Positions 1-60,715 of a stretch of 60,715 nucleotides of DNA are shown piece by piece (positions within the stretch are counted from its first letter, which is position 1; every line of letters starts with the position of its first letter). The translations under genes were made by a program, and so were the position numbers. A model generated the notes under the pieces. The model ran no database searches, had not been told where the DNA came from, and worked only from the letters and a program-made list of their open reading frames with translations. This DNA is from Bacillota bacterium (lineage in GTDB: Bacteria; Bacillota_I; Bacilli_A; ML615J-28; CAG-698): NCBI GenBank assembly GCA_016280895.1, contig JAEEHM010000057.1, forward strand, positions 1 to 60,715. The letters run 5' to 3'.

Positions 1-525
1 AAGGTAGAAGAAGTTGCTAAAGAATATGATTTAGCAGTATTAACTAAAATGCCACTTAATCCTGAACTTGCTACCTTATCTGATAAAGGAAATATTGAAG
101 ATGCTAATGTCAATTATTTAGATAAGGCACTTGATTTAATTGAATCATTAAAGGTAGAAGTTACAAATATTGCGCTTCCAATTGAAAACAAAGAAATTAT
201 TGAAGTAGCTGGTAAAGCTAAAGAATTATATATCTATAATATGAATAAGGATATGATCGTTGGTGCTAGAAAAGTAAGTATTAATTCAAAAGATGATTTC
301 TATAATGCTGTAATTAATAATAATGTTAGTATTGTAATTACAAACCAAATTGAAAAGGATTTGTGTGATAAGATAGAAGCAAACGATATTGAAGTATATA
401 TTGGTGAAAAGGGTAATCCAGTTGATGCTATCAATCATTTAATCGATGTTAAGTATGAACAAAAAGCACATGGCTGTAGTGGTAATTGCGCAAGCTGTGG
501 TGAAAGTTGTAGTGCTAAAAGATAA
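1..525 (+). CDS. Mrp/NBP35-type Fe-S carrier ATPase, C-terminal part (5' end outside window)
   Basis: The frame is open from base 1, so the gene starts upstream; 174 residues are visible. The first 35 or so (LAVLTKMPLNPELATLSDKG) resemble the end of the Mrp/ApbC P-loop domain, which carries Fe-S clusters to apoproteins in the cytosol. Residues of about 50-150 look like the NifX/dinitrogenase-cofactor fold that anaerobes fuse to Mrp. The protein ends in a cysteine-rich tail, CSGNCASCGESC, a plausible cluster or metal site. The Walker A motif would lie upstream and cannot be checked. A strong terminator follows, so this is the last gene of its unit. Confidence 0.8.
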   Translation, partial: KVEEVAKEYDLAVLTKMPLNPELATLSDKGNIEDANVNYLDKALDLIESLKVEVTNIALPIENKEIIEVAGKAKELYIYNMNKDMIVGARKVSINSKDDFYNAVINNNVSIVITNQIEKDLCDKIEANDIEVYIGEKGNPVDAINHLIDVKYEQKAHGCSGNCASCGESCSAKR

Positions 526-545
526 TATTATAATATATTCATTTT

Positions 546-580
546 AACCTAAGAAGAAAGTGATTTCTTCTTAGGTTTTT
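546..580 (+). terminator. Intrinsic terminator of the Mrp gene
   Basis: A perfect 14-bp stem (AACCTAAGAAGAAA, loop GTGA, then the complement) is followed by a short T run, 20 bp after the stop codon. Confidence 0.85.
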
Positions 581-676
581 AATTACTATTAAAACAATGA
601 ATATTTGTCTTGAGTATCCGTTTCGTCTATAAACTTTTCAATAAAAATAAAAAAACTCTGATATTCAAGCGATTTT

Positions 677-715
677 CGACTATAATCAAATCGAATTTGA
701 AAATAGTCGGAGGGA
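677..715 (+). promoter_or_regulatory. Dyad over a -10 box before the AAA_14 remnant
   Basis: CGACTAT (677-683) and ATAGTCG (703-709) form a 7-bp dyad. The left arm overlaps a TATAAT at 681-686. A Shine-Dalgarno GGAGGG (709-714) sits just before the remnant's ATG. No good -35 box is seen. The intact AAA_14 gene at 59.07 kb also has a dyad at its promoter, so the arrangement may be autoregulatory. Confidence 0.4.
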
Positions 716-719
716 TAAT

Positions 720-857
720 ATGGCTTATATCAATAGATCGTTAGAAAAAATACTAGTAAGGAGATTTGAATCTGCAAAATCAGTAGCGATAACATGAGCA
801 AGACAAGTTGGAAAGACTACTTTAACTAAACATGTTTATCCTAATAATTATGAGTAA
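720..857 (+). pseudogene. AAA_14 (DUF4143) ATPase, truncated and stop-interrupted remnant
   Basis: Starting from ATG 720 with a good ribosome binding site, the frame reads like the N-terminus of an AAA_14/DUF4143 ATPase: about 25 residues, then AIT*ARQVGKTTLTKH. This is the Walker A segment normally read as TGARQVGK(S/T)TL, as in the intact gene at 59.07 kb. An in-frame TGA (795-797) stands where the family has glycine, a single GGA to TGA change. The frame stops for good at 855-857 after about 45 codons out of the roughly 400 usual. TGA is a genuine stop in this genome, so the gene is dead. A terminator follows directly. Confidence 0.8.
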
Positions 858-867
858 AATAAAAAAA

Positions 868-896
868 TGCTAGAAAACTAATTCTAGCAGTTTTTT
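868..896 (+). terminator. Intrinsic terminator after the AAA_14 remnant
   Basis: Stem TGCTAGAA (868-875) and TTCTAGCA (882-889), followed by G and six Ts. From here to the AbiE promoter (897-1080) I see no gene, only a G-rich/C-rich patch near 913-932 and a TTGACA at 983-988 with a weak TAAATT 17 bp later. Confidence 0.8.
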
Positions 897-1080
897 ATAC
901 TTTTCTTTTCCCAGGGGGGCACATTTTCCCCTTCAACCCCTTTGTATATACTTTTATTATAAGCACTTTTTTATTGTGTACTTGACAAAGCGAGTACTTT
1001 ATTGTAAATTTTCTTAGGTTTTTAATATTTATAAAAGAAATATAATAAAAAAATAGTTTAATAAATTTTATTAAAAAGTG

Positions 1081-1128
1081 TTGATTTCCTCCAGAAACTA
1101 CTGTATAATAGTAGTATCTGGAGGAAAT
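1081..1128 (+). promoter_or_regulatory. abiE promoter inside a large palindromic operator
   Basis: TTGATT (1081-1086) and TATAAT (1104-1109) are spaced 17 bp. A perfect 12-bp inverted repeat flanks the -10 box: ATTTCCTCCAGA (1084-1095) and TCTGGAGGAAAT (1117-1128). An inner repeat ACTACT (1097-1102)/AGTAGT (1110-1115) sits within it. The right arm carries the Shine-Dalgarno GGAGGAAA. AbiEi antitoxins of described AbiE systems repress their own promoter by binding inverted repeats; that this is the site here is inference. Confidence 0.8.
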
Positions 1129-1132
1129 TATC

Positions 1133-1723
1133 ATGATTAAGACAATCGATGTTTTGGCTTATGAATATAGAAACTATTCCAATATTTACAACAAAATAAA
1201 GAATGAAGAGACTAAGAACCATTTAATAAAGATTAAAAGGGGATTATATGAAACAAATGTCAATGCTAATCCATTGACATTAGCAAATTCTATTTTATCA
1301 CCATCATATATTTCTTTTGAAACTGCACTTTCATATTATGGAATGATACCAGAGAGGGTATATGCAATTAAATCTGCAACATTCATGAAAAACAAGAAGA
1401 AAGAGTTCTCAAATAGTTTTGGTTTATTCTTATATTTTGATGTTAATAAAAATGCATATCCATATGATATATGCCAAGTGGAGATCGATAACACAAATGT
1501 GTATATTGCATCAAGAGAAAAAGCATTATTGGATATGATTTCCATTATCTCTCCAAGAAATAATATAAAAGAATTAGAGGATTTAATATTTAATGATTTA
1601 AGAATAGATGAGATTATTTTTGATCAACTAGATTTCAGCAAAATGATTAAATTATGTGATTTGTATTGTAGTAAATCTATAAAGCTATTAAAGAAATATT
1701 TAGGAGAAAAAAATGATAAATAA
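1133..1723 (+). CDS. abiEi: AbiEi-family type IV antitoxin / transcriptional regulator
   Basis: A 196-residue protein directly after the palindromic promoter and overlapping the AbiEii gene by 11 bp, the usual AbiE order. The N-terminal 60 or so residues fit a winged helix. Residues of about 60-140 (SYISFETALSYYGMIPE) match the AbiEi 'youth of toxin' region, and a helical C-terminal part follows. Known AbiEi proteins neutralise the AbiEii nucleotidyltransferase without a stable toxin contact and repress their own operon. ATG 1133 is chosen because GGAGGAAA lies 6 bp upstream. Confidence 0.82.
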   Translation: MIKTIDVLAYEYRNYSNIYNKIKNEETKNHLIKIKRGLYETNVNANPLTLANSILSPSYISFETALSYYGMIPERVYAIKSATFMKNKKKEFSNSFGLFLYFDVNKNAYPYDICQVEIDNTNVYIASREKALLDMISIISPRNNIKELEDLIFNDLRIDEIIFDQLDFSKMIKLCDLYCSKSIKLLKKYLGEKNDK

Positions 1724-2567
1724 TTATATTTTAGAAAGTTTAAAATTAAGTAATCCTCATAATCTAATTGAATTTGAAAATGATTTAAGAGAAATCACTC
1801 AAAAAATAATTCTTTCAGCATTATCAAAAACCTCATTTTTTAGACATGTTGCTTTTTATGGGGGAACAGCTCTAAGAATATTTCATGGCCTAACACGATT
1901 TAGTGAAGACCTATATTTTCAAGTGATTGAAGATGGCTTTAATGTAAATATAGATGAGTGCATGAGTGTTTGCATACAAAATCTATTATCATATGGATTA
2001 AAAGCATTTGTTCATTCAAAAGAAGATTATGATAAGGGAGAAATAAAAAGAAGATATATTAAGTTTCCGTGTTTTGATATTGCCCAAGAATTTTTTGGAA
2101 ACATAAGCATGAATAAAGAAAGATTATTATCAGTAAAGATAGAAGTTAGTACTATTTATATTCCTGGTTTTCAAACTGAAATGAAGCTTTTACCATCTCC
2201 TGTTTTCTCCAACATTTTATGTTTTGATTATGCTTCTTTGTTTGCTGGAAAGATTCATGCCTTGATTTCTAGAAATTGGAGAGAAAGAGTAAAAGGAAGA
2301 GATTATTTTGATTATATGTTCTATTTATCACACGACATAGCAATTAATTTAGAATATTTAAAAAACAAATTAAGTATCTCCCTAAAAACAGATACTTCAT
2401 CAGTTACTTTAAGCGATATAAAAGAATTATTAAAAGAGAGATTTAAAAATGTAGATTTTACATTAATTAAAAATGATATTATACCTTTTGTGAGAAATAA
2501 AAATGATATTGATAATTTAGATAAAGAGATGTTTATAGCATCACTTGACCTATTAAGAAGTATATGA
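1713..2567 (+). CDS. abiEii: AbiEii-family nucleotidyltransferase toxin, altered catalytic motif
   Basis: A 284-residue DUF1814/AbiEii protein, normal in length. Known members are polymerase-beta-fold nucleotidyltransferases that block growth during phage infection. The first motif reads FYGGTALRIFHGLTRFSEDLYF (about residues 48-69). The family normally has SEDLDF, with two metal-binding aspartates; here the second is tyrosine (codon TAT 1914-1916, residue 68), one base from GAT. The later segments KIEVST and the RDYFDYMF motif near residue 210 are intact. The protein may therefore be inactive, or use other residues. It is translationally coupled to the antitoxin by the 11-bp overlap. Confidence 0.82.
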   Translation: MINNYILESLKLSNPHNLIEFENDLREITQKIILSALSKTSFFRHVAFYGGTALRIFHGLTRFSEDLYFQVIEDGFNVNIDECMSVCIQNLLSYGLKAFVHSKEDYDKGEIKRRYIKFPCFDIAQEFFGNISMNKERLLSVKIEVSTIYIPGFQTEMKLLPSPVFSNILCFDYASLFAGKIHALISRNWRERVKGRDYFDYMFYLSHDIAINLEYLKNKLSISLKTDTSSVTLSDIKELLKERFKNVDFTLIKNDIIPFVRNKNDIDNLDKEMFIASLDLLRSI

Positions 2568-2573
2568 TATAAA

Positions 2574-2604
2574 AGAACTAAGGAATTATCCTTAGCTCTT
2601 TTTA
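2574..2604. terminator. Bidirectional terminator between convergent genes
   Basis: AGAACTAAGGA (2574-2584) pairs with TCCTTAGCTCT (2589-2599) with one wobble. Ts follow on the plus strand and a run of Ts also follows on the minus strand, so it can serve AbiEii and the converging kinase gene. Confidence 0.75.
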
Positions 2605-3582
2605 AATTATTATATCAGCATTATCTAAAAATTTGTATTTTTCAAAATATTTATTTTCTAGTGGCATCCATTCGTTTAAAAAGCGATCGCCATTATCACG
2701 TAACATTATTCTTTCAATTTGAGTGCTTTGATCAACAAATAGATATGCACATTTATCGATGAGACTATTAAAATATGGATGATATGAATATACTCCCTCA
2801 ATTAAGACCTTATCTTTTAATTCAATATCTTTTGAATAATATATTTCTTTTTCGCAATCATATGCTTGAATAGTGATGATTTTTTCGTCGTTTTCCCAGG
2901 CTTTTTTGACCTTCTCTAGGGTTTCTTTGATTAGCTCATAATTGATGTTACCACCAATTTCAGAAAGTCTTTCCTTTGTTTTTAGGTTATGGGGTAAGAA
3001 GAAATCATCAGCATGAATTATGCTTGCGTTGTAACATTGATGAGCAAGGGTCGTTTTTCCACTTGCGCATTTTCCTTCAAGGGCAATTATTGTATGTTTA
3101 TCTTGCATTTCAATATAATCATATAATTGAAAGATTCGCATTACTAAGCTTAAATAATCTTTATGGATTAATCTGTAATGTGGCATATATTCTTCATTAT
3201 AGATTGTGGAATGATGGACTGGTTTATAATCATAATTGAAATATTCATTTTCTTTTAAATATTTCTTGAGATTATCTTCTAAGATATTGATATCATATTT
3301 AGCATTCTTTGCACTTTCATAAAATGATTTAGATAAATATTTTAGATTTCTTTCTTTTAAGATATTTACTCTTATATAAGAATCACTTATCCATTCATAA
3401 TAAGGATTATTTATCGGTGCTTTTATTTTTGCTTCCTTGATGATATATTTATATGCTTTCTTTTCACTTATTTTGTTGATTAAATGTGCAGGACCTAAGG
3501 ATGCTTGATAGATTAGTTTAATCTTATCCTGGTTCTGCATTTTGGGATATTTTTTAATGTGATAGTCAAGTAGTATTCTCAT
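2602..3582 (-). CDS. P-loop uridine-kinase-like protein with an unknown N-terminal domain
   Basis: 326 residues in two parts. Residues 1-150 form a domain I cannot name, rich in aromatic and basic residues. The rest is a P-loop kinase of the uridine kinase/pantothenate kinase class: Walker A GKCASGKTTL near residue 170, IHADDFFLP (the DD pair typical of nucleoside kinases), LIEGVYSYHP, and a lid-like stretch with RDNGDRFLNEWMPLE. It probably phosphorylates a small molecule, but the substrate cannot be read from the sequence. It lies alone on the minus strand, divergent from miaB and convergent with the AbiE pair. Confidence 0.65.
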   Translation of the reverse strand: MRILLDYHIKKYPKMQNQDKIKLIYQASLGPAHLINKISEKKAYKYIIKEAKIKAPINNPYYEWISDSYIRVNILKERNLKYLSKSFYESAKNAKYDINILEDNLKKYLKENEYFNYDYKPVHHSTIYNEEYMPHYRLIHKDYLSLVMRIFQLYDYIEMQDKHTIIALEGKCASGKTTLAHQCYNASIIHADDFFLPHNLKTKERLSEIGGNINYELIKETLEKVKKAWENDEKIITIQAYDCEKEIYYSKDIELKDKVLIEGVYSYHPYFNSLIDKCAYLFVDQSTQIERIMLRDNGDRFLNEWMPLENKYFEKYKFLDNADIII

Positions 3583-3674
3583 AATTAGTCTCCGATAAAT
3601 ATTTTACCATATTTCTTTAATCTAATAAAGTAGATATTTAAAAATTTGATTGATTGTGGTAAAATTAAAACATC

Positions 3675-3704
3675 TTGAATAATATATGTATCTTGTGATA
3701 TAAT
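3675..3704 (+). promoter_or_regulatory. Promoter of miaB
   Basis: TTGAAT (3675-3680) and TATAAT (3699-3704) with an 18-bp spacer, 24 bp before the miaB start; the -10 lies within a short dyad (CTTG...CAAG). Confidence 0.55.
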
Positions 3705-3727
3705 ATACAAGATTAAATGAGGAATAT

Positions 3728-5179
3728 ATGAAAAAACAGTTGAAATCAAAAAAATATAGTTTATTTGAAGCACCATCTTTAAGCGATGCTAAAATGAGAA
3801 AAAAACATGATATTGAAAATATTGTGTTTGAAATTGATCAAAAATATCAAAATATTGGTATCAATAAAACCTATATGGTTAAAACATATGGTTGTCAAGG
3901 TAATATCGCAGATAGTGAAAAGATTTGTGGTATTATGGACAATTTAGGTTTTGTGGAAGTTAAAGATGAAAAGTGCGCTGATGTTTTATTCTTTAACACC
4001 TGTGCTATTAGAGAAAATGCGGAAAATCGTATATATGGTGAATTAGGTAGGCTTTATCCACTTAAGGTCAATAATCCAAATATGTTGATTGTGCTATGTG
4101 GATGTATGCCACAGGAAGAAGTTACTGTTAATAATATCAAAGAGAAATATCCACAAGTTGATATTGTGTTTGGAACACACAATATCTATAAAATTCCTGA
4201 ATATATTTATGATGCTTATACTGAGAAAAAAAGAGTATTGGAAGTATTTAGCTATGAAGGTGATATAATTGAAGGAATTCCTTTAAAGAGGGATAGTAAG
4301 GTTAAAGCATGGGTTGATATTATGTATGGTTGTGATGAATTCTGTACATATTGTATAGTACCATATACAAGAGGTAGTGAAAGAAGTAGAAGACCTAATG
4401 ATATCATTAATGAAGTTAAGGATTTAGTAAATAAGGGCTATATTGAAGTTACTTTACTTGGTCAAAATGTGAATGCATATGGTAAAGATCTAAAGGATAT
4501 GGATTATACTTTTGCGAATTTACTCGAAGATTTAGCAAAAACTGGTATTAAAAGAATTAGATATACAACATCACATCCAAGAGATTTAGATAAAGAGACT
4601 ATGGATGTTATGGCTAAATATAAAAATATTATGCCACATCTTCATCTACCTGTACAATCTGGTAGCAATGATATCTTAAAGAAGATGAATCGAAAATATA
4701 CAAAAGAGATGTATTTAGATAAGATTAATTATTTAAAGAAAGTTATTCCATCTATTTCTTTAACTACTGATATTATTGTCGCTTTCCCTAATGAAAGTGA
4801 AGAAGATTTTGAAGAAACTTTGGATTTAGTTAGAAAAGCTGATTTTGAAGGTGCTTATACTTTTATATATTCAAAAAGAAAAGGTACGCCTGCAGCAACA
4901 TATGATAATCAAATCGACCCAGTTACTGCAAAGAGGAGATTACTTACTTTAAATAAATTAATCAATGAAGGTTTTGCGAAAGGTAATAAGCGATTTGAAG
5001 GTGAGATATTAGAAATATTAGTTGAAGGCTATAGTGAGACTAAGAATCATCTTCTTTGTGGTTATACAGGAAATAATAAGCTTGTTAATTTTGAAGGTGA
5101 TGAAGAATTAATTGGAAAATTAGTTAAGGTTAAAATCACTAAAGCATATACATGGCATTTAAGAGGGGAATTAATATAA
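3728..5179 (+). CDS. miaB: tRNA-2-methylthio-N6-dimethylallyladenosine synthase MiaB
   Basis: 483 residues, a radical-SAM methylthiotransferase that adds a methylthio group to i6A37 of tRNAs reading UNN codons. Order of domains: an N-terminal extension, UPF0004 (TYGCQGNIADSEKICG, with the other cluster cysteines in FFNTCAIRENA and VLCGCMPQ), radical SAM with CDEFCTYC near residue 202 binding the second 4Fe-4S cluster, and a C-terminal TRAM domain. ATG 3728 has TGAGGA upstream. It is followed after 16 bp by the HD-GYP gene, probably on the same transcript. Confidence 0.95.
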   Translation: MKKQLKSKKYSLFEAPSLSDAKMRKKHDIENIVFEIDQKYQNIGINKTYMVKTYGCQGNIADSEKICGIMDNLGFVEVKDEKCADVLFFNTCAIRENAENRIYGELGRLYPLKVNNPNMLIVLCGCMPQEEVTVNNIKEKYPQVDIVFGTHNIYKIPEYIYDAYTEKKRVLEVFSYEGDIIEGIPLKRDSKVKAWVDIMYGCDEFCTYCIVPYTRGSERSRRPNDIINEVKDLVNKGYIEVTLLGQNVNAYGKDLKDMDYTFANLLEDLAKTGIKRIRYTTSHPRDLDKETMDVMAKYKNIMPHLHLPVQSGSNDILKKMNRKYTKEMYLDKINYLKKVIPSISLTTDIIVAFPNESEEDFEETLDLVRKADFEGAYTFIYSKRKGTPAATYDNQIDPVTAKRRLLTLNKLINEGFAKGNKRFEGEILEILVEGYSETKNHLLCGYTGNNKLVNFEGDEELIGKLVKVKITKAYTWHLRGELI

Positions 5180-5195
5180 TTAAGTGAGGCTTTTT

Positions 5196-6515
5196 ATGAA
5201 CAAAGATTTGTTTGTGATGACGGAGAGAAAAGCAAATTTGTTTAATATTAAATGTTTAATCGTAATTATAGGACTGGGAATTGCAACACTTATTCTTAAT
5301 GAATTGAATTTCTTTACAGTTAATAAAGATGCTGTTATATTTTCAATGATACCCGCAATTAGTTTTGCGTTTATTCCAATTATGATATATTTAATTCATG
5401 ATAAGATATTGAAAAAAGATAATTCAATTTTAGAACTTCCTTATTTTAAAGCAATCGTTTTAGTATTTTGTTTTTTATGTGTGATGATATTATGTGTTAT
5501 TTTATCTTTTCACACTATCTTATTACTTGTAATTCCAACACTTCTTGCTGCTCAATATAAAAACAACAAGATTATGGCACTTGCTAGTCTTACTGCATCA
5601 CTTGTATCTGTGGTTATTGTAGTGTATGCTTCCTTACTTGTGGGTATTTATGATGCTAATTTAATGAAGCCTTTGACACTTGATGAGGCTGCTTCGTTTG
5701 AAAATAGATTAAATTTATTGACGAGAAAAAGGATTTTTGAAATATTGTTGCATTATGTTATTCCACGTCTTATTAGTGTTGCTGCTATTGATTTTATTGC
5801 CTTATCAATTAATAAAAGAAATGATGAGATGCTTGATATTCAATTGAGTTTAACACAAAAAGTTCAAGAAGAAAGTGATGCGAGAGCGAAAATGCATAAT
5901 GGCCTTATTGAACATTTAGCTGATATTATTGAATCAAGAGATATTGAAACTGGTGAACATATTAAAAGAACTAAGAATTATGTTACAATTTTAGTTAATA
6001 AGATGAAAGAAATGGATCAATATAAAGACTATCTAGATGATAAGATGTGTGATAATATCATTAGTGCTGCACCTCTTCATGATATTGGAAAAATTGCGGT
6101 TAGTGATTTGATATTAAGAAAACCTGGTAAGTTAACAGATGATGAATTTGCGAAAATGAAAATTCATACTACTAAGGGTGGAGAAATCATTAACAATATT
6201 TTAAATGAATTAGGCGATGAAGATTTTTTGAAAGTTGCATATGATATTGCGACATCTCATCATGAAAAATGGAATGGTAGTGGATACCCTAATGGTCTTA
6301 AGGAAGAAGACATTCCCCTTGCTGGTAGAATTATGGCAATCGCTGATGTTTTTGATGCTTTAGTTGCAGAACGTGTTTATAAAAAACCAATTCCAGTTGA
6401 AGATGCTATTAATATTATTATTAATGATTCGGGTACACATTTTGATCCTAATATCGTGGAAGTATTTAAAGAAGTTAAAGATGATTTTATTAAAGAAGCA
6501 AATAGTAAAAAATAA
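5196..6515 (+). CDS. Membrane-anchored HD-GYP domain phosphodiesterase
   Basis: About 439 residues. The first 200 hold five or six hydrophobic helices (MASE-like sensor, ligand unknown), then a short linker, then an HD-GYP domain. The motifs are complete: HDIGK, HHEKWNGSGYPNGL and ADVFDALVAERVYKK. HD-GYP enzymes hydrolyse cyclic di-GMP, so this probably lowers c-di-GMP in response to a membrane or extracellular signal. A GTG at 5184 is in frame, but ATG 5196 is preferred because AAGTGAGG lies 7 bp before it. No diguanylate cyclase is in this window. Confidence 0.87.
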   Translation: MNKDLFVMTERKANLFNIKCLIVIIGLGIATLILNELNFFTVNKDAVIFSMIPAISFAFIPIMIYLIHDKILKKDNSILELPYFKAIVLVFCFLCVMILCVILSFHTILLLVIPTLLAAQYKNNKIMALASLTASLVSVVIVVYASLLVGIYDANLMKPLTLDEAASFENRLNLLTRKRIFEILLHYVIPRLISVAAIDFIALSINKRNDEMLDIQLSLTQKVQEESDARAKMHNGLIEHLADIIESRDIETGEHIKRTKNYVTILVNKMKEMDQYKDYLDDKMCDNIISAAPLHDIGKIAVSDLILRKPGKLTDDEFAKMKIHTTKGGEIINNILNELGDEDFLKVAYDIATSHHEKWNGSGYPNGLKEEDIPLAGRIMAIADVFDALVAERVYKKPIPVEDAINIIINDSGTHFDPNIVEVFKEVKDDFIKEANSKK

Positions 6516-6696
6516 ATTATGAGTACGTTTTCATTTATTTTTAGTTGATATTTAATATAATTAAGAGTAAAATATAATAACTTAATGAATTTATATTCAT
6601 TTGAATGTATTCATTTTGTAGACAAAACAAAGTCTTTAAAACTCCAGACTACATTTTAATATAGATCTGTATTATGTGGAAAGGAAGTGTTTAAAT

Positions 6697-6780
6697 ATGA
6701 AGTTTTTATACAAACTATTTAAAACAATGGCTGATGCATTAATTATCTGTAATGTGAATGTTTCTGATGTTAAATGGTAA
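6697..6780 (+). CDS. Possible 27-residue small protein
   Basis: Within the 372-bp gap after the HD-GYP gene, ATG 6697 is preceded by AAAGGAAG at a good distance and opens a 27-codon frame (MKFLYKLFKTMADALI...). The N-terminal half is amphipathic and basic. A terminator follows 30 bp after the stop. Upstream, 6585-6657 contains short hairpins (ATGAAT...ATTCAT, and AGTCT...AGACT) and a TATAAT-like box. No family is recognised; it may be a small membrane-active or leader peptide, or chance. Confidence 0.4.
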   Translation: MKFLYKLFKTMADALIICNVNVSDVKW

Positions 6781-6809
6781 TATTTATATTTAGATATATC
6801 AGTCAAATA

Positions 6810-6846
6810 AAGCATGATTATTTATATAATAATTATGCTTTTTTAT
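6810..6846 (+). terminator. Intrinsic terminator after the small reading frame
   Basis: AAGCATGATTATT (6810-6822) and AATAATTATGCTT (6828-6840) pair with one wobble; a T run follows. Confidence 0.75.
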
Positions 6847-6887
6847 TTTATTACTTAATGGTATAATAAAATAAGGAGAGTATTATT

Positions 6888-7184
6888 ATGCCAATTGTGT
6901 CTATTGTATTGTTTGTGTTTGGTGCAGCAATGTTATTATATGCATTACTTACATTTATAACTAAAACTATTATATTACCTTTAAATATGATGGCATCAGT
7001 TAAAAATGCTACTAAGGAATATGCTAAGAGATTTGCAGGTTTAATTGCGTTTATTTCTATTTCTTTTATAGTTGGTGCTATATTTGGTTTATTTATTGAT
7101 ATTGTGATTATTCCTATTATTATTGCTTTTGCATTGTTTATTGTGTTAATGATTATTGGAATAAAAGTGATTATGAAACAATGA
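6888..7184 (+). CDS. Small membrane protein of unknown function
   Basis: 98 residues with three or four hydrophobic segments (about residues 1-33, 45-70 and 72-95) separated by a short basic loop (KNATKEYAKR). No family is recognised. ATG 6888 has AAGGAGAG upstream and a TATAAT box lies about 25 bp before that, so it has its own promoter. It stands alone between two terminators or promoters. Confidence 0.65.
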   Translation: MPIVSIVLFVFGAAMLLYALLTFITKTIILPLNMMASVKNATKEYAKRFAGLIAFISISFIVGAIFGLFIDIVIIPIIIAFALFIVLMIIGIKVIMKQ

Positions 7185-7194
7185 TAAAATTACT

Positions 7195-7223
7195 TTGACT
7201 TATATGTGTTTTTTTGATATAAT
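7195..7223 (+). promoter_or_regulatory. Promoter of the structured leader / DUF1016 gene
   Basis: TTGACT (7195-7200) and TATAAT (7218-7223) with an ideal 17-bp spacer. Transcription should start near 7230, about 195 nt before the DUF1016 start codon. Confidence 0.8.
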
Positions 7224-7229
7224 ATTATT

Positions 7230-7405
7230 GTAAAAGAGCGAGTTTAAAACTTATTATTTACTCTAAAGAAATAATAAGTATATTGTAATTTTACTATTCC
7301 GAGAATTCGGTAAAGGTATTGCGCTTTAGAGTATACGCGGAAATTAATTTTATAAGGATTTATCCAATATTTGGATGTTTTTATAAAGTTGGTTTCCGTT
7401 TTTTT
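7230..7405 (+). ncRNA. Structured leader or small RNA with predicted kissing loops and an intrinsic terminator
   Basis: Four hairpins are visible. Hairpin 1 is CTTATTATT (7250-7258)/AATAATAAG (7270-7278). Hairpin 2 is CCGA (7299-7302)/TCGG (7307-7310). Hairpin 3 is GCG (7321-7323)/CGC (7336-7338). Hairpin 4 is an 18-bp stem with three G-U pairs, 7338-7355 with 7381-7398, followed by seven Ts: an intrinsic terminator. The loop of hairpin 1 (TACTCTAAAG, 7259-7268) is perfectly complementary over 10 nt to the loop of hairpin 3 (CTTTAGAGTA, 7324-7333), which suggests a pseudoknot or kissing interaction. The terminator ends 22 bp before the DUF1016 start, so this is either a riboswitch-like attenuator or an independent small RNA. 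It matches no RNA class I know. Confidence 0.7.
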
Positions 7406-7426
7406 GCTTTTTATAGGAGGTTTATA

Positions 7427-8440
7427 ATGAAAAGTGAAGTAGTAAGTATTAGTTTTATTAAGGAAATCAAGCAGATTATTGAGGAATCTAAAAAGCTTGT
7501 GGTAAGAAATGTAAATACAATAATGTTGCATTCTTATTGGTCAATTGGAAAAAGAATTGTAGAAGAAGAACAAAAAGGGAAGGTAAAATCAAATTATGGC
7601 GATTATATTATTAGGAATCTTTCCAAAGAATTAACAAATGAATATGGTAAAGGCTTTTCGACAACTAATTTAAAAATGATGCGTCGTTTCTATAACGAAT
7701 ATCCAATTGGCCAGACACTGTCTGACCAATTGAGTTGGTCTCATTATTTAGAGTTACTAAGCGTTGAAGATACTAATGCTCGTTCATTCTATCAACATGA
7801 ATGTGAGAATTCTAATTGGTCAGTTAGAGAGCTTGATAGACAAATTAATTCTGGGCTTTATGAAAGATTGTTGCTATCTAAAGGAGAAGTAAATAAAAAG
7901 CTGGTATTAGAACTAGCTAATAAAGGTGTTGAGTACCAAAAACCTGATAGCTTTATTAAAGATCCAATGGTGTTAGAATTTGTTGGTATTCCTGAAAAAC
8001 CATTGTTAGAATCTGATTTAGAAAAAGCAATTAGAAATCATATTGAAGATTTCCTTTTAGAATTAGGTAGAGGGTTTATGTTTGTCGGTTCACAGCAGAG
8101 AATATCAATTGCTGGGATAAATTATTATGTTGATATGGTTTTTTATAATAAGATATTGAAATCATATGTATTAATTGATTTAAAAATGAATAAACTAAAA
8201 CCTGATAATTTTGGCCAAATGAATATGTATGTAAACTATTACAAAGAGGAGGTGAATGATGAAGGAGATCAGGATCCAATTGGAATTATTTTATGTGCAA
8301 AAAAAGAAGAAGCATTAGCAAAAATGTCAATAATGGGAATTGATAATAATATATATGCTGCAAGGTATACAACAATTATTCCTAATATAGAGGCATTACA
8401 AGAAGAAGTGGAAAAAGTAGTGAAGAAATTTGAAAAATAG
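7427..8440 (+). CDS. DUF1016 / YhcG-family PD-(D/E)XK nuclease
   Basis: 337 residues. The N-terminal DUF1016_N part carries LHSYWSIGKRIVEEEQ, FSTTNLKMMRRFYNEYP and SDQLSWSHYLELLSVED. The C-terminal DUF1016 part has the nuclease-like core: INYYVDMVFYNK, then YVLIDLKMNKLKPDNFGQMNMYVNYY. The family is predicted to cut DNA and is common in mobile and defence regions. AGGAGG at 7415-7420 fixes ATG 7427; an in-frame TTG at 7319 lies inside the leader RNA and is rejected. Expression is probably gated by the leader terminator just upstream. Confidence 0.87.
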   Translation: MKSEVVSISFIKEIKQIIEESKKLVVRNVNTIMLHSYWSIGKRIVEEEQKGKVKSNYGDYIIRNLSKELTNEYGKGFSTTNLKMMRRFYNEYPIGQTLSDQLSWSHYLELLSVEDTNARSFYQHECENSNWSVRELDRQINSGLYERLLLSKGEVNKKLVLELANKGVEYQKPDSFIKDPMVLEFVGIPEKPLLESDLEKAIRNHIEDFLLELGRGFMFVGSQQRISIAGINYYVDMVFYNKILKSYVLIDLKMNKLKPDNFGQMNMYVNYYKEEVNDEGDQDPIGIILCAKKEEALAKMSIMGIDNNIYAARYTTIIPNIEALQEEVEKVVKKFEK

Positions 8441-8538
8441 AAAACATAAAAACCAGATGAAAATAGATATTGATTTTATAAAACATATAGAAACATTTTG
8501 CACACGTCGTCTGCACAATCTTTATTAACTTGGTAATA

Positions 8539-8586
8539 TAAAGATTATCTAAACATTTTTTACACAATGTGTAAATAATCTTTTTT
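8539..8586 (+). terminator. Nested hairpin with T run after the DUF1016 gene
   Basis: AAAGATTAT (8539-8547) pairs with ATAATCTTT; within it TTACACA pairs with TGTGTAA, and a T run follows. It lies 100 bp after the DUF1016 stop. The 8455-8535 stretch before it holds no gene. Confidence 0.55.
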
Positions 8587-8830
8587 GAGCTGGCCTCATT
8601 ATAGACTGCTATTATCTAGAAAAACTAGAAAGAAAGATTTTGGTATGAAAAAGAAGCATGTAAATTATCAAAAAACTTTATTGATGTTACTATTCCATTT
8701 GATAAAACGGGATTTACAGACAAAAATACAAGCAAAATTAATTTTACTGTAAATTTGTTTGAAAGAGAAAAAAGAAATGATTGAAAGAATTGGCTCTGAT
8801 AAAAACGGGCATTGGGAGGCAAAGAAATGA
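8585..8830 (+). pseudogene. Fused scraps of a DUF1016 gene and a COG2865 (RecG-like, AlbA_2) gene
   Basis: Bases 8585-8620 read LSWPHYRLLLS, the DUF1016 motif seen as LSWSHYLELLS in the intact gene. From about 8640 a shifted frame reads WYEKEACKLS...FIDVTIPFDKTGFTDKN, typical of the C-terminal part of COG2865 ATP-binding regulators. A third frame reads MIERIGSDKNGHWEAKK to a TGA at 8828-8830, like the winged-helix end of the next gene (KYVGPSKGGHWEVKE). The remnant's TGA overlaps the next gene's ATG as ATGA. The segment is therefore a deletion product of two neighbouring genes, with the tail of the second still touching its paralogue. Confidence 0.65.
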
Positions 8831-9795
8831 CAGTTGATGAAATAAAAAAAAGATTTATGGCAACATTAAAGCTTGAACCATTAACTATTACAGATATGAA
8901 ATCTCTTAAACAAAAACTAACATTTAAGGTTTTCAAGATTTATTTATATGAGCAAGGGGTAGCGTATGATGATAATACCTTTGCAGAAACTTTTAATTTA
9001 TTAACACCAAATGGACAATATAATGAGATGGCATATCTATTATCAGATCAATTCGATGAATCAATTAAAGTATGTAGATTTAAAGGTGATGGCGGTAATC
9101 TTGTAATGCGTAAAGAATTTGGAAATGATTGTATATTTAAAATCTATTATGATGTACTTAATTATATGCAGTCACAAGAGAACATAGTTAGAACATATTT
9201 TGTTCATGGTCAAAGAAGAGATGAATATTTATATGAAGAAGTAGCATTTGTGGAAGCATGGAAGAATGCAATTCTTCATAATGATTATGCTATGCGACAA
9301 TATCCACAAATTTATTTATATGATGATAGATTAGAGATAATGAGCCATGGATATCCTTTGAAATATGACACTTTAGATGAGTTTATTCGGGGCGTAAGTA
9401 GACCAATTAATGTGCCATTGTCTAAGATTGCAATCAATTTAGATATTACAGATCAAACTGGTAAGGGCAATAAAGATATTGTGAGAATATATGGTAAAGA
9501 TGTATTTGATATTTTAGATAATACTCTTATTGTGAAAATACCATATAATGAACCTCAAAATGGCACTCAATATGTCGCCCAAAATGTCGCTCAAAATGTC
9601 GCTCAAAATGTCGCTCAAAGTAGTATGGAACAAAGAGTTATAGTATTGATGAAAGATAATCCGAGAATAAAACGACAGGAAATAGCAGATAACATAGGTG
9701 TATCTAAGAAAACTATAGAGCGTTTAATAAAGAAATCTGATAGAATAAAATATGTTGGTCCATCTAAAGGTGGCCATTGGGAAGTAAAAGAATAA
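8827..9795 (+). CDS. COG2865-like ATP-binding/winged-helix regulator lacking the AlbA_2 domain
   Basis: 322 residues. The central part (AFVEAWKNAILHNDY, IYLYDDRLEIMSHGYP, DEFIRGVSRPINVPLSKIA) resembles the ATPase-like core of RecG-like COG2865 proteins. A Q-N-V-A repeat linker near residue 250 leads to a C-terminal winged helix (IADNIGVSKKTIERLIKK). The AlbA_2 DNA-binding domain that usually starts the family is missing, so this may be a shortened paralogue. ATG 8827 follows GGGAGG (8813-8818); the earlier in-frame TTG at 8812 overlaps that site and is rejected. Regulation of adjacent genes is a guess. Confidence 0.65.
   Translation: MTVDEIKKRFMATLKLEPLTITDMKSLKQKLTFKVFKIYLYEQGVAYDDNTFAETFNLLTPNGQYNEMAYLLSDQFDESIKVCRFKGDGGNLVMRKEFGNDCIFKIYYDVLNYMQSQENIVRTYFVHGQRRDEYLYEEVAFVEAWKNAILHNDYAMRQYPQIYLYDDRLEIMSHGYPLKYDTLDEFIRGVSRPINVPLSKIAINLDITDQTGKGNKDIVRIYGKDVFDILDNTLIVKIPYNEPQNGTQYVAQNVAQNVAQNVAQSSMEQRVIVLMKDNPRIKRQEIADNIGVSKKTIERLIKKSDRIKYVGPSKGGHWEVKE
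9568..9615 (+). repeat. 12-bp tandem repeat in the coding region
   Basis: Four units of CAAAATGTCGCT (the first diverged) encode Q-N-V-A repeats in the linker before the winged helix. Unit length is a multiple of three, so slippage would change linker length without breaking the frame. Confidence 0.9.
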
Positions 9796-9803
9796 ATATT
9801 CAT

Positions 9804-9831
9804 TTGCAATTCAAATTAAATTTGGTATAAT
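9804..9831 (+). promoter_or_regulatory. Promoter of the 9862 gene
   Basis: TTGCAA (9804-9809), 16-bp spacer, TATAAT (9826-9831); AAGAGG ribosome binding site follows before ATG 9862. Confidence 0.6.
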
Positions 9832-9861
9832 TATTTTATCAATAGTTATTAAGAGGTTAAT

Positions 9862-10302
9862 ATGAATAATATATCAAATATCAAAGCTTTAATTGATGAT
9901 TACATCAAAGATAATATTGAAATAGAAGTATTATGTAGTAGTAGTTGTTCTAATATAGATTTTGATGATATGTCATTATCTTTCAATCAATTATTATTTA
10001 AATATATTGATGACAAACATTTAAATGAAGTAGATATATATAAAAAAGCATATATTGATAGAAAACTGTTTTCTAAAATAAGATCTAATATTAATTATAG
10101 ACCTAAAAAGAAAACAGTTGTTCAATTGATATTTGGTTTAAAATTAAATATTGCAGAAGCAAATGAACTTCTAAATTCTGCTGGTTATTATTTAAGCCAT
10201 TCATTAAAATCTGATTTAATTGTTGAATGGTTTATTATAAACAATAATTATGATTTAGATTTATTATTTGATTGTTTATGCGAATATAATGAAAAAATAT
10301 AA
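9862..10302 (+). CDS. Divergent helix-turn-helix-like protein
   Basis: 146 residues. From about residue 45 it reads SFNQLLFKYIDDKHLNEVDIYKKAYIDRKLFSKIRSNINYRPKKKTVVQL, then LKLNIAEANELLNSAGYYLS. I know this as a helical, HTH-like domain found alone or attached to macrodomain and kinase-like proteins in gut Firmicutes; its role is not established. The first 45 residues are polar and unrecognised. The same type of domain appears to end the macrodomain protein at 32.83 kb. It has its own promoter and terminator. Confidence 0.55.
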   Translation: MNNISNIKALIDDYIKDNIEIEVLCSSSCSNIDFDDMSLSFNQLLFKYIDDKHLNEVDIYKKAYIDRKLFSKIRSNINYRPKKKTVVQLIFGLKLNIAEANELLNSAGYYLSHSLKSDLIVEWFIINNNYDLDLLFDCLCEYNEKI

Positions 10303-10304
10303 AT

Positions 10305-10328
10305 GTCGCTTTTTAAGCGACCTTTTTT
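10305..10328 (+). terminator. Intrinsic terminator
   Basis: GTCGCTT/AAGCGAC 7-bp stem with a TTT loop, then C and six Ts, directly after the stop of the 9862 gene. Confidence 0.8.
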
Positions 10329-10371
10329 ACTATTGTATTATGTATAATATAGATACAAAAGGAGAAAAATT

Positions 10372-10779
10372 ATGAAAATAAAAGCAAAATATGTTGAACC
10401 AAAAAATTATTTTTCAAAGGAAGCGTTAAAAGTTTTTTATGAGAATAAGACTACTATCAAAGGTATGAGGTCTGTTTTTTGTGATGATAAATATTTAATA
10501 TTAAATGATAACAATACTGAAAGACTTGAATGTATTGAAATGACTCATGATGCTTTGTATAGTCCTGATGGTGATATTAAATATAGGTATTATTTATTGT
10601 TGCATAGTGCTATTGATAAATCTTATCAGGTTTTTATTAATAAGAGAGAATATAATAAATTGTTTAAAGTGAATGATGAAGATTTTTTAGAATTGGCTTT
10701 TAAGATTATTAATGAAGATAAAAGAGGTAAGAATGTTAATCATATTAGAATTGTAAATATTATTATTCCACAAGATTAA
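10372..10779 (+). CDS. Hypothetical protein
   Basis: 135 residues, mixed alpha/beta, soluble, and not recognised. It begins MKIKAKYVEPKNYFSKEALK and ends in a beta-rich segment (NHIRIVNIIIPQD). It has a separate transcription unit: TATAAT near 10343, AAGGAG before ATG 10372, and a hairpin terminator just after the stop. No signal peptide or membrane segment is visible. Confidence 0.6.
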   Translation: MKIKAKYVEPKNYFSKEALKVFYENKTTIKGMRSVFCDDKYLILNDNNTERLECIEMTHDALYSPDGDIKYRYYLLLHSAIDKSYQVFINKREYNKLFKVNDEDFLELAFKIINEDKRGKNVNHIRIVNIIIPQD

Positions 10780-10781
10780 GG

Positions 10782-10806
10782 TGTAGTAAATACTACGCTT
10801 TTTTTA
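10782..10806 (+). terminator. Intrinsic terminator
   Basis: GTGTAGT and ACTACGC pair (one wobble) around AAAT, followed by a run of Ts. Confidence 0.7.
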
Positions 10807-10835
10807 TTGATAATAGTTAATCACTTTGATATAAT
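10807..10835 (+). promoter_or_regulatory. Promoter for the 10.86-16.98 kb gene run
   Basis: TTGATA (10807-10812) and TATAAT (10830-10835) with a 17-bp spacer; AAAGGAAG precedes ATG 10857. Confidence 0.7.
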
Positions 10836-10856
10836 TATTACAAAGGAAGATGTATT

Positions 10857-11837
10857 ATGATTAATATTAATGATTTTAACTATCACATTGGAAAATTAGA
10901 TAAAGATGATATTAAATATGTTATATCTATTATCGATAAAACAATTAAGAAATATCCTGATTTATTTATATATATAAAGAATGTTTTTTCATTTAATGGG
11001 ATTATTTTAAATGATTTTCACAATAATGAATTAATAGTAGATATCTTTACTGCTTTTATTCATTCTTTAAAAGACAATGATAATATTAAAAATGAAGAAC
11101 AATTATTAAAGAAAATAAAAGGATATGTTAGAAATTATTTAGAAACAATATTTTCTAATAGAAAATATTTCATTGGTTCTCATCAAGTTCAATATGAGCC
11201 TAAGATGATTGCATTACTTGCTTTTTCAAATTATGTTAATAGAGAATTTAGTATACAGTTTGATAAAGAGCGTAATCAATTTGATGAATTTGAACAATAT
11301 GCTTATATTGAATTGATTAATATGTTTAGAACTATTAAATCTTCACTTGCATTATTTACTATTGGTGATGATGTTCATGCTATCGCATTATTTAGAGGAT
11401 ATGTTGAAATTGCATCTAAGATAATACTAGCTAATGATTTTAAAGATGATTATATTGCTTTTAAGAAATATAATGGTTATCTCCAAGCATATAAGAGTAA
11501 GAATGGAGATATTCCTGAAGATATGAAAGAAAGATTAGGTAAGAATGCAACTAATGAGAATTATTTAGCATATGGCTGGGCTAAAAATAAAAATGGTAAG
11601 AGAATCACTACAATGACTGATTTAATTAGATTAGCATTTGGAAAAAGTATGGATGTAGCTATTCATATTAGTAGTGAATTTGTGCATGAAGATTATGTTA
11701 ATGTTGGATATGATTTTGTTGCTTTAAGAAAGATATTTATTAATACTTATTTTGAAACTATCAATATGCTTTTAGATGAGTGGGATTTTGATGAAATTAA
11801 GATTAGTAGATTTTTGAATTTGTTTAAGAATGTGTAA
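10857..11837 (+). CDS. DUF5677-like helical protein
   Basis: 326 residues, almost all helical. The central region (ELINMFRTIKSSLALF...AIALFRGYVEIASKIILAN) resembles DUF5677, a HEPN-like helical domain recurring in bacterial conflict loci; the match is by eye only. ASEFVHEDYVNVGYDF-like sequence near residue 275 (HISSEFVHEDY) has the histidine/polar pattern seen at the end of such domains. It is the first gene of a run with small gaps (12 bp to the next gene), so it is probably co-transcribed with the DUF4238 pair. Confidence 0.45.
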   Translation: MININDFNYHIGKLDKDDIKYVISIIDKTIKKYPDLFIYIKNVFSFNGIILNDFHNNELIVDIFTAFIHSLKDNDNIKNEEQLLKKIKGYVRNYLETIFSNRKYFIGSHQVQYEPKMIALLAFSNYVNREFSIQFDKERNQFDEFEQYAYIELINMFRTIKSSLALFTIGDDVHAIALFRGYVEIASKIILANDFKDDYIAFKKYNGYLQAYKSKNGDIPEDMKERLGKNATNENYLAYGWAKNKNGKRITTMTDLIRLAFGKSMDVAIHISSEFVHEDYVNVGYDFVALRKIFINTYFETINMLLDEWDFDEIKISRFLNLFKNV

Positions 11838-11849
11838 GAGGGAGTAATA

Positions 11850-12707
11850 ATGAATAATGAACCAGTTAAGCATCACTATATACCGAAATTCATTCTAAAG
11901 AACTTTTGTTTTGAAGATAATAAACTTCATTATTATGATGTTATTAATAAAGAATATATAGATAAGCAAGTTGCAAAAGTATTTAAAGAAGATAACTTGT
12001 ATAGAAGTGATATAAATATTGATGGCCCAACAAAAATTGAAAAAGATTTAGCCAAATATGAATCCGAAATAGCAAATATATATAAATTATTTTTAGTAGA
12101 AGATGAAATAGTATTATCACAGGAAGATTATGATAAATTGGCATTATTTTTAGGAATTATGGGTTATAGATCTAAGGTTGCAAAAGATAAATATTTCTCT
12201 GATTCTAATAAAAATTTTAATTGGAAGAAGAATCTTGAAATTCTTGCGAATTGTAGATCACTAAAAGAAGTATGGGAATCACATGCTGATTTGGACGTTA
12301 AAATTTTTATGAAAAGGGATATAGAAGGAATCTTTAATAAAAGGATTTCTATTTGGGAAAAGAGTTATGGCATTAATTTTTGTGTAAGTGATTGTTATCC
12401 AGTTGTTGTTACTGGAGATATTACAACATCAATCCAAGTACCAATGTTTGATTTTTATCCAATATCACCTGAGAGAGTATTAGTTTTAATACCTTATGGT
12501 GTTGAGAATGTTGAAAAAAGCATTAGAGTTATTAACAAAACATTAATTAAGAAATCTTTGAATTGTGATTCAAACTCTATAAATGTTCATAAAATATATG
12601 AAAAAGATGTCTTGTTTATAAATAATTTAATTATTAAACATTCTACAATAGGCATTGTCTTCTATGATGAAAAAACAAAACTATTAATAACAAATAAAAA
12701 AAAATAA
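11850..12707 (+). CDS. DUF4238 protein, first of two
   Basis: 285 residues. The N-terminal signature KHHYIPKFILKNF is the diagnostic DUF4238 start (HYVPxFxLxxF). A helical region and the conserved GDITTSIQVPMFDFYPISPERVLVLIP stretch near residue 190 follow. DUF4238 proteins have no settled function, though they are often found in mobile or defence regions. ATG 11850 has AGGGAG upstream. A second DUF4238 gene follows after 44 bp; the two are clearly diverged, not recent copies. Confidence 0.8.
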   Translation: MNNEPVKHHYIPKFILKNFCFEDNKLHYYDVINKEYIDKQVAKVFKEDNLYRSDINIDGPTKIEKDLAKYESEIANIYKLFLVEDEIVLSQEDYDKLALFLGIMGYRSKVAKDKYFSDSNKNFNWKKNLEILANCRSLKEVWESHADLDVKIFMKRDIEGIFNKRISIWEKSYGINFCVSDCYPVVVTGDITTSIQVPMFDFYPISPERVLVLIPYGVENVEKSIRVINKTLIKKSLNCDSNSINVHKIYEKDVLFINNLIIKHSTIGIVFYDEKTKLLITNKKK

Positions 12708-12751
12708 ACTTTTAAAACTTTATTTATAAACAACAAGGAGGCTATATATAC

Positions 12752-13999
12752 ATGATTAACTCGCATTATGTTCCACAGCAAACACTTAAAAGATTTTCAA
12801 AAAGAATAAGTATATTTAATGTTAGAACTGGAGAATTCAGAGAAAATGTAAAACCTGAGAATGCATATGCTGAATTAGGTTTTTATTCAGAAGAAGTAGA
12901 ACATAAATTAAATAAAAGAATTGAATCTCAATTTGGAAATTTATTTGCAAATACAATTATGAAAGCAGAGAATACTATTGCAATTAAAAGAGATAAATTG
13001 CGTTTAATAAAAAAATTCCTTTTAATATCTGTAATAAGAAGTATGGGTAATGAAGAATTTATGCAAATAGAACGTAAATACTATGATATTTTAAAACAAA
13101 AATGGATAGTTTTCGGTAAACAACAAGGATTAACAGATGAGGAAATTGAGGCAAGACAAATAAAACCTCCTTTTGAAGAAAAAATAATTGAAGGAGAAAC
13201 GCCATTTGATTATTGGATGAGAACACTTAATGTAATACTAGATACAGATGGAACTCCACAAGAAATATTTAAACATCAAAATAAGACATATCCTGCTTAT
13301 AGATGGTCAAATATAATTAATGATGGTTATCTTGCTTTTTGGGATTCAGAATATGATAATGATGAATTTCTTATTACTGATATTGGGATGACGTCAGAAA
13401 ATGAAATTGGGTGGAATGAATCGAGACAAACCAATGCAAAAAAACTGAATTTTTTACTTAAGTTGTTAAATAATGAAAAAGATCAATATTATCAGCAATT
13501 CATAATTAATACAATTAATAAATGCCAAAATTTTCACGAAAATTTTATGATGTTTCCAATATCTGCTAAGAGGATGATAGTAGAAATTAGCCCTTTTTAC
13601 AAGTTTAGAATAGAGTGGCAAAATCTTTATAAAATGCCATCTCTAAAGGATTTGACTTTTATTACAAATGAAAATCTTTATTATCCAAATACTTGTAATT
13701 ATGTTACACCTCCGAATGGGCTTTCCTATAATTATCACCCAAATGATTTATATATTTATAAAATTAAAAAATTGACTAAAGAAGAAACTAGATATTGCAA
13801 TGAACTATTTTTAGATAGGATAAATACGTGGCTAGGTTTTTCCTCTTTAGAAAAAGTGGCTGGTAGTTTGTTGGCTTATAAACAAGACAATTCTTTTCCA
13901 TTCATTCCAAGAATTGATTATACAAAACTATATGAAGTGATCAAAGAAAGAAATTTTTGCAACATTGACATTAATTCTATAAGAGGTTTTTTACGATGA
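12752..13999 (+). CDS. DUF4238 protein, second of two
   Basis: 415 residues. It begins INSHYVPQQTLKRFSKRISIFN, the DUF4238 signature, and continues with the family's helical body and the strand-rich core (YDNDEFLITDIGMTS, then FMMFPISAKRMIVEISPF). It is longer than its neighbour by a C-terminal extension of about 100 residues. AAGGAGG lies upstream of ATG 12752. Its stop overlaps the start of the coiled-coil gene by 4 bp (ATGA), which indicates translational coupling. Confidence 0.8.
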   Translation: MINSHYVPQQTLKRFSKRISIFNVRTGEFRENVKPENAYAELGFYSEEVEHKLNKRIESQFGNLFANTIMKAENTIAIKRDKLRLIKKFLLISVIRSMGNEEFMQIERKYYDILKQKWIVFGKQQGLTDEEIEARQIKPPFEEKIIEGETPFDYWMRTLNVILDTDGTPQEIFKHQNKTYPAYRWSNIINDGYLAFWDSEYDNDEFLITDIGMTSENEIGWNESRQTNAKKLNFLLKLLNNEKDQYYQQFIINTINKCQNFHENFMMFPISAKRMIVEISPFYKFRIEWQNLYKMPSLKDLTFITNENLYYPNTCNYVTPPNGLSYNYHPNDLYIYKIKKLTKEETRYCNELFLDRINTWLGFSSLEKVAGSLLAYKQDNSFPFIPRIDYTKLYEVIKERNFCNIDINSIRGFLR

Positions 14000-14907
14000 A
14001 TTTTTTTAACGGTTCTTTATCAATGAGATTTAATACACTAGAAAAGAATATAAAATCAAAAAGTAATTCTTTCTATGACTCTTATTTAGATTTATTAGAG
14101 ACTACAATTAAATTTATATTAGATGAGAATAATATTGAATATGATAAATCTAGAACATGTGGTTTTTTAATAAAAGATGATTATATTAAATCTTATTTTC
14201 TATATGTCTTAAAATTAGATGATTATACTTATAACAAAATTCCAGATTATATAAAGAAATGCAATGACCACAAGCATAAAAAAGAAAAGATAGTATCTAT
14301 TGAAGCAATTATTAATTATTTAAAAGTATATTTTGATTTAATTAATTACTATTCAATTAATAAAAATTTAGGTTATATGGAGTTTGATGCTTCTTACTTT
14401 GAATCTATATTTGGAGAAACTGAAAGATTAAATAACGAATACAAAAATGAAGTTTCCAAATTAAAGCAAGAAGTTAAAAATCTATATGAAATGAATGAAT
14501 TATCAAAAGAAGATGTTAAAACTTACCAAGATATAATTCAAAGAAAAGATATGGAACTTGATAATCTTGACGATCAAAATCAGGAATTACAAAACCAAAT
14601 CAGCTTATTGAAAAGTATTAAAATTAATTCTTTAGAAGAAAAATTACATTATACATTTGATAACCTTCGAGAATTAGGTTTAACAATTAAAAACAATCGT
14701 ATAGTTAAAGAAATATTGGATAAGAGTAATGCTAATGCTGATAAGATTGATATTACACGTACAGAAAAAGTTATTAATAAGACTATTAATAAAACAAAAG
14801 ATATGATAGATGATATCAATAAATATACAAGTACTAGCAAAGAAGAATTGAATAGAATCAATGAAGGACTATCAAATATAATAGATTCATACGATGAAAT
14901 AGAATAG
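13996..14907 (+). CDS. Coiled-coil protein, copy 1 of a tandem pair
   Basis: 303 residues. Residues 1-130 form a helical domain shared with the next gene (MRFNTLEKNIKSKSNSFYD, SRTCGFL, LDDYTYNKIPDYIKKCNDHKH). Residues of about 145-215 form a coiled coil (LKQEVKNLYEMNELSKEDV...). A polar helical tail follows. No family is recognised. The layout resembles a sensor or adaptor with an oligomerising stalk. It is coupled by ATGA to the DUF4238 gene before it, and the next gene is a paralogue 15 bp away. Confidence 0.65.
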   Translation: MNFFNGSLSMRFNTLEKNIKSKSNSFYDSYLDLLETTIKFILDENNIEYDKSRTCGFLIKDDYIKSYFLYVLKLDDYTYNKIPDYIKKCNDHKHKKEKIVSIEAIINYLKVYFDLINYYSINKNLGYMEFDASYFESIFGETERLNNEYKNEVSKLKQEVKNLYEMNELSKEDVKTYQDIIQRKDMELDNLDDQNQELQNQISLLKSIKINSLEEKLHYTFDNLRELGLTIKNNRIVKEILDKSNANADKIDITRTEKVINKTINKTKDMIDDINKYTSTSKEELNRINEGLSNIIDSYDEIE

Positions 14908-14922
14908 GGGGGGGAATATTAT

Positions 14923-15732
14923 ATGAAATTATTTAACGATTCTTTAACAATGAGATTTAATACATTAGAGAGAAACATAAAATCTAAAAGCAATTCATTT
15001 TATGATTCTTATCTCGATTTATTAGAAGCAACAATTAAATATTTTTTAGATGAGAATAGTATCAGTTATGATGACTCAAGAACATGCGGATTTTTAGTTA
15101 AAGAAGAATCAATAAAGAACTTTCTATTGTTAATCTTAAAACTTGATGATTATACATATAATAAACTTCCAGATTATATAAAGAAATGTAATGATCACAA
15201 ACATAAAAAAGAAAAAACATTGGGAATTGATAGTATTATCAATTACTTAAAAGTTTATTTTGATTTGGTGAATTATTACATAGATTATATCAAAGGCCTT
15301 AGAGTTGAGTTTGATGCTAATTATTTCTCATCAATATATGGTGAAACTGAAAGATTGAATAATGAGTACAAAGGCGAAGTATTGAGGTTAAAAGAAGAAT
15401 TAAAAGAATCATATGAATCTAATAAATTGTCTGAACAAGATATTGAACAATACAAGTCATTATTATCTATAAAGGAAATTGAACTATTAAGTCTTGATGA
15501 ACAAAATAGATTACTTCAAGCTCAAATTGATGTATTGAAAGATATTAAAATTAATTCTATGGAAGAAAAGCTTAATAAAACAATTGATATGCTGAATAAC
15601 ATGCAAGATTATTTAGTTGAAAACAGAATAATTGCGAGAAGAACTTCAAGATTAATTGATGGTAAAGATATAACTGATGAAGAACTTGCTGAAGAAAGAA
15701 GAAAGTTAGAGGCAATTAAAAATGGAAAATAA
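14923..15732 (+). CDS. Coiled-coil protein, copy 2 of a tandem pair
   Basis: 269 residues, clearly homologous to the preceding gene over its whole N-terminal domain (RFNTLERNIKSKSNSFYDS, LDDYTYNKLPDYIKKCNDHKH) and coiled coil, but with a shorter, different tail. A G-rich ribosome binding site (eight Gs, 14908-14915) precedes ATG 14923. The pair may form a hetero-oligomer. The gene overlaps the next by 11 bp. The function is not known. Confidence 0.65.
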   Translation: MKLFNDSLTMRFNTLERNIKSKSNSFYDSYLDLLEATIKYFLDENSISYDDSRTCGFLVKEESIKNFLLLILKLDDYTYNKLPDYIKKCNDHKHKKEKTLGIDSIINYLKVYFDLVNYYIDYIKGLRVEFDANYFSSIYGETERLNNEYKGEVLRLKEELKESYESNKLSEQDIEQYKSLLSIKEIELLSLDEQNRLLQAQIDVLKDIKINSMEEKLNKTIDMLNNMQDYLVENRIIARRTSRLIDGKDITDEELAEERRKLEAIKNGK

Positions 15733-16975
15733 ACCTCAAAATGTGTTTGAAAAGCTTGATAAGCAAAGTGAACAAGTTGAAGATATATCTAAAAAACTTG
15801 AAGGAGTGAGTATAAGCGATTTATATGCACTAGCTAAAAGAACTTGGGATTATGGTGATTATCAAACTGCACAAAAATATTATAACCACATTAGCTTGCT
15901 GAGTCCTCTTGATTGGGAGGCCCCACTATATGCTTCACTATGTAATTTCAAGGGTTATCATGATATTAATTATTGGAGCACAGCCCCTGAACAAGAAGAA
16001 AAGATTTTTTTAGCAACTTTTGATTACATAAATAACCTTGATTTAGATGATGATAAAAAACAAAAAGAATTATCAAAGTGCGTTGAAATTATTAAAAACC
16101 AAATAATAGATGTGAAGAGACTATATTTAGAGAATAAGGACGTATTTGATGATAATAGTATTATAAACAAAGGAGATATAAAATTCGTTTTTAAAGTAGA
16201 GAATCTTTTCTTTAAAACATATGAGCATTTGAAAAATAACAAATTTAAAATTATTAATTTTTTTTGTATAGATATTGCAGATGAATTATTAGACTTGATT
16301 GAAAAAACTAAAAAGATATCAGAGAGTATTTCAAAAGAATTTATACTGGAAATCTCTAAAATTGCTAAGAATAATTATAATTTTAATATTGATGAAAAAG
16401 ATGCAATTGAATCTGAAGAAAGTTTATCAGATGATGAAATTAAAGAAATAAAGTTAAAAGGGAAACTATATTTTGAATATGATGATAAAGTAATAAGCAA
16501 AAGAAGATTTAAATGGAATCTAGTAGTTGGTATCCTACAATTATTTATATCAATAATAGGAATTGTTATTTCAATTATACTAGGAATTAGAGGCTATTTA
16601 GCATTTATTATTTCTTTAATAGACGGAACTACATTGGTATATATAGCAGTATCTCAAAAAAATAGAATAAAGTGTTCTTCGTTTTTTAGTCCTACTAGAA
16701 TAATTACTAGATTAAATTCACATGGGAATATAGTTCAAGAAAATAAATTCGAACTTATGCTGTGCATAAAAATTATTTGTTTTTCTGTTTCCGGGTTAAT
16801 TGATACATATTGTATCATTGGTTTACTAGTAGGAGATGTTAAATGGTTCATTATTCTAATAATTATTAGTTTTTTATTATATTGTTTTGGTTTTAGATTT
16901 GCAAGAGATAGCCTTGGATTAAATGGAACATATACATATTATTACAAAGGGAAAATTTATAAATCACTTTATTAG
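15722..16975 (+). CDS. Membrane protein with N-terminal TPR-like and coiled regions
   Basis: 417 residues. Residues 1-70 carry a short coil and a TPR-like unit (LYALAKRTWDYGDYQTAQKYYNHI). About 70-250 is helical and acidic. From about 260 come four hydrophobic segments in two pairs (WNLVVGILQLFISIIGIVIS with AFIISLIDGTTLVYIAV, and LMLCIKIICFSVSGLID with WFIILIIISFLLYCFGF), and a short basic tail. ATG 15722 lies inside the end of the preceding gene. As last gene of the DUF4238/coiled-coil run it could be a membrane effector; that is inference only. Confidence 0.6.
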   Translation: MENKPQNVFEKLDKQSEQVEDISKKLEGVSISDLYALAKRTWDYGDYQTAQKYYNHISLLSPLDWEAPLYASLCNFKGYHDINYWSTAPEQEEKIFLATFDYINNLDLDDDKKQKELSKCVEIIKNQIIDVKRLYLENKDVFDDNSIINKGDIKFVFKVENLFFKTYEHLKNNKFKIINFFCIDIADELLDLIEKTKKISESISKEFILEISKIAKNNYNFNIDEKDAIESEESLSDDEIKEIKLKGKLYFEYDDKVISKRRFKWNLVVGILQLFISIIGIVISIILGIRGYLAFIISLIDGTTLVYIAVSQKNRIKCSSFFSPTRIITRLNSHGNIVQENKFELMLCIKIICFSVSGLIDTYCIIGLLVGDVKWFIILIIISFLLYCFGFRFARDSLGLNGTYTYYYKGKIYKSLY

Positions 16976-16988
16976 TTTATTTAAGAAT

Positions 16989-17034
16989 AAAAAGGACATA
17001 ATTTATAGACAATTAGTCCTTTTTTTGTTATAAT
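16989..17034 (+). terminator. Terminator of the 10.86-16.98 kb run
   Basis: AAAAGGAC and GTCCTTTT pair around an 18-nt loop, ending in a T run; it may also overlap the -10 region (TATAAT 17030-17035) of the next gene. Confidence 0.6.
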
Positions 17035-17097
17035 AACTTTGTGTTATATGAAACTCTGGAGCATTGGCTAATTACCTTCGCAAAGGAGGTATTGCAT

Positions 17098-17316
17098 ATG
17101 GCACGTACATTAACACTTGCTGAAAAAGCAGGTAAAAATTTAAAAAATCTAATCAAGAAATCAGAATTTAAAACTCAAGAAAATTTCGCTAATGATGGTA
17201 TTGGAGTTGATCCAGTAACTGTTCGTAGATGGATTGCACATGGTATTAAGGATATTAATACTATTCAAGAGATTGCTGATATATTTGATATAGATTTTAT
17301 GGAACTTCTTAAGTGA
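17098..17316 (+). CDS. Small Xre-type helix-turn-helix regulator
   Basis: 72 residues with one HTH: QENFANDGIGVDPVTVRRWIAHGIKDINTIQEIADIFD, an atypical HTH with an expanded turn. AAAGGAGG (17083-17090 region) fixes ATG 17098; a longer frame from 17041 is rejected. It lies directly upstream of the nrdG/nrdD operon and next to two copies of a 21-bp imperfect dyad, so it is a good candidate repressor of that operon. The stop codon lies within its own terminator hairpin. Confidence 0.7.
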   Translation: MARTLTLAEKAGKNLKNLIKKSEFKTQENFANDGIGVDPVTVRRWIAHGIKDINTIQEIADIFDIDFMELLK

Positions 17317-17329
17317 AGTTCCTTTTTTT
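17301..17329 (+). terminator. Terminator overlapping the Xre stop codon
   Basis: GGAACTTC (17301-17308) and GAAGTTCC (17315-17322) form a perfect 8-bp stem with seven Ts after it; the TGA stop (17314-17316) starts in the loop. Confidence 0.85.
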
Positions 17330-17330
17330 G

Positions 17331-17446
17331 AATAGTGCAAAAGCTGTACTATTTTGATATTAAACATAAATGTATAATTAAGGTGTAAAAATAAAAAACA
17401 CCTAGAAATGAGTAAAAAAGAGAACAATAGTGCAAAAGCTGTACTA
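17331..17446 (+). promoter_or_regulatory. Two 21-bp operator-like repeats and a -10 box before the nrd operon
   Basis: An identical 21-bp sequence occurs at 17331-17351 and 17426-17446; its core is the imperfect dyad TAGTGCA-N5-TGTACTA. Between them are TATAAT (17373-17378) and a small hairpin, AGGTGT/ACACCT. The layout fits two operators flanking a promoter. It does not resemble the NrdR box I know. Confidence 0.65.
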
Positions 17447-17500
17447 GTGAACAGTTTCGAAAATTGATAAAATGGAGGTGTAAATTAATAGGAGGCTAAA

Positions 17501-17926
17501 ATGAATTCAGAATCAAAACAATATTTTTATGTAATTGCTAAGTGTGGACATGTTGGTAAAAGAAATTATATCCCCGTTAAATTTGCTATTGAGGCAGAGT
17601 CAAAAAAAGATGCTGCTAGAATAATTAGAAACTTTCCAAGAGTAAAGCATGATCATAAGGATGCTATTCTTGATGTAAAACAAATAGATTATGTTGATTA
17701 TTGTGAAATACTTAAAATAAATAGGGAAGATCCTTATTTAAATTGCCATTCTAGATATGAACAAAAACGAATTGAAAATTTGAAAGAAAGATTTGAACTT
17801 GATAATCATAGTATAAAAAGAACTTACAATAAGCAAGAAAGAATTGATAGAGTAGCTTATAAATCTAGAAAAAATAGGATAATTGAAAGAGAAATAGGTG
17901 AGCAAAAATATGATTATGCGTGTTAA
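17501..17926 (+). CDS. Conserved hypothetical protein at the head of the nrd operon
   Basis: 141 residues. The first 70 form a compact alpha/beta unit (YFYVIAKCGHVGKRNYIPVKFAIEAESKKDAARIIRNFPRVKHDHKDAI). The rest is very basic and helical (many K/R/E). I recognise the CGHVG...KHDHKDAI pattern from gut Firmicutes, but know no function. AGGAGG before ATG 17501 gives a clear start. It overlaps nrdG by 17 bp. Confidence 0.6.
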   Translation: MNSESKQYFYVIAKCGHVGKRNYIPVKFAIEAESKKDAARIIRNFPRVKHDHKDAILDVKQIDYVDYCEILKINREDPYLNCHSRYEQKRIENLKERFELDNHSIKRTYNKQERIDRVAYKSRKNRIIEREIGEQKYDYAC

Positions 17927-18350
17927 TTCTATTATTTATAACAACTCTCATGTTGATGGCCCTGGAATAAGAACGGTATTATTCATGCAAGGATGCAATC
18001 TTCATTGTAAGGGGTGTCACAATAAATCAACTTGGGACATCAACAAAGGAATCGAGAGAGATATAGATGATTTAGTTGATGAACTAAAGAAAAAAGTGTT
18101 TAATAAGAAAATTACCATTTCTGGTGGAGAACCTCTTTATCAATTAGATGCTTTAATTGAACTTGTAAAAAAACTTAAAAAAGCAAAGTTTGACATCGCA
18201 TTATACACAGGACATGTGCGAGATGAAGTGCCACAAGTCTTAATTGATAATGTGAAATATTTAAAGACAGGAAGTTTTGTTGAAAGTCTCAAAACAACTG
18301 TTAAACCATTTGTCGGATCTACAAATCAAATATTTGAGGAGATAAAATAA
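17910..18350 (+). CDS. nrdG: Anaerobic ribonucleotide reductase activating protein
   Basis: 146 residues, the usual NrdG size. A radical SAM enzyme that installs the glycyl radical on NrdD. The cluster motif CNLHCKGCHN (CxxxCxxC) is at residues 28-37, after HVDGPGIRTVLFMQG; GGEPL follows at the SAM-binding strand. ATG 17910 is preferred to a GTG at 17898 because AGGTGAG lies 7 bp before it; ATG 17916 is also possible. NrdD starts one base after the stop. Confidence 0.9.
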   Translation: MIMRVNSIIYNNSHVDGPGIRTVLFMQGCNLHCKGCHNKSTWDINKGIERDIDDLVDELKKKVFNKKITISGGEPLYQLDALIELVKKLKKAKFDIALYTGHVRDEVPQVLIDNVKYLKTGSFVESLKTTVKPFVGSTNQIFEEIK

Positions 18351-18351
18351 T

Positions 18352-20046
18352 ATGAAACAATTAAATAATGATAATGCAGCAAATAGAACTAGCTATGTTG
18401 GCTATGTTTATAATGTAGGCGAGAAAGAATATAAGAATAGAATATTAGATTCACTTCCAAAGGAATGGGCGGATTTACATAGAAGTGGTGCAATTCATAT
18501 TCACGATTTAGATGCATATGATTTAACATATAATTGTTTAACTTTTGATATTATAAACAAATTCCCATATGAAGAGTTCAAAGGTTTTAGTGAGCAAGGA
18601 AAAATAATCCATTTATTTGAATTTATCAAAGATTTATTTACTAAACTTGGTAATGAACAATCCGGTGGAATGGCTTTTGCAAATTTTGATAATGAGATTG
18701 CAACTGTCTTGTCGACACTTAAAATAGATTATACAAAGTATAAGGATTTAATTAGCGATTCAATTGCAGAACTTATTTTATGGTGTAATGGCAATCATTC
18801 TAGAATGGGTCAAACTTCATATTATGTAACTTTAAATATTGGACTTGCAAATACTGATTGTGCTAGATTTATAGCACATGAGGTAATTGAACGATTCCTA
18901 AAATTAGGTGATATGGTATTTAAACCAAATATTGTATTTAAAGTAGTTAAGGGAATTAACAATAATCCTAAGGATAGAAATTATGATCTATTTAAACTTG
19001 CCTTAACATGTACATCAAAAAAGATGATTCCTACATATATACTTTGTGATTCTATAGGTGATAGAAATACTCCACCAGAAAGATTATCAGTAATGGGTTG
19101 TAGAACTAGAGTTGTTTCTGACCTTTATGGAGAGGACGGAGCAATAGGTAGGGGAAATATAACAAATATTTCTATTAATTTACCTAGACTTGCATTGGAA
19201 ATTGATAAGAATAATAAAGAACTTTCTATTGATGATAAAATGGAGCTTTTTAAAGCAAAATGGGATGATGTTGCAAGAATCGTTAAAGATATATTAATTG
19301 ATAGATATCATAAAGTATGCAAAAGAACTTCTGAAGATTTTCCAACAAATAGTGCTTACCACCTATGGTGTAAAGACTTCAAGGGAAATTTAGAAGAGGT
19401 GTTCAAGCATGGAACATTATCTATCGGTTTTATTGGATTGAGTGAAGCTATTGAAGTAATTACTGGCTCAAAGTATTATTCAAGTGCAAATAACTATGTT
19501 TTGACATTAGGATTTGTAAAACATATGAGAGATTATTGCGAGTTTTTGAAATATCAATACAATCTAAACTTCTCTCTTCTTGCAACAAGTGGAGAATTAA
19601 TAAGTGGTAGATTCATTGATTTTGATAAAGAATTATATAAGCCAAGTGTAGATATTTTTACAAAAGGATATTACACAAATTCTTTTCATATTGATGTTGA
19701 TTCAGGAATGCCAGGATATAGAAAAATACAACTTGAAGGTTTATTCCATGAAATATGTAATGGTGGATGCATTACATATATTGAACTTGGTGAAGCACCT
19801 ATTGGTAATGAAGAATCATTAGAAGAATATGTTAATTTAGCTGCTATTTCAGGAACACATTATTTAGGATTTAATTTTCCAAAAGATGTATGTAATGACT
19901 GTGGTACAAGTGGTGTGTTTGATGATTGTCCTAATTGTAGATCTCATAATATTACTAGAATTAGAAGAGTATCGGGCTATTTAGAAATATTAGATGGCTT
20001 TACAAAAGGTAAAAAAGCAGAAGAAAAGAATAGAAAGAAAAATTGA
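18352..20046 (+). CDS. nrdD: Class III anaerobic ribonucleoside-triphosphate reductase, short form
   Basis: 564 residues; reduces NTPs to dNTPs under anaerobiosis. Visible features: GAIHIHDLDAYDLTYNCL near the start, CNGNHSRMGQTSYYVTLN, the active-site region SVMGCRTRV, a C-terminal zinc site (CNDC...CPNC) and the glycyl radical loop RVSGYL with Gly542. The N-terminal ATP-cone that regulates most chromosomal NrdDs (about 700 residues) is absent, so there is no visible allosteric overall-activity site. Phage NrdDs are often short too. Tight linkage to nrdG and to the genes below marks one operon. Confidence 0.9.
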   Translation: MKQLNNDNAANRTSYVGYVYNVGEKEYKNRILDSLPKEWADLHRSGAIHIHDLDAYDLTYNCLTFDIINKFPYEEFKGFSEQGKIIHLFEFIKDLFTKLGNEQSGGMAFANFDNEIATVLSTLKIDYTKYKDLISDSIAELILWCNGNHSRMGQTSYYVTLNIGLANTDCARFIAHEVIERFLKLGDMVFKPNIVFKVVKGINNNPKDRNYDLFKLALTCTSKKMIPTYILCDSIGDRNTPPERLSVMGCRTRVVSDLYGEDGAIGRGNITNISINLPRLALEIDKNNKELSIDDKMELFKAKWDDVARIVKDILIDRYHKVCKRTSEDFPTNSAYHLWCKDFKGNLEEVFKHGTLSIGFIGLSEAIEVITGSKYYSSANNYVLTLGFVKHMRDYCEFLKYQYNLNFSLLATSGELISGRFIDFDKELYKPSVDIFTKGYYTNSFHIDVDSGMPGYRKIQLEGLFHEICNGGCITYIELGEAPIGNEESLEEYVNLAAISGTHYLGFNFPKDVCNDCGTSGVFDDCPNCRSHNITRIRRVSGYLEILDGFTKGKKAEEKNRKKN

Positions 20047-20047
20047 G

Positions 20048-20614
20048 ATGATATATTATATTTCTGATACACATTTTAGAGATCAAAAAATATTTGATAA
20101 ATGTAAAAGACCATTTAATTCTTTGAAAGAAATGGAAGATACAATTATCAAAAATTGGAACAATAAAGTAAATGATGAAGATGTTGTTTATGTATTAGGT
20201 GATATTTCTAAAGATGATGATTCTTCATCTATTGAAATCTTTAGAAACTTAAAAGGGCATAAACATTTAGTTGTTGGGAATCATGATAATCTAATACTAG
20301 AAGATATTAAAAAATCAAAAGTCTTTGAATCCATTAAGTTTATTGACTTAATTATAGATGATAATCGAAAAGTATGCATTTGCCACTATCCTATAATGGA
20401 TTGGATGGAATTTAATAGACAAGGGATGTTTGTATATGGGCATATTCATAATAAGACTTTTAAAAATGGATATGCATATAAAATGATGAAGGATTATTAT
20501 AGAAGTTTGCCAGCTTATAATGCAGGAGTAGATGTAATAGGTTTTACTCCTAGAACATTAAATGAACTGATTGAATTAAAGGAGAAAAATAAAGATGAAC
20601 CATATATCAATTGA
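20048..20614 (+). CDS. Calcineurin-like metallophosphoesterase
   Basis: 188 residues with the full metallophosphatase set: YYISDTHFRD (first D-x-H), VYVLGDISKD (GD), LVVGNHDNL (GNHD), ICHYPIMDW (H) and VYGHIHNKT (GHxH). This is the small phosphoesterase type seen in phages and mobile elements; the substrate is unknown. ATG 20048 is used because nrdD stops at 20046; the frame extends further upstream but overlaps nrdD. It overlaps the kinase gene by 20 bp. Confidence 0.85.
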   Translation: MIYYISDTHFRDQKIFDKCKRPFNSLKEMEDTIIKNWNNKVNDEDVVYVLGDISKDDDSSSIEIFRNLKGHKHLVVGNHDNLILEDIKKSKVFESIKFIDLIIDDNRKVCICHYPIMDWMEFNRQGMFVYGHIHNKTFKNGYAYKMMKDYYRSLPAYNAGVDVIGFTPRTLNELIELKEKNKDEPYIN

Positions 20615-21182
20615 AGGTATGGATGGAGTTGGAAAATCAACAACATGTAAGTTATTAGCTGAAAAACTAGGATACGTTTTTGTGGAAAAACCATTACACT
20701 ACTTACTTGATGATAATAATGATGAAATTAAACAATATCAAAAAGTTGCTAAAAGAGTAAATGCCAATCCTAATAGAAATTTTACTGCATGGTATTATGG
20801 TTTAAACAATATTTATCTTTATGAGAAATTCAAAGGCCAGAATATTGTTACTGATCGTCATATTGTTTCTAATTATTGTTGGAGTGGAACAAGTTATAAC
20901 AAAGATATTTATAACTTGATTATCAAAAAAATTGGAAAGCCTCAGCTCACTGTGATTTTGTATGCAAGTACAGATGCGATTTTATCTCGACTTAAAAAAA
21001 GAGATATTAATGATTCTGATATTATCAAAGTTAATAAAAGTGAAGAAGCATACGAAAGAATGATTTATTTTTGTGAAACAAAGAAATTTAATTATATTGT
21101 CATTGATACTACAAATAAAACAGTTGAAAATGTAGTTGATTTAATTATTGAAAAAATCAAGGAGATTAATATTATTGAATAA
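20595..21182 (+). CDS. Thymidylate-kinase-like P-loop kinase
   Basis: 195 residues. It begins NHISIEGMDGVGKSTTCKLLAEKLG, the dTMP-kinase P-loop (EGxDGxGKST). Then come TDRHIVSNY (the DR(Y/H) phosphate-binding motif), TVILYAST and a lid-like RLKKRDINDSD. dTMP kinases make dTDP for DNA synthesis; a deoxynucleoside kinase role cannot be excluded. With nrdD/nrdG it suggests a dNTP-supply cassette. GGAG precedes ATG 20595. Confidence 0.72.
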   Translation: MNHISIEGMDGVGKSTTCKLLAEKLGYVFVEKPLHYLLDDNNDEIKQYQKVAKRVNANPNRNFTAWYYGLNNIYLYEKFKGQNIVTDRHIVSNYCWSGTSYNKDIYNLIIKKIGKPQLTVILYASTDAILSRLKKRDINDSDIIKVNKSEEAYERMIYFCETKKFNYIVIDTTNKTVENVVDLIIEKIKEINIIE

Positions 21183-23640
21183 AATATCAAATTATAAAAT
21201 TGAGGAAATTAATTCAATAGCTAAAGATATGAAATATGAAGCCTTGTACTGGGCTTTAGGATTTGAAGAATTAAAAAAAGATATTTTTACTAAAAACTAT
21301 GGTAGTTTTATTGTTAAAATTTATGCTGATAAACAATATGTAGATTATTGTGATAAAATATCAATCGTTAATGGAAATAAGTTGTTATTAAATACACATA
21401 AATCTTTTGTCATTTTAGAATGTATTGATAAATTGTTGTCAATGGGATATGATGCATCAGAAATAATTTTAGATTTAGATAATGAATATGATATCTACTG
21501 CAAAGATTTATACATTAAATGTTATGAATGGAATCATATGAAACCAGATACTACAAGTTTTAATAAAGATGTATTCAAATCAATTAGTTATTCATCTAGA
21601 CTAACTAGTGGCGTAATTGAAAGAAGAACTAAAATCAAAACTGCTGATAATACGATATATGATACTGGTATTTTTGAGAATGATAATAAAAAAGATCATT
21701 ATTATTTATCTAATGCAAAAGATATTGTTTCAAATGATTGTATTATTAAAGCTGGTGTAGTTACTAGTTGTTTTGAAAGTAAAGAAAAGATAGTTGTTCC
21801 AGAGGGCGTTAGAGAGCTTGCTCCATGTTTGTTTTGGGATAATCAAATAATAAAAGAAGTAGTTTTACCAGATTCATTAGAAAACATTAGTGGTGATACT
21901 TTCTATAATTGCAGCAATTTAGAAAAAGTAAATATTCCAAAGAATGTAAAGTATATGGGCAATAATCCATTTGCAGGATGTCGTAAAGTAAGAATCACTA
22001 ATGAATCTAAATATTTCAATTTAGTTGATGGTGTTTTATATAATAGAGATTTTACAAGACTTATTTATTATCCCATTTCTAAAAAAGAAGATAAATATGA
22101 AATAAATAGTAAGTGTAAAATCATTGGTAAACATTCATTCTATTTATGTGACAATCTAAAACAAATTATTATTCCTGAATCAATCATAAAATTAGAAAAC
22201 AATCCTTTTTCTGGTTGTAGTCATTTAGATATTGAAAATCATTCAAAGTATTATCATATTGTAGATAAAGTAATATATGATAGAGATTATGAATCAGTTA
22301 TAGGTTGTATTAACTCCATTAATACGGATGAATTAGTTTTAAGAGATGTTAAAAGAATTTGTAGAAATTCTTTTTGGAACTGTAAAGGTATAAGAAAAGT
22401 AGTCTTACCTGAAACACTTGAAAGTATAGGATATAATCCATTTGTTGGATGTTCTAATATTGAATTTTTTTCTAATAGTGAAAACTATGTTGTATATAAT
22501 AATGCTTTATATACAAAGGATAAATCAAAATTAATTTGCTATCCCGCAAAATATGCTGTTGGTGAAATGAGTTTGCCAGAAGAAGTAATTGCACTTGAAC
22601 GTGGAGCTTTCTCTGGTTGTGATAAAATGACAAATATTAATTTACATAATGTTTCTATTATATCAAAAACTTGTTTTACAAATTGTAACTCTTTAACAAG
22701 TGTTTATTTGGAAGACATAGTTTCATATGTTGGAGAATGGGCATTTGCACATTGCAACAATTTAAAAGAAGTATCATTACATGAGAATTGTATTATTTAT
22801 CCGAATACATTCTTGAATAGTCCTACAAGACTTGTTCTTAGAAATGATTACAACAATAATGTGATTGAATCAGATAATATCCACACTCTTAAAGCTATGG
22901 AATCTGGTTATTTAGGACAAATTAAATCAATACTAATTGATCCACCTTATAATTCAAATATTGATTATATTGGTTATAAAGATAAGTTTGATAATTCATA
23001 TTATAATTTCATGAAAATAAGAATTGAATTAGCAGCAAAGTTACTAACATATGATGGATTCTTGGCTATTAATATTGATGAAGGTGAAGTGGAGAATTTA
23101 ACTAAGCTTTGTAAAGAAATATTTTATAAAGTAAAAGTATGTAAGTGGGAAAAGATTCATCCATATTTTGATAAAAATAGAAATGTTAGTCGTACAAAAA
23201 AAGTTGTGAAATATGAATATATCATTATTTGTTACAACTCTGAAGATTCAAAATTAAATCTCATTAAACAACCATTTATTGAAGATGGCGAGTTAAAAGA
23301 AAAAGATGCTAATGCACCATCAGTATTTAGTTGTTTCGGGACTAACTCATCAGCCAAAGATGAAATTGAACAAATATTTGGAAGACGTGATTATTTCCAA
23401 ACACCAAAACCTTTAAAGTTGATTAAAGAATTAGTAAGAGCTACGACTGCTAAAGATTCCTTAGTTTTAGATTTCTTTGCTGGGTCAGGTACTACTGGAC
23501 ATGCAGTAATAGATTTAAATAAAGAAGATGGTGGCAATAGACATTATATTCTAATATCAAATAATGAATCAGATATTTGTAGAAATGTTACATTAAAAAG
23601 AATGCTAATGTTTGACAAAAATGTGAGGTTTATTGAATAA
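21175..23640 (+). CDS. Leucine-rich-repeat (BspA/LRR_5) protein fused to a beta-class DNA adenine methyltransferase
   Basis: 821 residues. Residues of about 1-165 are unrecognised. About 180-560 hold six or more BspA-type LRR_5 repeats (LPDSLENISGDTFYNCSNLE, IPESIIKLENNPFSGCS, LPETLESIGYNPFVGCSN, LPEEVIALERGAFSGCDK). The rest is a DNA methyltransferase: DPPYNSN (catalytic motif IV) at residue 589 and DFFAGSGTTGHA (SAM motif I) near 767. Motif IV before I defines the beta class (type III Mod-like, N6-adenine). No stop or frameshift separates the parts. TTG 21175 is chosen because AAGGAG lies 10 bp upstream. No restriction subunit is adjacent. Confidence 0.82.
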   Translation: MNKISNYKIEEINSIAKDMKYEALYWALGFEELKKDIFTKNYGSFIVKIYADKQYVDYCDKISIVNGNKLLLNTHKSFVILECIDKLLSMGYDASEIILDLDNEYDIYCKDLYIKCYEWNHMKPDTTSFNKDVFKSISYSSRLTSGVIERRTKIKTADNTIYDTGIFENDNKKDHYYLSNAKDIVSNDCIIKAGVVTSCFESKEKIVVPEGVRELAPCLFWDNQIIKEVVLPDSLENISGDTFYNCSNLEKVNIPKNVKYMGNNPFAGCRKVRITNESKYFNLVDGVLYNRDFTRLIYYPISKKEDKYEINSKCKIIGKHSFYLCDNLKQIIIPESIIKLENNPFSGCSHLDIENHSKYYHIVDKVIYDRDYESVIGCINSINTDELVLRDVKRICRNSFWNCKGIRKVVLPETLESIGYNPFVGCSNIEFFSNSENYVVYNNALYTKDKSKLICYPAKYAVGEMSLPEEVIALERGAFSGCDKMTNINLHNVSIISKTCFTNCNSLTSVYLEDIVSYVGEWAFAHCNNLKEVSLHENCIIYPNTFLNSPTRLVLRNDYNNNVIESDNIHTLKAMESGYLGQIKSILIDPPYNSNIDYIGYKDKFDNSYYNFMKIRIELAAKLLTYDGFLAINIDEGEVENLTKLCKEIFYKVKVCKWEKIHPYFDKNRNVSRTKKVVKYEYIIICYNSEDSKLNLIKQPFIEDGELKEKDANAPSVFSCFGTNSSAKDEIEQIFGRRDYFQTPKPLKLIKELVRATTAKDSLVLDFFAGSGTTGHAVIDLNKEDGGNRHYILISNNESDICRNVTLKRMLMFDKNVRFIE

Positions 23641-23970
23641 ATGAAAACATATAAAGAATTTCATGGTGAAGTACCAATCACTGAAATTGGAAAAAGATTA
23701 AGAGAAATAGTAAGAACTGAAAAGAAGAATTTTAAGATTCTAACTGGTTATGGTTCAACTACTATTTATTCTAAATCTAAACAAGCTGCTATTACTTCTT
23801 TAATTAAAATGAAAAAAGATGGTTTGATTAAAGCTTTCTTTCCAGGAGAAGTTAAATATAAAACTCTTTATCCAAATGATAATTATTATGATGATAAAAT
23901 GAATTATGGAAATTTAGTTAAAAATGATCCTGATTATGGAAATGAAGGGATTATATTTATATTTGTTTAG
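23641..23970 (+). CDS. Small hypothetical protein coupled to the LRR-methyltransferase
   Basis: 109 residues. Its ATG directly follows the methyltransferase stop (TAA|ATG), so it is translationally coupled. Sequence: GKRLREIVRTEKKNFKILTGYGSTTIYSKSKQAAITSLIKMKKDGLIKAFFPGEV, perhaps a winged-helix-like unit, then a tyrosine/asparagine-rich end. No family is recognised. Close coupling suggests it works with the methyltransferase, for instance as a partner or inhibitor; that is inference. Confidence 0.6.
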   Translation: MKTYKEFHGEVPITEIGKRLREIVRTEKKNFKILTGYGSTTIYSKSKQAAITSLIKMKKDGLIKAFFPGEVKYKTLYPNDNYYDDKMNYGNLVKNDPDYGNEGIIFIFV

Positions 23971-23979
23971 CGAAATTGC

Positions 23980-24090
23980 AATAATGATAGAATCAAATTA
24001 AACCAAAATCCCTATTTGACTATCATTATTGAGAGGTACCTCGCTCCTTTCTAATGGGAGGGCCATAGTGTTTAACACTATGGTCTTTTT
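23980..24090 (+). terminator. Structured 3' region ending in an intrinsic terminator
   Basis: AATAATGATAG (23980-23990) pairs with CTATCATTATT (24020-24030). The palindrome GAGGTACCTC (24033-24042) and a CTCC/GGAG hairpin follow. The end is a terminator, GCCATAGTG (24062-24070)/CACTATGGT (24076-24084), with five Ts. Only the last hairpin is needed for termination. 24091-24190 holds no gene. Confidence 0.6.
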
Positions 24091-24169
24091 AAATAATTAT
24101 GTTAATAATAAAAAAATATGAAAGCCTTTGAAAAAAGAGCATATTATGGTTACAAGTTCACTTTACAAA

Positions 24170-24222
24170 AATTTAAAAAACTTTACAAAATACTTGACAT
24201 TGCTAAAATATTATTATATAAT
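24170..24222 (+). promoter_or_regulatory. Strong promoter with direct repeats before the Xre/ATPase operon
   Basis: TTGACA (24194-24199), 17-bp spacer, TATAAT (24217-24222): an almost perfect sigma-70 promoter. Two CTTTACAAAA direct repeats lie at about 24171 and 24181, just upstream of the -35 box, a likely site for the Xre regulator that follows. Confidence 0.8.
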
Positions 24223-24241
24223 GATTGTGAGGTGAGTGATT

Positions 24242-24823
24242 ATGATGATTATTAGATTAATATTGGAAACACTAAATATTTCACAACAAGACTTTGCTGA
24301 TAAGATAGGAGTAAGCAGACAAACTGTATATATGTGGTTGTCAGGATACAAAATATCAGAAAGGCATCTACAAAAAATTAGTGAAGTATACTTAATCCCT
24401 ATGAGTTTCTTACAAAAATCACAAATATCAGGTTTTCAATTAAGTGAAAAAGACTACAATTATCTAAGAGAAATATTAATAAATAATATTCATACTTATA
24501 ATGAAAATGTCATTAAAATGCTATTAAATGTTATAAATACAAAAAATTGTTTTTTATCTACAAATTATTCGGATTTCATTAATATGAATTTGGATTACAC
24601 ATATGTAGATATTATCAATAATATAACTGAAGCATTAGATGAAACTAGCAATTTTTTGGTTATTTGTGAATGTTATAAAAAAGGATTGGATGATATCGTA
24701 GCAGCTGTTGATAATGTAATAGCTTTGGTAGGTATTATGAGAGTTGCATATATTATAATTAATAGCAATCGTGATAAAATGACAATTATAAAATTTGGAG
24801 GTAAAAATGAAACTGCAAATTAA
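24242..24823 (+). CDS. Xre-family regulator of the ATPase/DUF4435 operon
   Basis: 193 residues. The N-terminal HTH is clear: LNISQQDFADKIGVSRQTVYMWLSGYKISERHLQKISEVY. The remaining 130 residues are helical with no known domain. GAGGTGAG lies before ATG 24242 (ATG 24245 is equally possible). It overlaps the first ATPase gene by 17 bp, and its promoter has direct repeats, so it probably controls the downstream genes and itself. Confidence 0.75.
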   Translation: MMIIRLILETLNISQQDFADKIGVSRQTVYMWLSGYKISERHLQKISEVYLIPMSFLQKSQISGFQLSEKDYNYLREILINNIHTYNENVIKMLLNVINTKNCFLSTNYSDFINMNLDYTYVDIINNITEALDETSNFLVICECYKKGLDDIVAAVDNVIALVGIMRVAYIIINSNRDKMTIIKFGGKNETAN

Positions 24824-26273
24824 CAAACTATTTGGTAAATATGATTATGACTTGAATTTCGATAATAATCATAAAATAAGTATATTAATTGGTGAGAATG
24901 GATGTGGAAAATCTACTATTTTAAAAATCATAAAATATCTTTCAAATAGGGATTTTATATCTTTAACAAAAATAAAGTTTGATAGCATTATAATTAGTGA
25001 CAATAATGTGAGTGAAACTATTTATCATGATGATATTAAACAAATGGATGTTGTAAAACAATATGATTTTAGAAGAAAGTTTTATAATTTCATAAGAAAC
25101 TATGATTTTAGTTTTGATGAGATTACAAATGAAACATTTAATGTTTTTTTTGATAGGATGAATAAAGAATTGAATAATAATTCAATCTTTGTAGATAACA
25201 TAAACGAAGATGTTATTACACACTTAAATGAAGATTTAATTTTATGTGGTTACAATGATGAGAATATACCTTCAATATGCTATTATTTTAAAGAAAAAAA
25301 TAGCAAATGCCTTTATGGATCAAAGTATTATTTTAAATATCTTTTTATGCTTGCTTATTATATCTATCATTTTGAAATAATAAAAACCACGTTTGAAAAT
25401 TATGAATCTTTACCTCTTGATTTGATAAAACTAATTGATGATAGTGAGTTTTTTTATAAGAATCTCAAGATGTTTTTAAATCCTATTAATGAGATTTATG
25501 ATTTCACATACTTGACTAGAAAAATAAATCCCAAAAAATTCTATATTAAAAATACATTAGATAAGTTACTGAAAATCATGAAAGATAATCAGAAACAATA
25601 TCACTCAAAATGGAATTACTTTTTTGATTATTTTGAATATGAAGAAGGAAGAAAAATCTTATTTGTTTTACAAACAATTTGCGAAAATAAAGGCTTTATG
25701 TTTATAAAAGAAGAAGATGAAACGCCATATGCTTTTATAAAGAAGTTATATAAATATATGTCATATTATTATGATGAAAACATAGAAAAAGATTCAAATA
25801 CAGGTGCTTTTGAATGCGATAGGTATGATGTCAAGATATTGTTCGATTATATCCTTAATAATTATAAGAAAATTAGAGAAGATTTTTACAAAAATAGTAA
25901 GAAATTGACCACATTTATATCTATTATATCAAAATACATTATTTCTAAAAATTTCGAATTTGATGACAAATTAGAATTAATTATAACAGATAAAAAGACA
26001 AACAATCGTATTGATTCTAATGATTTATCATCGGGAGAAAAGAAAATAATAAATCTATTTGATATTGTAGTATTTGGCAAAGCAAATGATTGGGGCGATG
26101 GAGATAAAATATTATTGTTAGATGAGCCGGAGTTGTCTTTATCAATATATTGGCAAGAAATGTTACTTGATGACTTAGAAAAATTTTCATATGATAAAAT
26201 AATAATCTGTACACAATCACCAAACTTATTAACTGAAGATAGCATAAAGTATTTAATCGAGGTAAAAAAATGA
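24807..26273 (+). CDS. OLD/AriA-like ABC ATPase, first of two
   Basis: 488 residues. Walker A GENGCGKST at residues 29-37; a long helical insert; ABC signature LSSGEKKI near 400; Walker B ILLLDEPELSLS near 437; and a switch region ICTQSPNLL at the end. This is the AAA_15/AAA_21 type used in OLD, PARIS and similar anti-phage systems. GGAGG precedes ATG 24807. It overlaps its paralogue by 4 bp. A DUF4435 protein, the usual PARIS partner, follows the second ATPase. Confidence 0.82.
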   Translation: MKLQINKLFGKYDYDLNFDNNHKISILIGENGCGKSTILKIIKYLSNRDFISLTKIKFDSIIISDNNVSETIYHDDIKQMDVVKQYDFRRKFYNFIRNYDFSFDEITNETFNVFFDRMNKELNNNSIFVDNINEDVITHLNEDLILCGYNDENIPSICYYFKEKNSKCLYGSKYYFKYLFMLAYYIYHFEIIKTTFENYESLPLDLIKLIDDSEFFYKNLKMFLNPINEIYDFTYLTRKINPKKFYIKNTLDKLLKIMKDNQKQYHSKWNYFFDYFEYEEGRKILFVLQTICENKGFMFIKEEDETPYAFIKKLYKYMSYYYDENIEKDSNTGAFECDRYDVKILFDYILNNYKKIREDFYKNSKKLTTFISIISKYIISKNFEFDDKLELIITDKKTNNRIDSNDLSSGEKKIINLFDIVVFGKANDWGDGDKILLLDEPELSLSIYWQEMLLDDLEKFSYDKIIICTQSPNLLTEDSIKYLIEVKK

Positions 26274-27259
26274 ACGGAAAATTACATTTTGAAATGAATG
26301 GATTATTTAAAAAATATAATTATAGTATTGATTTCAATAATAAAACAAATGTTTTAATAGGAGAAAATGGCTGTGGCAAATCCACTATACTAAATATAAT
26401 AAATGGTTTAGCAGCTAAAGATTTTGTATATATTAGTAATAAAGATTTTGATAGTATTAGTATTTCTATGGATGGATGTTCATTCAATTTAAAACATGAT
26501 GAAGTTACACAATTAGAGATATCTAAAAATCCCGATTTCAGAGAAATGTTATTTGAATTAGAGTTATCTAATTATGACAACTTTGATAAATTTTTGGATG
26601 ATGTATTAAGTATTAAGGTAAAAGACTATAATTATCAAACAAACATTTATACACCAGCAAAAGATTATTTGAATGATGATAAATATTTTGCTTCTGATGA
26701 ATACATCAAGTTTATGTCCCAATACAATGTTATATATGGATCCAAACTATATTTGAAGTGTTTTTATTCATTTTTTAAGTGCGAAAATCCTTTTGCAGCT
26801 TTAGAAAAAATAGTTAGTAATGTTCAATTATATTCTTTTATAGATATTAATGAGACAGATAAATTACAGGTGTTGCTATCAAAAGAACAGCAAAGACAAT
26901 GTTCACAATATTTAGATAAATATTTCATTAATAAATCAATAGTTTTTGAAGAAAATAGAATATTTGCTAAAGATAATGATACTCTTGACATAATAGAAGA
27001 AAAACAATTATCATCTGGTGAAAGAAAGATTATTAAAATAATGGAATTAATGGTATCGGTCGAGAACAACGACTTTCTATTATTAGACGAGCCTGAATTG
27101 TCACTATCAATTTATTGGCAAAGATATTTAATTGAAGATTTATTAAAACACTGTAATGCAAAAAAAGTTATCATTGCTACGCAATCTCCTAATTTATTAA
27201 ATGTTGATGAATTGGATTGCTTAATTCCTATTTATAGTGATGAGTATGATTATGAATAA
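26270..27259 (+). CDS. OLD/AriA-like ABC ATPase, second of two
   Basis: 329 residues, a shorter paralogue of the gene before: Walker A GENGCGKST at residues 31-39, signature LSSGERKI near 247, Walker B LLLDEPELSLS near 270 and IATQSPNLL. The two share the unusual PELSLSIYWQ stretch, so they arose by duplication, but the central inserts differ in length and sequence. Two complete ATPases side by side suggest a heteromeric assembly. Its end overlaps the DUF4435 gene. Confidence 0.82.
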   Translation: MNGKLHFEMNGLFKKYNYSIDFNNKTNVLIGENGCGKSTILNIINGLAAKDFVYISNKDFDSISISMDGCSFNLKHDEVTQLEISKNPDFREMLFELELSNYDNFDKFLDDVLSIKVKDYNYQTNIYTPAKDYLNDDKYFASDEYIKFMSQYNVIYGSKLYLKCFYSFFKCENPFAALEKIVSNVQLYSFIDINETDKLQVLLSKEQQRQCSQYLDKYFINKSIVFEENRIFAKDNDTLDIIEEKQLSSGERKIIKIMELMVSVENNDFLLLDEPELSLSIYWQRYLIEDLLKHCNAKKVIIATQSPNLLNVDELDCLIPIYSDEYDYE

Positions 27260-28088
27260 TAGTTTTGGAGATTATTTTAAAAACTTAATTCTTTCACCAA
27301 GATTAGAAGAAGTATATCAAAAGTATTTAGTAATGAGAAATGCTCATAAGTATGTAGTATTCGTTGAAGGCTATTTAGATAAATCATTTTATCAGGATTT
27401 ATTATTTAATAAACTACAATGTAATTTTAGAGGCGATATTTATTCCTTGGTTTGCAATGGTAAACAAGGAGTAATAGATATAAGCAACTATCTTTTTGAA
27501 AAGCAATACCTAAACCCTAAATCAAAAAAAATAATAAATATAGTTGATAGAGATTTTAATGCATTGAATGGATTTGAGTGTAAAATAAAAGAGAAAATAT
27601 CTTTAACAAAGTATTATTCAATCGAGTCATATGCATTTGCAAATGGCAATATAGAGCATATCCTTGAATACCTGAAGTTGAGCGATAAAAACAAAGAACA
27701 TTTCATAAATAATTTAAGAAAATATCTATATGATATACTTGACTATGAGGCTTTGTTGTTATGCTCTGTAAGAGAAAAATTCATTAATATATCAACAGAT
27801 ATTCTTGATAACACTAATCTAAGCATAATCAATGAACAAATAGAAATAAACAATGGTTTTAAAACTGCGATAGATAGAAAAATAGCAGCATTATCGAATA
27901 ATAATCTTAAAAGGATTAAGATTGCTAAGGAAATGCTAATTAATAATTATTTGTTTTATAGAGGACATGATTTGGAAAAGTATTTTGACTATATGATGAA
28001 ATACTATGGTTTAGATATAACACTCAGTGAATTACTGATAAAAGAAGATTTGACAAAAAAGTTTAAAGTAGAGATTGAAATATTATAA
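27252..28088 (+). CDS. DUF4435 (TOPRIM-like, AriB-like) effector
   Basis: About 278 residues. VVFVEGYLDKSFYQDLL near residue 37 and IINIVDRDFNALNGF near 95 match the DUF4435 core (VEGxxD...VDxDF), a TOPRIM-like fold; TKYYSIESYAF then matches the conserved 'H/YSIE' stretch. In PARIS the DUF4435 protein AriB is the nuclease released by the ATPase AriA on sensing a phage anti-restriction protein. Starts at 27240, 27246 and 27252 are all possible; 27252 overlaps the ATPase stop, fitting coupled translation. Confidence 0.75.
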   Translation: MNNSFGDYFKNLILSPRLEEVYQKYLVMRNAHKYVVFVEGYLDKSFYQDLLFNKLQCNFRGDIYSLVCNGKQGVIDISNYLFEKQYLNPKSKKIINIVDRDFNALNGFECKIKEKISLTKYYSIESYAFANGNIEHILEYLKLSDKNKEHFINNLRKYLYDILDYEALLLCSVREKFINISTDILDNTNLSIINEQIEINNGFKTAIDRKIAALSNNNLKRIKIAKEMLINNYLFYRGHDLEKYFDYMMKYYGLDITLSELLIKEDLTKKFKVEIEIL

Positions 28089-28100
28089 TTGGAGAAGCAT

Positions 28101-28922
28101 ATGGAAGAAGTATATTTGAAGTCGCTCGGAAAACTTACAATTAAAGAAATGACTGATAAGGAAGATTATATTTTTTGTGAAATACCTAATACAGTATTTG
28201 AACATAAATATATATCTGAAAACTCGCTTAACAGAGATGAGTACATAAATATGAATTATGATCAATCATCTTTAAAAGAATCTATTGATAAACGCGGTAT
28301 ACAATATATATATCATATAACACCAATAGATAATTTAAAACTTATACTAACTAAAGGTATATTACCAAGAATTTATTTATATGATAAATACAGAACAGGA
28401 AATTTTAAAGATGATTTCATAACTGCAAGATTTCCATCTGCTTTGAGTGATCCAAATAGATTTGATAATTTATACAATTCTACTAGTTTCTCGATTTCTT
28501 CAATTAACGAGTATGTTCTAAATGCTTACTTGAAAAGATATGTTGGTAGAAAGTATTGCATTTTAAAATTGAATGCAAATTTACTTGTCAATATGTACGG
28601 AAAAGAATTCTTTTTCTATCACAACTCGTCTTCAGGAGCATTTAAAGGTGATAAATATAAATATAAAAACGGGAAATATTTTAATTATATGTTTTATAAT
28701 AAGGTAGTTTGTGGAAATAAAGAATATAAAAGAAATAATTATGCTGGTAATTTAACAACTTCAAGACAAGCTGAAGTAATGATTAATAGCATTATTTCTC
28801 CTAATTTAATAGTTGATGTCTTGTTTTTTGATGAAGAAGATTACAAAAATTATATATCTAAGTATGGACAATTAAATGTAAAACACTTGGTTATAAACAA
28901 TAATAATACGTGTATTAATTAG
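28101..28922 (+). CDS. DarT-like (DUF4433) ADP-ribosyltransferase
   Basis: 273 residues. IQYIYHITPIDNLKLILTKGIL (from about residue 66) matches the NAD-binding start of DarT (YHITxxxNLxxIL..GIL), and TSRQAEVMINSIISPNLI matches its catalytic end, with Glu225 in the QAE triplet. DarT toxins ADP-ribosylate thymidines in single-stranded DNA. No DarG macrodomain antitoxin is adjacent. It is 12 bp after the DUF4435 gene and so probably in the same operon. GGAGAAG fixes ATG 28101. Confidence 0.75.
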   Translation: MEEVYLKSLGKLTIKEMTDKEDYIFCEIPNTVFEHKYISENSLNRDEYINMNYDQSSLKESIDKRGIQYIYHITPIDNLKLILTKGILPRIYLYDKYRTGNFKDDFITARFPSALSDPNRFDNLYNSTSFSISSINEYVLNAYLKRYVGRKYCILKLNANLLVNMYGKEFFFYHNSSSGAFKGDKYKYKNGKYFNYMFYNKVVCGNKEYKRNNYAGNLTTSRQAEVMINSIISPNLIVDVLFFDEEDYKNYISKYGQLNVKHLVINNNNTCIN

Positions 28923-28932
28923 GAGAGTATCT

Positions 28933-29664
28933 ATGTTGTCAAATGAAACTTATGCTTTAATAGATAGATGCGTATCGTTAACAAATAGACTTAAAGAATG
29001 TGATATATTTGACCAAAAAATGGAAATATATCATAGTATATTAGAATTTATAAATAATTATGATAATATTATGTCAAATGATATTAAGGGGAACGAAGAA
29101 CAGTTATTTGATTTATTAATTGAATATTTAGAGGAGCTCATTAATATCGCTTTGAGAGCAAGAGATGAAAAAGAATTGGATTTCGATAACAGGTATTTTG
29201 CAGCTTTATATGCGTATGATCATATTTTTGAGTTTTTCTGTAAAAGCTTGTATTTTTATACAATGGACTTAGTATATGAGAAAGAAGATACTTTACTATT
29301 GAAATGTTTAGACCATATATTAGAAAAAGTTGATATAAAATACGCAAATTATAGAACTGATAGTCTAGTTGCAAATTATTTAGATACACTAGTATTAATA
29401 ATAATCACAAATGATGAGATTTATAAAAAGTCAGTAATTGGAATCACTAATCAAATGAAATTTATAAAAGATAATTATGGAAAAGGAAAACTAAAACAGA
29501 GAGTAGATAGTTTCATATATTTATTATCAAAAACATTATTAAATTATATTCGTGATGGTGTTGAAGAATGGGATAAATTAGTAGTAGAAGATTTTTCTTT
29601 TAATAATTTATTAAGTATCGTAAATAAAGCTGATTATAAATTTAATATAAACATTATTGTTTAA
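28933..29664 (+). CDS. Helical hypothetical protein, last gene of the ATPase/DarT-like operon
   Basis: 243 residues, nearly all helical and acidic; no recognisable motif, membrane segment or signal. It starts 10 bp after the DarT-like gene with AGGAGAG before ATG 28933 and is followed by a terminator, so it is co-transcribed with the ADP-ribosyltransferase. An antitoxin or immunity role would suit its position, but nothing in the sequence shows it. Confidence 0.6.
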   Translation: MLSNETYALIDRCVSLTNRLKECDIFDQKMEIYHSILEFINNYDNIMSNDIKGNEEQLFDLLIEYLEELINIALRARDEKELDFDNRYFAALYAYDHIFEFFCKSLYFYTMDLVYEKEDTLLLKCLDHILEKVDIKYANYRTDSLVANYLDTLVLIIITNDEIYKKSVIGITNQMKFIKDNYGKGKLKQRVDSFIYLLSKTLLNYIRDGVEEWDKLVVEDFSFNNLLSIVNKADYKFNINIIV

Positions 29665-29681
29665 GGCGCTACTATCCTAGA

Positions 29682-29727
29682 CCGGGGGAGATTATTCCCC
29701 GGCCTTTTTTATGCTCTATGTTATAAT
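29682..29727 (+). promoter_or_regulatory. Palindrome-promoter unit 1 (also terminator of the previous operon)
   Basis: CCGGGG (29682-29687), loop GAGATTATT, CCCCGG (29697-29702), then a T run, so it can end the upstream operon. Exactly 21 nt after the last C of the C run lies an extended -10, TGTTATAAT (hexamer 29722-29727), for the 60-residue gene. Same design as the units at 29.95 and 30.80 kb. Confidence 0.75.
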
Positions 29728-29763
29728 GAAAGCACAAAAACAAAAACAAGGAGATTAATAATT

Positions 29764-29946
29764 ATGACTGATAAAGAAAGACAAGAAATGGTAAAAAAGA
29801 TTGAACCATTTAAAACATATGAAGAATATACAGAAGAGGAAAGAGCAATTCTTCCACCATTACCTGCGTGTGCTAAAAAAGTAATGGAATATGACACTTA
29901 TATATGGGATGGTTATAGTTGGGGAATCATGTATAGAGGTTGGTAA
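29764..29946 (+). CDS. 60-residue hypothetical protein
   Basis: Short soluble protein: a charged N-terminal half (MTDKERQEMVKKIEPFKTYEE) and an aromatic C-terminus (YIWDGYSWGIMYRGW). AAGGAG lies before ATG 29764. It has its own palindrome-type promoter and is followed at once by the second unit of the same kind. No family is recognised. Confidence 0.5.
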   Translation: MTDKERQEMVKKIEPFKTYEEYTEEERAILPPLPACAKKVMEYDTYIWDGYSWGIMYRGW

Positions 29947-29952
29947 CCAAGA

Positions 29953-29996
29953 GGGGAAGATTATTCCCCGGGGTAATTTAAAGACTATGATATAAT
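29953..29996 (+). promoter_or_regulatory. Palindrome-promoter unit 2
   Basis: GGGGAAGATTATTCCCC (29953-29969), then GGGGTAA, and an extended -10 TGATATAAT (hexamer 29991-29996), with 21 nt between the C run and the hexamer. No -35 consensus; the palindrome covers the -35 position. It drives the leader and gene at 30146. Confidence 0.75.
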
Positions 29997-30050
29997 GCTA
30001 GTGTAATTTAAAAATTCTTGATGTGTTATTGTGTTCCTTTATTTATTTAC

Positions 30051-30088
30051 CTTTACCAGTTCAAGGATTAAAACTTGAACTGGTAGAG
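30051..30088 (+). repeat. Leader hairpin, copy 1
   Basis: A 15-bp stem, CTTTACCAGTTCAAG (30051-30065) with CTTGAACTGGTAGAG (30074-30088), in the 5' leader of the 30146 gene. It is followed by ATAAAA, not a T run, so it is not a terminator. Stem sequence identical to copy 2. Confidence 0.85.
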
Positions 30089-30145
30089 ATAAAAGGAAGT
30101 AATGCATCTAAAAATATATAAGAAAAGAAAGAAGAGGTATTTATT

Positions 30146-30784
30146 ATGACAACTGAAGAAGCAAAAAAATTTTTTCAAGAACAAAAAGAAGAAGGACAAA
30201 CAGATAATGAAATATTATGGACACTGTATTCAATGTTTCAAAATGATGCAATTGATTTAGATATGCTAGAAGCATTAGTAGATGTATTAGGCTACAAACT
30301 AAGTGATGAATTTTTAAGCATGTCACCTGAAGATCAAAAAACTAAAGGATGGGGTTTTGAAGACAACAATGCACCTATTGTTAAACAAAGTAATAAAAGT
30401 GAAGATAAAAAAGAAAAAGTAAATATTTTTGAAGATGAGGAATGGTATGAGGAAAATCCAGAATTCGATGATATTACTGATGATTTATTCTTAGATGATG
30501 ATGATGAGCATCATGGAATGACAAGAGAAGAGGCAAGAGATTTTTTGCAAAAACAAAGAGATGAAGGACATACTGATGATGAAATACTTGCAGTACTATA
30601 CTCTATGTTTATAGATGATGTATTTGGTATTGATCAATTAGAAGTATTTGTTAATTTATTAGGTTATGAATTAACTGAAGAATTTAAGAATATGAGTCCC
30701 GAAGATCAAAAGACTAAAGGATGGGACGATGAAGCTGAAGAAGAAATTATAGAAAAAAATAAAATACCTTCATGGCTAGGATAA
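30146..30784 (+). CDS. Acidic protein with an internal duplication
   Basis: 212 residues made of two similar units of about 65 residues (residues 1-70 and 125-192). Each reads MTxEEAxxFxQxQxxEGxTDxEILxxLYSMF and ends MSPEDQKTKGW. They are joined by a very acidic linker (about 85-122). The protein is soluble and unknown; the units may be helical binding domains. AGAAGAGG precedes ATG 30146. It has its own palindrome promoter and long structured leader. Confidence 0.65.
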   Translation: MTTEEAKKFFQEQKEEGQTDNEILWTLYSMFQNDAIDLDMLEALVDVLGYKLSDEFLSMSPEDQKTKGWGFEDNNAPIVKQSNKSEDKKEKVNIFEDEEWYEENPEFDDITDDLFLDDDDEHHGMTREEARDFLQKQRDEGHTDDEILAVLYSMFIDDVFGIDQLEVFVNLLGYELTEEFKNMSPEDQKTKGWDDEAEEEIIEKNKIPSWLG

Positions 30785-30794
30785 TACATAAGGT

Positions 30795-30838
30795 GGGGAA
30801 GATTATTACCCGGGTAAAATGAATGTTTATGTTATAAT
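30795..30838 (+). promoter_or_regulatory. Palindrome-promoter unit 3
   Basis: GGGGAAGATTATTACCC (30795-30811), then GGGTAAAA, and an extended -10 TGTTATAAT (hexamer 30833-30838), again 21 nt after the C run. Drives the leader and gene at 30956. Confidence 0.75.
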
Positions 30839-30892
30839 GGATGTGCGAATTGAAATTAATTCTTATTTCATATTATATCTTTCATTTTTTAC

Positions 30893-30928
30893 CTTTACCA
30901 GTTCAAGGCTTAACTTGAACTGGTAGAG
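30893..30928 (+). repeat. Leader hairpin, copy 2
   Basis: Same stem as copy 1: CTTTACCAGTTCAAG (30893-30907) and CTTGAACTGGTAGAG (30914-30928). The loop is shorter (6 nt against 8). It lies 28 bp before ATG 30956, followed by AGGAGG. Confidence 0.85.
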
Positions 30929-30955
30929 ATAAAAAAGATAATAATAGGAGGCTAT

Positions 30956-31480
30956 ATGAAGAAAACAAGATTAGAAAATAGTATTATGCCATATTTTTTA
31001 ACAAATAATAACTGGTTTGAAATAATATTTTTGGAAAATGAGGGATGGCAATATAAATTAAAAAAAGGTGCTCCAAAGGAAGCAGTTGAAAGTTATAATG
31101 ATTATCTTGCTGAAAGGAAAGCTTATAAAGAAGGTTGGGATAATACCATTTATGGAGTGTATTATGAAGATATGCCTCCATTAAAGGTAGGTAAGTATGA
31201 TTTTACACCTAAATATGTTTCAAGAACTTGGGAGAAAACATATTTGTTAGAACCTATAAAAGGTCTTTATTATTACGTCTTTATTTTAACAAAAGAATAT
31301 GAAACACCTTATGTTGGCCATGGTGGTCCAACACCAAGTCCAGATGATCGTTTTATGGATCGAAAACGTATAAAGATGTACACAGTTATTGAACGTGAAG
31401 TTTTGTATTATATTAGAGCACATATGAAAAAATTTAGTGAAAAACTTGATTTGCGAGAAAAAGCAAGCAAAGAATTGTAA
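30956..31480 (+). CDS. Hypothetical protein under the third palindrome promoter
   Basis: 174 residues, rich in aromatic and basic residues (WEKTYLLEPIKGLYYYVFILTKEYETPYVGHGGPTPSPDDRFMD), ending in a helix. No family is recognised and there is no membrane segment. AGGAGG fixes the start. The ADP-ribosylglycohydrolase gene follows 44 bp later with its own AAAGGAGG and may be on the same transcript. Confidence 0.6.
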   Translation: MKKTRLENSIMPYFLTNNNWFEIIFLENEGWQYKLKKGAPKEAVESYNDYLAERKAYKEGWDNTIYGVYYEDMPPLKVGKYDFTPKYVSRTWEKTYLLEPIKGLYYYVFILTKEYETPYVGHGGPTPSPDDRFMDRKRIKMYTVIEREVLYYIRAHMKKFSEKLDLREKASKEL

Positions 31481-31524
31481 TTGGATGAAACAATAAAAAA
31501 AAGCATTAAAGGAGGAAAAGAAAA

Positions 31525-32793
31525 ATGCTAGGAGCTATTATTGGAGATATCGTTGGTTCTAGATTTGAATTCAACAATATTAAATCAAAAGAATTTGAAT
31601 TATTCACAAATGAAAGTTGTTATACTGATGATACAGTTATGACACTTGCTGTTGCTGATGTTTTACAACATAATGCTGTAAAAGATAAAAATATGATTAT
31701 TAAAACATTTAAAATGTGGGGTAGAACATATCCAAATGCAGGATATGGAGGAATGTTTCGTAAGTGGTTATTTAGTGATATGATAGATAGCTATAATAGC
31801 TATGGTAATGGTGCTGCTATGAGAATTTCTGCAGTTGGATGGTATGCTAAAAATGAAGAAGAAGTTAAAGAATATTCTAAAGCTGTTACAGAAGTTACTC
31901 ATAGTCATAAGGAGGGACTTAAAGGTGCTGAAGTTACCGCAATGTGTATATATTATGCTAGATGTGGTAAATCAAAGGAATTCATTAAAGATTACGTTAG
32001 TAAATATTATGATTTAAATTTCAATTACGATGATTTGGTTAAGAACTATTATCATGGTGAAGAAATTTGTCAAGTTACAGTACCACAAGCTATTTATTGT
32101 TTCTTAATTAGTAAAGATTTTGAAGATTGTTTACGTACTACAATTTCTATTGGTGGAGATTGTGATACTACTGCAGCAATTTCATGTGCTATTGCTGAAG
32201 CTTACTACAAATACATTGATGAAAACATCATCAAAGAAGCTTTAAAGAGACTTCCACCAACAGAAGATGATTGTAATGTTGATAGCATCATACATCACTA
32301 TTTTGGTGAAAGAAGATTCTTATATGAAGATGATGAGAAAATAACAGATGATACTATGTATGTTGCATATAAAAGAAAAATCAAAAACAAATATTTAGTT
32401 GATTTTGAATACAGCGAATCTATTCAACATTTAGCAGATATTATTTTATATGATCATGTATCACCTTTCCTTCCTAATATTGAAGATGACGATTTTTCAA
32501 AAGATTTATTAAAAGAAGGCAACTTTTTAGGTTGTGTTGAAGCATTAATGTATTTTGGTGTTGAAGGATTAGAAAGAATTAGAGATATCTATTTAAGAAG
32601 TCAAAACTTAAAAGATGTTGAATCTTTAAAGCAAATCATTAATGAAATAAATGATTATTTAAAGAAAGAAGAATATGAATTTATTTTCTTTAAAGATTTG
32701 AACAGTGTATTAGATTATTTAAAGAAGAATAGTTCGGATTATTCTAAAGAAATAAGAAATGTAATTAATCAATCATTTTATTTAAAAATTTAA
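31525..32793 (+). CDS. ADP-ribosylglycohydrolase (DraG/ARH family) with C-terminal extension
   Basis: 422 residues. Residues 1-240 are an ADP-ribosyl-GH domain: GAIIGDIVGSRFE, YTDDTVMT with metal ligands Asp35/Asp36, NGAAMRISAVGWY, THSHKEGLKGA, and GGDCDTTAA with Asp212/Asp214 (the family usually has Ser where Cys213 is). These enzymes remove ADP-ribose from protein or other targets. Residues 260-422 are a helical extension I do not recognise. It is 40 bp before a macrodomain gene and 2.6 kb after the DarT-like gene. Confidence 0.87.
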   Translation: MLGAIIGDIVGSRFEFNNIKSKEFELFTNESCYTDDTVMTLAVADVLQHNAVKDKNMIIKTFKMWGRTYPNAGYGGMFRKWLFSDMIDSYNSYGNGAAMRISAVGWYAKNEEEVKEYSKAVTEVTHSHKEGLKGAEVTAMCIYYARCGKSKEFIKDYVSKYYDLNFNYDDLVKNYYHGEEICQVTVPQAIYCFLISKDFEDCLRTTISIGGDCDTTAAISCAIAEAYYKYIDENIIKEALKRLPPTEDDCNVDSIIHHYFGERRFLYEDDEKITDDTMYVAYKRKIKNKYLVDFEYSESIQHLADIILYDHVSPFLPNIEDDDFSKDLLKEGNFLGCVEALMYFGVEGLERIRDIYLRSQNLKDVESLKQIINEINDYLKKEEYEFIFFKDLNSVLDYLKKNSSDYSKEIRNVINQSFYLKI

Positions 32794-32833
32794 TAAAATA
32801 TGATATTATTAATATGGTTAAGGAGGTTTTTAT

Positions 32834-33946
32834 ATGCCATTTTATAGAAAAATAGGAGATATCACAAAAGTTAAGGGTGGAGCTATAGTTAATAGTTTAG
32901 GAACTAATGTTATGAGTTTTGGTAAAATTTGTAGCACAATTATTAGAGCCGCATATGACGAAAGTATTGTTGATGCAATTAAGAACATTAAGAAAAAAGA
33001 ACCATTAGAATATGTAGTTACAAAGGCTGGTAAATTAAGCTGTGATTACATTATTCATATTATTGTTCCTTATAAGAAGGATGATCCAAATAACGTACAA
33101 TTATACAAGTGTTATGAAAAGGTATTGAACATTGCTATTAAAAATGGCATTGATTCAATAGCAATACCACTAATTGGTACTGGTAGAAATGGCTATTCTA
33201 AGGACGAATCAAGCAAAGCCATGGCTGCAGCTTGTAAAAAAATCGACATTCAAGAAGGAATTGAAAATAGACCAATCTTAAAAATGTGTGAATATGTCTA
33301 TCTTTCTAAAAGAGGTAGTTATCGACCAATTCGCCGTGATTATAATGATTTAGATTTAAATATGAATGGTTCTAGTTTTGCTTCTATTGTAGAAAACAGA
33401 TTTTCACTATTTAGTTGTTGTAGATTCTTTGCATCTGCTGACCCTGACCAATCAGTCGGCACTAATTTCAATGAATTTAGAAAACTACCTGATCATGATC
33501 CAAAGTATCCTTATTACTTTCTTTCATTCATTATGCAACAAAAGGGTATAAACATAGATGATATGTTATCACCTGAATGTAATAGTGATGCAAGAAAAAA
33601 GTTTAAAAGAGTTGAACAACTTAAAAACAAGGATCTAATTCAACTTGCATTTTTGTGTAAGCTTACTAGAACTGAAACTTTAGAGCTTATGGCATACAAT
33701 GGTACATGTTTCTCACCAAAGAGTAGAATTGATATGGCTCTTATGGATTGCTTGGCAAATTGGAGAGATGTTCAACAAGGTACTCTTGAAGATTTAAGAA
33801 TTAGGGTTGAAGAATTATCTGATTGCGAAATCAAATTCACAAAATTAGAAGATTATGATGAGGAAATGGATCAGGGCTGGTTGAGTGCTGAGGAAAGAAA
33901 AGAAATCAAAGAAAAGTATAAAAAAAAATTAATTGTTCAAAAATGA
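32834..33946 (+). CDS. Macrodomain protein with C-terminal HTH-like domain
   Basis: 370 residues. Residues 1-160 are a macrodomain that binds or hydrolyses ADP-ribose: GAIVNSLGTNVMSFGKI, then YIIHIIVP and IAIPLIGTGRNGYSKDESSKAM. From about 185, the part around DARKKFKRVEQLKNKDLIQLAFLCKLTRTETLELMAYNGTCFSP resembles the HTH-like domain of the 9862 gene. The tail is charged. AAGGAGG precedes ATG 32834. Together with the glycohydrolase it forms a predicted de-ADP-ribosylation pair. Confidence 0.78.
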   Translation: MPFYRKIGDITKVKGGAIVNSLGTNVMSFGKICSTIIRAAYDESIVDAIKNIKKKEPLEYVVTKAGKLSCDYIIHIIVPYKKDDPNNVQLYKCYEKVLNIAIKNGIDSIAIPLIGTGRNGYSKDESSKAMAAACKKIDIQEGIENRPILKMCEYVYLSKRGSYRPIRRDYNDLDLNMNGSSFASIVENRFSLFSCCRFFASADPDQSVGTNFNEFRKLPDHDPKYPYYFLSFIMQQKGINIDDMLSPECNSDARKKFKRVEQLKNKDLIQLAFLCKLTRTETLELMAYNGTCFSPKSRIDMALMDCLANWRDVQQGTLEDLRIRVEELSDCEIKFTKLEDYDEEMDQGWLSAEERKEIKEKYKKKLIVQK

Positions 33947-33969
33947 AATAGCTAGTTTTAACTGTGATT

Positions 33970-34070
33970 TTGAAAAAATGAGTTTCATAATTTATTGATA
34001 AATTAACATTTTTTCAATTTCATACAGGATGATAATGGAAAAACCAGCCATTTCACGGGTGGCTTTCGTT
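33970..34070 (+). terminator. Long hairpin and a weaker terminator-like hairpin
   Basis: TTGAAAAAATG (33970-33980) pairs with CATTTTTTCAA (34007-34017), enclosing AATTTAT/ATAAATT. A second hairpin, AGCCA/TGGCT (34046-34064), is followed by TTTCGTT. Either may end the macrodomain transcript. The rest of 33947-34217 has no gene; TTGAAA (34105-34110)/TAAAAT (34128-34133) is a candidate promoter for the next regulator. Confidence 0.4.
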
Positions 34071-34217
34071 ATTATTGTTGTATATCATCTGATTTACAAA
34101 TGTCTTGAAATAATAAGTCATTTATAGTAAAATAATAATATGATTTATAAATTTTTGCTTGATTTGTTTAAACAATGATATTTAAATGTTAATTTTTCCA
34201 AAAACGGAGGATTCAAC

Positions 34218-34583
34218 ATGGTTAGTAATTTTGGATTGGTTATGAGAGAAATCAGAAGTAAAGCAGGAGATTCGCTACGCACATGTGCAGCAAAATTAGA
34301 TATTTCTGCCCCTTTTCTTTCAGCAATGGAAGTTGGTCGCAGACCTATTCCTTCGCACTATTTAGAAAAAATAAAATCAATTTATGATTTATCAGAAGAA
34401 GAGTATACTGTATTATATAATTCTGTTGTAGAAACTAATAAACGTGTTGATATTGGAATAGATAGAATGACTGATGCCCAAAAAGAAGTATCTGTTACTT
34501 TTGCTCGAAAAATTGAAAATGCTGATTCTGAATTAGTTGAGAAGTTAAGAAAGGTATTGATGGAATCAAATGATTCAGATTAA
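34218..34583 (+). CDS. Xre-family regulator
   Basis: 121 residues with an N-terminal HTH (MREIRSKAGDSLRTCAAKLDISAPFLSAMEVGRRPIPSHYLEKI) and a helical tail ending acidic. GGAGGA precedes ATG 34218. In related islands this type of regulator is commonly paired with an ImmA/IrrE peptidase; here only possible scraps follow. It heads the DUF2130-to-DndD-like block and probably regulates it. Confidence 0.8.
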   Translation: MVSNFGLVMREIRSKAGDSLRTCAAKLDISAPFLSAMEVGRRPIPSHYLEKIKSIYDLSEEEYTVLYNSVVETNKRVDIGIDRMTDAQKEVSVTFARKIENADSELVEKLRKVLMESNDSD

Positions 34584-34740
34584 CCACATCTTAGCCAAAG
34601 ATACTGTCAATAGTGCTAATAGTATTAAAGAGTATGAATTTTAAAGACCAAGCATTTCCAATACTAGAGATATTAAAACAATTTTTCCATAACAGAAAAT
34701 GTATCTATTCAATCACTTGGATATGATTACCTATACTTAA
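34584..34740 (+). pseudogene. Possible frameshifted remnant (ImmA/IrrE-like?)
   Basis: After the Xre stop, three short frames in succession look like pieces of one helical protein: INHILAKDTVNSANSIKEYEF*, then MNFKDQAFPILEILKQFF (34631 on), then NVSIQSLGYDYLYLKKKLN. The position after an Xre gene and the IKEYEF/AFPILEIL character suggest an ImmA/IrrE peptidase N-terminus, but the HExxH motif is not present and the assignment is weak. Confidence 0.3.
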
Positions 34741-34777
34741 AGAAAAAGTTAAATCATTAAGAGAAAGGACAAAAGAA

Positions 34778-36214
34778 ATGGCAAAAGAAATTAAGGTTAT
34801 ATTAGTTGATAAAGATACTATTCAAATTGAAGAAGATTCAAATGCTGGTGATTATATTAAGATATCTAATATTGCCAATATAGATGTTGAAAGAATTAAT
34901 AAATTAATAGAAGAAGGAAAAGATGATCTATATAATAAAAAACTAGAGGAAATTTTAAAGCAAGAAAAGAAAAAATATGATGCAGAAAAATCACGAGCTC
35001 TAGAAGTGCAAAAGTCAGAATATGATTTAAGAATTAAAGATTTTGAAAATAATGAGAAATCTTTTGAGAATAAGAAACAAATAGCTATAAGAGAAGCATT
35101 AGATAAGCAAAATGAGCATATTCAAAAATTGAATGAGGAAATTGCAAAGAAGAATGCAGAAAAATCTCAAGCTTTAGAAGAGCAAAAGAGCAAATATGAA
35201 TTGAAAATTAAAGATTTAGAAAGCAATGAAAAAGCATTTGAAGATAAGAAAAAAATAGCAATTCAAGAAGCATTGGATAAACAAAAAGAAGTAATTCAAA
35301 AGTTAAATGAAGAAATTGCAAAGAAGGATCTTGAAAAAGAAAATGCTTTATCTAAGCAAAAAGACGAATTAAAAGATGAATATAGTGCCATTATAAATAA
35401 AAAAGACGAGGAATATAAACAACTTAGTATCGAATATGGTGTTTTAGAAAATACAAAAGTACGTATGAGCAATAAGGAAATTGGCGAAGATTTAGAGCAA
35501 TTCTGCAATGATGCTGTTATTAATCTAATGCAAATTGGCTTTGATAATTGTACTTGGGAGAAAGACAATACTAGTGTTAAGGAGTATAGCGAGACAAAAG
35601 GTACTAAAGCCGATTTTATTTTTAAAGTTTTTCTTGATAATGCTCATGAACATGAACCTTTGACAACAGTTTGTTTGGAAATGAAAAATGAAGGATTAGA
35701 ATCAGAAAACAAAAAGAAAAACTCCGACCATTTTGAAAAACTAGATAAAGATAGAAAAAAGAAAGAATGCAAATATGCAATTCTTGTCTCAAATCTTGAA
35801 ATGGATAACGACAATATTTTGCCAATATACAGAGTAAACCAATATAATGATATGTATGTCGTTAGACCGGCTTACTTAACAACTTTACTTACAATAATTA
35901 CTTCTTTAACAATGAAATTTAAAAATATTATATTGGCAAGTAGAAATAGAAAATTAGAATTAGCGAATATAAATGAATTTATTACTGAATTTGACAAATT
36001 AAAAAATACTTATTTAGATAAACCGCTAGATGCGCTTCAAAAAGAAATTGATGGAATTAGAAAAGCAAATTCTAGTATTCAAGATGCTGTTGGAAAAATA
36101 AATACTCATTGCGACAATGTCATAAGCAAGTATTTAAATGATATTACAGATAAACTTGATAAATATTATAAAGGAATTATTAAATCCTATAAAAAGAATT
36201 TAAATCAAAAGTAA
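34778..36214 (+). CDS. DUF2130 protein: coiled coil plus PD-(D/E)XK-like domain
   Basis: 478 residues. Residues of about 50-235 are a charged coiled coil containing a recent 58-residue tandem duplication. About 240-410 is the DUF2130 domain (SNKEIGEDLEQF, TKADFIFKVF, TVCLEMKNEG, DHFEKLDKDRKKKECKYAILVSNLE), in which ADF...LEMKNE fits a nuclease-like core. The family is widespread and unsolved. The gene precedes the DUF2075 gene by 13 bp, so it belongs to the long operon that follows. AGAAAGGA precedes ATG 34778. Confidence 0.82.
   Translation: MAKEIKVILVDKDTIQIEEDSNAGDYIKISNIANIDVERINKLIEEGKDDLYNKKLEEILKQEKKKYDAEKSRALEVQKSEYDLRIKDFENNEKSFENKKQIAIREALDKQNEHIQKLNEEIAKKNAEKSQALEEQKSKYELKIKDLESNEKAFEDKKKIAIQEALDKQKEVIQKLNEEIAKKDLEKENALSKQKDELKDEYSAIINKKDEEYKQLSIEYGVLENTKVRMSNKEIGEDLEQFCNDAVINLMQIGFDNCTWEKDNTSVKEYSETKGTKADFIFKVFLDNAHEHEPLTTVCLEMKNEGLESENKKKNSDHFEKLDKDRKKKECKYAILVSNLEMDNDNILPIYRVNQYNDMYVVRPAYLTTLLTIITSLTMKFKNIILASRNRKLELANINEFITEFDKLKNTYLDKPLDALQKEIDGIRKANSSIQDAVGKINTHCDNVISKYLNDITDKLDKYYKGIIKSYKKNLNQK
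34982..35329 (+). repeat. 174-bp tandem duplication inside the DUF2130 gene
   Basis: Bases 34982-35155 and 35156-35329 each encode 58 residues of coiled coil, starting AEKS(R/Q)ALE(V/E)QKS and ending IQKLNEEIAKK. The unit length keeps both the frame and an approximate heptad register. Confidence 0.9.
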
Positions 36215-36227
36215 AGGAAGACATTTT

Positions 36228-38090
36228 ATGATAGTCTATAGTGAAACTAAAGGACAATTTAATAAAGATGTTATTAATAATTTGATATCAGATAAAATAT
36301 TAGCGAAACTTCGTGAAAAGGGAATCAATGGTGGAAGTGATTCTGAATTTAATAGCTGGCAAAATTCTCTTAAGTTTATGTCAAATGTTTTAACTGATGG
36401 TGATATTAGTGATGATGTAAGTGTTTCTATAGAATATCAAATTCCAAGAACATCTAAACGAGTTGATTTTATTATTGCCGGTAGCGATTATAATGAAAAT
36501 GATAATGTTGTTATTGTGGAATTGAAACAATGGGAAAAAGCTGAAAAAGTTGCTGATGAGATGCTTCACAGTGTAAAAACGTATGTTGGAGGTGCAGACA
36601 GATTTGAACCACACCCATCTTATCAAGCATATGCTTATTCATTGTTTATCAAGAACTTTAGTGAAACAGTACAAGATGAATCTATCAATGTAGTGCCTTG
36701 TGCATATCTTCATAATTATAATGACAAATATATTGATGCTTTAAGTGACAATATTTATAAGTCTTGGTATGAAGAAGCACCTTTCTTCATTAAAGGAGAA
36801 GAACAAAAGGTAAATAGTTTTATTAAGAAATATGTAACAAAGAAAACATTGAATGGTGATATACTTTATAGAATAGATAATGGTAGAATTAAACCGTCTA
36901 AATCATTGCAAGATTCTATTGTGTCTTTAATGCATGGCAATAAAGAATTTATGTTACTTGATGATCAGGTTGTTGCATATGATATTTGTATAAAAACAAT
37001 GGACCAATGTTTAAAGGACAATAAGAAAAGAACCATCATCATACAAGGTGGTCCTGGAACCGGTAAGAGTGTTTTAGCAATCAACCTTTTAAAAGAATTT
37101 ATTTTAAAGGATTTAAACGCGAGTTATTTGACAAAGAATAGCGCTCCACGAGAAGCGTTTACGCATTTGTTATCACACTCTGATTTAAAGAAAGAGATAG
37201 CAATTAAATCACTATTTAGATCACCTTTTGGATTATGCCAAGCTGAAAAGAATTTCTATGATTGTTTAATAGTAGACGAAGCACATAGATTAGTTAGACA
37301 AATGTATGGAGATTTTCAAGGTGAGAATCAAGTAAAAGAATGCATTAATGCATCGCTTTTAACAATATTCTTACTTGATGAAGACCAACGCATCACGACT
37401 AAAGATATTGGATCAATAGATGAAATCATAAAATGGTCGACTCAATTATCATCTAGATTAATAATGAATGATGACTTAATCTTGAGAAGTCAATTTAGAT
37501 GTAATGGTAGTGATGCTTATGTTCAATTTATTAATAATTTACTTCAAATTAATAAAGAGCATGTAGACATTGACTTTGATGAATTCAATTATGATTTTAG
37601 AGTCTTTGATAATCCAAATGAATTACGAGATGAACTAAGAAAAATAAATGACATCAATAATAAAGCAAGAATGGTTGCCGGATATTGCTATGACTGGGAT
37701 GTTAAGAATCATCGAGGTGAATATGATATTTATCTTGAAGATGGATTTAAAGCTAAATGGAATTTAGATGGAGATAAAATTTGGGCCATCAATCCTAAAT
37801 CATTTGAGGAAGTTGGATGTATTCATACAGCTCAGGGATTGGAATTTGATTACGTTGGTGTATTAATTGGTAAGGACTTATTATATAGAGATGATAAAGT
37901 AATTACTAATAAAAATGCAGTATCTACTGATGATAAGTCTTCTGGTATCAGAAGAGCAAGGGAAGATGTCGCAAATAAGTTAATATTAAATACATACAAG
38001 ACATTACTTACAAGAGGGCAAAAAGGATGTTTTGTATATTGCGAAGATAAGGAATTAAGAGAGTACATAAAATTAACTTTAAAAATGTGA
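36228..38090 (+). CDS. DUF2075 helicase with N-terminal PD-(D/E)XK-like nuclease region
   Basis: 620 residues. Residues of about 60-105 contain IPRTSKRVDFIIAGSDY...NVVIVELKQW, the D-x(n)-E-x-K pattern of PD-(D/E)XK nucleases. From 270 comes a DUF2075 superfamily 1 helicase: GGPGTGKSVLAINLL, CLIVDEAHRLVRQMYG, LLDEDQRI, LRSQFRCNGSDAYVQF, IHTAQGLEFDYVGV and LLTRGQKGCFVY. Such nuclease-helicases recur in defence islands. GGAAG precedes ATG 36228; the methyltransferase starts 7 bp after the stop. Confidence 0.85.
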   Translation: MIVYSETKGQFNKDVINNLISDKILAKLREKGINGGSDSEFNSWQNSLKFMSNVLTDGDISDDVSVSIEYQIPRTSKRVDFIIAGSDYNENDNVVIVELKQWEKAEKVADEMLHSVKTYVGGADRFEPHPSYQAYAYSLFIKNFSETVQDESINVVPCAYLHNYNDKYIDALSDNIYKSWYEEAPFFIKGEEQKVNSFIKKYVTKKTLNGDILYRIDNGRIKPSKSLQDSIVSLMHGNKEFMLLDDQVVAYDICIKTMDQCLKDNKKRTIIIQGGPGTGKSVLAINLLKEFILKDLNASYLTKNSAPREAFTHLLSHSDLKKEIAIKSLFRSPFGLCQAEKNFYDCLIVDEAHRLVRQMYGDFQGENQVKECINASLLTIFLLDEDQRITTKDIGSIDEIIKWSTQLSSRLIMNDDLILRSQFRCNGSDAYVQFINNLLQINKEHVDIDFDEFNYDFRVFDNPNELRDELRKINDINNKARMVAGYCYDWDVKNHRGEYDIYLEDGFKAKWNLDGDKIWAINPKSFEEVGCIHTAQGLEFDYVGVLIGKDLLYRDDKVITNKNAVSTDDKSSGIRRAREDVANKLILNTYKTLLTRGQKGCFVYCEDKELREYIKLTLKM

Positions 38091-38097
38091 GGATATT

Positions 38098-38955
38098 ATG
38101 GAATATGAAACTGATAGATATCATATTGAGTGTATTGATGGCATAGAAGGAATCAAAAAGTTAAAAGATAAATCTGTAAAACTAATGTATGGTTCGCCTC
38201 CATATCCGAATGCAAAAAGAGATTATTGTATTTGGAGTACGGAAGAGTATCTTGGGAAAATAATTCCATTTATTAAAGCAGTTTTACCAAAATTAACTGA
38301 TGATGGTTTTATAGTCATAAATGTTAAATCAAATAGAGAAAGAGGGGATGATTCTCACTCTTCTCGCAGGTCTTTGGTTGTAGAAAAATTAGCAATAGCG
38401 TTGGAAGAGGAACTAAACTTATATTGTGTTGACATTGAAATATGGATAAAATCTAATCCTGTTCCAACTGGAAATAGAAGTTCATGTCAAGATGCTTATG
38501 AGCAAAATCTCTGGTTTTCTAAGTCGCCAAAATGGAGTATTAATATTGATGCAATTCGCAGACCATATGATCCAGACACTTTGAAGATGTATGAAAATAA
38601 TACATTTAAACCTAGAAGAACCGGAACCAAATATGTTTCAAAAGTGAAAAAAATAAAGCCTAATCCTTTAGGAGCGCTACCTTTAAATATAACATATATT
38701 GATCCGGTTAATATTATTTATGGAGGTGTTTCTTCTAAAACTCAAAATCATCAAGCTGTTCAACCGGCTTATTTACCAGCTAAATACATAAAAGCCACTA
38801 CCAAAGAAGGTGATTTAGTATTGGATCCTTGGATGGGATCAGGAACTACTGCGCAGGTTGCTATTGAATTAAATAGAAGATTTGTTGGTTTTGATATCTA
38901 TCCAGACTACGTAACTCTTGCATTAAATAACATAAATAATTTGGAGATTAAATAA
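38098..38955 (+). CDS. Beta-class DNA methyltransferase with an SPPY motif
   Basis: 285 residues. Catalytic motif GSPPYPN at residues 32-38 precedes the SAM motif DPWMGSGTTAQVA at 243, the beta-class order. SPPY is most often found in N4-cytosine methyltransferases, though some N6-adenine enzymes have it. The target-recognition part lies between them. The next gene, a PLD-helicase, starts directly after the stop (TAA|ATG), so modification and a putative DNA-processing enzyme are translated together. Confidence 0.87.
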   Translation: MEYETDRYHIECIDGIEGIKKLKDKSVKLMYGSPPYPNAKRDYCIWSTEEYLGKIIPFIKAVLPKLTDDGFIVINVKSNRERGDDSHSSRRSLVVEKLAIALEEELNLYCVDIEIWIKSNPVPTGNRSSCQDAYEQNLWFSKSPKWSINIDAIRRPYDPDTLKMYENNTFKPRRTGTKYVSKVKKIKPNPLGALPLNITYIDPVNIIYGGVSSKTQNHQAVQPAYLPAKYIKATTKEGDLVLDPWMGSGTTAQVAIELNRRFVGFDIYPDYVTLALNNINNLEIK

Positions 38956-41091
38956 ATGAGATTGGATGATTATAATTTCAATACCTCTTATTGTAAAAAA
39001 GATGTAGATGTTTATGAAGCATTTTATAGTAAATGTATGAGTTGCTCTACTCATTATGATAGGATTACAGGTTATTTTGGTAGTACTATCTATTATATTA
39101 TTTGGCCATCACTAAAAGAATTTATTCGAAATAATGGAAGAATTAGATTGATATGTTCACCTGTTTTATCTGATAATGATATAAATGCTTTAAAAGAAGG
39201 ATATAATTTAAAAAACTCATATAATGAGTCTATTTCTAATACCTTGAATGAGATGTTAATGGATTCAAAAATAGAGAAGCCAACTAAAGCATTGGCATAT
39301 TTAATAGCTACTGGAATCGTTGAAGTTAAGATAGGAGTATATATTCCTGATACGAATTCAGATATAGAAAGATTAGTTCATGATAAGACCGGTATTTTTT
39401 ATGATGATTATGGAAATATAGTTGGATTTCGTGGATCAGTTAATGAGACATTTGCTGGACTTTCAAAATATGGAAATTCCGAGTCCTTTGATGTATATCC
39501 AAATTGGGAAGACACTAGAGACACAAATAGGTGCATGAAGGATTTTAATTCATTTGATGAGATATGGAATGGAAATTGCAGCGCTATAAAACTATATGAA
39601 GTTTCGAAAACTCCATTTGAAAATTTAGCAGAAAAAATTTCTAAAGCGGAGTGGGAAATTTTGCTGGATGAAATAACAGTAACTAATGAGGAGGAAGTAG
39701 TTCCTAGATGGTATGCTGAAAAGAAAGGACGTTCAATTCGCAAACATCAAAAAGATGCCTTATGTAATTGGGAAGACAATAATAGACGTGGTTTGATGGA
39801 AATGGCTACAGGAAGTGGAAAAACTTTTATAGGATTGTGCGCCATAAGGGACGCTATTAATCGTGGGGATATTCCAATTGTCTTTGTTCCTTCTAATTTG
39901 TTATTTCAAAATTGGAAGGATGAATTAAGAAAAATGTTTACTGATGAAGATATTTTTGAACTGTTGTGTGGTAGCGGTAATAAAAAGTGGAAAGAAAATA
40001 ACTTGTTACATAAATTCACATCTGGTTTTTCATCAAAAAAAAGATATTTAATCTGTGAAATTGATGCTGTCATTAGAAATGATTATTTTATTAATAATTT
40101 AGACAAGTCCTCAAAGTATTTATTTATTTTCGACGAATGCCATTCTGTTGGAAGTTTAAAAAGACGAAAAATACTTGAATTTAATTCCAATTATAGATTA
40201 GGTTTAAGCGCCACTCCGCTTAGATATAATGATCCTGCAGGGAACGAAGCAATAATTAATTACTTTGATCGAGTGATTGAACCTAGATTCACGCTTTATG
40301 ATGCGATAAAAGAGCATATTTTAACTGAATATGTTTATTATCCTTGCGTAATTAGGTTGAGCGAAAACGATCAAAATAAATGGAATCTGATTTCAAAAAA
40401 AATATCTATATATATTAGTAGAGAAATTTCAAAAGAAAGATCTTTTAAAGAAATAATGAATGACACTTTTATTCAACAAAAATTCATACAACGCGCAAGA
40501 ATTATTAAAAGAGCAGAAGGAAAAGTTGATAAAGCAGTAGAAATAATTCGTAATAAGTATAAAAATGGACAAAAGTGGATTGTTTATTGTGATAGTCAGT
40601 ATCAAGTTAATGAGTTAATTAAGAGATTATCGCAATACAAAGAAATAATATTGACTGAGTATCACACGAATATACAAGGTAGTATGAAGGAAACGCTCGA
40701 TTACTTCAAAGAATTTGGAGGTGTATTAGTTTCAATTAAATGCCTTGATGAAGGAGTAGATATTCCATCTGTTACGCATGCATTAATTTTAGCATCCTCT
40801 AAAAATCCAAGAGAGTTTATTCAACGTAGGGGTAGGATACTAAGGTGCTGTGAAAGAAAGAATTATGCATATTTATATGATATGATAGTTACTCCAAATC
40901 CGTTTATGTTACATGAGGATGATAAGAGTGTCTCAATTGTTATTTCAGAATTATCAAGAGCAAAAGAGTTTGCCACGCATGCTAAAAATAGCGACGAATG
41001 CATAAATAATATCAACCAAATAGTAGATACATTTGGTATAAACAATATAGAAGAATATGCAGGAGGAGGAATAGAAGATGAATTATGCTAA
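38956..41091 (+). CDS. PLD-like nuclease fused to a superfamily 2 helicase
   Basis: 711 residues. The N-terminal region (about 1-200) looks like a phospholipase-D-type nuclease domain: YDRITGYFGSTIYYI, then VHDKTGIFYDDYGNIVGFRGSVNET, with the H-x-K...S-x-N-x-T pattern of the PLD fold. From about 255 comes a helicase: RKHQKDALCNW, MATGSGKTF (about 285), FDECHSVGS (391), GLSATPLR, and C-terminal DEGVDIPSVTHAL and QRRGRILR. Such PLD-helicases act as restriction or translocation enzymes next to DNA modification genes. It overlaps the next gene by 14 bp. Confidence 0.85.
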   Translation: MRLDDYNFNTSYCKKDVDVYEAFYSKCMSCSTHYDRITGYFGSTIYYIIWPSLKEFIRNNGRIRLICSPVLSDNDINALKEGYNLKNSYNESISNTLNEMLMDSKIEKPTKALAYLIATGIVEVKIGVYIPDTNSDIERLVHDKTGIFYDDYGNIVGFRGSVNETFAGLSKYGNSESFDVYPNWEDTRDTNRCMKDFNSFDEIWNGNCSAIKLYEVSKTPFENLAEKISKAEWEILLDEITVTNEEEVVPRWYAEKKGRSIRKHQKDALCNWEDNNRRGLMEMATGSGKTFIGLCAIRDAINRGDIPIVFVPSNLLFQNWKDELRKMFTDEDIFELLCGSGNKKWKENNLLHKFTSGFSSKKRYLICEIDAVIRNDYFINNLDKSSKYLFIFDECHSVGSLKRRKILEFNSNYRLGLSATPLRYNDPAGNEAIINYFDRVIEPRFTLYDAIKEHILTEYVYYPCVIRLSENDQNKWNLISKKISIYISREISKERSFKEIMNDTFIQQKFIQRARIIKRAEGKVDKAVEIIRNKYKNGQKWIVYCDSQYQVNELIKRLSQYKEIILTEYHTNIQGSMKETLDYFKEFGGVLVSIKCLDEGVDIPSVTHALILASSKNPREFIQRRGRILRCCERKNYAYLYDMIVTPNPFMLHEDDKSVSIVISELSRAKEFATHAKNSDECINNINQIVDTFGINNIEEYAGGGIEDELC

Positions 41092-41296
41092 AGATGATTT
41101 AATTAAAACTATAAATAAAATTCGATTAGAAGAATTCCCAAATTTAACTGATGATATAGTAAATCAGATTATACTTATAGAAAAAGAAAGTAGTATTACT
41201 TCTACACCATCTGATAAAAAGAAAAAAATAGAGGAATTAATTAATAATAATTATCATTTTTTAAAAGAATACTATAAAGGAGATAATAATGTTTAG
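41078..41296 (+). CDS. Small protein between the helicase and the SMC-like ATPase
   Basis: 72 residues, helical and charged (RLEEFPNLTDDIVNQIILIEKESSI). Not recognised. It overlaps both neighbours (14 bp and 8 bp), with AGGAGGAGG before ATG 41078, so it is certainly part of the operon and is likely to be a subunit or adaptor of the helicase or ATPase. Confidence 0.65.
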   Translation: MNYAKDDLIKTINKIRLEEFPNLTDDIVNQIILIEKESSITSTPSDKKKKIEELINNNYHFLKEYYKGDNNV

Positions 41297-43313
41297 ATTT
41301 CAGCGTATAACTTTGAATAATTTTGGTTGTTATGGTGGTGAAAAATCAATTGAGTTTCCTAATGAAAATGGAGTAGTTATAATTTGGGGAGAAAATGGAT
41401 TTGGGAAAACTACATTGCTACGTGCTATTCTTTTTGCTTTTACTGGCAAACTTGAAGATATACCAGATTATGATGGGCAAAATCATAAGTTTAAAGATGT
41501 AATAAATAGTGATAGTTGGAAAAGTAAGGAATATTTCTTTAGCGTTAGAGTAAAATTTATTTATAATGATGATCATTATGAAATCGTTAGGACAGTAAAA
41601 AAGAAAGAAAATATAGATGTACCTACTTCTGACAATGATTATGATGTCAAATTTGGAATACGCCAAGAAACGGTATCGCTTCCACAAACAGATGCAGAAA
41701 AGATTAAGAATGCTGTAATGCCTGATGGCGTTGAAAGATTCTTTATGTTTGATGGTGAGTATTTAGAAAAATACGAGAGTTTATTATATGAAAAGTCATC
41801 TAATATGCATATTAAGGAGTCAATAGAGAGAATACTAGGTGCTCCTGTATTAAAAAATTCATATAGTCATGTCTGTGATATTTTATCAAAATACGAAGAT
41901 CAATACTCAAAAGAATTGTCAAGAGACGAAAAAAATAAAAAATATTCATCTGATTTGAATAAATTAAATGAAGAAATGCAAATTCTAATTAGTGAAAAAA
42001 ATGATAAAGATGATGAAATCGCTAATGACAATAAGAGAATTGAAGAAATAAAAACTTTGTTATCAAGTAATAGTGGTTACAAAGAAATTCTTGAATCCGA
42101 AGAAATGCATATTAAACAAAGAGACAGACTAATTGATGAACAAAAAAGACTATGGGCTGATGTCAGAAAAATTATAGATAACAATCTAGTATCGCTATGT
42201 TATAATAGGGTAAATGAAACTATACAGGATTTGAAGTCTAGACAAATGGATTTATCAAAAGAACACACAAAACATGCTCTTTTTGTTGAAAACATAAAAT
42301 TAAAAGAAGAGGCAGAAGAAAATTGTTATTGTGAAATCTGTTTGCAAAAGTTAGATATTGAAGCTCAAAATCAATTAAGAAATCAATTAAATGAATTAAA
42401 AAATAAAAACTCATTTGTTTTATCGGATGAAGAAGAAAACGAATTACGTCTAGTGACATCTCAAATTAATAATCTTGAAAATCTTAATATTCATCGTGTC
42501 GTTTTATCAGAAAGTATTTATACATTAGAAAAAACGATAGCTGATAATGATATAGAAATTGAAAAACTAAATGAGCTTATTAATACTGATCAGTCACAAA
42601 GAAGATTTTATGAGAGCAGTGATACAAAGAATGGAATTACTCCAGAATTAATAAAAAGTTTAACACGTGAATTATCTTCAATTGAGGAACAGTTGCCTAT
42701 GAAGATTAGACAATCAAATAATATAGAAGATATTAAGATGAAGAGTAAAAACGATGAAATAGACGCTTTAAAGAAGAAAATAAAAAATGATGTTTCTTCA
42801 GAAGAATTAGAAAAATTAAGCACATTGATAAATATCTATAAAGACTTAACAAAAATATTTAGACGTGGAATAGATGATTATACACTTGTATTAAAAAACA
42901 AGGTAGAGAAATGTGCATCTGATATTTTCTTAAGTATCAGGCAACAAAAAGACTATAATGGCCTTGAAATTAATGATAATTACGGGCTACAAATAATGCA
43001 TGAATCCGGAGATAGGGTTCCAGTTAAATCTGCAGGTTATGGTCATATAGTTGCATTGTCACTGATAACTGCATTACATATGAATGCTCCAGAAGAAGGA
43101 CCTATAGTTATGGATTCTCCGTTTGGTAGACTATCATTTGCACATAAGCGTAATGTTGTTAGACAATTACCTAATATGGGACAACAAGTTATTATGTTAT
43201 TATATGACGATGAAGTTCCGAGAGATGACATTGTTAAAATTTTGGGTGATAGATTATTGAAAGAATATAGATTAGAGCATTCATATGCTTTCCAGACAAG
43301 TTTTGGAGATTAG
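41289..43313 (+). CDS. DndD/Rad50-like SMC ATPase
   Basis: 674 residues. Walker A WGENGFGKTT at residues 33-42; GVERFFMFDGEYLEKYESLL near 145, as in DndD; long coiled-coil arms; a central CEIC (about residue 350) resembling a Rad50 zinc hook; and a C-terminal half with SAGYGHIVALSLI (signature-like) and IVMDSPFGRLSF (Walker B/D-loop). DndD belongs to DNA phosphorothioation, but no DndC sulfurtransferase is present, so this is probably a DndD-like subunit of a different restriction system. AAAGGAG precedes ATG 41289. Confidence 0.82.
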   Translation: MFRFQRITLNNFGCYGGEKSIEFPNENGVVIIWGENGFGKTTLLRAILFAFTGKLEDIPDYDGQNHKFKDVINSDSWKSKEYFFSVRVKFIYNDDHYEIVRTVKKKENIDVPTSDNDYDVKFGIRQETVSLPQTDAEKIKNAVMPDGVERFFMFDGEYLEKYESLLYEKSSNMHIKESIERILGAPVLKNSYSHVCDILSKYEDQYSKELSRDEKNKKYSSDLNKLNEEMQILISEKNDKDDEIANDNKRIEEIKTLLSSNSGYKEILESEEMHIKQRDRLIDEQKRLWADVRKIIDNNLVSLCYNRVNETIQDLKSRQMDLSKEHTKHALFVENIKLKEEAEENCYCEICLQKLDIEAQNQLRNQLNELKNKNSFVLSDEEENELRLVTSQINNLENLNIHRVVLSESIYTLEKTIADNDIEIEKLNELINTDQSQRRFYESSDTKNGITPELIKSLTRELSSIEEQLPMKIRQSNNIEDIKMKSKNDEIDALKKKIKNDVSSEELEKLSTLINIYKDLTKIFRRGIDDYTLVLKNKVEKCASDIFLSIRQQKDYNGLEINDNYGLQIMHESGDRVPVKSAGYGHIVALSLITALHMNAPEEGPIVMDSPFGRLSFAHKRNVVRQLPNMGQQVIMLLYDDEVPRDDIVKILGDRLLKEYRLEHSYAFQTSFGD

Positions 43314-43322
43314 GAGTTAAGA

Positions 43323-43706
43323 ATGGGAAAATTAATTGGAGAGATAAGTATATCAGAAAAATCAAGTGAAATAATTAAAAAAATGAGTAATGATAAGGAT
43401 CGCTCACTAGGATACTTTAAAGATGAGAGTGATTTTGGTAGATTTGCTCTTGCATTTGCGATTTCTAAGAAATTAGATTTAGACTTTGATTCAAAGACAT
43501 ACAAATCACAAAATTCATTAAAAACTAAATGGCATTATGCTTCTATAGACTCTAATGGTGAATATGATACTATCTTAAAAAATATTCATCCAGAAATAAT
43601 AATCGATAATGATTATATAAGTGCATTAATTGATTATACAATAAAGTATATAGATAAAGAATTTTTCCAAAAAGGAATATACGAGATATCGCAAATTGTA
43701 AAATAG
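43323..43706 (+). CDS. Small protein ending the methyltransferase/helicase/SMC operon
   Basis: 127 residues. The N-terminal part (ISISEKSSEIIKKMSND...FGRFALAFAISKKLDL) loosely recalls DndE-like or ribbon-helix DNA-binding proteins: a strand, a helix pair, and a conserved R-x-A. The likeness to DndE is weak and by eye only. The gene begins 9 bp after the DndD-like gene, with AGGAG before ATG 43323, and a terminator follows. Confidence 0.6.
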   Translation: MGKLIGEISISEKSSEIIKKMSNDKDRSLGYFKDESDFGRFALAFAISKKLDLDFDSKTYKSQNSLKTKWHYASIDSNGEYDTILKNIHPEIIIDNDYISALIDYTIKYIDKEFFQKGIYEISQIVK

Positions 43707-43765
43707 TGGTCAGAAATTGTTTGTAAAAACATTAGTTTATTTATATACATATAAAAGTGTGCGAG

Positions 43766-43793
43766 GAGAAAGATAATATCTTTCTCTTTTTTT
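43766..43793 (+). terminator. Terminator of the 34.8-43.7 kb operon
   Basis: GAGAAAGAT (43766-43774)/ATCTTTCTC (43778-43786), 9-bp stem, then seven Ts. Confidence 0.85.
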
Positions 43794-43853
43794 ATGTCCC
43801 AAAATTGATACATATCCTTTGATATAATCATAGCACACTAATAGGAGGACATT

Positions 43854-45092
43854 ATGGAAAAAGATTTTTTAAGTAAAGTGTATGGATATAAAAGAATCAA
43901 AGAAGAATTGTATCTAATCAGAAATTGGTATTTAAATAGTGATAAGTTAAAAGAAAAAAGAGAATTATTACCTAAAGGAATCTTATTATATGGAGAACCA
44001 GGTAATGGTAAAACTAGAATAATCAGAGAATATTCAAAAACATTCAATTATCCTATATTTGTTATTGAAGGAAAGAATGATAATGTTCAAAAAGAAGTAT
44101 GTGATATATATGAACAAGCAAAAAAAGAAAAACATGCAATAGTTGTAATAGATGAATTAGATAGATTAATCGATAAAGATGATAAATTAATAAGAATCAT
44201 AATGTCTCAATTAGATGGATTTGATGCAAACACAAATATATTAACTTTAGCAACATGTAATGAATATTACAAAATGCCAGATGCTTTAATAAGAGAAGGA
44301 AGATTTGATAGACATTTCTATATTGGAATAACTGATGGAGAAATGGAAGATATAATAAGATCATTTTCAACTGATGCTAAAATAATATTAACTGAGGAAG
44401 AAATATTAGAATTATCACAATGTTTGAATTATTACAGCACAGGAGAAATAAAAGCAATTTTCAATAATGCTTCATTAAGATATGGGGATGACTGTACAAT
44501 TGATAATATTATCAATACAGCAGACTTCTTAAAAACTGGGTATATTGGTTTAGATAAAAAAACAAAAATAGATAAATATATTGCAGTTCACGAAGCAGGA
44601 CATGCAATATATTCATATTTCTTTTGTGATAGTCAAAGATTTTTAAGAATATATTTTAATGATGAAGGTGGATGTACTATTTCTAAAGATATAGATAGTA
44701 AAGAAACAATAGAAAGTAGAATCAATAAAGTAAGAATGAGCTTAGCAGGAATTGTTGCTGAAGAATTAATATTTAAAAAGCATAGTATTGGTTGTAGTAA
44801 CGATTTAGAAAAAGCACATAATTTTGCTTTTAGATTAATGAATAGAGCATGTATAGAAGGTTTGGATAGTTTTTGCTCACGTGAAACATATTATGATAGA
44901 AGAAATATATCAGAATATTCAAGTAAGATTATTGATAAAAAGACTAATAAGTTTTTAAAAGATAACTATAAAATAGTAAAAAGAAATTTAAAGAAATATA
45001 AAAAACATATATTATTGGTAAGTGATTATTTACAAGAACATCGAGAAATTAAAAGAAATGATTTTATTAAATTGTTGAGTACACAAATATAA
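43854..45092 (+). CDS. Soluble FtsH-like AAA protease
   Basis: 412 residues. An AAA+ domain, with GYKRIKEELYLIRNWYL at the start, Walker A GEPGNGKT near 47, Walker B IVVIDELDRL near 100, LATCNEYYKMPDAL and the arginine-finger region REGRFDRHFY, is joined to an M41 peptidase domain with HEAGH (zinc ligands His246 and His250) and CSNDLEKA as the third-ligand region. FtsH normally has two N-terminal membrane helices and about 600 residues; none are present here. It has its own promoter region and terminators on both sides. GGAGGAC precedes ATG 43854. Confidence 0.85.
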   Translation: MEKDFLSKVYGYKRIKEELYLIRNWYLNSDKLKEKRELLPKGILLYGEPGNGKTRIIREYSKTFNYPIFVIEGKNDNVQKEVCDIYEQAKKEKHAIVVIDELDRLIDKDDKLIRIIMSQLDGFDANTNILTLATCNEYYKMPDALIREGRFDRHFYIGITDGEMEDIIRSFSTDAKIILTEEEILELSQCLNYYSTGEIKAIFNNASLRYGDDCTIDNIINTADFLKTGYIGLDKKTKIDKYIAVHEAGHAIYSYFFCDSQRFLRIYFNDEGGCTISKDIDSKETIESRINKVRMSLAGIVAEELIFKKHSIGCSNDLEKAHNFAFRLMNRACIEGLDSFCSRETYYDRRNISEYSSKIIDKKTNKFLKDNYKIVKRNLKKYKKHILLVSDYLQEHREIKRNDFIKLLSTQI

Positions 45093-45101
45093 ATAAGGAA
45101 T

Positions 45102-45136
45102 AAAAGAAGTTTGATTAAATTCAAACTTCTTTTATT
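45102..45136 (+). terminator. Terminator of the FtsH-like gene
   Basis: Perfect 13-bp stem AAAAGAAGTTTGA (45102-45114)/TCAAACTTCTTTT (45121-45133). Confidence 0.85.
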
Positions 45137-45463
45137 GTTTTAGTAATTTTATAATTGATTTATTTAAATATATAAGTAGGGGAAAATAATATAATTTCTT
45201 TAAGGTCAAATTTTGTAGCCTTAAAAGTGAGAAATCGAGGTCGATTTTTTCGACCACGATATTATATATAATTGATAATGTGAATGGAATTCGAAAAGAA
45301 TGAAATATGATTAATCGTGAGGTACAGAAAATTCACATCACAAATGTGATTCACGTGCGAAGTAAAAGCATTTCGTGAGGTCAAATTTTTGACCTCATGA
45401 AAAATAATCATAATAACAGGAATATCTTGATGTCAAAAAAATAACGTCAAATATTAAATATTC

Positions 45464-45604
45464 TTATGAGGTCGCAAAATGAGACCTCATAAATTAAAAT
45501 AGCATATGTTAAAAAATATGTGGTTTATTGCCAAAACTTTTGATTACAAATACGATTTCAGTAAAGATGTATAATAACTTGAGGTCAAAATTTTTTACCT
45601 CAAG
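45464..45604. repeat. Degenerate 141-bp repeat unit A
   Basis: Runs from one palindrome to the next and aligns along its length with unit B at 45760-45900, also 141 bp; for example TTGCCAAAACTTTTGATTAC here against TTGGCTAAAAATTTTTACTG there. Similarity is partial, so the duplication is old. Confidence 0.65.
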
Positions 45605-45662
45605 ATTGAGGGGAGTAAGGAGCCTTCGATATTTCAATTTATATAGAATACTAAATAAATAA
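45567..45662 (+). pseudogene. ORF6N-like fragment in the palindrome array
   Basis: A 31-codon frame reading MYNNLRSKFFTSRLRGVRSLRYF. It resembles the centre of ORF6N domains, where an LRSxxxTS stretch is followed by (G)RRYLPYVF. No ribosome binding site is seen. A second such frame, 45700-45804, reads MFKLDIILRSIFSTSSGKYY. Both suggest that at least part of the array derives from decayed ORF6N genes. Confidence 0.4.
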
Positions 45663-45759
45663 CGTGGTGTAAAAATTTCACCTCGACTATTTAGTATATA
45701 TGTTTAAATTGGATATAATCTTGAGGTCGATTTTTTCGACCTCAAGTGGAAAATATTAT

Positions 45760-45900
45760 CATGAGGTCACAAAATGTGACCTCATGAATTTAGATAGAAT
45801 ATGATTAAAAAGTAATATGCTTCTTGGCTAAAAATTTTTACTGCAAATAAGAATGCTTTGATGGAAAATAATAATTTGCGGTCACATTTTGTGACCGCAA
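45760..45900. repeat. Degenerate 141-bp repeat unit B
   Basis: Partner of unit A (45464-45604); starts and ends with a palindrome. It is followed after 20 bp by the ribosome binding site of the first ORF6N gene. Confidence 0.65.
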
Positions 45901-45936
45901 GAAGGGGATAATGATGGAATAAAAAGGAGGATTAAT

Positions 45937-46266
45937 ATGAACAATAATGATATTCAAATCTTAGACAAACAGACAATTGAGTCAATGATTTATACTATAA
46001 GAGAACAAAAAGTAATGTTGGATTTTGAACTTGCTAGAATATATGGGTATTCTACAAGCAGTTTTAATGAACAAGTCAAGAGAAATATTGAGAAGTTTCC
46101 TGACAGATATAGATTTCAAATAAGAAAAGTAGAAATTAATACTTTTTCAAGGTCGCATAATGCGACCTTGAAAAAAGAACGAGGTAAAAATTATAAATAT
46201 ATGACCTATGCCTTTACAGAACAAGGCATTTATATGCTAATGATAGAAAAAAGGAGGACTATATGA
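45937..46266 (+). CDS. Truncated ORF6N-domain protein (tandem copy 1)
   Basis: 109 residues. An ORF6N DNA-binding domain: TIREQKVMLDFELARIYGYSTSSFNEQVKRNIEKFPDRYRFQI, then FSRSHNATLKKE and YAFTEQGIYMLM. The family is known from phage and plasmid proteins. Compared with the next gene it ends abruptly after MLM with IEKRRTI, which is encoded by the ribosome-binding-site region of copy 2; a deletion between two tandem copies explains this. AAGGAGG precedes ATG 45937. It may be a free-standing DNA-binding domain or a dead end product. Confidence 0.8.
   Translation: MNNNDIQILDKQTIESMIYTIREQKVMLDFELARIYGYSTSSFNEQVKRNIEKFPDRYRFQIRKVEINTFSRSHNATLKKERGKNYKYMTYAFTEQGIYMLMIEKRRTI
46143..46175. repeat. 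Palindrome inside ORF6N copy 1
   Basis: A perfect 15-bp inverted repeat, TTTTTCAAGGTCGCA (46143-46157)/TGCGACCTTGAAAAA (46161-46175), in frame, encoding FSRSHNATLKK. Same family as the upstream array. Confidence 0.95.
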
Positions 46267-47207
46267 ACAATAATGATATACAAATTTTAAATAAGCAAAC
46301 AATTGAATCAATGATTTATACAATAAGGGGACAAAAAGTAATGCTGGACTTTGATCTTGCTAGAATATATGGGTATTCAACAAAAAGATTTAATGAACAA
46401 GTGAAAAATAATATTGAAAAGTTCCCTAAACGATATAGGTTTCAACTCAAAGTCGACGAACTTAATATGGTTTTGCGGTCGAAAAAATCGACCGCAAATA
46501 CAATAACTATGAGACGATATCTTCCTTATGTCTTTACAGAACAAGGTATATATATGCTAATGACTGTATTAAAAGGAGATTTAGCCACTAAACAAAGTAT
46601 TGCGTTAATAGATACTTTTAAAGAGATGAAAGATTATATTATTGAAAATAGTAATTTAAGTGATATTAATGAAATATTAAAACTTAATAATATTGTGAAT
46701 GAACATTCTAATAAGATTGATGTAATTGAAAATAAATTAAATGTTGTTATGAAGAATTTTATTGATGAAGATACTTTCAAACATTTTGTGTTTCAAAATG
46801 GGAAGAAGATAGAAGCTGATGTTGCTATTCAATCAATATTTAAAAGAGCTAAGAAAAGTATTATTGTGGTTGATGATTATATTGATATAAAAACTCTACA
46901 ATTATTAAAAATTGCGAAAGAAGAAGTTAAAATAATTATTATTAGTGATAATAAAGGAAAGAATAATATCAATAAGAATTTCATTAAAGATGCTAATTTA
47001 AATATTGAATTTAAAAATAATAAAATATTTCATGATAGGTATATTTTCTTAGATCATAATATTGATAGTGAAGAAATATATCATTTAGGGGGATCAATAA
47101 AGGATGCTGGTGGAAGAGTGAGTGCTATTAGTAGAGTTTATGATTTAAATATTTATAAAAGCAATATTAAAAAAGCACTTAGTCATGAAAACATTGAAAT
47201 TGAATAA
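46263..47207 (+). CDS. ORF6N-domain protein with C-terminal PLD-like domain (tandem copy 2)
   Basis: 314 residues. Residues 1-105 are an ORF6N domain nearly identical at its start to copy 1 (NNNDIQIL(N/D)KQTIESMIYTIR) and including VLRSKKSTANT and YVFTEQGIYML. A helical linker follows. Residues of about 195-310 resemble a single phospholipase-D-type unit: SIIVVDDYID, KIFHDRYIFLDHN (H-x-R/K core) and YHLGGSIKDAGGR. The protein may bind specific DNA and act on it or on another phosphodiester. AGGAGG precedes ATG 46263, which overlaps the stop of copy 1. Confidence 0.83.
   Translation: MNNNDIQILNKQTIESMIYTIRGQKVMLDFDLARIYGYSTKRFNEQVKNNIEKFPKRYRFQLKVDELNMVLRSKKSTANTITMRRYLPYVFTEQGIYMLMTVLKGDLATKQSIALIDTFKEMKDYIIENSNLSDINEILKLNNIVNEHSNKIDVIENKLNVVMKNFIDEDTFKHFVFQNGKKIEADVAIQSIFKRAKKSIIVVDDYIDIKTLQLLKIAKEEVKIIIISDNKGKNNINKNFIKDANLNIEFKNNKIFHDRYIFLDHNIDSEEIYHLGGSIKDAGGRVSAISRVYDLNIYKSNIKKALSHENIEIE
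46472..46498. repeat. Palindrome inside ORF6N copy 2
   Basis: Perfect 11-bp inverted repeat TTTGCGGTCGA (46472-46482)/TCGACCGCAAA (46488-46498), at the same position of the domain as in copy 1, encoding LRSKKSTAN. Confidence 0.95.
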
Positions 47208-47305
47208 AAAGATTGGTGAAAATAATATAATATGTTATAATAATAGTATAAAATGTCACCTAATAAGATGATTAATTGTTTTATTAGTGATGGGAGAATA
47301 TAATT

Positions 47306-48829
47306 ATGAAAAAAATATTAATATTTATATTATTATTGTTTGTTGTTTTCATGTTTGGATGTAGTGATAGAAATACTGAAAAAGATAATGATAAAGAAAA
47401 CAATAATAAAATTAAATTAGAATATAAAGAATATAAAAGTAGAGCATCTTTTTTTAGATTTAGTAGTAAAGTGAATAATTTTTATGTTGTTAAATCATGT
47501 GAAGAATTTAAAGAATTAGATGTAGAATCTATCCTTTTATACAATGATTATTATAATTCATATAGTCCAGATTATTTTAAATCATATGATTCAGAATATT
47601 ATAATTCTAAAGGACTTATTTGTTTTGAAATAATGGAATCAAGTGGTGATAATGTTCATTCTTTAGATATTTCTTTAGATAATAATATTATTTCAATTGA
47701 TTATAAGCTTACACCTCCAGATTTTGGTCAAGATGATGTAGCATATTTTCTTGTGTTAGTAGAAGTAGAATTAGATAAGATTGATAATATTGAAAAAGTT
47801 GAAATAACCGGTGATAAAGAAATTAAACTTATTAAATATTCTAAATTAGGAAAAATGCTAAAGATTGAAAATGATTTTGAAGATGGAATATTACATGGTA
47901 AAGTTAATGGATCTTATGGACTTACTTATATTGCACTTCCTTTTGAATATACACAAGGAAAAATAAAAAATTCTATGGTAAATTGGTCATCAAGTGATGA
48001 GGATGTTGCCATTGTTAATAATATTGGACATGTGCGATTTTTAGGTGCTGGCACTTGTGAAATAAAAGCTAGCCGTGATGGTTATTTTGATACTATTCAA
48101 GTAATTGTTGAAGATAATAATGAATTAGAAAAATATGAATTATATCGTAATTTATTATTACGTGATAATATGAAGGGACTCGAATTATATTGTTATAGAA
48201 GAGAATATAGTAGTAAATATGATTGTGTATTGCTTACTGGTACTAATAGATTTAAAACTGTAGATGAAATAAAAGAATTACAGGATAATTTAGCTTGTCC
48301 ACTTGGTATCATGAAAAATTTAATCACTATTTATGCAAGTGAAGAAAATAAGAGGAATATGTCAATCACAATTGTGTCTAATCCACCTACAGATGATGAA
48401 ATTCAACATGTAACTAAATTATACGAAAATGAATTAGAAGCATTATATGTATATTTAGGTCTAAGAGAAAAAAGTAAGAATTGGGTTTTAAACCAATTTG
48501 ATTTAAGTGGAGAAAAACATATATTTAATGGTGATATTAATCTAGATTTCACTGATGATTGTATTATGTTAACAATGATGCATACTGAATCTTATCCAAT
48601 ATTAGAGGCTAGTGATTTTGGTATTGATAATATTATAAGAGTAGATTATATCGCAGAAAGACCAAATGATTATATGTATCAGCAAGGTACAGCATATAAG
48701 TATACTCAAATTCTTGCTATCTATGTTAAACCAAGAGGAAAAGAAAAAATATTAGAATATATAAAAGAATTAGAAAAACTAGAATTTGTGAGAAGTGCTA
48801 GCCCTAATATGTTAATGTCAATTGATTAG
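47306..48829 (+). CDS. Lipoprotein with a bacterial Ig-like (BIG_2-type) segment
   Basis: 507 residues. A lipoprotein signal peptide (KKILIFILLLFVVFMFGC; lipobox FMFGC, lipidated Cys19) is followed by an asparagine/lysine-rich linker and a secreted body. About residues 220-270 (MVNWSSSDEDVAIVNNIGHVRFLGAGTCEIKA) match the BIG_2 Ig-like fold. The remainder is unrecognised. It is expected on the outer face of the membrane. GGGAG precedes ATG 47306. The membrane protein gene follows after 17 bp, so the two are probably co-transcribed. Confidence 0.8.
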   Translation: MKKILIFILLLFVVFMFGCSDRNTEKDNDKENNNKIKLEYKEYKSRASFFRFSSKVNNFYVVKSCEEFKELDVESILLYNDYYNSYSPDYFKSYDSEYYNSKGLICFEIMESSGDNVHSLDISLDNNIISIDYKLTPPDFGQDDVAYFLVLVEVELDKIDNIEKVEITGDKEIKLIKYSKLGKMLKIENDFEDGILHGKVNGSYGLTYIALPFEYTQGKIKNSMVNWSSSDEDVAIVNNIGHVRFLGAGTCEIKASRDGYFDTIQVIVEDNNELEKYELYRNLLLRDNMKGLELYCYRREYSSKYDCVLLTGTNRFKTVDEIKELQDNLACPLGIMKNLITIYASEENKRNMSITIVSNPPTDDEIQHVTKLYENELEALYVYLGLREKSKNWVLNQFDLSGEKHIFNGDINLDFTDDCIMLTMMHTESYPILEASDFGIDNIIRVDYIAERPNDYMYQQGTAYKYTQILAIYVKPRGKEKILEYIKELEKLEFVRSASPNMLMSID

Positions 48830-48846
48830 TAAGGTAGTAAATAAAA

Positions 48847-49530
48847 ATGAAGAAATTATTGATTGTTGCAAGTAGTTCATTTATATTTCTATTTTTTACT
48901 TCTTTAATATCAATGTTCTTAAATATATTTGAATTTAAGAATTATGGGATTAGTTTTATAATTGGATGTGGAATAATAATATTATCAATTGTGTTTTTAA
49001 TTTTATATTTAAATTTAAAAGTGCAAGTAATATTATATTTGATATATTTCATTAATATTATCGCAATGGGATTTTTAATAAAAACATGGCATATGTATAA
49101 AGGATATAATTTAGATTTATCTGTGTTTTTATTAATATCACTTGCATGTATTGGATATCTTTTAATATTTTATTTATTATCTTTTATTCCACTTTTTAAT
49201 AAGCATTTTAAAATATTTGTTGCTGTGTATCTAATATTATCAATTATTGGATATGTGATTCTTATTGATCTTACAAAGACTGATTATTTATCTACATATG
49301 GATATTATATGATAATCGAAATTGGATTTATTTTTGCACTTAGTATATATTCAAATAATATTAAAGATTTAATTAAATCTATTTGTGTTTCTACATTTAT
49401 GATAATTATAGTTGCAATTATCATGATTATAATTATGTTAGATGGAGATTTTGATTTAGATTTTATTGATGGTGATTTAGATTTTATGTCACCTAAGGAC
49501 CAAATAAAAAGAAATAGCCAGCTCAGATGA
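48847..49530 (+). CDS. Multi-pass membrane protein of unknown function
   Basis: 227 residues with about six or seven hydrophobic helices through residue 205, then an acidic tail (DGDFDLDFIDGDLDFM). Not recognised. It follows the lipoprotein gene after 17 bp. Its TGA lies inside the hairpin of the terminator. Confidence 0.7.
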   Translation: MKKLLIVASSSFIFLFFTSLISMFLNIFEFKNYGISFIIGCGIIILSIVFLILYLNLKVQVILYLIYFINIIAMGFLIKTWHMYKGYNLDLSVFLLISLACIGYLLIFYLLSFIPLFNKHFKIFVAVYLILSIIGYVILIDLTKTDYLSTYGYYMIIEIGFIFALSIYSNNIKDLIKSICVSTFMIIIVAIIMIIIMLDGDFDLDFIDGDLDFMSPKDQIKRNSQLR

Positions 49531-49543
49531 GCTAGCTATTTTT
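49513..49543. terminator. Terminator overlapping the stop codon, shared with the convergent gene
   Basis: AATAGCCAGCTC and GAGCTAGCTATT pair (one mismatch) around AGAT, followed by five Ts; the TGA stop (49528-49530) is in the right arm. DUF362 ends at 49545 on the other strand. Confidence 0.8.
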
Positions 49544-49544
49544 G

Positions 49545-50696
49545 TTATTGTTTTGATTTTAAAATGATACGACCTAACAGTGGTCTTTTTGATTTATATA
49601 TTGCGTTTTGTGGGCATACCTCAGCACAGCACCAACATCTAATACAAATGTTTGATTTCAAATGTGGGTATTTACCTTTTTCAATCTTCATTGTTTTTAC
49701 GGGACAGATGGTAGCACATTGACCACATTTGATGCACTTATTAATATCAATTTGTGGATGTTCAAGGAGCATGTTTCTCACAAATTTATGTCTTAAGAAT
49801 TTAATACCAGTGCTTCCTAAAGAATCTTTAGGTGCAAGGAAGTGAATATCATCAAAATCAGAAAGTGGATTTCCTTTTATTTCAATTTTATTGATGTCTC
49901 CTTCTCCATAGCCTCTATCATTAGCTATTTTGTTGACATATAATTTTTCATAATCAAGATGAACTAATTCTACAGCAACTCTATCTATACTTACAGCATC
50001 AGTTGATGATATTATGCAATTAGCATGTTTAGCTTTTCCACCACTTGAAGGGCCTTCGCCTTCAAGGCCAATGATACCATCTGCAATATGGAATAATGTT
50101 TTATCTTTAAATGATTCAAGAAGGGCTCCATATAAATCATTTAAAGCTTCCCCGAATTCTAGTGGGTTTGATGCCTTTGTGTGCCATGCTGATTTATTCA
50201 GTCCATAAATTAGGCCAAAGAAATTCTTTTCAGCACAAGTCATATATGTAAGTGAATGGGTTTTAATTTTAGGTAAATTGATTAAAAGGTCACAATCTAT
50301 CATTTGACGAGATACTTCAAATTTAGAATATATTTTAGGATTTGAATTTGTGATTGTGGTAAAATCAGTTCCTTCTAATATTTCCACATTTGCGTTTTTA
50401 ATTGTGTCATATAAACCACATTTTTTAAGTGTTGGGATTTGATCACGAATAGCAGGATTATCACCTACAATTACATTTTTTGTGATTGGTAAGATTAAAT
50501 CAAGGACTGCTTGTAAAATGACAGGATGTGTTGTTATTCCTTTTTCTTTTTCAAATGGACCAACAAGATTTAATTTAATGAATACTTTTTTTGTTGAATC
50601 TAATTTATCATATATATTAAATTCTTTAAAAGATTGATCAATTAAATCTCTTATTACATCAATATTATAATCTTCACATTTTTGAATTAATACCAT
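49545..50696 (-). CDS. DUF362 protein with two 4Fe-4S ferredoxin motifs
   Basis: About 383 residues. An N-terminal DUF362 domain (KVFIKLNLVGPFEKEKGITTHP, DNPAIRDQIPTLKKCG, LINLPKIKTHSLTYMTCAEKN, LEGEGPSSGG) is followed by a C-terminal double cluster domain: CIKCGQCATICPVKTM and CIRCWCCAEVCPQNAI. The family is common in anaerobes; an electron-transfer role is likely, but substrates are unknown. ATG at 50696 is chosen because AAAAGG lies 8 bp before it; a GTG three codons earlier overlaps that site. Confidence 0.87.
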   Translation of the reverse strand: MVLIQKCEDYNIDVIRDLIDQSFKEFNIYDKLDSTKKVFIKLNLVGPFEKEKGITTHPVILQAVLDLILPITKNVIVGDNPAIRDQIPTLKKCGLYDTIKNANVEILEGTDFTTITNSNPKIYSKFEVSRQMIDCDLLINLPKIKTHSLTYMTCAEKNFFGLIYGLNKSAWHTKASNPLEFGEALNDLYGALLESFKDKTLFHIADGIIGLEGEGPSSGGKAKHANCIISSTDAVSIDRVAVELVHLDYEKLYVNKIANDRGYGEGDINKIEIKGNPLSDFDDIHFLAPKDSLGSTGIKFLRHKFVRNMLLEHPQIDINKCIKCGQCATICPVKTMKIEKGKYPHLKSNICIRCWCCAEVCPQNAIYKSKRPLLGRIILKSKQ

Positions 50697-50783
50697 AAAT
50701 TTCACCTTTTTTAGATATATTATATCTAATTTAAGTTAAAATTTCAATTATATGTTATAATATATTTATATTAGAGGTGTACT

Positions 50784-51941
50784 ATGGATGAATTAAATGA
50801 AAAAGCCAATGTCTTTGATTATCTTAATTGGCGTGGAGATTTAAGTTTTAGTCAAGATAAAATCAATAAAATTGATTTAGCAATCTTCACCCAAATTGCG
50901 ATTACTAATTTAAAAGGGATTGTGAATGGAATGGATGATGATGAAGGTTTAAGCATCTATGATGCCTATGAAGCCTTTAAAAAAGAAAAAAGAAATAAAG
51001 AAAAAATTGGTTTAATCATTCCAAGTACTATCATTAGAATGTTTAGTAAGGTACATAAGCTTAATAGATTTAAAAATGTGAAGGCTATGTATTATTTAGA
51101 AGATATCGATATTGAAAAAGAAATTCAAATATCAGCAACTACCTTTAAGATTAATGATAATGAATATGTTATCGCCTTTTCTGGTACCGATGATACTATC
51201 ATCGGTTGGAAAGAGAATTTCAATATGATGTATAAATTTCCAGTGCCTGCCCAAATTGAGGCTGCTAATTATGTTGATGGGGTAATTGAAAAACATAAAG
51301 GTGCTAAATTTTATATCACTGGACATTCTAAGGGTGGTAATATGGCTCTATATTCAACTTATGCTTGTAATATTAATAACTTCAAACAAGTTGAATATAG
51401 TATCTCTTTTGATGGCCAAGGCCTAAGCACTAAAAATGAAGATTTCTTTGATGAAGATAGAACTAAAAAAATTACATCGATTGTACCGACATCATCAGTA
51501 GTTGGGGTACTTTTTGATCATAAAGAGAAAATCCAATATATTAAATCTAATCAAAATGGCGCATATCAACATGATGTCTTTTCTTGGATGATCAAAGGAA
51601 ATGATTTTGTGTATGAAAAAGGACTTACAAAAGAAGGACAAGCAGTAAAAGATAAAACAAGAGAAGTTATGGAGAATATGACTGAACTTGAAAAAGAAAA
51701 ATTTGCGAATAATTTGTATACACTTTTATGTGCTGGTGATTCGAAAGATTTAATTAGTTTAGATAAAAATAAACTTAAACTTTGGGAAGCTTATTTTAAG
51801 ATGAATAAGGAAGAAAGAAAATATTTATCTGAACCAATTAGATTATTATTAAAAGATAAAAATATTCGTCTTACTGTCTTTAACACATTCAAAGGAATGA
51901 TTAATGATAATAAGAAGAATAAGAAAAATAAAAAAGAATAA
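50784..51941 (+). CDS. DUF2974 alpha/beta-hydrolase (lipase-like)
   Basis: 385 residues. The nucleophile elbow GHSKGGNMALY (G-H-S-x-G) near residue 180 follows IAFSGTDDTIIGWKENFNM, the typical DUF2974/Mbeg1-like pattern. The C-terminal part is helical and ends in a lysine-rich tail. There is no signal peptide, so it should be cytosolic. The substrate is unknown. It has its own promoter region (TTAGAGG before ATG 50784) and a terminator. Confidence 0.8.
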   Translation: MDELNEKANVFDYLNWRGDLSFSQDKINKIDLAIFTQIAITNLKGIVNGMDDDEGLSIYDAYEAFKKEKRNKEKIGLIIPSTIIRMFSKVHKLNRFKNVKAMYYLEDIDIEKEIQISATTFKINDNEYVIAFSGTDDTIIGWKENFNMMYKFPVPAQIEAANYVDGVIEKHKGAKFYITGHSKGGNMALYSTYACNINNFKQVEYSISFDGQGLSTKNEDFFDEDRTKKITSIVPTSSVVGVLFDHKEKIQYIKSNQNGAYQHDVFSWMIKGNDFVYEKGLTKEGQAVKDKTREVMENMTELEKEKFANNLYTLLCAGDSKDLISLDKNKLKLWEAYFKMNKEERKYLSEPIRLLLKDKNIRLTVFNTFKGMINDNKKNKKNKKE

Positions 51942-51950
51942 GTGATAAAT

Positions 51951-51975
51951 GGGTCAAAAGTTTTTTGACCCTTTT
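51951..51975 (+). terminator. Intrinsic terminator
   Basis: GGGTCAAAA (51951-51959)/TTTTGACCC (51963-51971) then TTTT. Confidence 0.85.
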
Positions 51976-52025
51976 ATCATAAAATGAATAATATTTTTTA
52001 ATCTTCAATATATGTTTAAGTACAA

Positions 52026-52054
52026 TTGAAAAAATAATAAAATTATGGTAAAAT
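52026..52054 (+). promoter_or_regulatory. Promoter of the polA-mutM unit
   Basis: TTGAAA (52026-52031), 17-bp spacer, TAAAAT (52049-52054); GAGG before ATG 52081. Confidence 0.65.
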
Positions 52055-52080
52055 ACTAAATAGAAAAAAAGAGGTAATTT

Positions 52081-54744
52081 ATGGCAAAAGCAATTCTTAT
52101 CGATGGTAATAGTTTAATGTTTAGATCATATTATGCAACAGCATATACTGGTAATTTGATGAAGAATTCAAGTGGCTTGTATACTAATGCTGTTTTTGGT
52201 TTTTGTAATATGATCACTAAGGTACTAGATAGTGAATATGATTATATCTTTGTTGCTTTTGATAAGGGTAAGCATACTTTTAGACATCTTGCATATGATG
52301 ATTATAAGGGTGGTAGAAAACCAATGCCAGATGAATTTAGGGTACAAATTCCTTATATTAAGAAATATTTAGATGTATTAAATATCAAACATGAAGAATT
52401 AGATGATTATGAAGCTGATGATTTAATTGCATCTGTTGCTACAATGATGAAAAATAATAATGTTGATGATATTATGATTATTACTGGTGATAAGGACTTA
52501 CTACAATTAGTTGAAGGTAATGTTCATGTATCACTTACTAAAAAAGGTATTACTGAACTTGAAGATTTCAACAAAGATAATTTCTTTGATTTGATGGGTT
52601 TTAATCCTAATCAAATTCCTGACTATAAGGGCTTAAAGGGTGATAGTAGTGATAACCTACCTGGCATTAAGGGAATTGGTGATAAGACTGCACTTAAATT
52701 ACTTGCTGAATATAATAGCTTAGAAAACATTGGTAAAAATGCAAGCAATATCAAAGGTAAGACTGGTGAATTAATTAAAGAGGGTATTGATATTGGTTTA
52801 AAGTGCAAGGAACTTGCGACACTTGTTAGAGATATTAAACTTGATTTTAATGAAAAAGATATTGAAAAGAAAGATTATGATAAAGATAAATTAATTGAAT
52901 TCTATAATGAATTAGAATTTAAATCTTTCATTAAAAGATTAGAAAATAAAGATGGAGAAACATCTAATGAAGAAATAGTTGAAGAAAAAGTCGAAGATGT
53001 TTTTGTTGATTTTAAAATAATTGATGATATCAATTATGATTTTTCTACGCTTGGTGATAGATATCTAATATTAGAAGATTATTTAGATAATTATTATAAT
53101 AATGAATTTTTAGGTATTGGCTTATTTTCGCCATTTAATGATATCTTTGATAATGATATCTTTGTACCTTATGATGTTGTAATAAAATCAGATTCTTTTA
53201 AAGAATATTTAAAATCTAATAATAAAAAGATTACTTTTGATTATAAGCGATTATATGTAGAGTTGAAGAAACATGATATTGAAATTAATAATGTTAGTGA
53301 TGATTTATTACTTGCTGCTTATTTAGTTAATCCTAAATATGCAAGTGATGATTTTAAAGAAGTTATTGATCATTTTAAGAAATTTAATATTGAAGCTAAG
53401 GCTGATATTTATGGTAGTGGTGCTAAGATCCATGTACCAGATATTGATGTTTATGCTAGATATGCACTTAAGAAGGCTAAGTGTTTGTACTTAGTTTTAA
53501 AAGATATCACTGATAAGATTAATGAACTTGAGCTTAATGATTTATATAAATTAGAAATTAATTTAAGTGAAGTATTAGGTGATATGGAAATTGATGGTTT
53601 GATTGTTGATCGAAATAAGTTGATTAGTGTTGGTGAAGATTTAGGTGAAAAACTAACAAAGGTTCAAGATGAGATTTATAAGCTTGCTGGTAAAGAATTT
53701 AACATCAATTCTGTCAAACAATTAGGTGAAGTTTTATTTGAAGATTTAAATCTTCCTCATGATAAGAAGAATAAGACTGGTTATTCAACATCTGTAGAAG
53801 TTTTAGAGAAATTAGCATACAATTATGAAATTGCAGCTAAGGTGCTTGAGTATCGTGCATATTCTAAGTTAATATCGACATATGTTAATGGCTTGGGTAG
53901 TCTAATTGATAGACATTCCTTTATTCATCCACTTTACAAACAAGCACTTACCCTAACTGGTAGACTTTCAAGTGTTGAGCCTAATATTCAAAATATGCCA
54001 ATTAGAACTGAGCTTGGTCAAATTATTAGAGATGTGTTTACATCAAGATTTAATAATAAGATCTTAAGTGTCGATTATAGCCAAATTGAACTGAGAGTGC
54101 TTGCACATATGAGTGATGATCAACCAATGATTGATGCTTTCAATTCTGATAAGGATTTCCATAGTGAAACAGCATCTTATATCTTTGGAGTGGATGCAAA
54201 AATGGTAACTAAGGAAATGCGAAGAACTGCGAAAGCAATCAATTTTGGTATTGTGTATGGTATGAGTGCTTGGGGATTAAGTGAAAGTATTCACATTAGT
54301 CCAAAAGAAGCAAGTCAATATATTTCTAAATATTTTGAAAGACATCAAAAGATTGATGAATTCTTACATAAGGTTATTAGTGATGCTAAAGAATGTGGTT
54401 ATACAAAAACGATGTTTAATCGCCTTAGATATATTGATGAGTTAAAGAGTATGAACAGAAACATCTATAATTTTGGTGAACGTACTGCGATGAATGCACC
54501 TATCCAAGGTAGTGCTGCTGATATCATCAAAATGGCAATGGTAAATGTAAGTAAGGCCTTGAAAAAGCATAATTTAAATAGTATAATGATAGCCCAAGTT
54601 CATGATGAATTAGTTTTTGATGTTTATCCAGGTGAGGAAGAAATATTAGAAAAATTAGTTGTTAGTGAAATGGAAAATGTTGTTAAATTAAAAGTTAAAT
54701 TAATTGCGAAAGCAAGTAGTGGTGAAAGTTGGTTATATGCATAA
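52081..54744 (+). CDS. polA: DNA polymerase I
   Basis: 887 residues, full length. The N-terminal 5'-3' exonuclease (IDGNSLMFRSYYAT, DYEADDLIASVA, TGDKDLLQLV, GDSSDNLPGIKGIGDKTA) spans about 1-290. The middle 3'-5' exonuclease-like domain lacks the usual D-x-E pair and is probably inactive, as in other Bacilli. The C-terminal polymerase has LTGRLSSVEPNIQNMP, SVDYSQIELRVLAHMS, RRTAKAINFGIVYGMSAWGL and QVHDELVF. It works in Okazaki-fragment maturation and repair. The stop overlaps the mutM start by one base. Confidence 0.96.
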   Translation: MAKAILIDGNSLMFRSYYATAYTGNLMKNSSGLYTNAVFGFCNMITKVLDSEYDYIFVAFDKGKHTFRHLAYDDYKGGRKPMPDEFRVQIPYIKKYLDVLNIKHEELDDYEADDLIASVATMMKNNNVDDIMIITGDKDLLQLVEGNVHVSLTKKGITELEDFNKDNFFDLMGFNPNQIPDYKGLKGDSSDNLPGIKGIGDKTALKLLAEYNSLENIGKNASNIKGKTGELIKEGIDIGLKCKELATLVRDIKLDFNEKDIEKKDYDKDKLIEFYNELEFKSFIKRLENKDGETSNEEIVEEKVEDVFVDFKIIDDINYDFSTLGDRYLILEDYLDNYYNNEFLGIGLFSPFNDIFDNDIFVPYDVVIKSDSFKEYLKSNNKKITFDYKRLYVELKKHDIEINNVSDDLLLAAYLVNPKYASDDFKEVIDHFKKFNIEAKADIYGSGAKIHVPDIDVYARYALKKAKCLYLVLKDITDKINELELNDLYKLEINLSEVLGDMEIDGLIVDRNKLISVGEDLGEKLTKVQDEIYKLAGKEFNINSVKQLGEVLFEDLNLPHDKKNKTGYSTSVEVLEKLAYNYEIAAKVLEYRAYSKLISTYVNGLGSLIDRHSFIHPLYKQALTLTGRLSSVEPNIQNMPIRTELGQIIRDVFTSRFNNKILSVDYSQIELRVLAHMSDDQPMIDAFNSDKDFHSETASYIFGVDAKMVTKEMRRTAKAINFGIVYGMSAWGLSESIHISPKEASQYISKYFERHQKIDEFLHKVISDAKECGYTKTMFNRLRYIDELKSMNRNIYNFGERTAMNAPIQGSAADIIKMAMVNVSKALKKHNLNSIMIAQVHDELVFDVYPGEEEILEKLVVSEMENVVKLKVKLIAKASSGESWLYA

Positions 54745-55568
54745 TGCCTGAACTTCCAGAAGTTGAAACCGTAAAGAATATCTTAAAAATTGATATTATT
54801 GGTAAAAAAATATTAGATATTAAAATCAATTATAATAAGATTATCAAAAATGTTAGTGAAGAAGAATTTAGAAATTCTTTGATTAATCAAAGCTTTATTG
54901 ATATTACAAGACATGGTAAATATTTAATCATTGAACTTGATGATTATTATTTAATTAGTCACTTAAGAATGGAAGGTAAATATTTCTTAATGCATGATGA
55001 AGAAATATCTAAGCATGATCATATTATCTTCTATTTTAAGGATAGTAATTTAAGATACAATGATACAAGAAAATTTGGAACAATGCATCTTTATAAGAAA
55101 GATGAATATAAATATGATGACTTACTTAAATTAGAACCATTAAATAAGGTGGGTTTAGATCCTTTTAATATTGATTTAAATGATTTATATGAAAGTATTA
55201 AAGCATCTAATCGACCAATTAAATCTGTATTGTTGGATCAAGAAATAATATCAGGTCTTGGTAATATTTATGTTGATGAAGTATTATTTATGGGAGGAAT
55301 ACATCCAAACACAATCGCAAATCATTTAAATAAGGATGATGTTAAATTATTATTAGATAGTGCGATTACTGTTTTAAATAAAGCGATAAGCTTAGGTGGT
55401 ACAACTATCCATTCCTTCCAAAGTAGTCATGGTATTACTGGTAGATTTCAAAATGAACTACTCGTACATACTAAGGATGTGTGTCCAAAATGTAATAATA
55501 AGATATTAAAGATTAGAGTAGGCGGTAGAGGCACATATTATTGTGAGAACTGCCAGATAATAAAATAA
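54744..55568 (+). CDS. mutM: Formamidopyrimidine-DNA glycosylase
   Basis: 274 residues. The protein must begin MPELPEVET, since Pro2 is the catalytic nucleophile; this fixes ATG 54744 (within TAATG of the polA stop) and rules out the longer frame from 54729. Glu3, the helix-two-turn-helix region (LLDQEIISGLGNIYVDEVLF) and the C-terminal zinc finger (CPKC...CENC) are present. It excises oxidised purines such as 8-oxoguanine. Coupling to polA places repair glycosylase and polymerase in one unit. Confidence 0.96.
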   Translation: MPELPEVETVKNILKIDIIGKKILDIKINYNKIIKNVSEEEFRNSLINQSFIDITRHGKYLIIELDDYYLISHLRMEGKYFLMHDEEISKHDHIIFYFKDSNLRYNDTRKFGTMHLYKKDEYKYDDLLKLEPLNKVGLDPFNIDLNDLYESIKASNRPIKSVLLDQEIISGLGNIYVDEVLFMGGIHPNTIANHLNKDDVKLLLDSAITVLNKAISLGGTTIHSFQSSHGITGRFQNELLVHTKDVCPKCNNKILKIRVGGRGTYYCENCQIIK

Positions 55569-55619
55569 TATTCGTATTTACAATAAATGTTGAACGTGTT
55601 AGAATAAAAGGTGGATTAT

Positions 55620-56213
55620 ATGATAATTATTGGTATAACTGGGGGAATTGCCAGTGGTAAATCGAAAACATCACAATATATAAAATCACTAGGATATAAA
55701 TTATATGATTGTGATAAAATAGCTCATGATATTTTTGATTCAAATGAAGTACAAAAAGAAATAGCAAGTACTTTTAATATTAAGGGTGATATTAAAAGAG
55801 AAGAGATTTCGAAAATTGTGTTCAATGATAAAAATAAAATGGAAGAATTAAATAACATCATGAGAAAAAGAATTACACTTAAGATGATTGAATTATTAAA
55901 TAGTGAAGAAAATAATAAAGAAGATCTTGTATTCTTTGATGTACCACTTTTATATGAATGGCACTTATATGATATGTTTCAACATGTAATGTTTGTGTAT
56001 GTTAGTAGGGATGTACAAATAGAAAGATTAGTTAATCGTGATAAGATTAATAAAGAATATGCTCTTAAGAAATTAGATGCACAAATAGATATTGAAGATA
56101 AATATAAGCTTGCTGAAAGAAGGGGCGATTTTATTATCAATAATAATCAAGATTTAGATAATTTATATAAAGAAGTAGATAGAGTACTTAGGGAGATAAA
56201 AAATGACTTTTAA
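55620..56213 (+). CDS. coaE: Dephospho-CoA kinase
   Basis: 197 residues. GITGGIASGKS at the N-terminus (P-loop), YDCDKIAHDIF, and VFFDVPLLYEW then RLVNRD are the CoaE motifs. It catalyses the last step of coenzyme A synthesis, phosphorylating dephospho-CoA. ATG 55620 follows AGGTGG; a GTG at 55611 is part of that site and is rejected. It overlaps the next gene by 11 bp. Confidence 0.94.
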   Translation: MIIIGITGGIASGKSKTSQYIKSLGYKLYDCDKIAHDIFDSNEVQKEIASTFNIKGDIKREEISKIVFNDKNKMEELNNIMRKRITLKMIELLNSEENNKEDLVFFDVPLLYEWHLYDMFQHVMFVYVSRDVQIERLVNRDKINKEYALKKLDAQIDIEDKYKLAERRGDFIINNNQDLDNLYKEVDRVLREIKNDF

Positions 56214-56574
56214 GGACTATTTTTCCAAAACATTTGAAACAAGTGATAATCACCATATTCCTAGTCTTAAAACACATTATTACAGATGTCGTAAAGATGA
56301 TGTAAGTAATGCTGTTTTTAAAGTCTTAAAAGACTTTAAAGCAATAGTTAGAGATTATAATGAAGAACGTGGTGAGATTGTATGTGATGCTGCTGATTTC
56401 AGTGGAATCATTACTATCACTGCTGTCACTTTCACAGAAATTGCGTGTGATATCAAGGTTTTGACATACAATTTTTTACCTACTGCCAAGGGTAAGAAGG
56501 TGATTGAAAAGTTCTATAGTGATCTTGATAAATTAGTTCCTTTAAAGGGCCTTGGTCTTCATGCTAGTTTTTAA
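56203..56574 (+). CDS. Conserved hypothetical protein between coaE and dnaB
   Basis: 123 residues, alpha/beta and soluble (HYYRCRKDDVSNAVFKVLKDFKAIVRDYNEERGEIVCDAADFSG). No family is recognised. It overlaps coaE (11 bp) and its stop is next to the dnaB ribosome binding site, so it is part of the coaE-dnaB-dnaI operon. Confidence 0.7.
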   Translation: MTFKDYFSKTFETSDNHHIPSLKTHYYRCRKDDVSNAVFKVLKDFKAIVRDYNEERGEIVCDAADFSGIITITAVTFTEIACDIKVLTYNFLPTAKGKKVIEKFYSDLDKLVPLKGLGLHASF

Positions 56575-56585
56575 TGGGAGGAAAT

Positions 56586-57872
56586 ATGGCTGAATTAATG
56601 TATGATGAATTTAAAATTAAAAATAAAATCAATATCAATAATGATGATATTAATGCACTAACTCATTTATATCTTCCATTAATGGGTCTTGATAGCTATG
56701 CACTTTACTTTGCGTATGTTACTTTAGAGAAAAATGAAACATATACTTTTAAATCATTACTTGATATCTTGAATTTAAGAACTATGACTAGCTTAAATAA
56801 AGCATCAAGTAAACTTGAAGCTTTAGGGCTTTTAAGAGTCTTTAAAGATAAGAATGATAATTATTTATTTGAAATTAGAAGACCAATGTCAATGGATGTA
56901 TTCTTAAAGGATGAGGCACTTTGTGCATTACTTGCATCGAGTATTTCTAATATTGAAGTTGATAAATTAAAAGAAAAATATTTAAATAAGAATTCAAGAT
57001 TAAAAGAAGTTACTAAATCATTTGAAGAAGTCTTTGATGTTAAAACAAGTGATGATTTATCATTTATTAAGACACTTGTATCTAATGATATCAATATTGA
57101 AAATAAAGAATTTAATTATGCTTTATTTAAGATGTTATTTGATTCTTCTTTTATTGGTGATGATGTATTAGAAGATGAAACATTCAAAAAGAATATTATT
57201 CATATTAGTTTTGTGTATAAATTAGATGAGGAGATGATGCATGATGCATGTATGTCTTCTTTAAATGTAGATAAAGATTTAAGCTATGCTTCATTAGCTA
57301 AATTTGCGAAGATTCAATATCGTAATAAATTTAAGAATGATAATCCATCTCTTCAAACAATCGAATCTGATGATTATCTTAATAGTATTAAAGATGATGA
57401 AGTGCTTGCTTTATGTAATCATTTAGAAGCAATGAGTCCAAGTGAGGTTTTAGAATATTACAATGGTGGAAAGAAGGCATCGGAAGCTGAAATTGCGATG
57501 TTTGATAAATTATCAAATGATACACATACACCTATCCCGGTAATCAATTTAATGATTGTGTATTCTGTTGTTACTAAAAACGGAGAAATACCTGGATATG
57601 CTTATTTTGAAAAGATAGCATCTACTTGGAAAAGGGCTAAAGTTAAGAATGTATATGATGCTATCAATTATATGAAGAAGAAGGCACAAGAAAAGGAAGA
57701 AAAAGATAATACAACAGTATCAAGAAAGAAGAATGTGAAATTACCTGCTTGGTATGATTCTTATAAGAAAGAATTAGAAAAGAAAGAAAGTGAAAATGAG
57801 AATCTAAAAGAAGGTAAAGCAGTAGATATTTTAGAAGCTGCAAAGGGATTATTTGGTGATGATGATGAATAA
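56586..57872 (+). CDS. dnaB: Replication initiation/membrane attachment protein DnaB (DnaD-like)
   Basis: 428 residues. The N-terminal winged-helix region (YLPLMGLDSYALYFAYVTLE...LGLLRVF) and the C-terminal DnaD/DnaB-2 domain (VINLMIVYSVVTKNGEIPGYAYFEKIASTWKRAKVKNVYDA) are as in Bacilli DnaB, which with DnaD and DnaI loads the replicative helicase. It is not the helicase of the same name in E. coli. ATG 56586 follows GGGAGG; the ATG at 56574 precedes that site. It overlaps dnaI by about 8-20 bp. Confidence 0.87.
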   Translation: MAELMYDEFKIKNKININNDDINALTHLYLPLMGLDSYALYFAYVTLEKNETYTFKSLLDILNLRTMTSLNKASSKLEALGLLRVFKDKNDNYLFEIRRPMSMDVFLKDEALCALLASSISNIEVDKLKEKYLNKNSRLKEVTKSFEEVFDVKTSDDLSFIKTLVSNDINIENKEFNYALFKMLFDSSFIGDDVLEDETFKKNIIHISFVYKLDEEMMHDACMSSLNVDKDLSYASLAKFAKIQYRNKFKNDNPSLQTIESDDYLNSIKDDEVLALCNHLEAMSPSEVLEYYNGGKKASEAEIAMFDKLSNDTHTPIPVINLMIVYSVVTKNGEIPGYAYFEKIASTWKRAKVKNVYDAINYMKKKAQEKEEKDNTTVSRKKNVKLPAWYDSYKKELEKKESENENLKEGKAVDILEAAKGLFGDDDE

Positions 57873-58659
57873 AATACTTGCTGAAATTTTAAAAGATCCA
57901 GAACTTAAAAAAATAGTGGATACTTTAAGTGATGAAGAAATTGAAGATAATCTTCTTGTTTTATACAAACAAAAACAAGATAATGATTATTTAAAAGAAA
58001 ATCCTGGTTTTTTAATTGATAATGATGATGTATATATGGAATCATATTTAGAAAAAAGAGGAAATCAATTAGTTCAAATGTATCGTCCATCAAAGAATCA
58101 AGGCACAAGACTTGAATGTTTGTACATGCCTGAGGTGAGTGATGATAAGGAATTATATCCAGCTGAAGAGAGAGCCTTAGTATTTAATGCAATGCAAGAA
58201 ATTAAAAATTCTGATAAGGGCTTGTATTTATATGGCTCATATGGTTCTGGTAAAACATATCTTTGTATGCGATTTGCGAGAGAACTTGCGAAAACTAAAT
58301 CTGTGATTTGCGTATACTATCCTGAATTTATCAATGCGATTAAGAATAATATGAAAAAAGGAAACAGCATTGATGATTTAATTGATCGAGTTAAAAAGGT
58401 TGATATATTATTAATTGATGATTTAGGTCGTGAACAAAATACTACTTTTAATCGTGATCAAATCTTAAGTGTCATTATTAATTATCGTTATCAATATAAA
58501 TTAAAAACAATTATAACTACTAATAGAAGTATTGATGAATTAGATGAACATTTAGCTGAAACTAGTGATAAGGTTGATAAAGTAGCTAGTGGTGCTATTA
58601 CTGATAGAATCAGACATATGATGAAGATAGTAGAACTATCTGGTAAAGATTATCGATAA
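57862..58659 (+). CDS. dnaI: Primosomal protein DnaI (helicase loader)
   Basis: About 265 residues. An N-terminal helical domain, then an AAA+ domain: GLYLYGSYGSGKTYL (Walker A), VDILLIDDLGRE (Walker B) and TTNRSIDEL (sensor 1). It loads the replicative helicase at oriC and at restarting forks with DnaB and DnaD. Several in-frame starts lie together (GTG 57853, ATG 57856, 57859, 57862, with MNKIL at 57862-57866); the exact one is uncertain. It is the last gene of the coaE operon. Confidence 0.88.
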   Translation: MMNKILAEILKDPELKKIVDTLSDEEIEDNLLVLYKQKQDNDYLKENPGFLIDNDDVYMESYLEKRGNQLVQMYRPSKNQGTRLECLYMPEVSDDKELYPAEERALVFNAMQEIKNSDKGLYLYGSYGSGKTYLCMRFARELAKTKSVICVYYPEFINAIKNNMKKGNSIDDLIDRVKKVDILLIDDLGREQNTTFNRDQILSVIINYRYQYKLKTIITTNRSIDELDEHLAETSDKVDKVASGAITDRIRHMMKIVELSGKDYR

Positions 58660-58796
58660 ATTCTGGTTTATGGGTATGGGAATAGATAAGAGTAAACCTG
58701 GAAAGAAGATATGTTCTTAACTTGTTTTGTTTGTTGGTGAAACGTTGAAACGGTATGTTCGCTTGTCAAAAAATAGAAAACAGATCTAAAAAAATG
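58660..58796. other. 137-bp gap after dnaI with no recognised gene
   Basis: Two short frames (MGIDKSKPGKKICS and LFVGETLKRYVRLSKNRKQI) have no clear ribosome binding site. No T-box, tRNA or known RNA is recognised, although thrS with a T-box often follows dnaI in Bacilli. Confidence 0.4.
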
Positions 58797-58825
58797 ATTG
58801 CTTAGAAATATCTAGGCAATTTTTT
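58797..58825 (+). terminator. Terminator after dnaI
   Basis: ATTGCTTAGA (58797-58806)/TCTAGGCAAT (58811-58820), one wobble, then five Ts. Confidence 0.8.
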
Positions 58826-58990
58826 ATTGTCCAATAAATGCGAGTTATTGAACAATAAAACGCAAAAATGAATTTTTTTGTTCCATAATTGACATTTATC
58901 TAAATAATTGATAATGTGTTTAAAAAAGCACTTTGTTTTTATCACAAATTAATGAGGTAAATACATTACGTATTATTTTTTAAAATAGTT

Positions 58991-59045
58991 TCAATTCCTA
59001 AAAATACTAAAAATAGTTGAATTAGGAATTGATATGTGATATACT
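58991..59045 (+). promoter_or_regulatory. Promoter with dyad operator before the AAA_14 gene
   Basis: TCAATTCCTAA (58991-59001)/TTAGGAATTGA (59022-59032) is a perfect 11-bp dyad. TTGAAT (59017-59022) and TATACT (59040-59045) with a 17-bp spacer form the promoter, so the right arm adjoins the -35 box. Nothing else is recognised in 58826-58990. Confidence 0.65.
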
Positions 59046-59073
59046 ATAAACGTATTGAAAGGTAGTGAATGAT

Positions 59074-60312
59074 ATGCTATATAAGAGGACTATACTTGAT
59101 GAGATTATTAATTCTATTGATGAATATCCAGTTACTTTGATTACTGGTGCTAGACAAGTAGGAAAATCCACTTTAGTTTCTTATTTTGAAAACAAAGGCT
59201 ATAAGTATATTACTTTTGATGATACAGATTTATTAGCTAAAGCAAAAGAAAACCCTAAGAAATTTATTGAAGAACTTGGATATCCAGTGATAATTGATGA
59301 AATTCAGAGGGTAAAAGAATTGTTTATTGAAATTGAAAATGCAGTAAATGACTATAAAAAGAAAAATGGAACAATCGCTACAAATGGGATGTATATACTT
59401 ACAGGCTCTCAAAAATTTCATTTAATGAAAGGTGTAAGCGAATCTATGTCTGGACGTGTAGGAATCATCGAGATGGAACCATTAAGTCAAGCGGAGATTA
59501 GAGAGTGGCACGAAGAACCATTTGTTATTGATAACGAGTTATTAATGCAAAAAACTAATGATAGATATCTAACACAAGATGACTTATATTTATCTATTGT
59601 AAGAGGATTTTATCCTGCAAGATGGGAAATAGAAGGTAAACCCATCAAAAATTATTATTCAAACTACCTTAAAACATTTATTGAAAGAGATGTGTCAGAA
59701 TTAATTAATATAAAGGATTTACGAAAGTTTGAAAACTTTATTAAGGTTGTTGCTTCACTAACTGGTGAAGAATATAATGCAAGTAATATATCTAAGATTA
59801 TTGGAATTGATTATAAAACTGTTGATGCTTGGCTAAGTATATTAATTGTAAGTAATTTAGTTACACTGCTTGAACCATATTATGAAGACTCAATTAATAA
59901 AAGAATTGTAAAAAGAAATAAAATTTACTTCAACGATACAGGACTTGCTTGTTATTTAATTGGAATTGATTCGCCAAATACTTTAAAATTATCTGATTTT
60001 AAAGGAAGACTTGTTGAAACATATATACATAATGAAATATGTAAAAGTTATAAAAACAACAATGTTGAAGTTCAATTATTTTATTATAGAGATAATAATC
60101 AAAATGAAATAGATTTTATTATATTAAGAGATGGTAATTTATATTTTATTGAGGCAAAATCAGGAAAACAATATGGCATTAATGATATTAAAGGATTTAA
60201 ACAATTGCTAAATACAAAATATAATATTGCAGGCCAATGCATAATTTGCTGTGCTGAAGATGCATATAGGATTTCATCACAGGTATATGCATTTCCAATA
60301 AAATGCATATAG
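59074..60312 (+). CDS. AAA_14 / DUF4143 ATPase
   Basis: 412 residues. Walker A TGARQVGKSTL near residue 23, YPVIIDEIQRV (Walker B) near 75, LTGSQKFHLMKGVSESMSGR (sensor) near 114, then the DUF4143 domain with the C-terminal nuclease-like core YYRDNNQNEIDFIILRDGNLYFIEAKSGKQ (E-I-D...E-A-K). The family is common in gut anaerobes and is of unclear function; the core suggests a PD-(D/E)XK fold. ATG 59074 is preferred to GTG 59065, given GAAAGG at 59057-59062. The remnant at 720 belongs to the same family. Confidence 0.87.
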   Translation: MLYKRTILDEIINSIDEYPVTLITGARQVGKSTLVSYFENKGYKYITFDDTDLLAKAKENPKKFIEELGYPVIIDEIQRVKELFIEIENAVNDYKKKNGTIATNGMYILTGSQKFHLMKGVSESMSGRVGIIEMEPLSQAEIREWHEEPFVIDNELLMQKTNDRYLTQDDLYLSIVRGFYPARWEIEGKPIKNYYSNYLKTFIERDVSELINIKDLRKFENFIKVVASLTGEEYNASNISKIIGIDYKTVDAWLSILIVSNLVTLLEPYYEDSINKRIVKRNKIYFNDTGLACYLIGIDSPNTLKLSDFKGRLVETYIHNEICKSYKNNNVEVQLFYYRDNNQNEIDFIILRDGNLYFIEAKSGKQYGINDIKGFKQLLNTKYNIAGQCIICCAEDAYRISSQVYAFPIKCI

Positions 60313-60429
60313 AATTAGTGGTTAATACAATACCTAAATATAATTTTATCAATGATGATATAGTTATAGATTTTGAATTATCACATACAATGAAATAAAG
60401 GAAGTATACAAAACACAAAGACTTTTATA

Positions 60430-60447
60430 GTGAATTATATAATTCAC
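60430..60447. repeat. 18-bp perfect palindrome
   Basis: GTGAATTATATAATTCAC, between the AAA_14 gene and the histidine phosphatase. It could be an operator. 60313-60576 holds no convincing gene apart from a 31-codon frame from 60303 without a ribosome binding site; a TATAAT lies at 60498-60503. Confidence 0.45.
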
Positions 60448-60576
60448 AATTCAATTAAATGTTCTATAAATAAATATGGGATTTGTTTTTGGAACGCTAT
60501 AATGGATGATTATTGGATTTTGAATTGTATTTATGTAAAAAAAACAATAGAAATAAATGAAAATAGAGGTTACCAT

Positions 60577-60715
60577 ATGACAAAGTTTTATTTTATCCGT
60601 CATGGAGAAACTGATTTTACTTTAGCAGATACAAAGATATATAAGAATTGGGGTTTTAATATGCTTCCACTTTCAAATAAGGGAGTAGAACAAATTAAAG
60701 CTACAGCAAAAGATA
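60577..60715 (+). CDS. Histidine phosphatase family protein, N-terminal part (runs off the window)
   Basis: 46 codons are visible. FYFIRHGETDFT at residues 4-15 is the RHGE motif of the phosphoglycerate-mutase/histidine-phosphatase family, whose His forms the phospho-intermediate, and LPLSNKGVEQIKATA is the usual LSxxGxxQA helix. The rest, including the second catalytic His, lies outside. AGAGG precedes ATG 60577 at 7 bp. Confidence 0.82.
   Translation, partial: MTKFYFIRHGETDFTLADTKIYKNWGFNMLPLSNKGVEQIKATAKD

Follow-up and report, generated by a model that had tools for sequence, protein, structure and literature searches.

Palindromic operators inside coding sequences are known in Escherichia coli, where galE OI and lacZ O2 can work together with a promoter-proximal site; both lie in the target gene and are specific to one operon. 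Lambda O is a DNA-binding protein with its site inside its own coding sequence, a location shared by the site of RepC of the repABC plasmids. Both of these sites are replication origins, and to our knowledge no code linking bases to residues over a whole family has been described for either protein. Binding of RepC within its own gene has been reported (PMC2783167). In Borrelia, ChIP-seq indicates that the centromere-binding and possibly phage-derived protein ParZ also binds within its own gene, with a spread of about 8 kb (PMC9712426); the likeness to the proteins described below is one of own-gene binding. Short, conserved and clustered dyads are also found in REP/BIME elements, but these are extragenic and numerous genome-wide.

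Here we describe a palindrome of about 25 bp in ORF6N genes that, unlike the galE and lacZ sites, lies in the gene of the putative regulator itself. Its place in the gene is constant over the family, in many phyla, and its sequence changes in step with the recognition helix. In contrast to REP/BIME, the palindromes are confined to ORF6N loci and are mostly coding; the many dispersed intergenic copies typical of those elements were not observed. The best explanation, which we regard as probable, is that ORF6N proteins bind these palindromes in their own coding sequence, most likely for autoregulation. Own-gene sites are known singly, and in the open literature (subscription journals were outside the search) we found no earlier family-wide, frame-independent site matched to the helix of its own gene; papers retrieved with the term "ORF6N" are, by their titles and abstracts, on other subjects.

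The window, that is, the whole stretch of 60,715 nucleotides analyzed, belongs to the 1.8-Mb draft genome of a Bacillota bacterium and contains two tandem ORF6N genes (table 1), with Pfam PF10543 scores of 94.6 and 105.3 bits against a curated cut-off of 27.8. Both carry a palindrome inside their own coding sequence: that of gene 1 has perfect symmetry reaching 46143-46175, and that of gene 2 encodes residues 71-79 (LRSKKSTAN). In the AlphaFold2 model of gene 2 (mean pLDDT 81.5), a helix at residues 29-36 is followed directly by helix 40-49, forming a helix-turn-helix, and the residues encoded by the palindrome form a loop, with pLDDT below 50 at 75-78, in which almost any peptide may be tolerated. 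Structure and fold searches showed a PLD-like fold in the C-terminal half of gene 2, with matches that include TrmBL2, Zucchini and NucT, nucleases being among them; at residues 257-283 this fold has H-D-R without exception, together with a D that is nearly invariant (H-x-R-x4-D). The PLD-like fold is missing from other ORF6N proteins, which end in a short C-terminus, yet share the same palindrome and code. A sequence search of the PDB returned no relative.

Long and short ORF6N proteins both match strongly the PADLOC models of PDC-S05, candidate defense proteins known from genomic prediction, for which the sources searched gave no palindrome or mechanism. Gene 2, itself a PDC-S05 match, lies 3' of PbeA- and PbeC/DndD-like defense genes. 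Directly upstream, the window holds a defense island (38956-45092) with a PbeA-like helicase, a small ORF, a PbeC/DndD-like ATPase, an unassigned 127-aa ORF and a protein combining AAA+ and M41 peptidase domains, with a weak IetA match. The search of a phage collection gave few matches, which were unannotated, and viral ORF6N relatives in PHROGs are annotated as anti-repressors. The domain is also present in the control genomes of Caulobacter and Lactococcus lactis.

Table 1. ORF6N genes, predicted recognition helices and palindromes in the window.
Feature	Coordinates	Strand	Remarks
Array palindrome	45235..45259		inner class TCGA, the class of gene 2
Array palindrome GTGAGGTCAAATTTTTGACCTCATG	45371..45402		center of even length
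Array palindrome	45466..45490		left arm TCGC; one mismatch
Array palindrome	45579..45603		inner class TCAA; one mismatch
Array palindrome, core GGTGTAAAAATTTCACC	45663..45687		core equals in-gene site of second ORF6N unit of contig C100
Array palindrome	45721..45745		inner class TCGA; core exactly the gene 2 site in reverse complement
Array palindrome	45761..45785		inner class TCAC
Array palindrome	45876..45900		inner class TCAC; ATG of gene 1 36 bp downstream
ORF6N gene 1	45937..46266	+	109 aa, ORF6N domain alone; PF10543 E=4.4e-27
Gene 1 predicted recognition helix	46054..46083	+	TSSFNEQVKR; E45, R49; aligned to gene 2 positions
Gene 1 in-gene palindrome TCAAGGTCGCATAATGCGACCTTGA	46147..46171	+	class TCGC, predicted by E45+R49; pattern match 46149-46169
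ORF6N gene 2	46263..47207	+	314 aa, ORF6N plus C-terminal PLD-like fold; PF10543 E=2e-30; PADLOC PDC-S05 E=7.8e-97
Gene 2 predicted recognition helix	46380..46409	+	residues 40-49, TKRFNEQVKN; code positions R42, E45, N49; from AlphaFold2 and covariation
Gene 2 in-gene palindrome TTGCGGTCGAAAAAATCGACCGCAA	46473..46497	+	class TCGA, predicted by E45+N49 of its own recognition helix; pattern match 46475-46495

The in-gene palindrome is a feature of the whole family. We scored 150 ORF6N domains from 80 loci of public genomes (Bacteroidota, Bacillota, Spirochaetota, Campylobacterota, Desulfobacterota and others, with one MAG labeled as an archaeon) and from 17 viral contigs. In 141 of them, distributed over many phyla, plasmids and viral contigs, at least 8 of the 12 arm pairs were matched at the same codons; the mean at this fixed point was 10.5 of 12, against 3.3 at other centers, where the maximum was 5.2. 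Synonymous recoding of 113 non-redundant genes gave 5.03±0.13 against an observed 10.9 of 12, so that synonymous codon choice cannot explain the palindrome. Pairing drops beyond 12-13 bp from the center, and the length of the symmetry is therefore that of a site-sized element. A few ORF6N genes (L140, L038 and L210) lack the palindrome. In others (L146, L150 and L151, from spirochaete MAGs as judged by L092 and L107) there is more than one in-gene palindrome: two or three are spaced by about 40 bp, as a rule one of class TCAC and one of class TCGC.

Three features indicate that the symmetry of the DNA is itself under selection. Genes of the same class have TTG AGG TCG CAA xTT GCG ACC TCA A, which reads L-R-S-Q-x-A-T-S, and changes in one arm are matched in the other, some of them altering two amino acids together, as from LRSQNATS to LISQNAIS in L007 (GATATC/GATATC). 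In 13 genes, an exact mirror of the left arm would create an in-frame stop in the right one (11 TGA, 2 TAA); every one of them has another codon there instead (TGC, TGT or TCA), while the mirror is exact in 91 of the 100 others. Perfect symmetry is broken exactly at the would-be stop codon, a sign of selection on the DNA symmetry itself. Seven genes with long open frames have the palindrome one base off the usual frame, encoding LVAKCDRF, FLVEIFDQ, FLVENFDQ, LVTNCDRF and the like, and the copies of Legionella geestiana and of a Segatella copri plasmid also have variant peptides. A palindrome read in another frame means that the DNA is conserved and not the peptide. The third feature is the low-pLDDT loop of the AlphaFold2 model described above.

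The bases of the inner half-site covary with residues of the modeled helix 40-49, which is encoded about 90 nt upstream of the palindrome. With the motif itself excluded, the highest covariation was that of residues 45 (z 29.9), 42 (z 19.8) and 49 (z 13.1) in the numbering of gene 2, spaced i, i+3 and i+7. The resulting table of residues and bases is nearly deterministic among scorable cases: Q45 goes with GGTCAC (34/34), E45 with GGTCGC (23/23) and K45 with GGTTCC (17/17), while R45 pairs with GGTG-type sites and L45 with GGTTTC or GGTTGC; the third variable base is C with R49 and A with N49. For a test of phylogenetic independence, a tree was computed from an alignment stripped of the helix and motif columns. 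On it, 41 branch-disjoint pairs of genes unlike at residues 45/49 differed in palindrome class in 40 cases (37 when mismatched positions are allowed to count as compatible), against 1 of 35 pairs alike at these residues and of equal median distance. Forty further loci, held out from the table, yielded 31 new domains; the palindrome was present in 29 and the code was obeyed in 27 of the 28 scorable. Nearly all out-of-frame genes also fit the code, L170 being a partial exception. The code is broken in a few genes (L147, L170 and L045/L152); L147 (400-924) is a clear exception, with a Q-type helix and a TCGC in-gene site, and has a TCAC site in an upstream ORF6N remnant. Site specificity thus tracks the recognition helix of the same gene by covariation, table, pairs and held-out loci, and the proposal of the first-pass annotation that the palindromes are binding sites for ORF6N proteins gains strong support. 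From this covariation, for which we see no other fitting explanation, it is highly likely that the proteins physically bind the palindrome.

The first-pass annotation had placed about ten palindromes of the form RMGGTC-N9-GACCKY in the noncoding stretch 45200-45900. The array is real, since the window has six exact matches and 100 dinucleotide shuffles have none, and so are the arm changes that preserve the dyad. Only four of the six, however, lie in that stretch (45468, 45723, 45763 and 45878); the other two (46149-46169 and 46475-46495) are inside the ORF6N genes. Under relaxed criteria the noncoding part (45235-45900) holds about eight sites (table 1), besides weaker ones, for example at ~45428, and ten is a fair count if the in-gene sites are included. 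One arm pair presented as noncoding, AAGGTCGCA/TGCGACCTT, is an in-gene site, and is therefore coding and outside 45200-45900. The array is the edge of a larger pattern, and what had been missed is the palindrome inside the genes across the ORF6N family.

The suggested clustering at ORF6N loci was borne out in this genome and in others. In the 1.8-Mb draft, GGTC-N9-GACC occurs 11 times, with seven occurrences in the window and four imperfect ones elsewhere, and the three GGTG-type sites are all in the window or in the one further ORF6N cluster of the genome (contig C100). We also scanned 25 other genomes (98.4 Mb), comparing coordinates of sites and ORF6N domains. All 18 matches of GGTTCCA-N3-TGGAACC were inside ORF6N domains, as were 25 of the 31 matches of GGTCRCA-N3-TGYGACC, of which four more lay within ~1.6 kb and two were unlinked; reversed patterns gave no match in the same 98.4 Mb. 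With 43 of 49 strict sites inside ORF6N domains and none for the reversed controls, these are not the sites of a global regulator. Isolated palindromes AGGTGGTCGCA...TGCGACCACCT with no ORF6N gene near were seen in L143 (1553-1577), L145 (2495-2519) and L149 (1431-1455); one of them sits between nuoH and nuoI, and those of L143 and L145 are near-identical to the out-of-frame in-gene site of L171.

The array in the window mixes specificities: two TCGA sites match gene 2 and one TCGC arm matches gene 1, while no complete ORF6N gene reading the TCAC and TCAA classes was found in the draft genome, which is 84% complete. Similar mixed-class arrays of near-perfect palindromes occur in other Bacilli: in L152 six palindromes lie on the 3' side of an ORF6N gene, and in L153 five lie upstream of a pair of ORF6N genes. 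We infer that the noncoding array is a cluster of ORF6N-type sites of mixed specificities beside two live genes. Its flanks, with the palindromes masked, have no detectable ORF6N similarity, so that the sites either persist longer than any gene remnant or have nothing to do with one; the earlier idea of relics of gene decay is weakly supported. In its favor there is a single site, GGTGTAAAAATTTCACC, with 17 bp identical to a C100 in-gene site. Its asymmetry corresponds there to a cysteine codon and makes sense solely as such a codon avoiding TGA; a decay origin of the array stays unproven. We have low confidence in any one role for the array, be it relic, decoy or cross-regulation. The C100 cluster itself (L006 4774-6380) consists of three ORF6N units in tandem. 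One is of full length and two stop after YML; all three have an in-gene palindrome of their own, with different arms. The sequence AAAGGAG, similar to a Shine-Dalgarno site and located ahead of the next unit, is like the LKG codons of the full-length gene, which suggests, from the sequence, duplication at that short homology.

A chromosomal subfamily of Bro-N genes (L197-L209, L215-L244) has in-gene palindromes that agree with those of ORF6N in size and position, with a different helix-site code. In 32 genes the mean best score was 10.1 of 12 against 6.75 after synonymous recoding, a contrast inflated by a null without re-optimization of the center. The palindromes are read in the other frame (ELVTxCxQLK), and helix and site are paired as YWSVLK with CTACA, YWSDLK with CGA and YWYRVK with TCGACA (z 10.2 at one helix position, computed without a tree). 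These data suggest that an in-gene palindrome matched to the helix may be a superfamily trait. The rhuM gene of plasmid p5482 of B. thetaiotaomicron (L214 354-1184) has a coding-region palindrome, TGTTCCATTTTGGAACA, with 10 of 12 pairs, equal to the maximum of the null; RhuM is a possible further member of the pattern, a lead from this single example.

Symmetry of this kind may have other causes. Perfect dyads are able to fold, and adjacent palindromes of the array are inverted relative to one another, as would suit a hairpin of RNA or single-strand DNA (a leader, an RNase III site or a cruciform) in which the symmetry is structural. On the coding strand, however, G·T mismatches (13) are rarer than A·C ones (28), whereas in an RNA stem the reverse is expected; the central codon ends in T in 103 of 104 F, I or N cases, against ~63% elsewhere; and covariation with a DNA-recognition helix would not be expected. 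With neither a G·U-tolerant stem nor any Rfam family match to the palindromes, the hairpin or cruciform control raised in the first-pass annotation is unsupported, and we consider it very improbable. Correction of quasi-palindromes by template switching, by which arms are kept matched without selection, could account for arms changing in step, but it leaves unexplained the fixed position, the ~25-bp length, the covariation with the helix and the confinement to ORF6N genes; it is a most unlikely cause of the pattern, though paired changes may still come about in this way. A coupling within the protein, or shared ancestry, in which loop and helix residues co-evolve and the palindrome is incidental, draws on the fact that loop residues and inner bases are the same DNA and so covary by construction. 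The synonymous null was rejected, and sites in the other frame encode different residues and still fit the code, which excludes coupling within the protein unless the frame-shifts are sequencing errors; shared ancestry was ruled out as the cause of covariation by the independent pairs. The chance that this reading holds is negligible.

The in-gene site might also be a replication origin or centromere of its own protein instead of an operator. RepC and ParZ are precedents of binding in the own gene; the arrays resemble iterons or parS arrays, and plasmids and viral contigs carry some of the copies. Most of the genes, though, are chromosomal, single or tandem, with one site each, the same site goes with two quite different C-terminal architectures, and arrays mix specificities, all of which makes such a function improbable, if a little less so than those above. 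A site at which ORF6N modules are shuffled by recombination, gene conversion or cleavage, with the PLD-like domain possibly a nuclease, would fit the tandem N-terminal modules of C100 and of G014, the two orientations of the array sites and the matches of the PLD fold to Zucchini and NucT. We find it unlikely: short ORF6N proteins without the PLD-like domain share palindromes and code, and recombination alone needs no reader of bases, whereas the covariation does.

Binding of the protein to the palindrome of its own gene is the reading that we favor. The inner half-site GGT-N-N-N would be read by the recognition helix, at residues 40-49 in gene 2, the first two variable bases by residues 45 and 42 and the third by residue 49. 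The palindrome is probably tolerated in the gene, and readable in more than one frame, because it encodes a loop predicted to be disordered. With helix and site only ~90 nt apart and inherited together, the two would form a self-contained module of address plus reader, in which neither transfer nor domain swapping disturbs the match. A protein bound in the gene, and sometimes near the start codon too, would block its own transcription, and ORF6N genes arriving on a phage or plasmid would perhaps be repressed as well if their specificity is the same. Autoregulation is the likeliest use, and to judge from sequence, autorepression from an intragenic operator has about an even chance of being correct. 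In its favor are the joint inheritance of operator and reader and the anti-repressor annotation of the viral relatives. A second palindrome, 225-315 bp upstream of the in-gene center and near the start codon, was found in 18 of 114 genes (~16%), against one in the downstream mirror interval. Its class was that of the own code in 8 of 18 cases, with 5.5 expected (P=0.12); such promoter-proximal sites exist but match no better than chance, which weakens a simple model of autorepression with two matching operators. Cross-regulation of paralogues, or immunity between elements, would fit the upstream and array sites of other classes.

More speculatively, and in our opinion with rather less than even prospects, ORF6N and Bro-N may constitute a superfamily of self-addressed genes, self-matched yet freely diversifying, with homotypic immunity between mobile elements and with mixed arrays as decoys or a record of past addresses. 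If homotypic immunity is true, a resident protein would silence incoming genes bearing the same address. In these genes, one stretch of DNA answers to three constraints: a protein loop, the avoidance of stop codons and a palindromic site that fits the helix encoded nearby. For ORF6N, a widespread domain with almost no open literature, sequence alone yields a predicted binding site together with a recognition code that can be read. The question of what ORF6N (and Bro-N) proteins bind becomes directly testable, and the family offers a natural data set on protein-DNA specificity.
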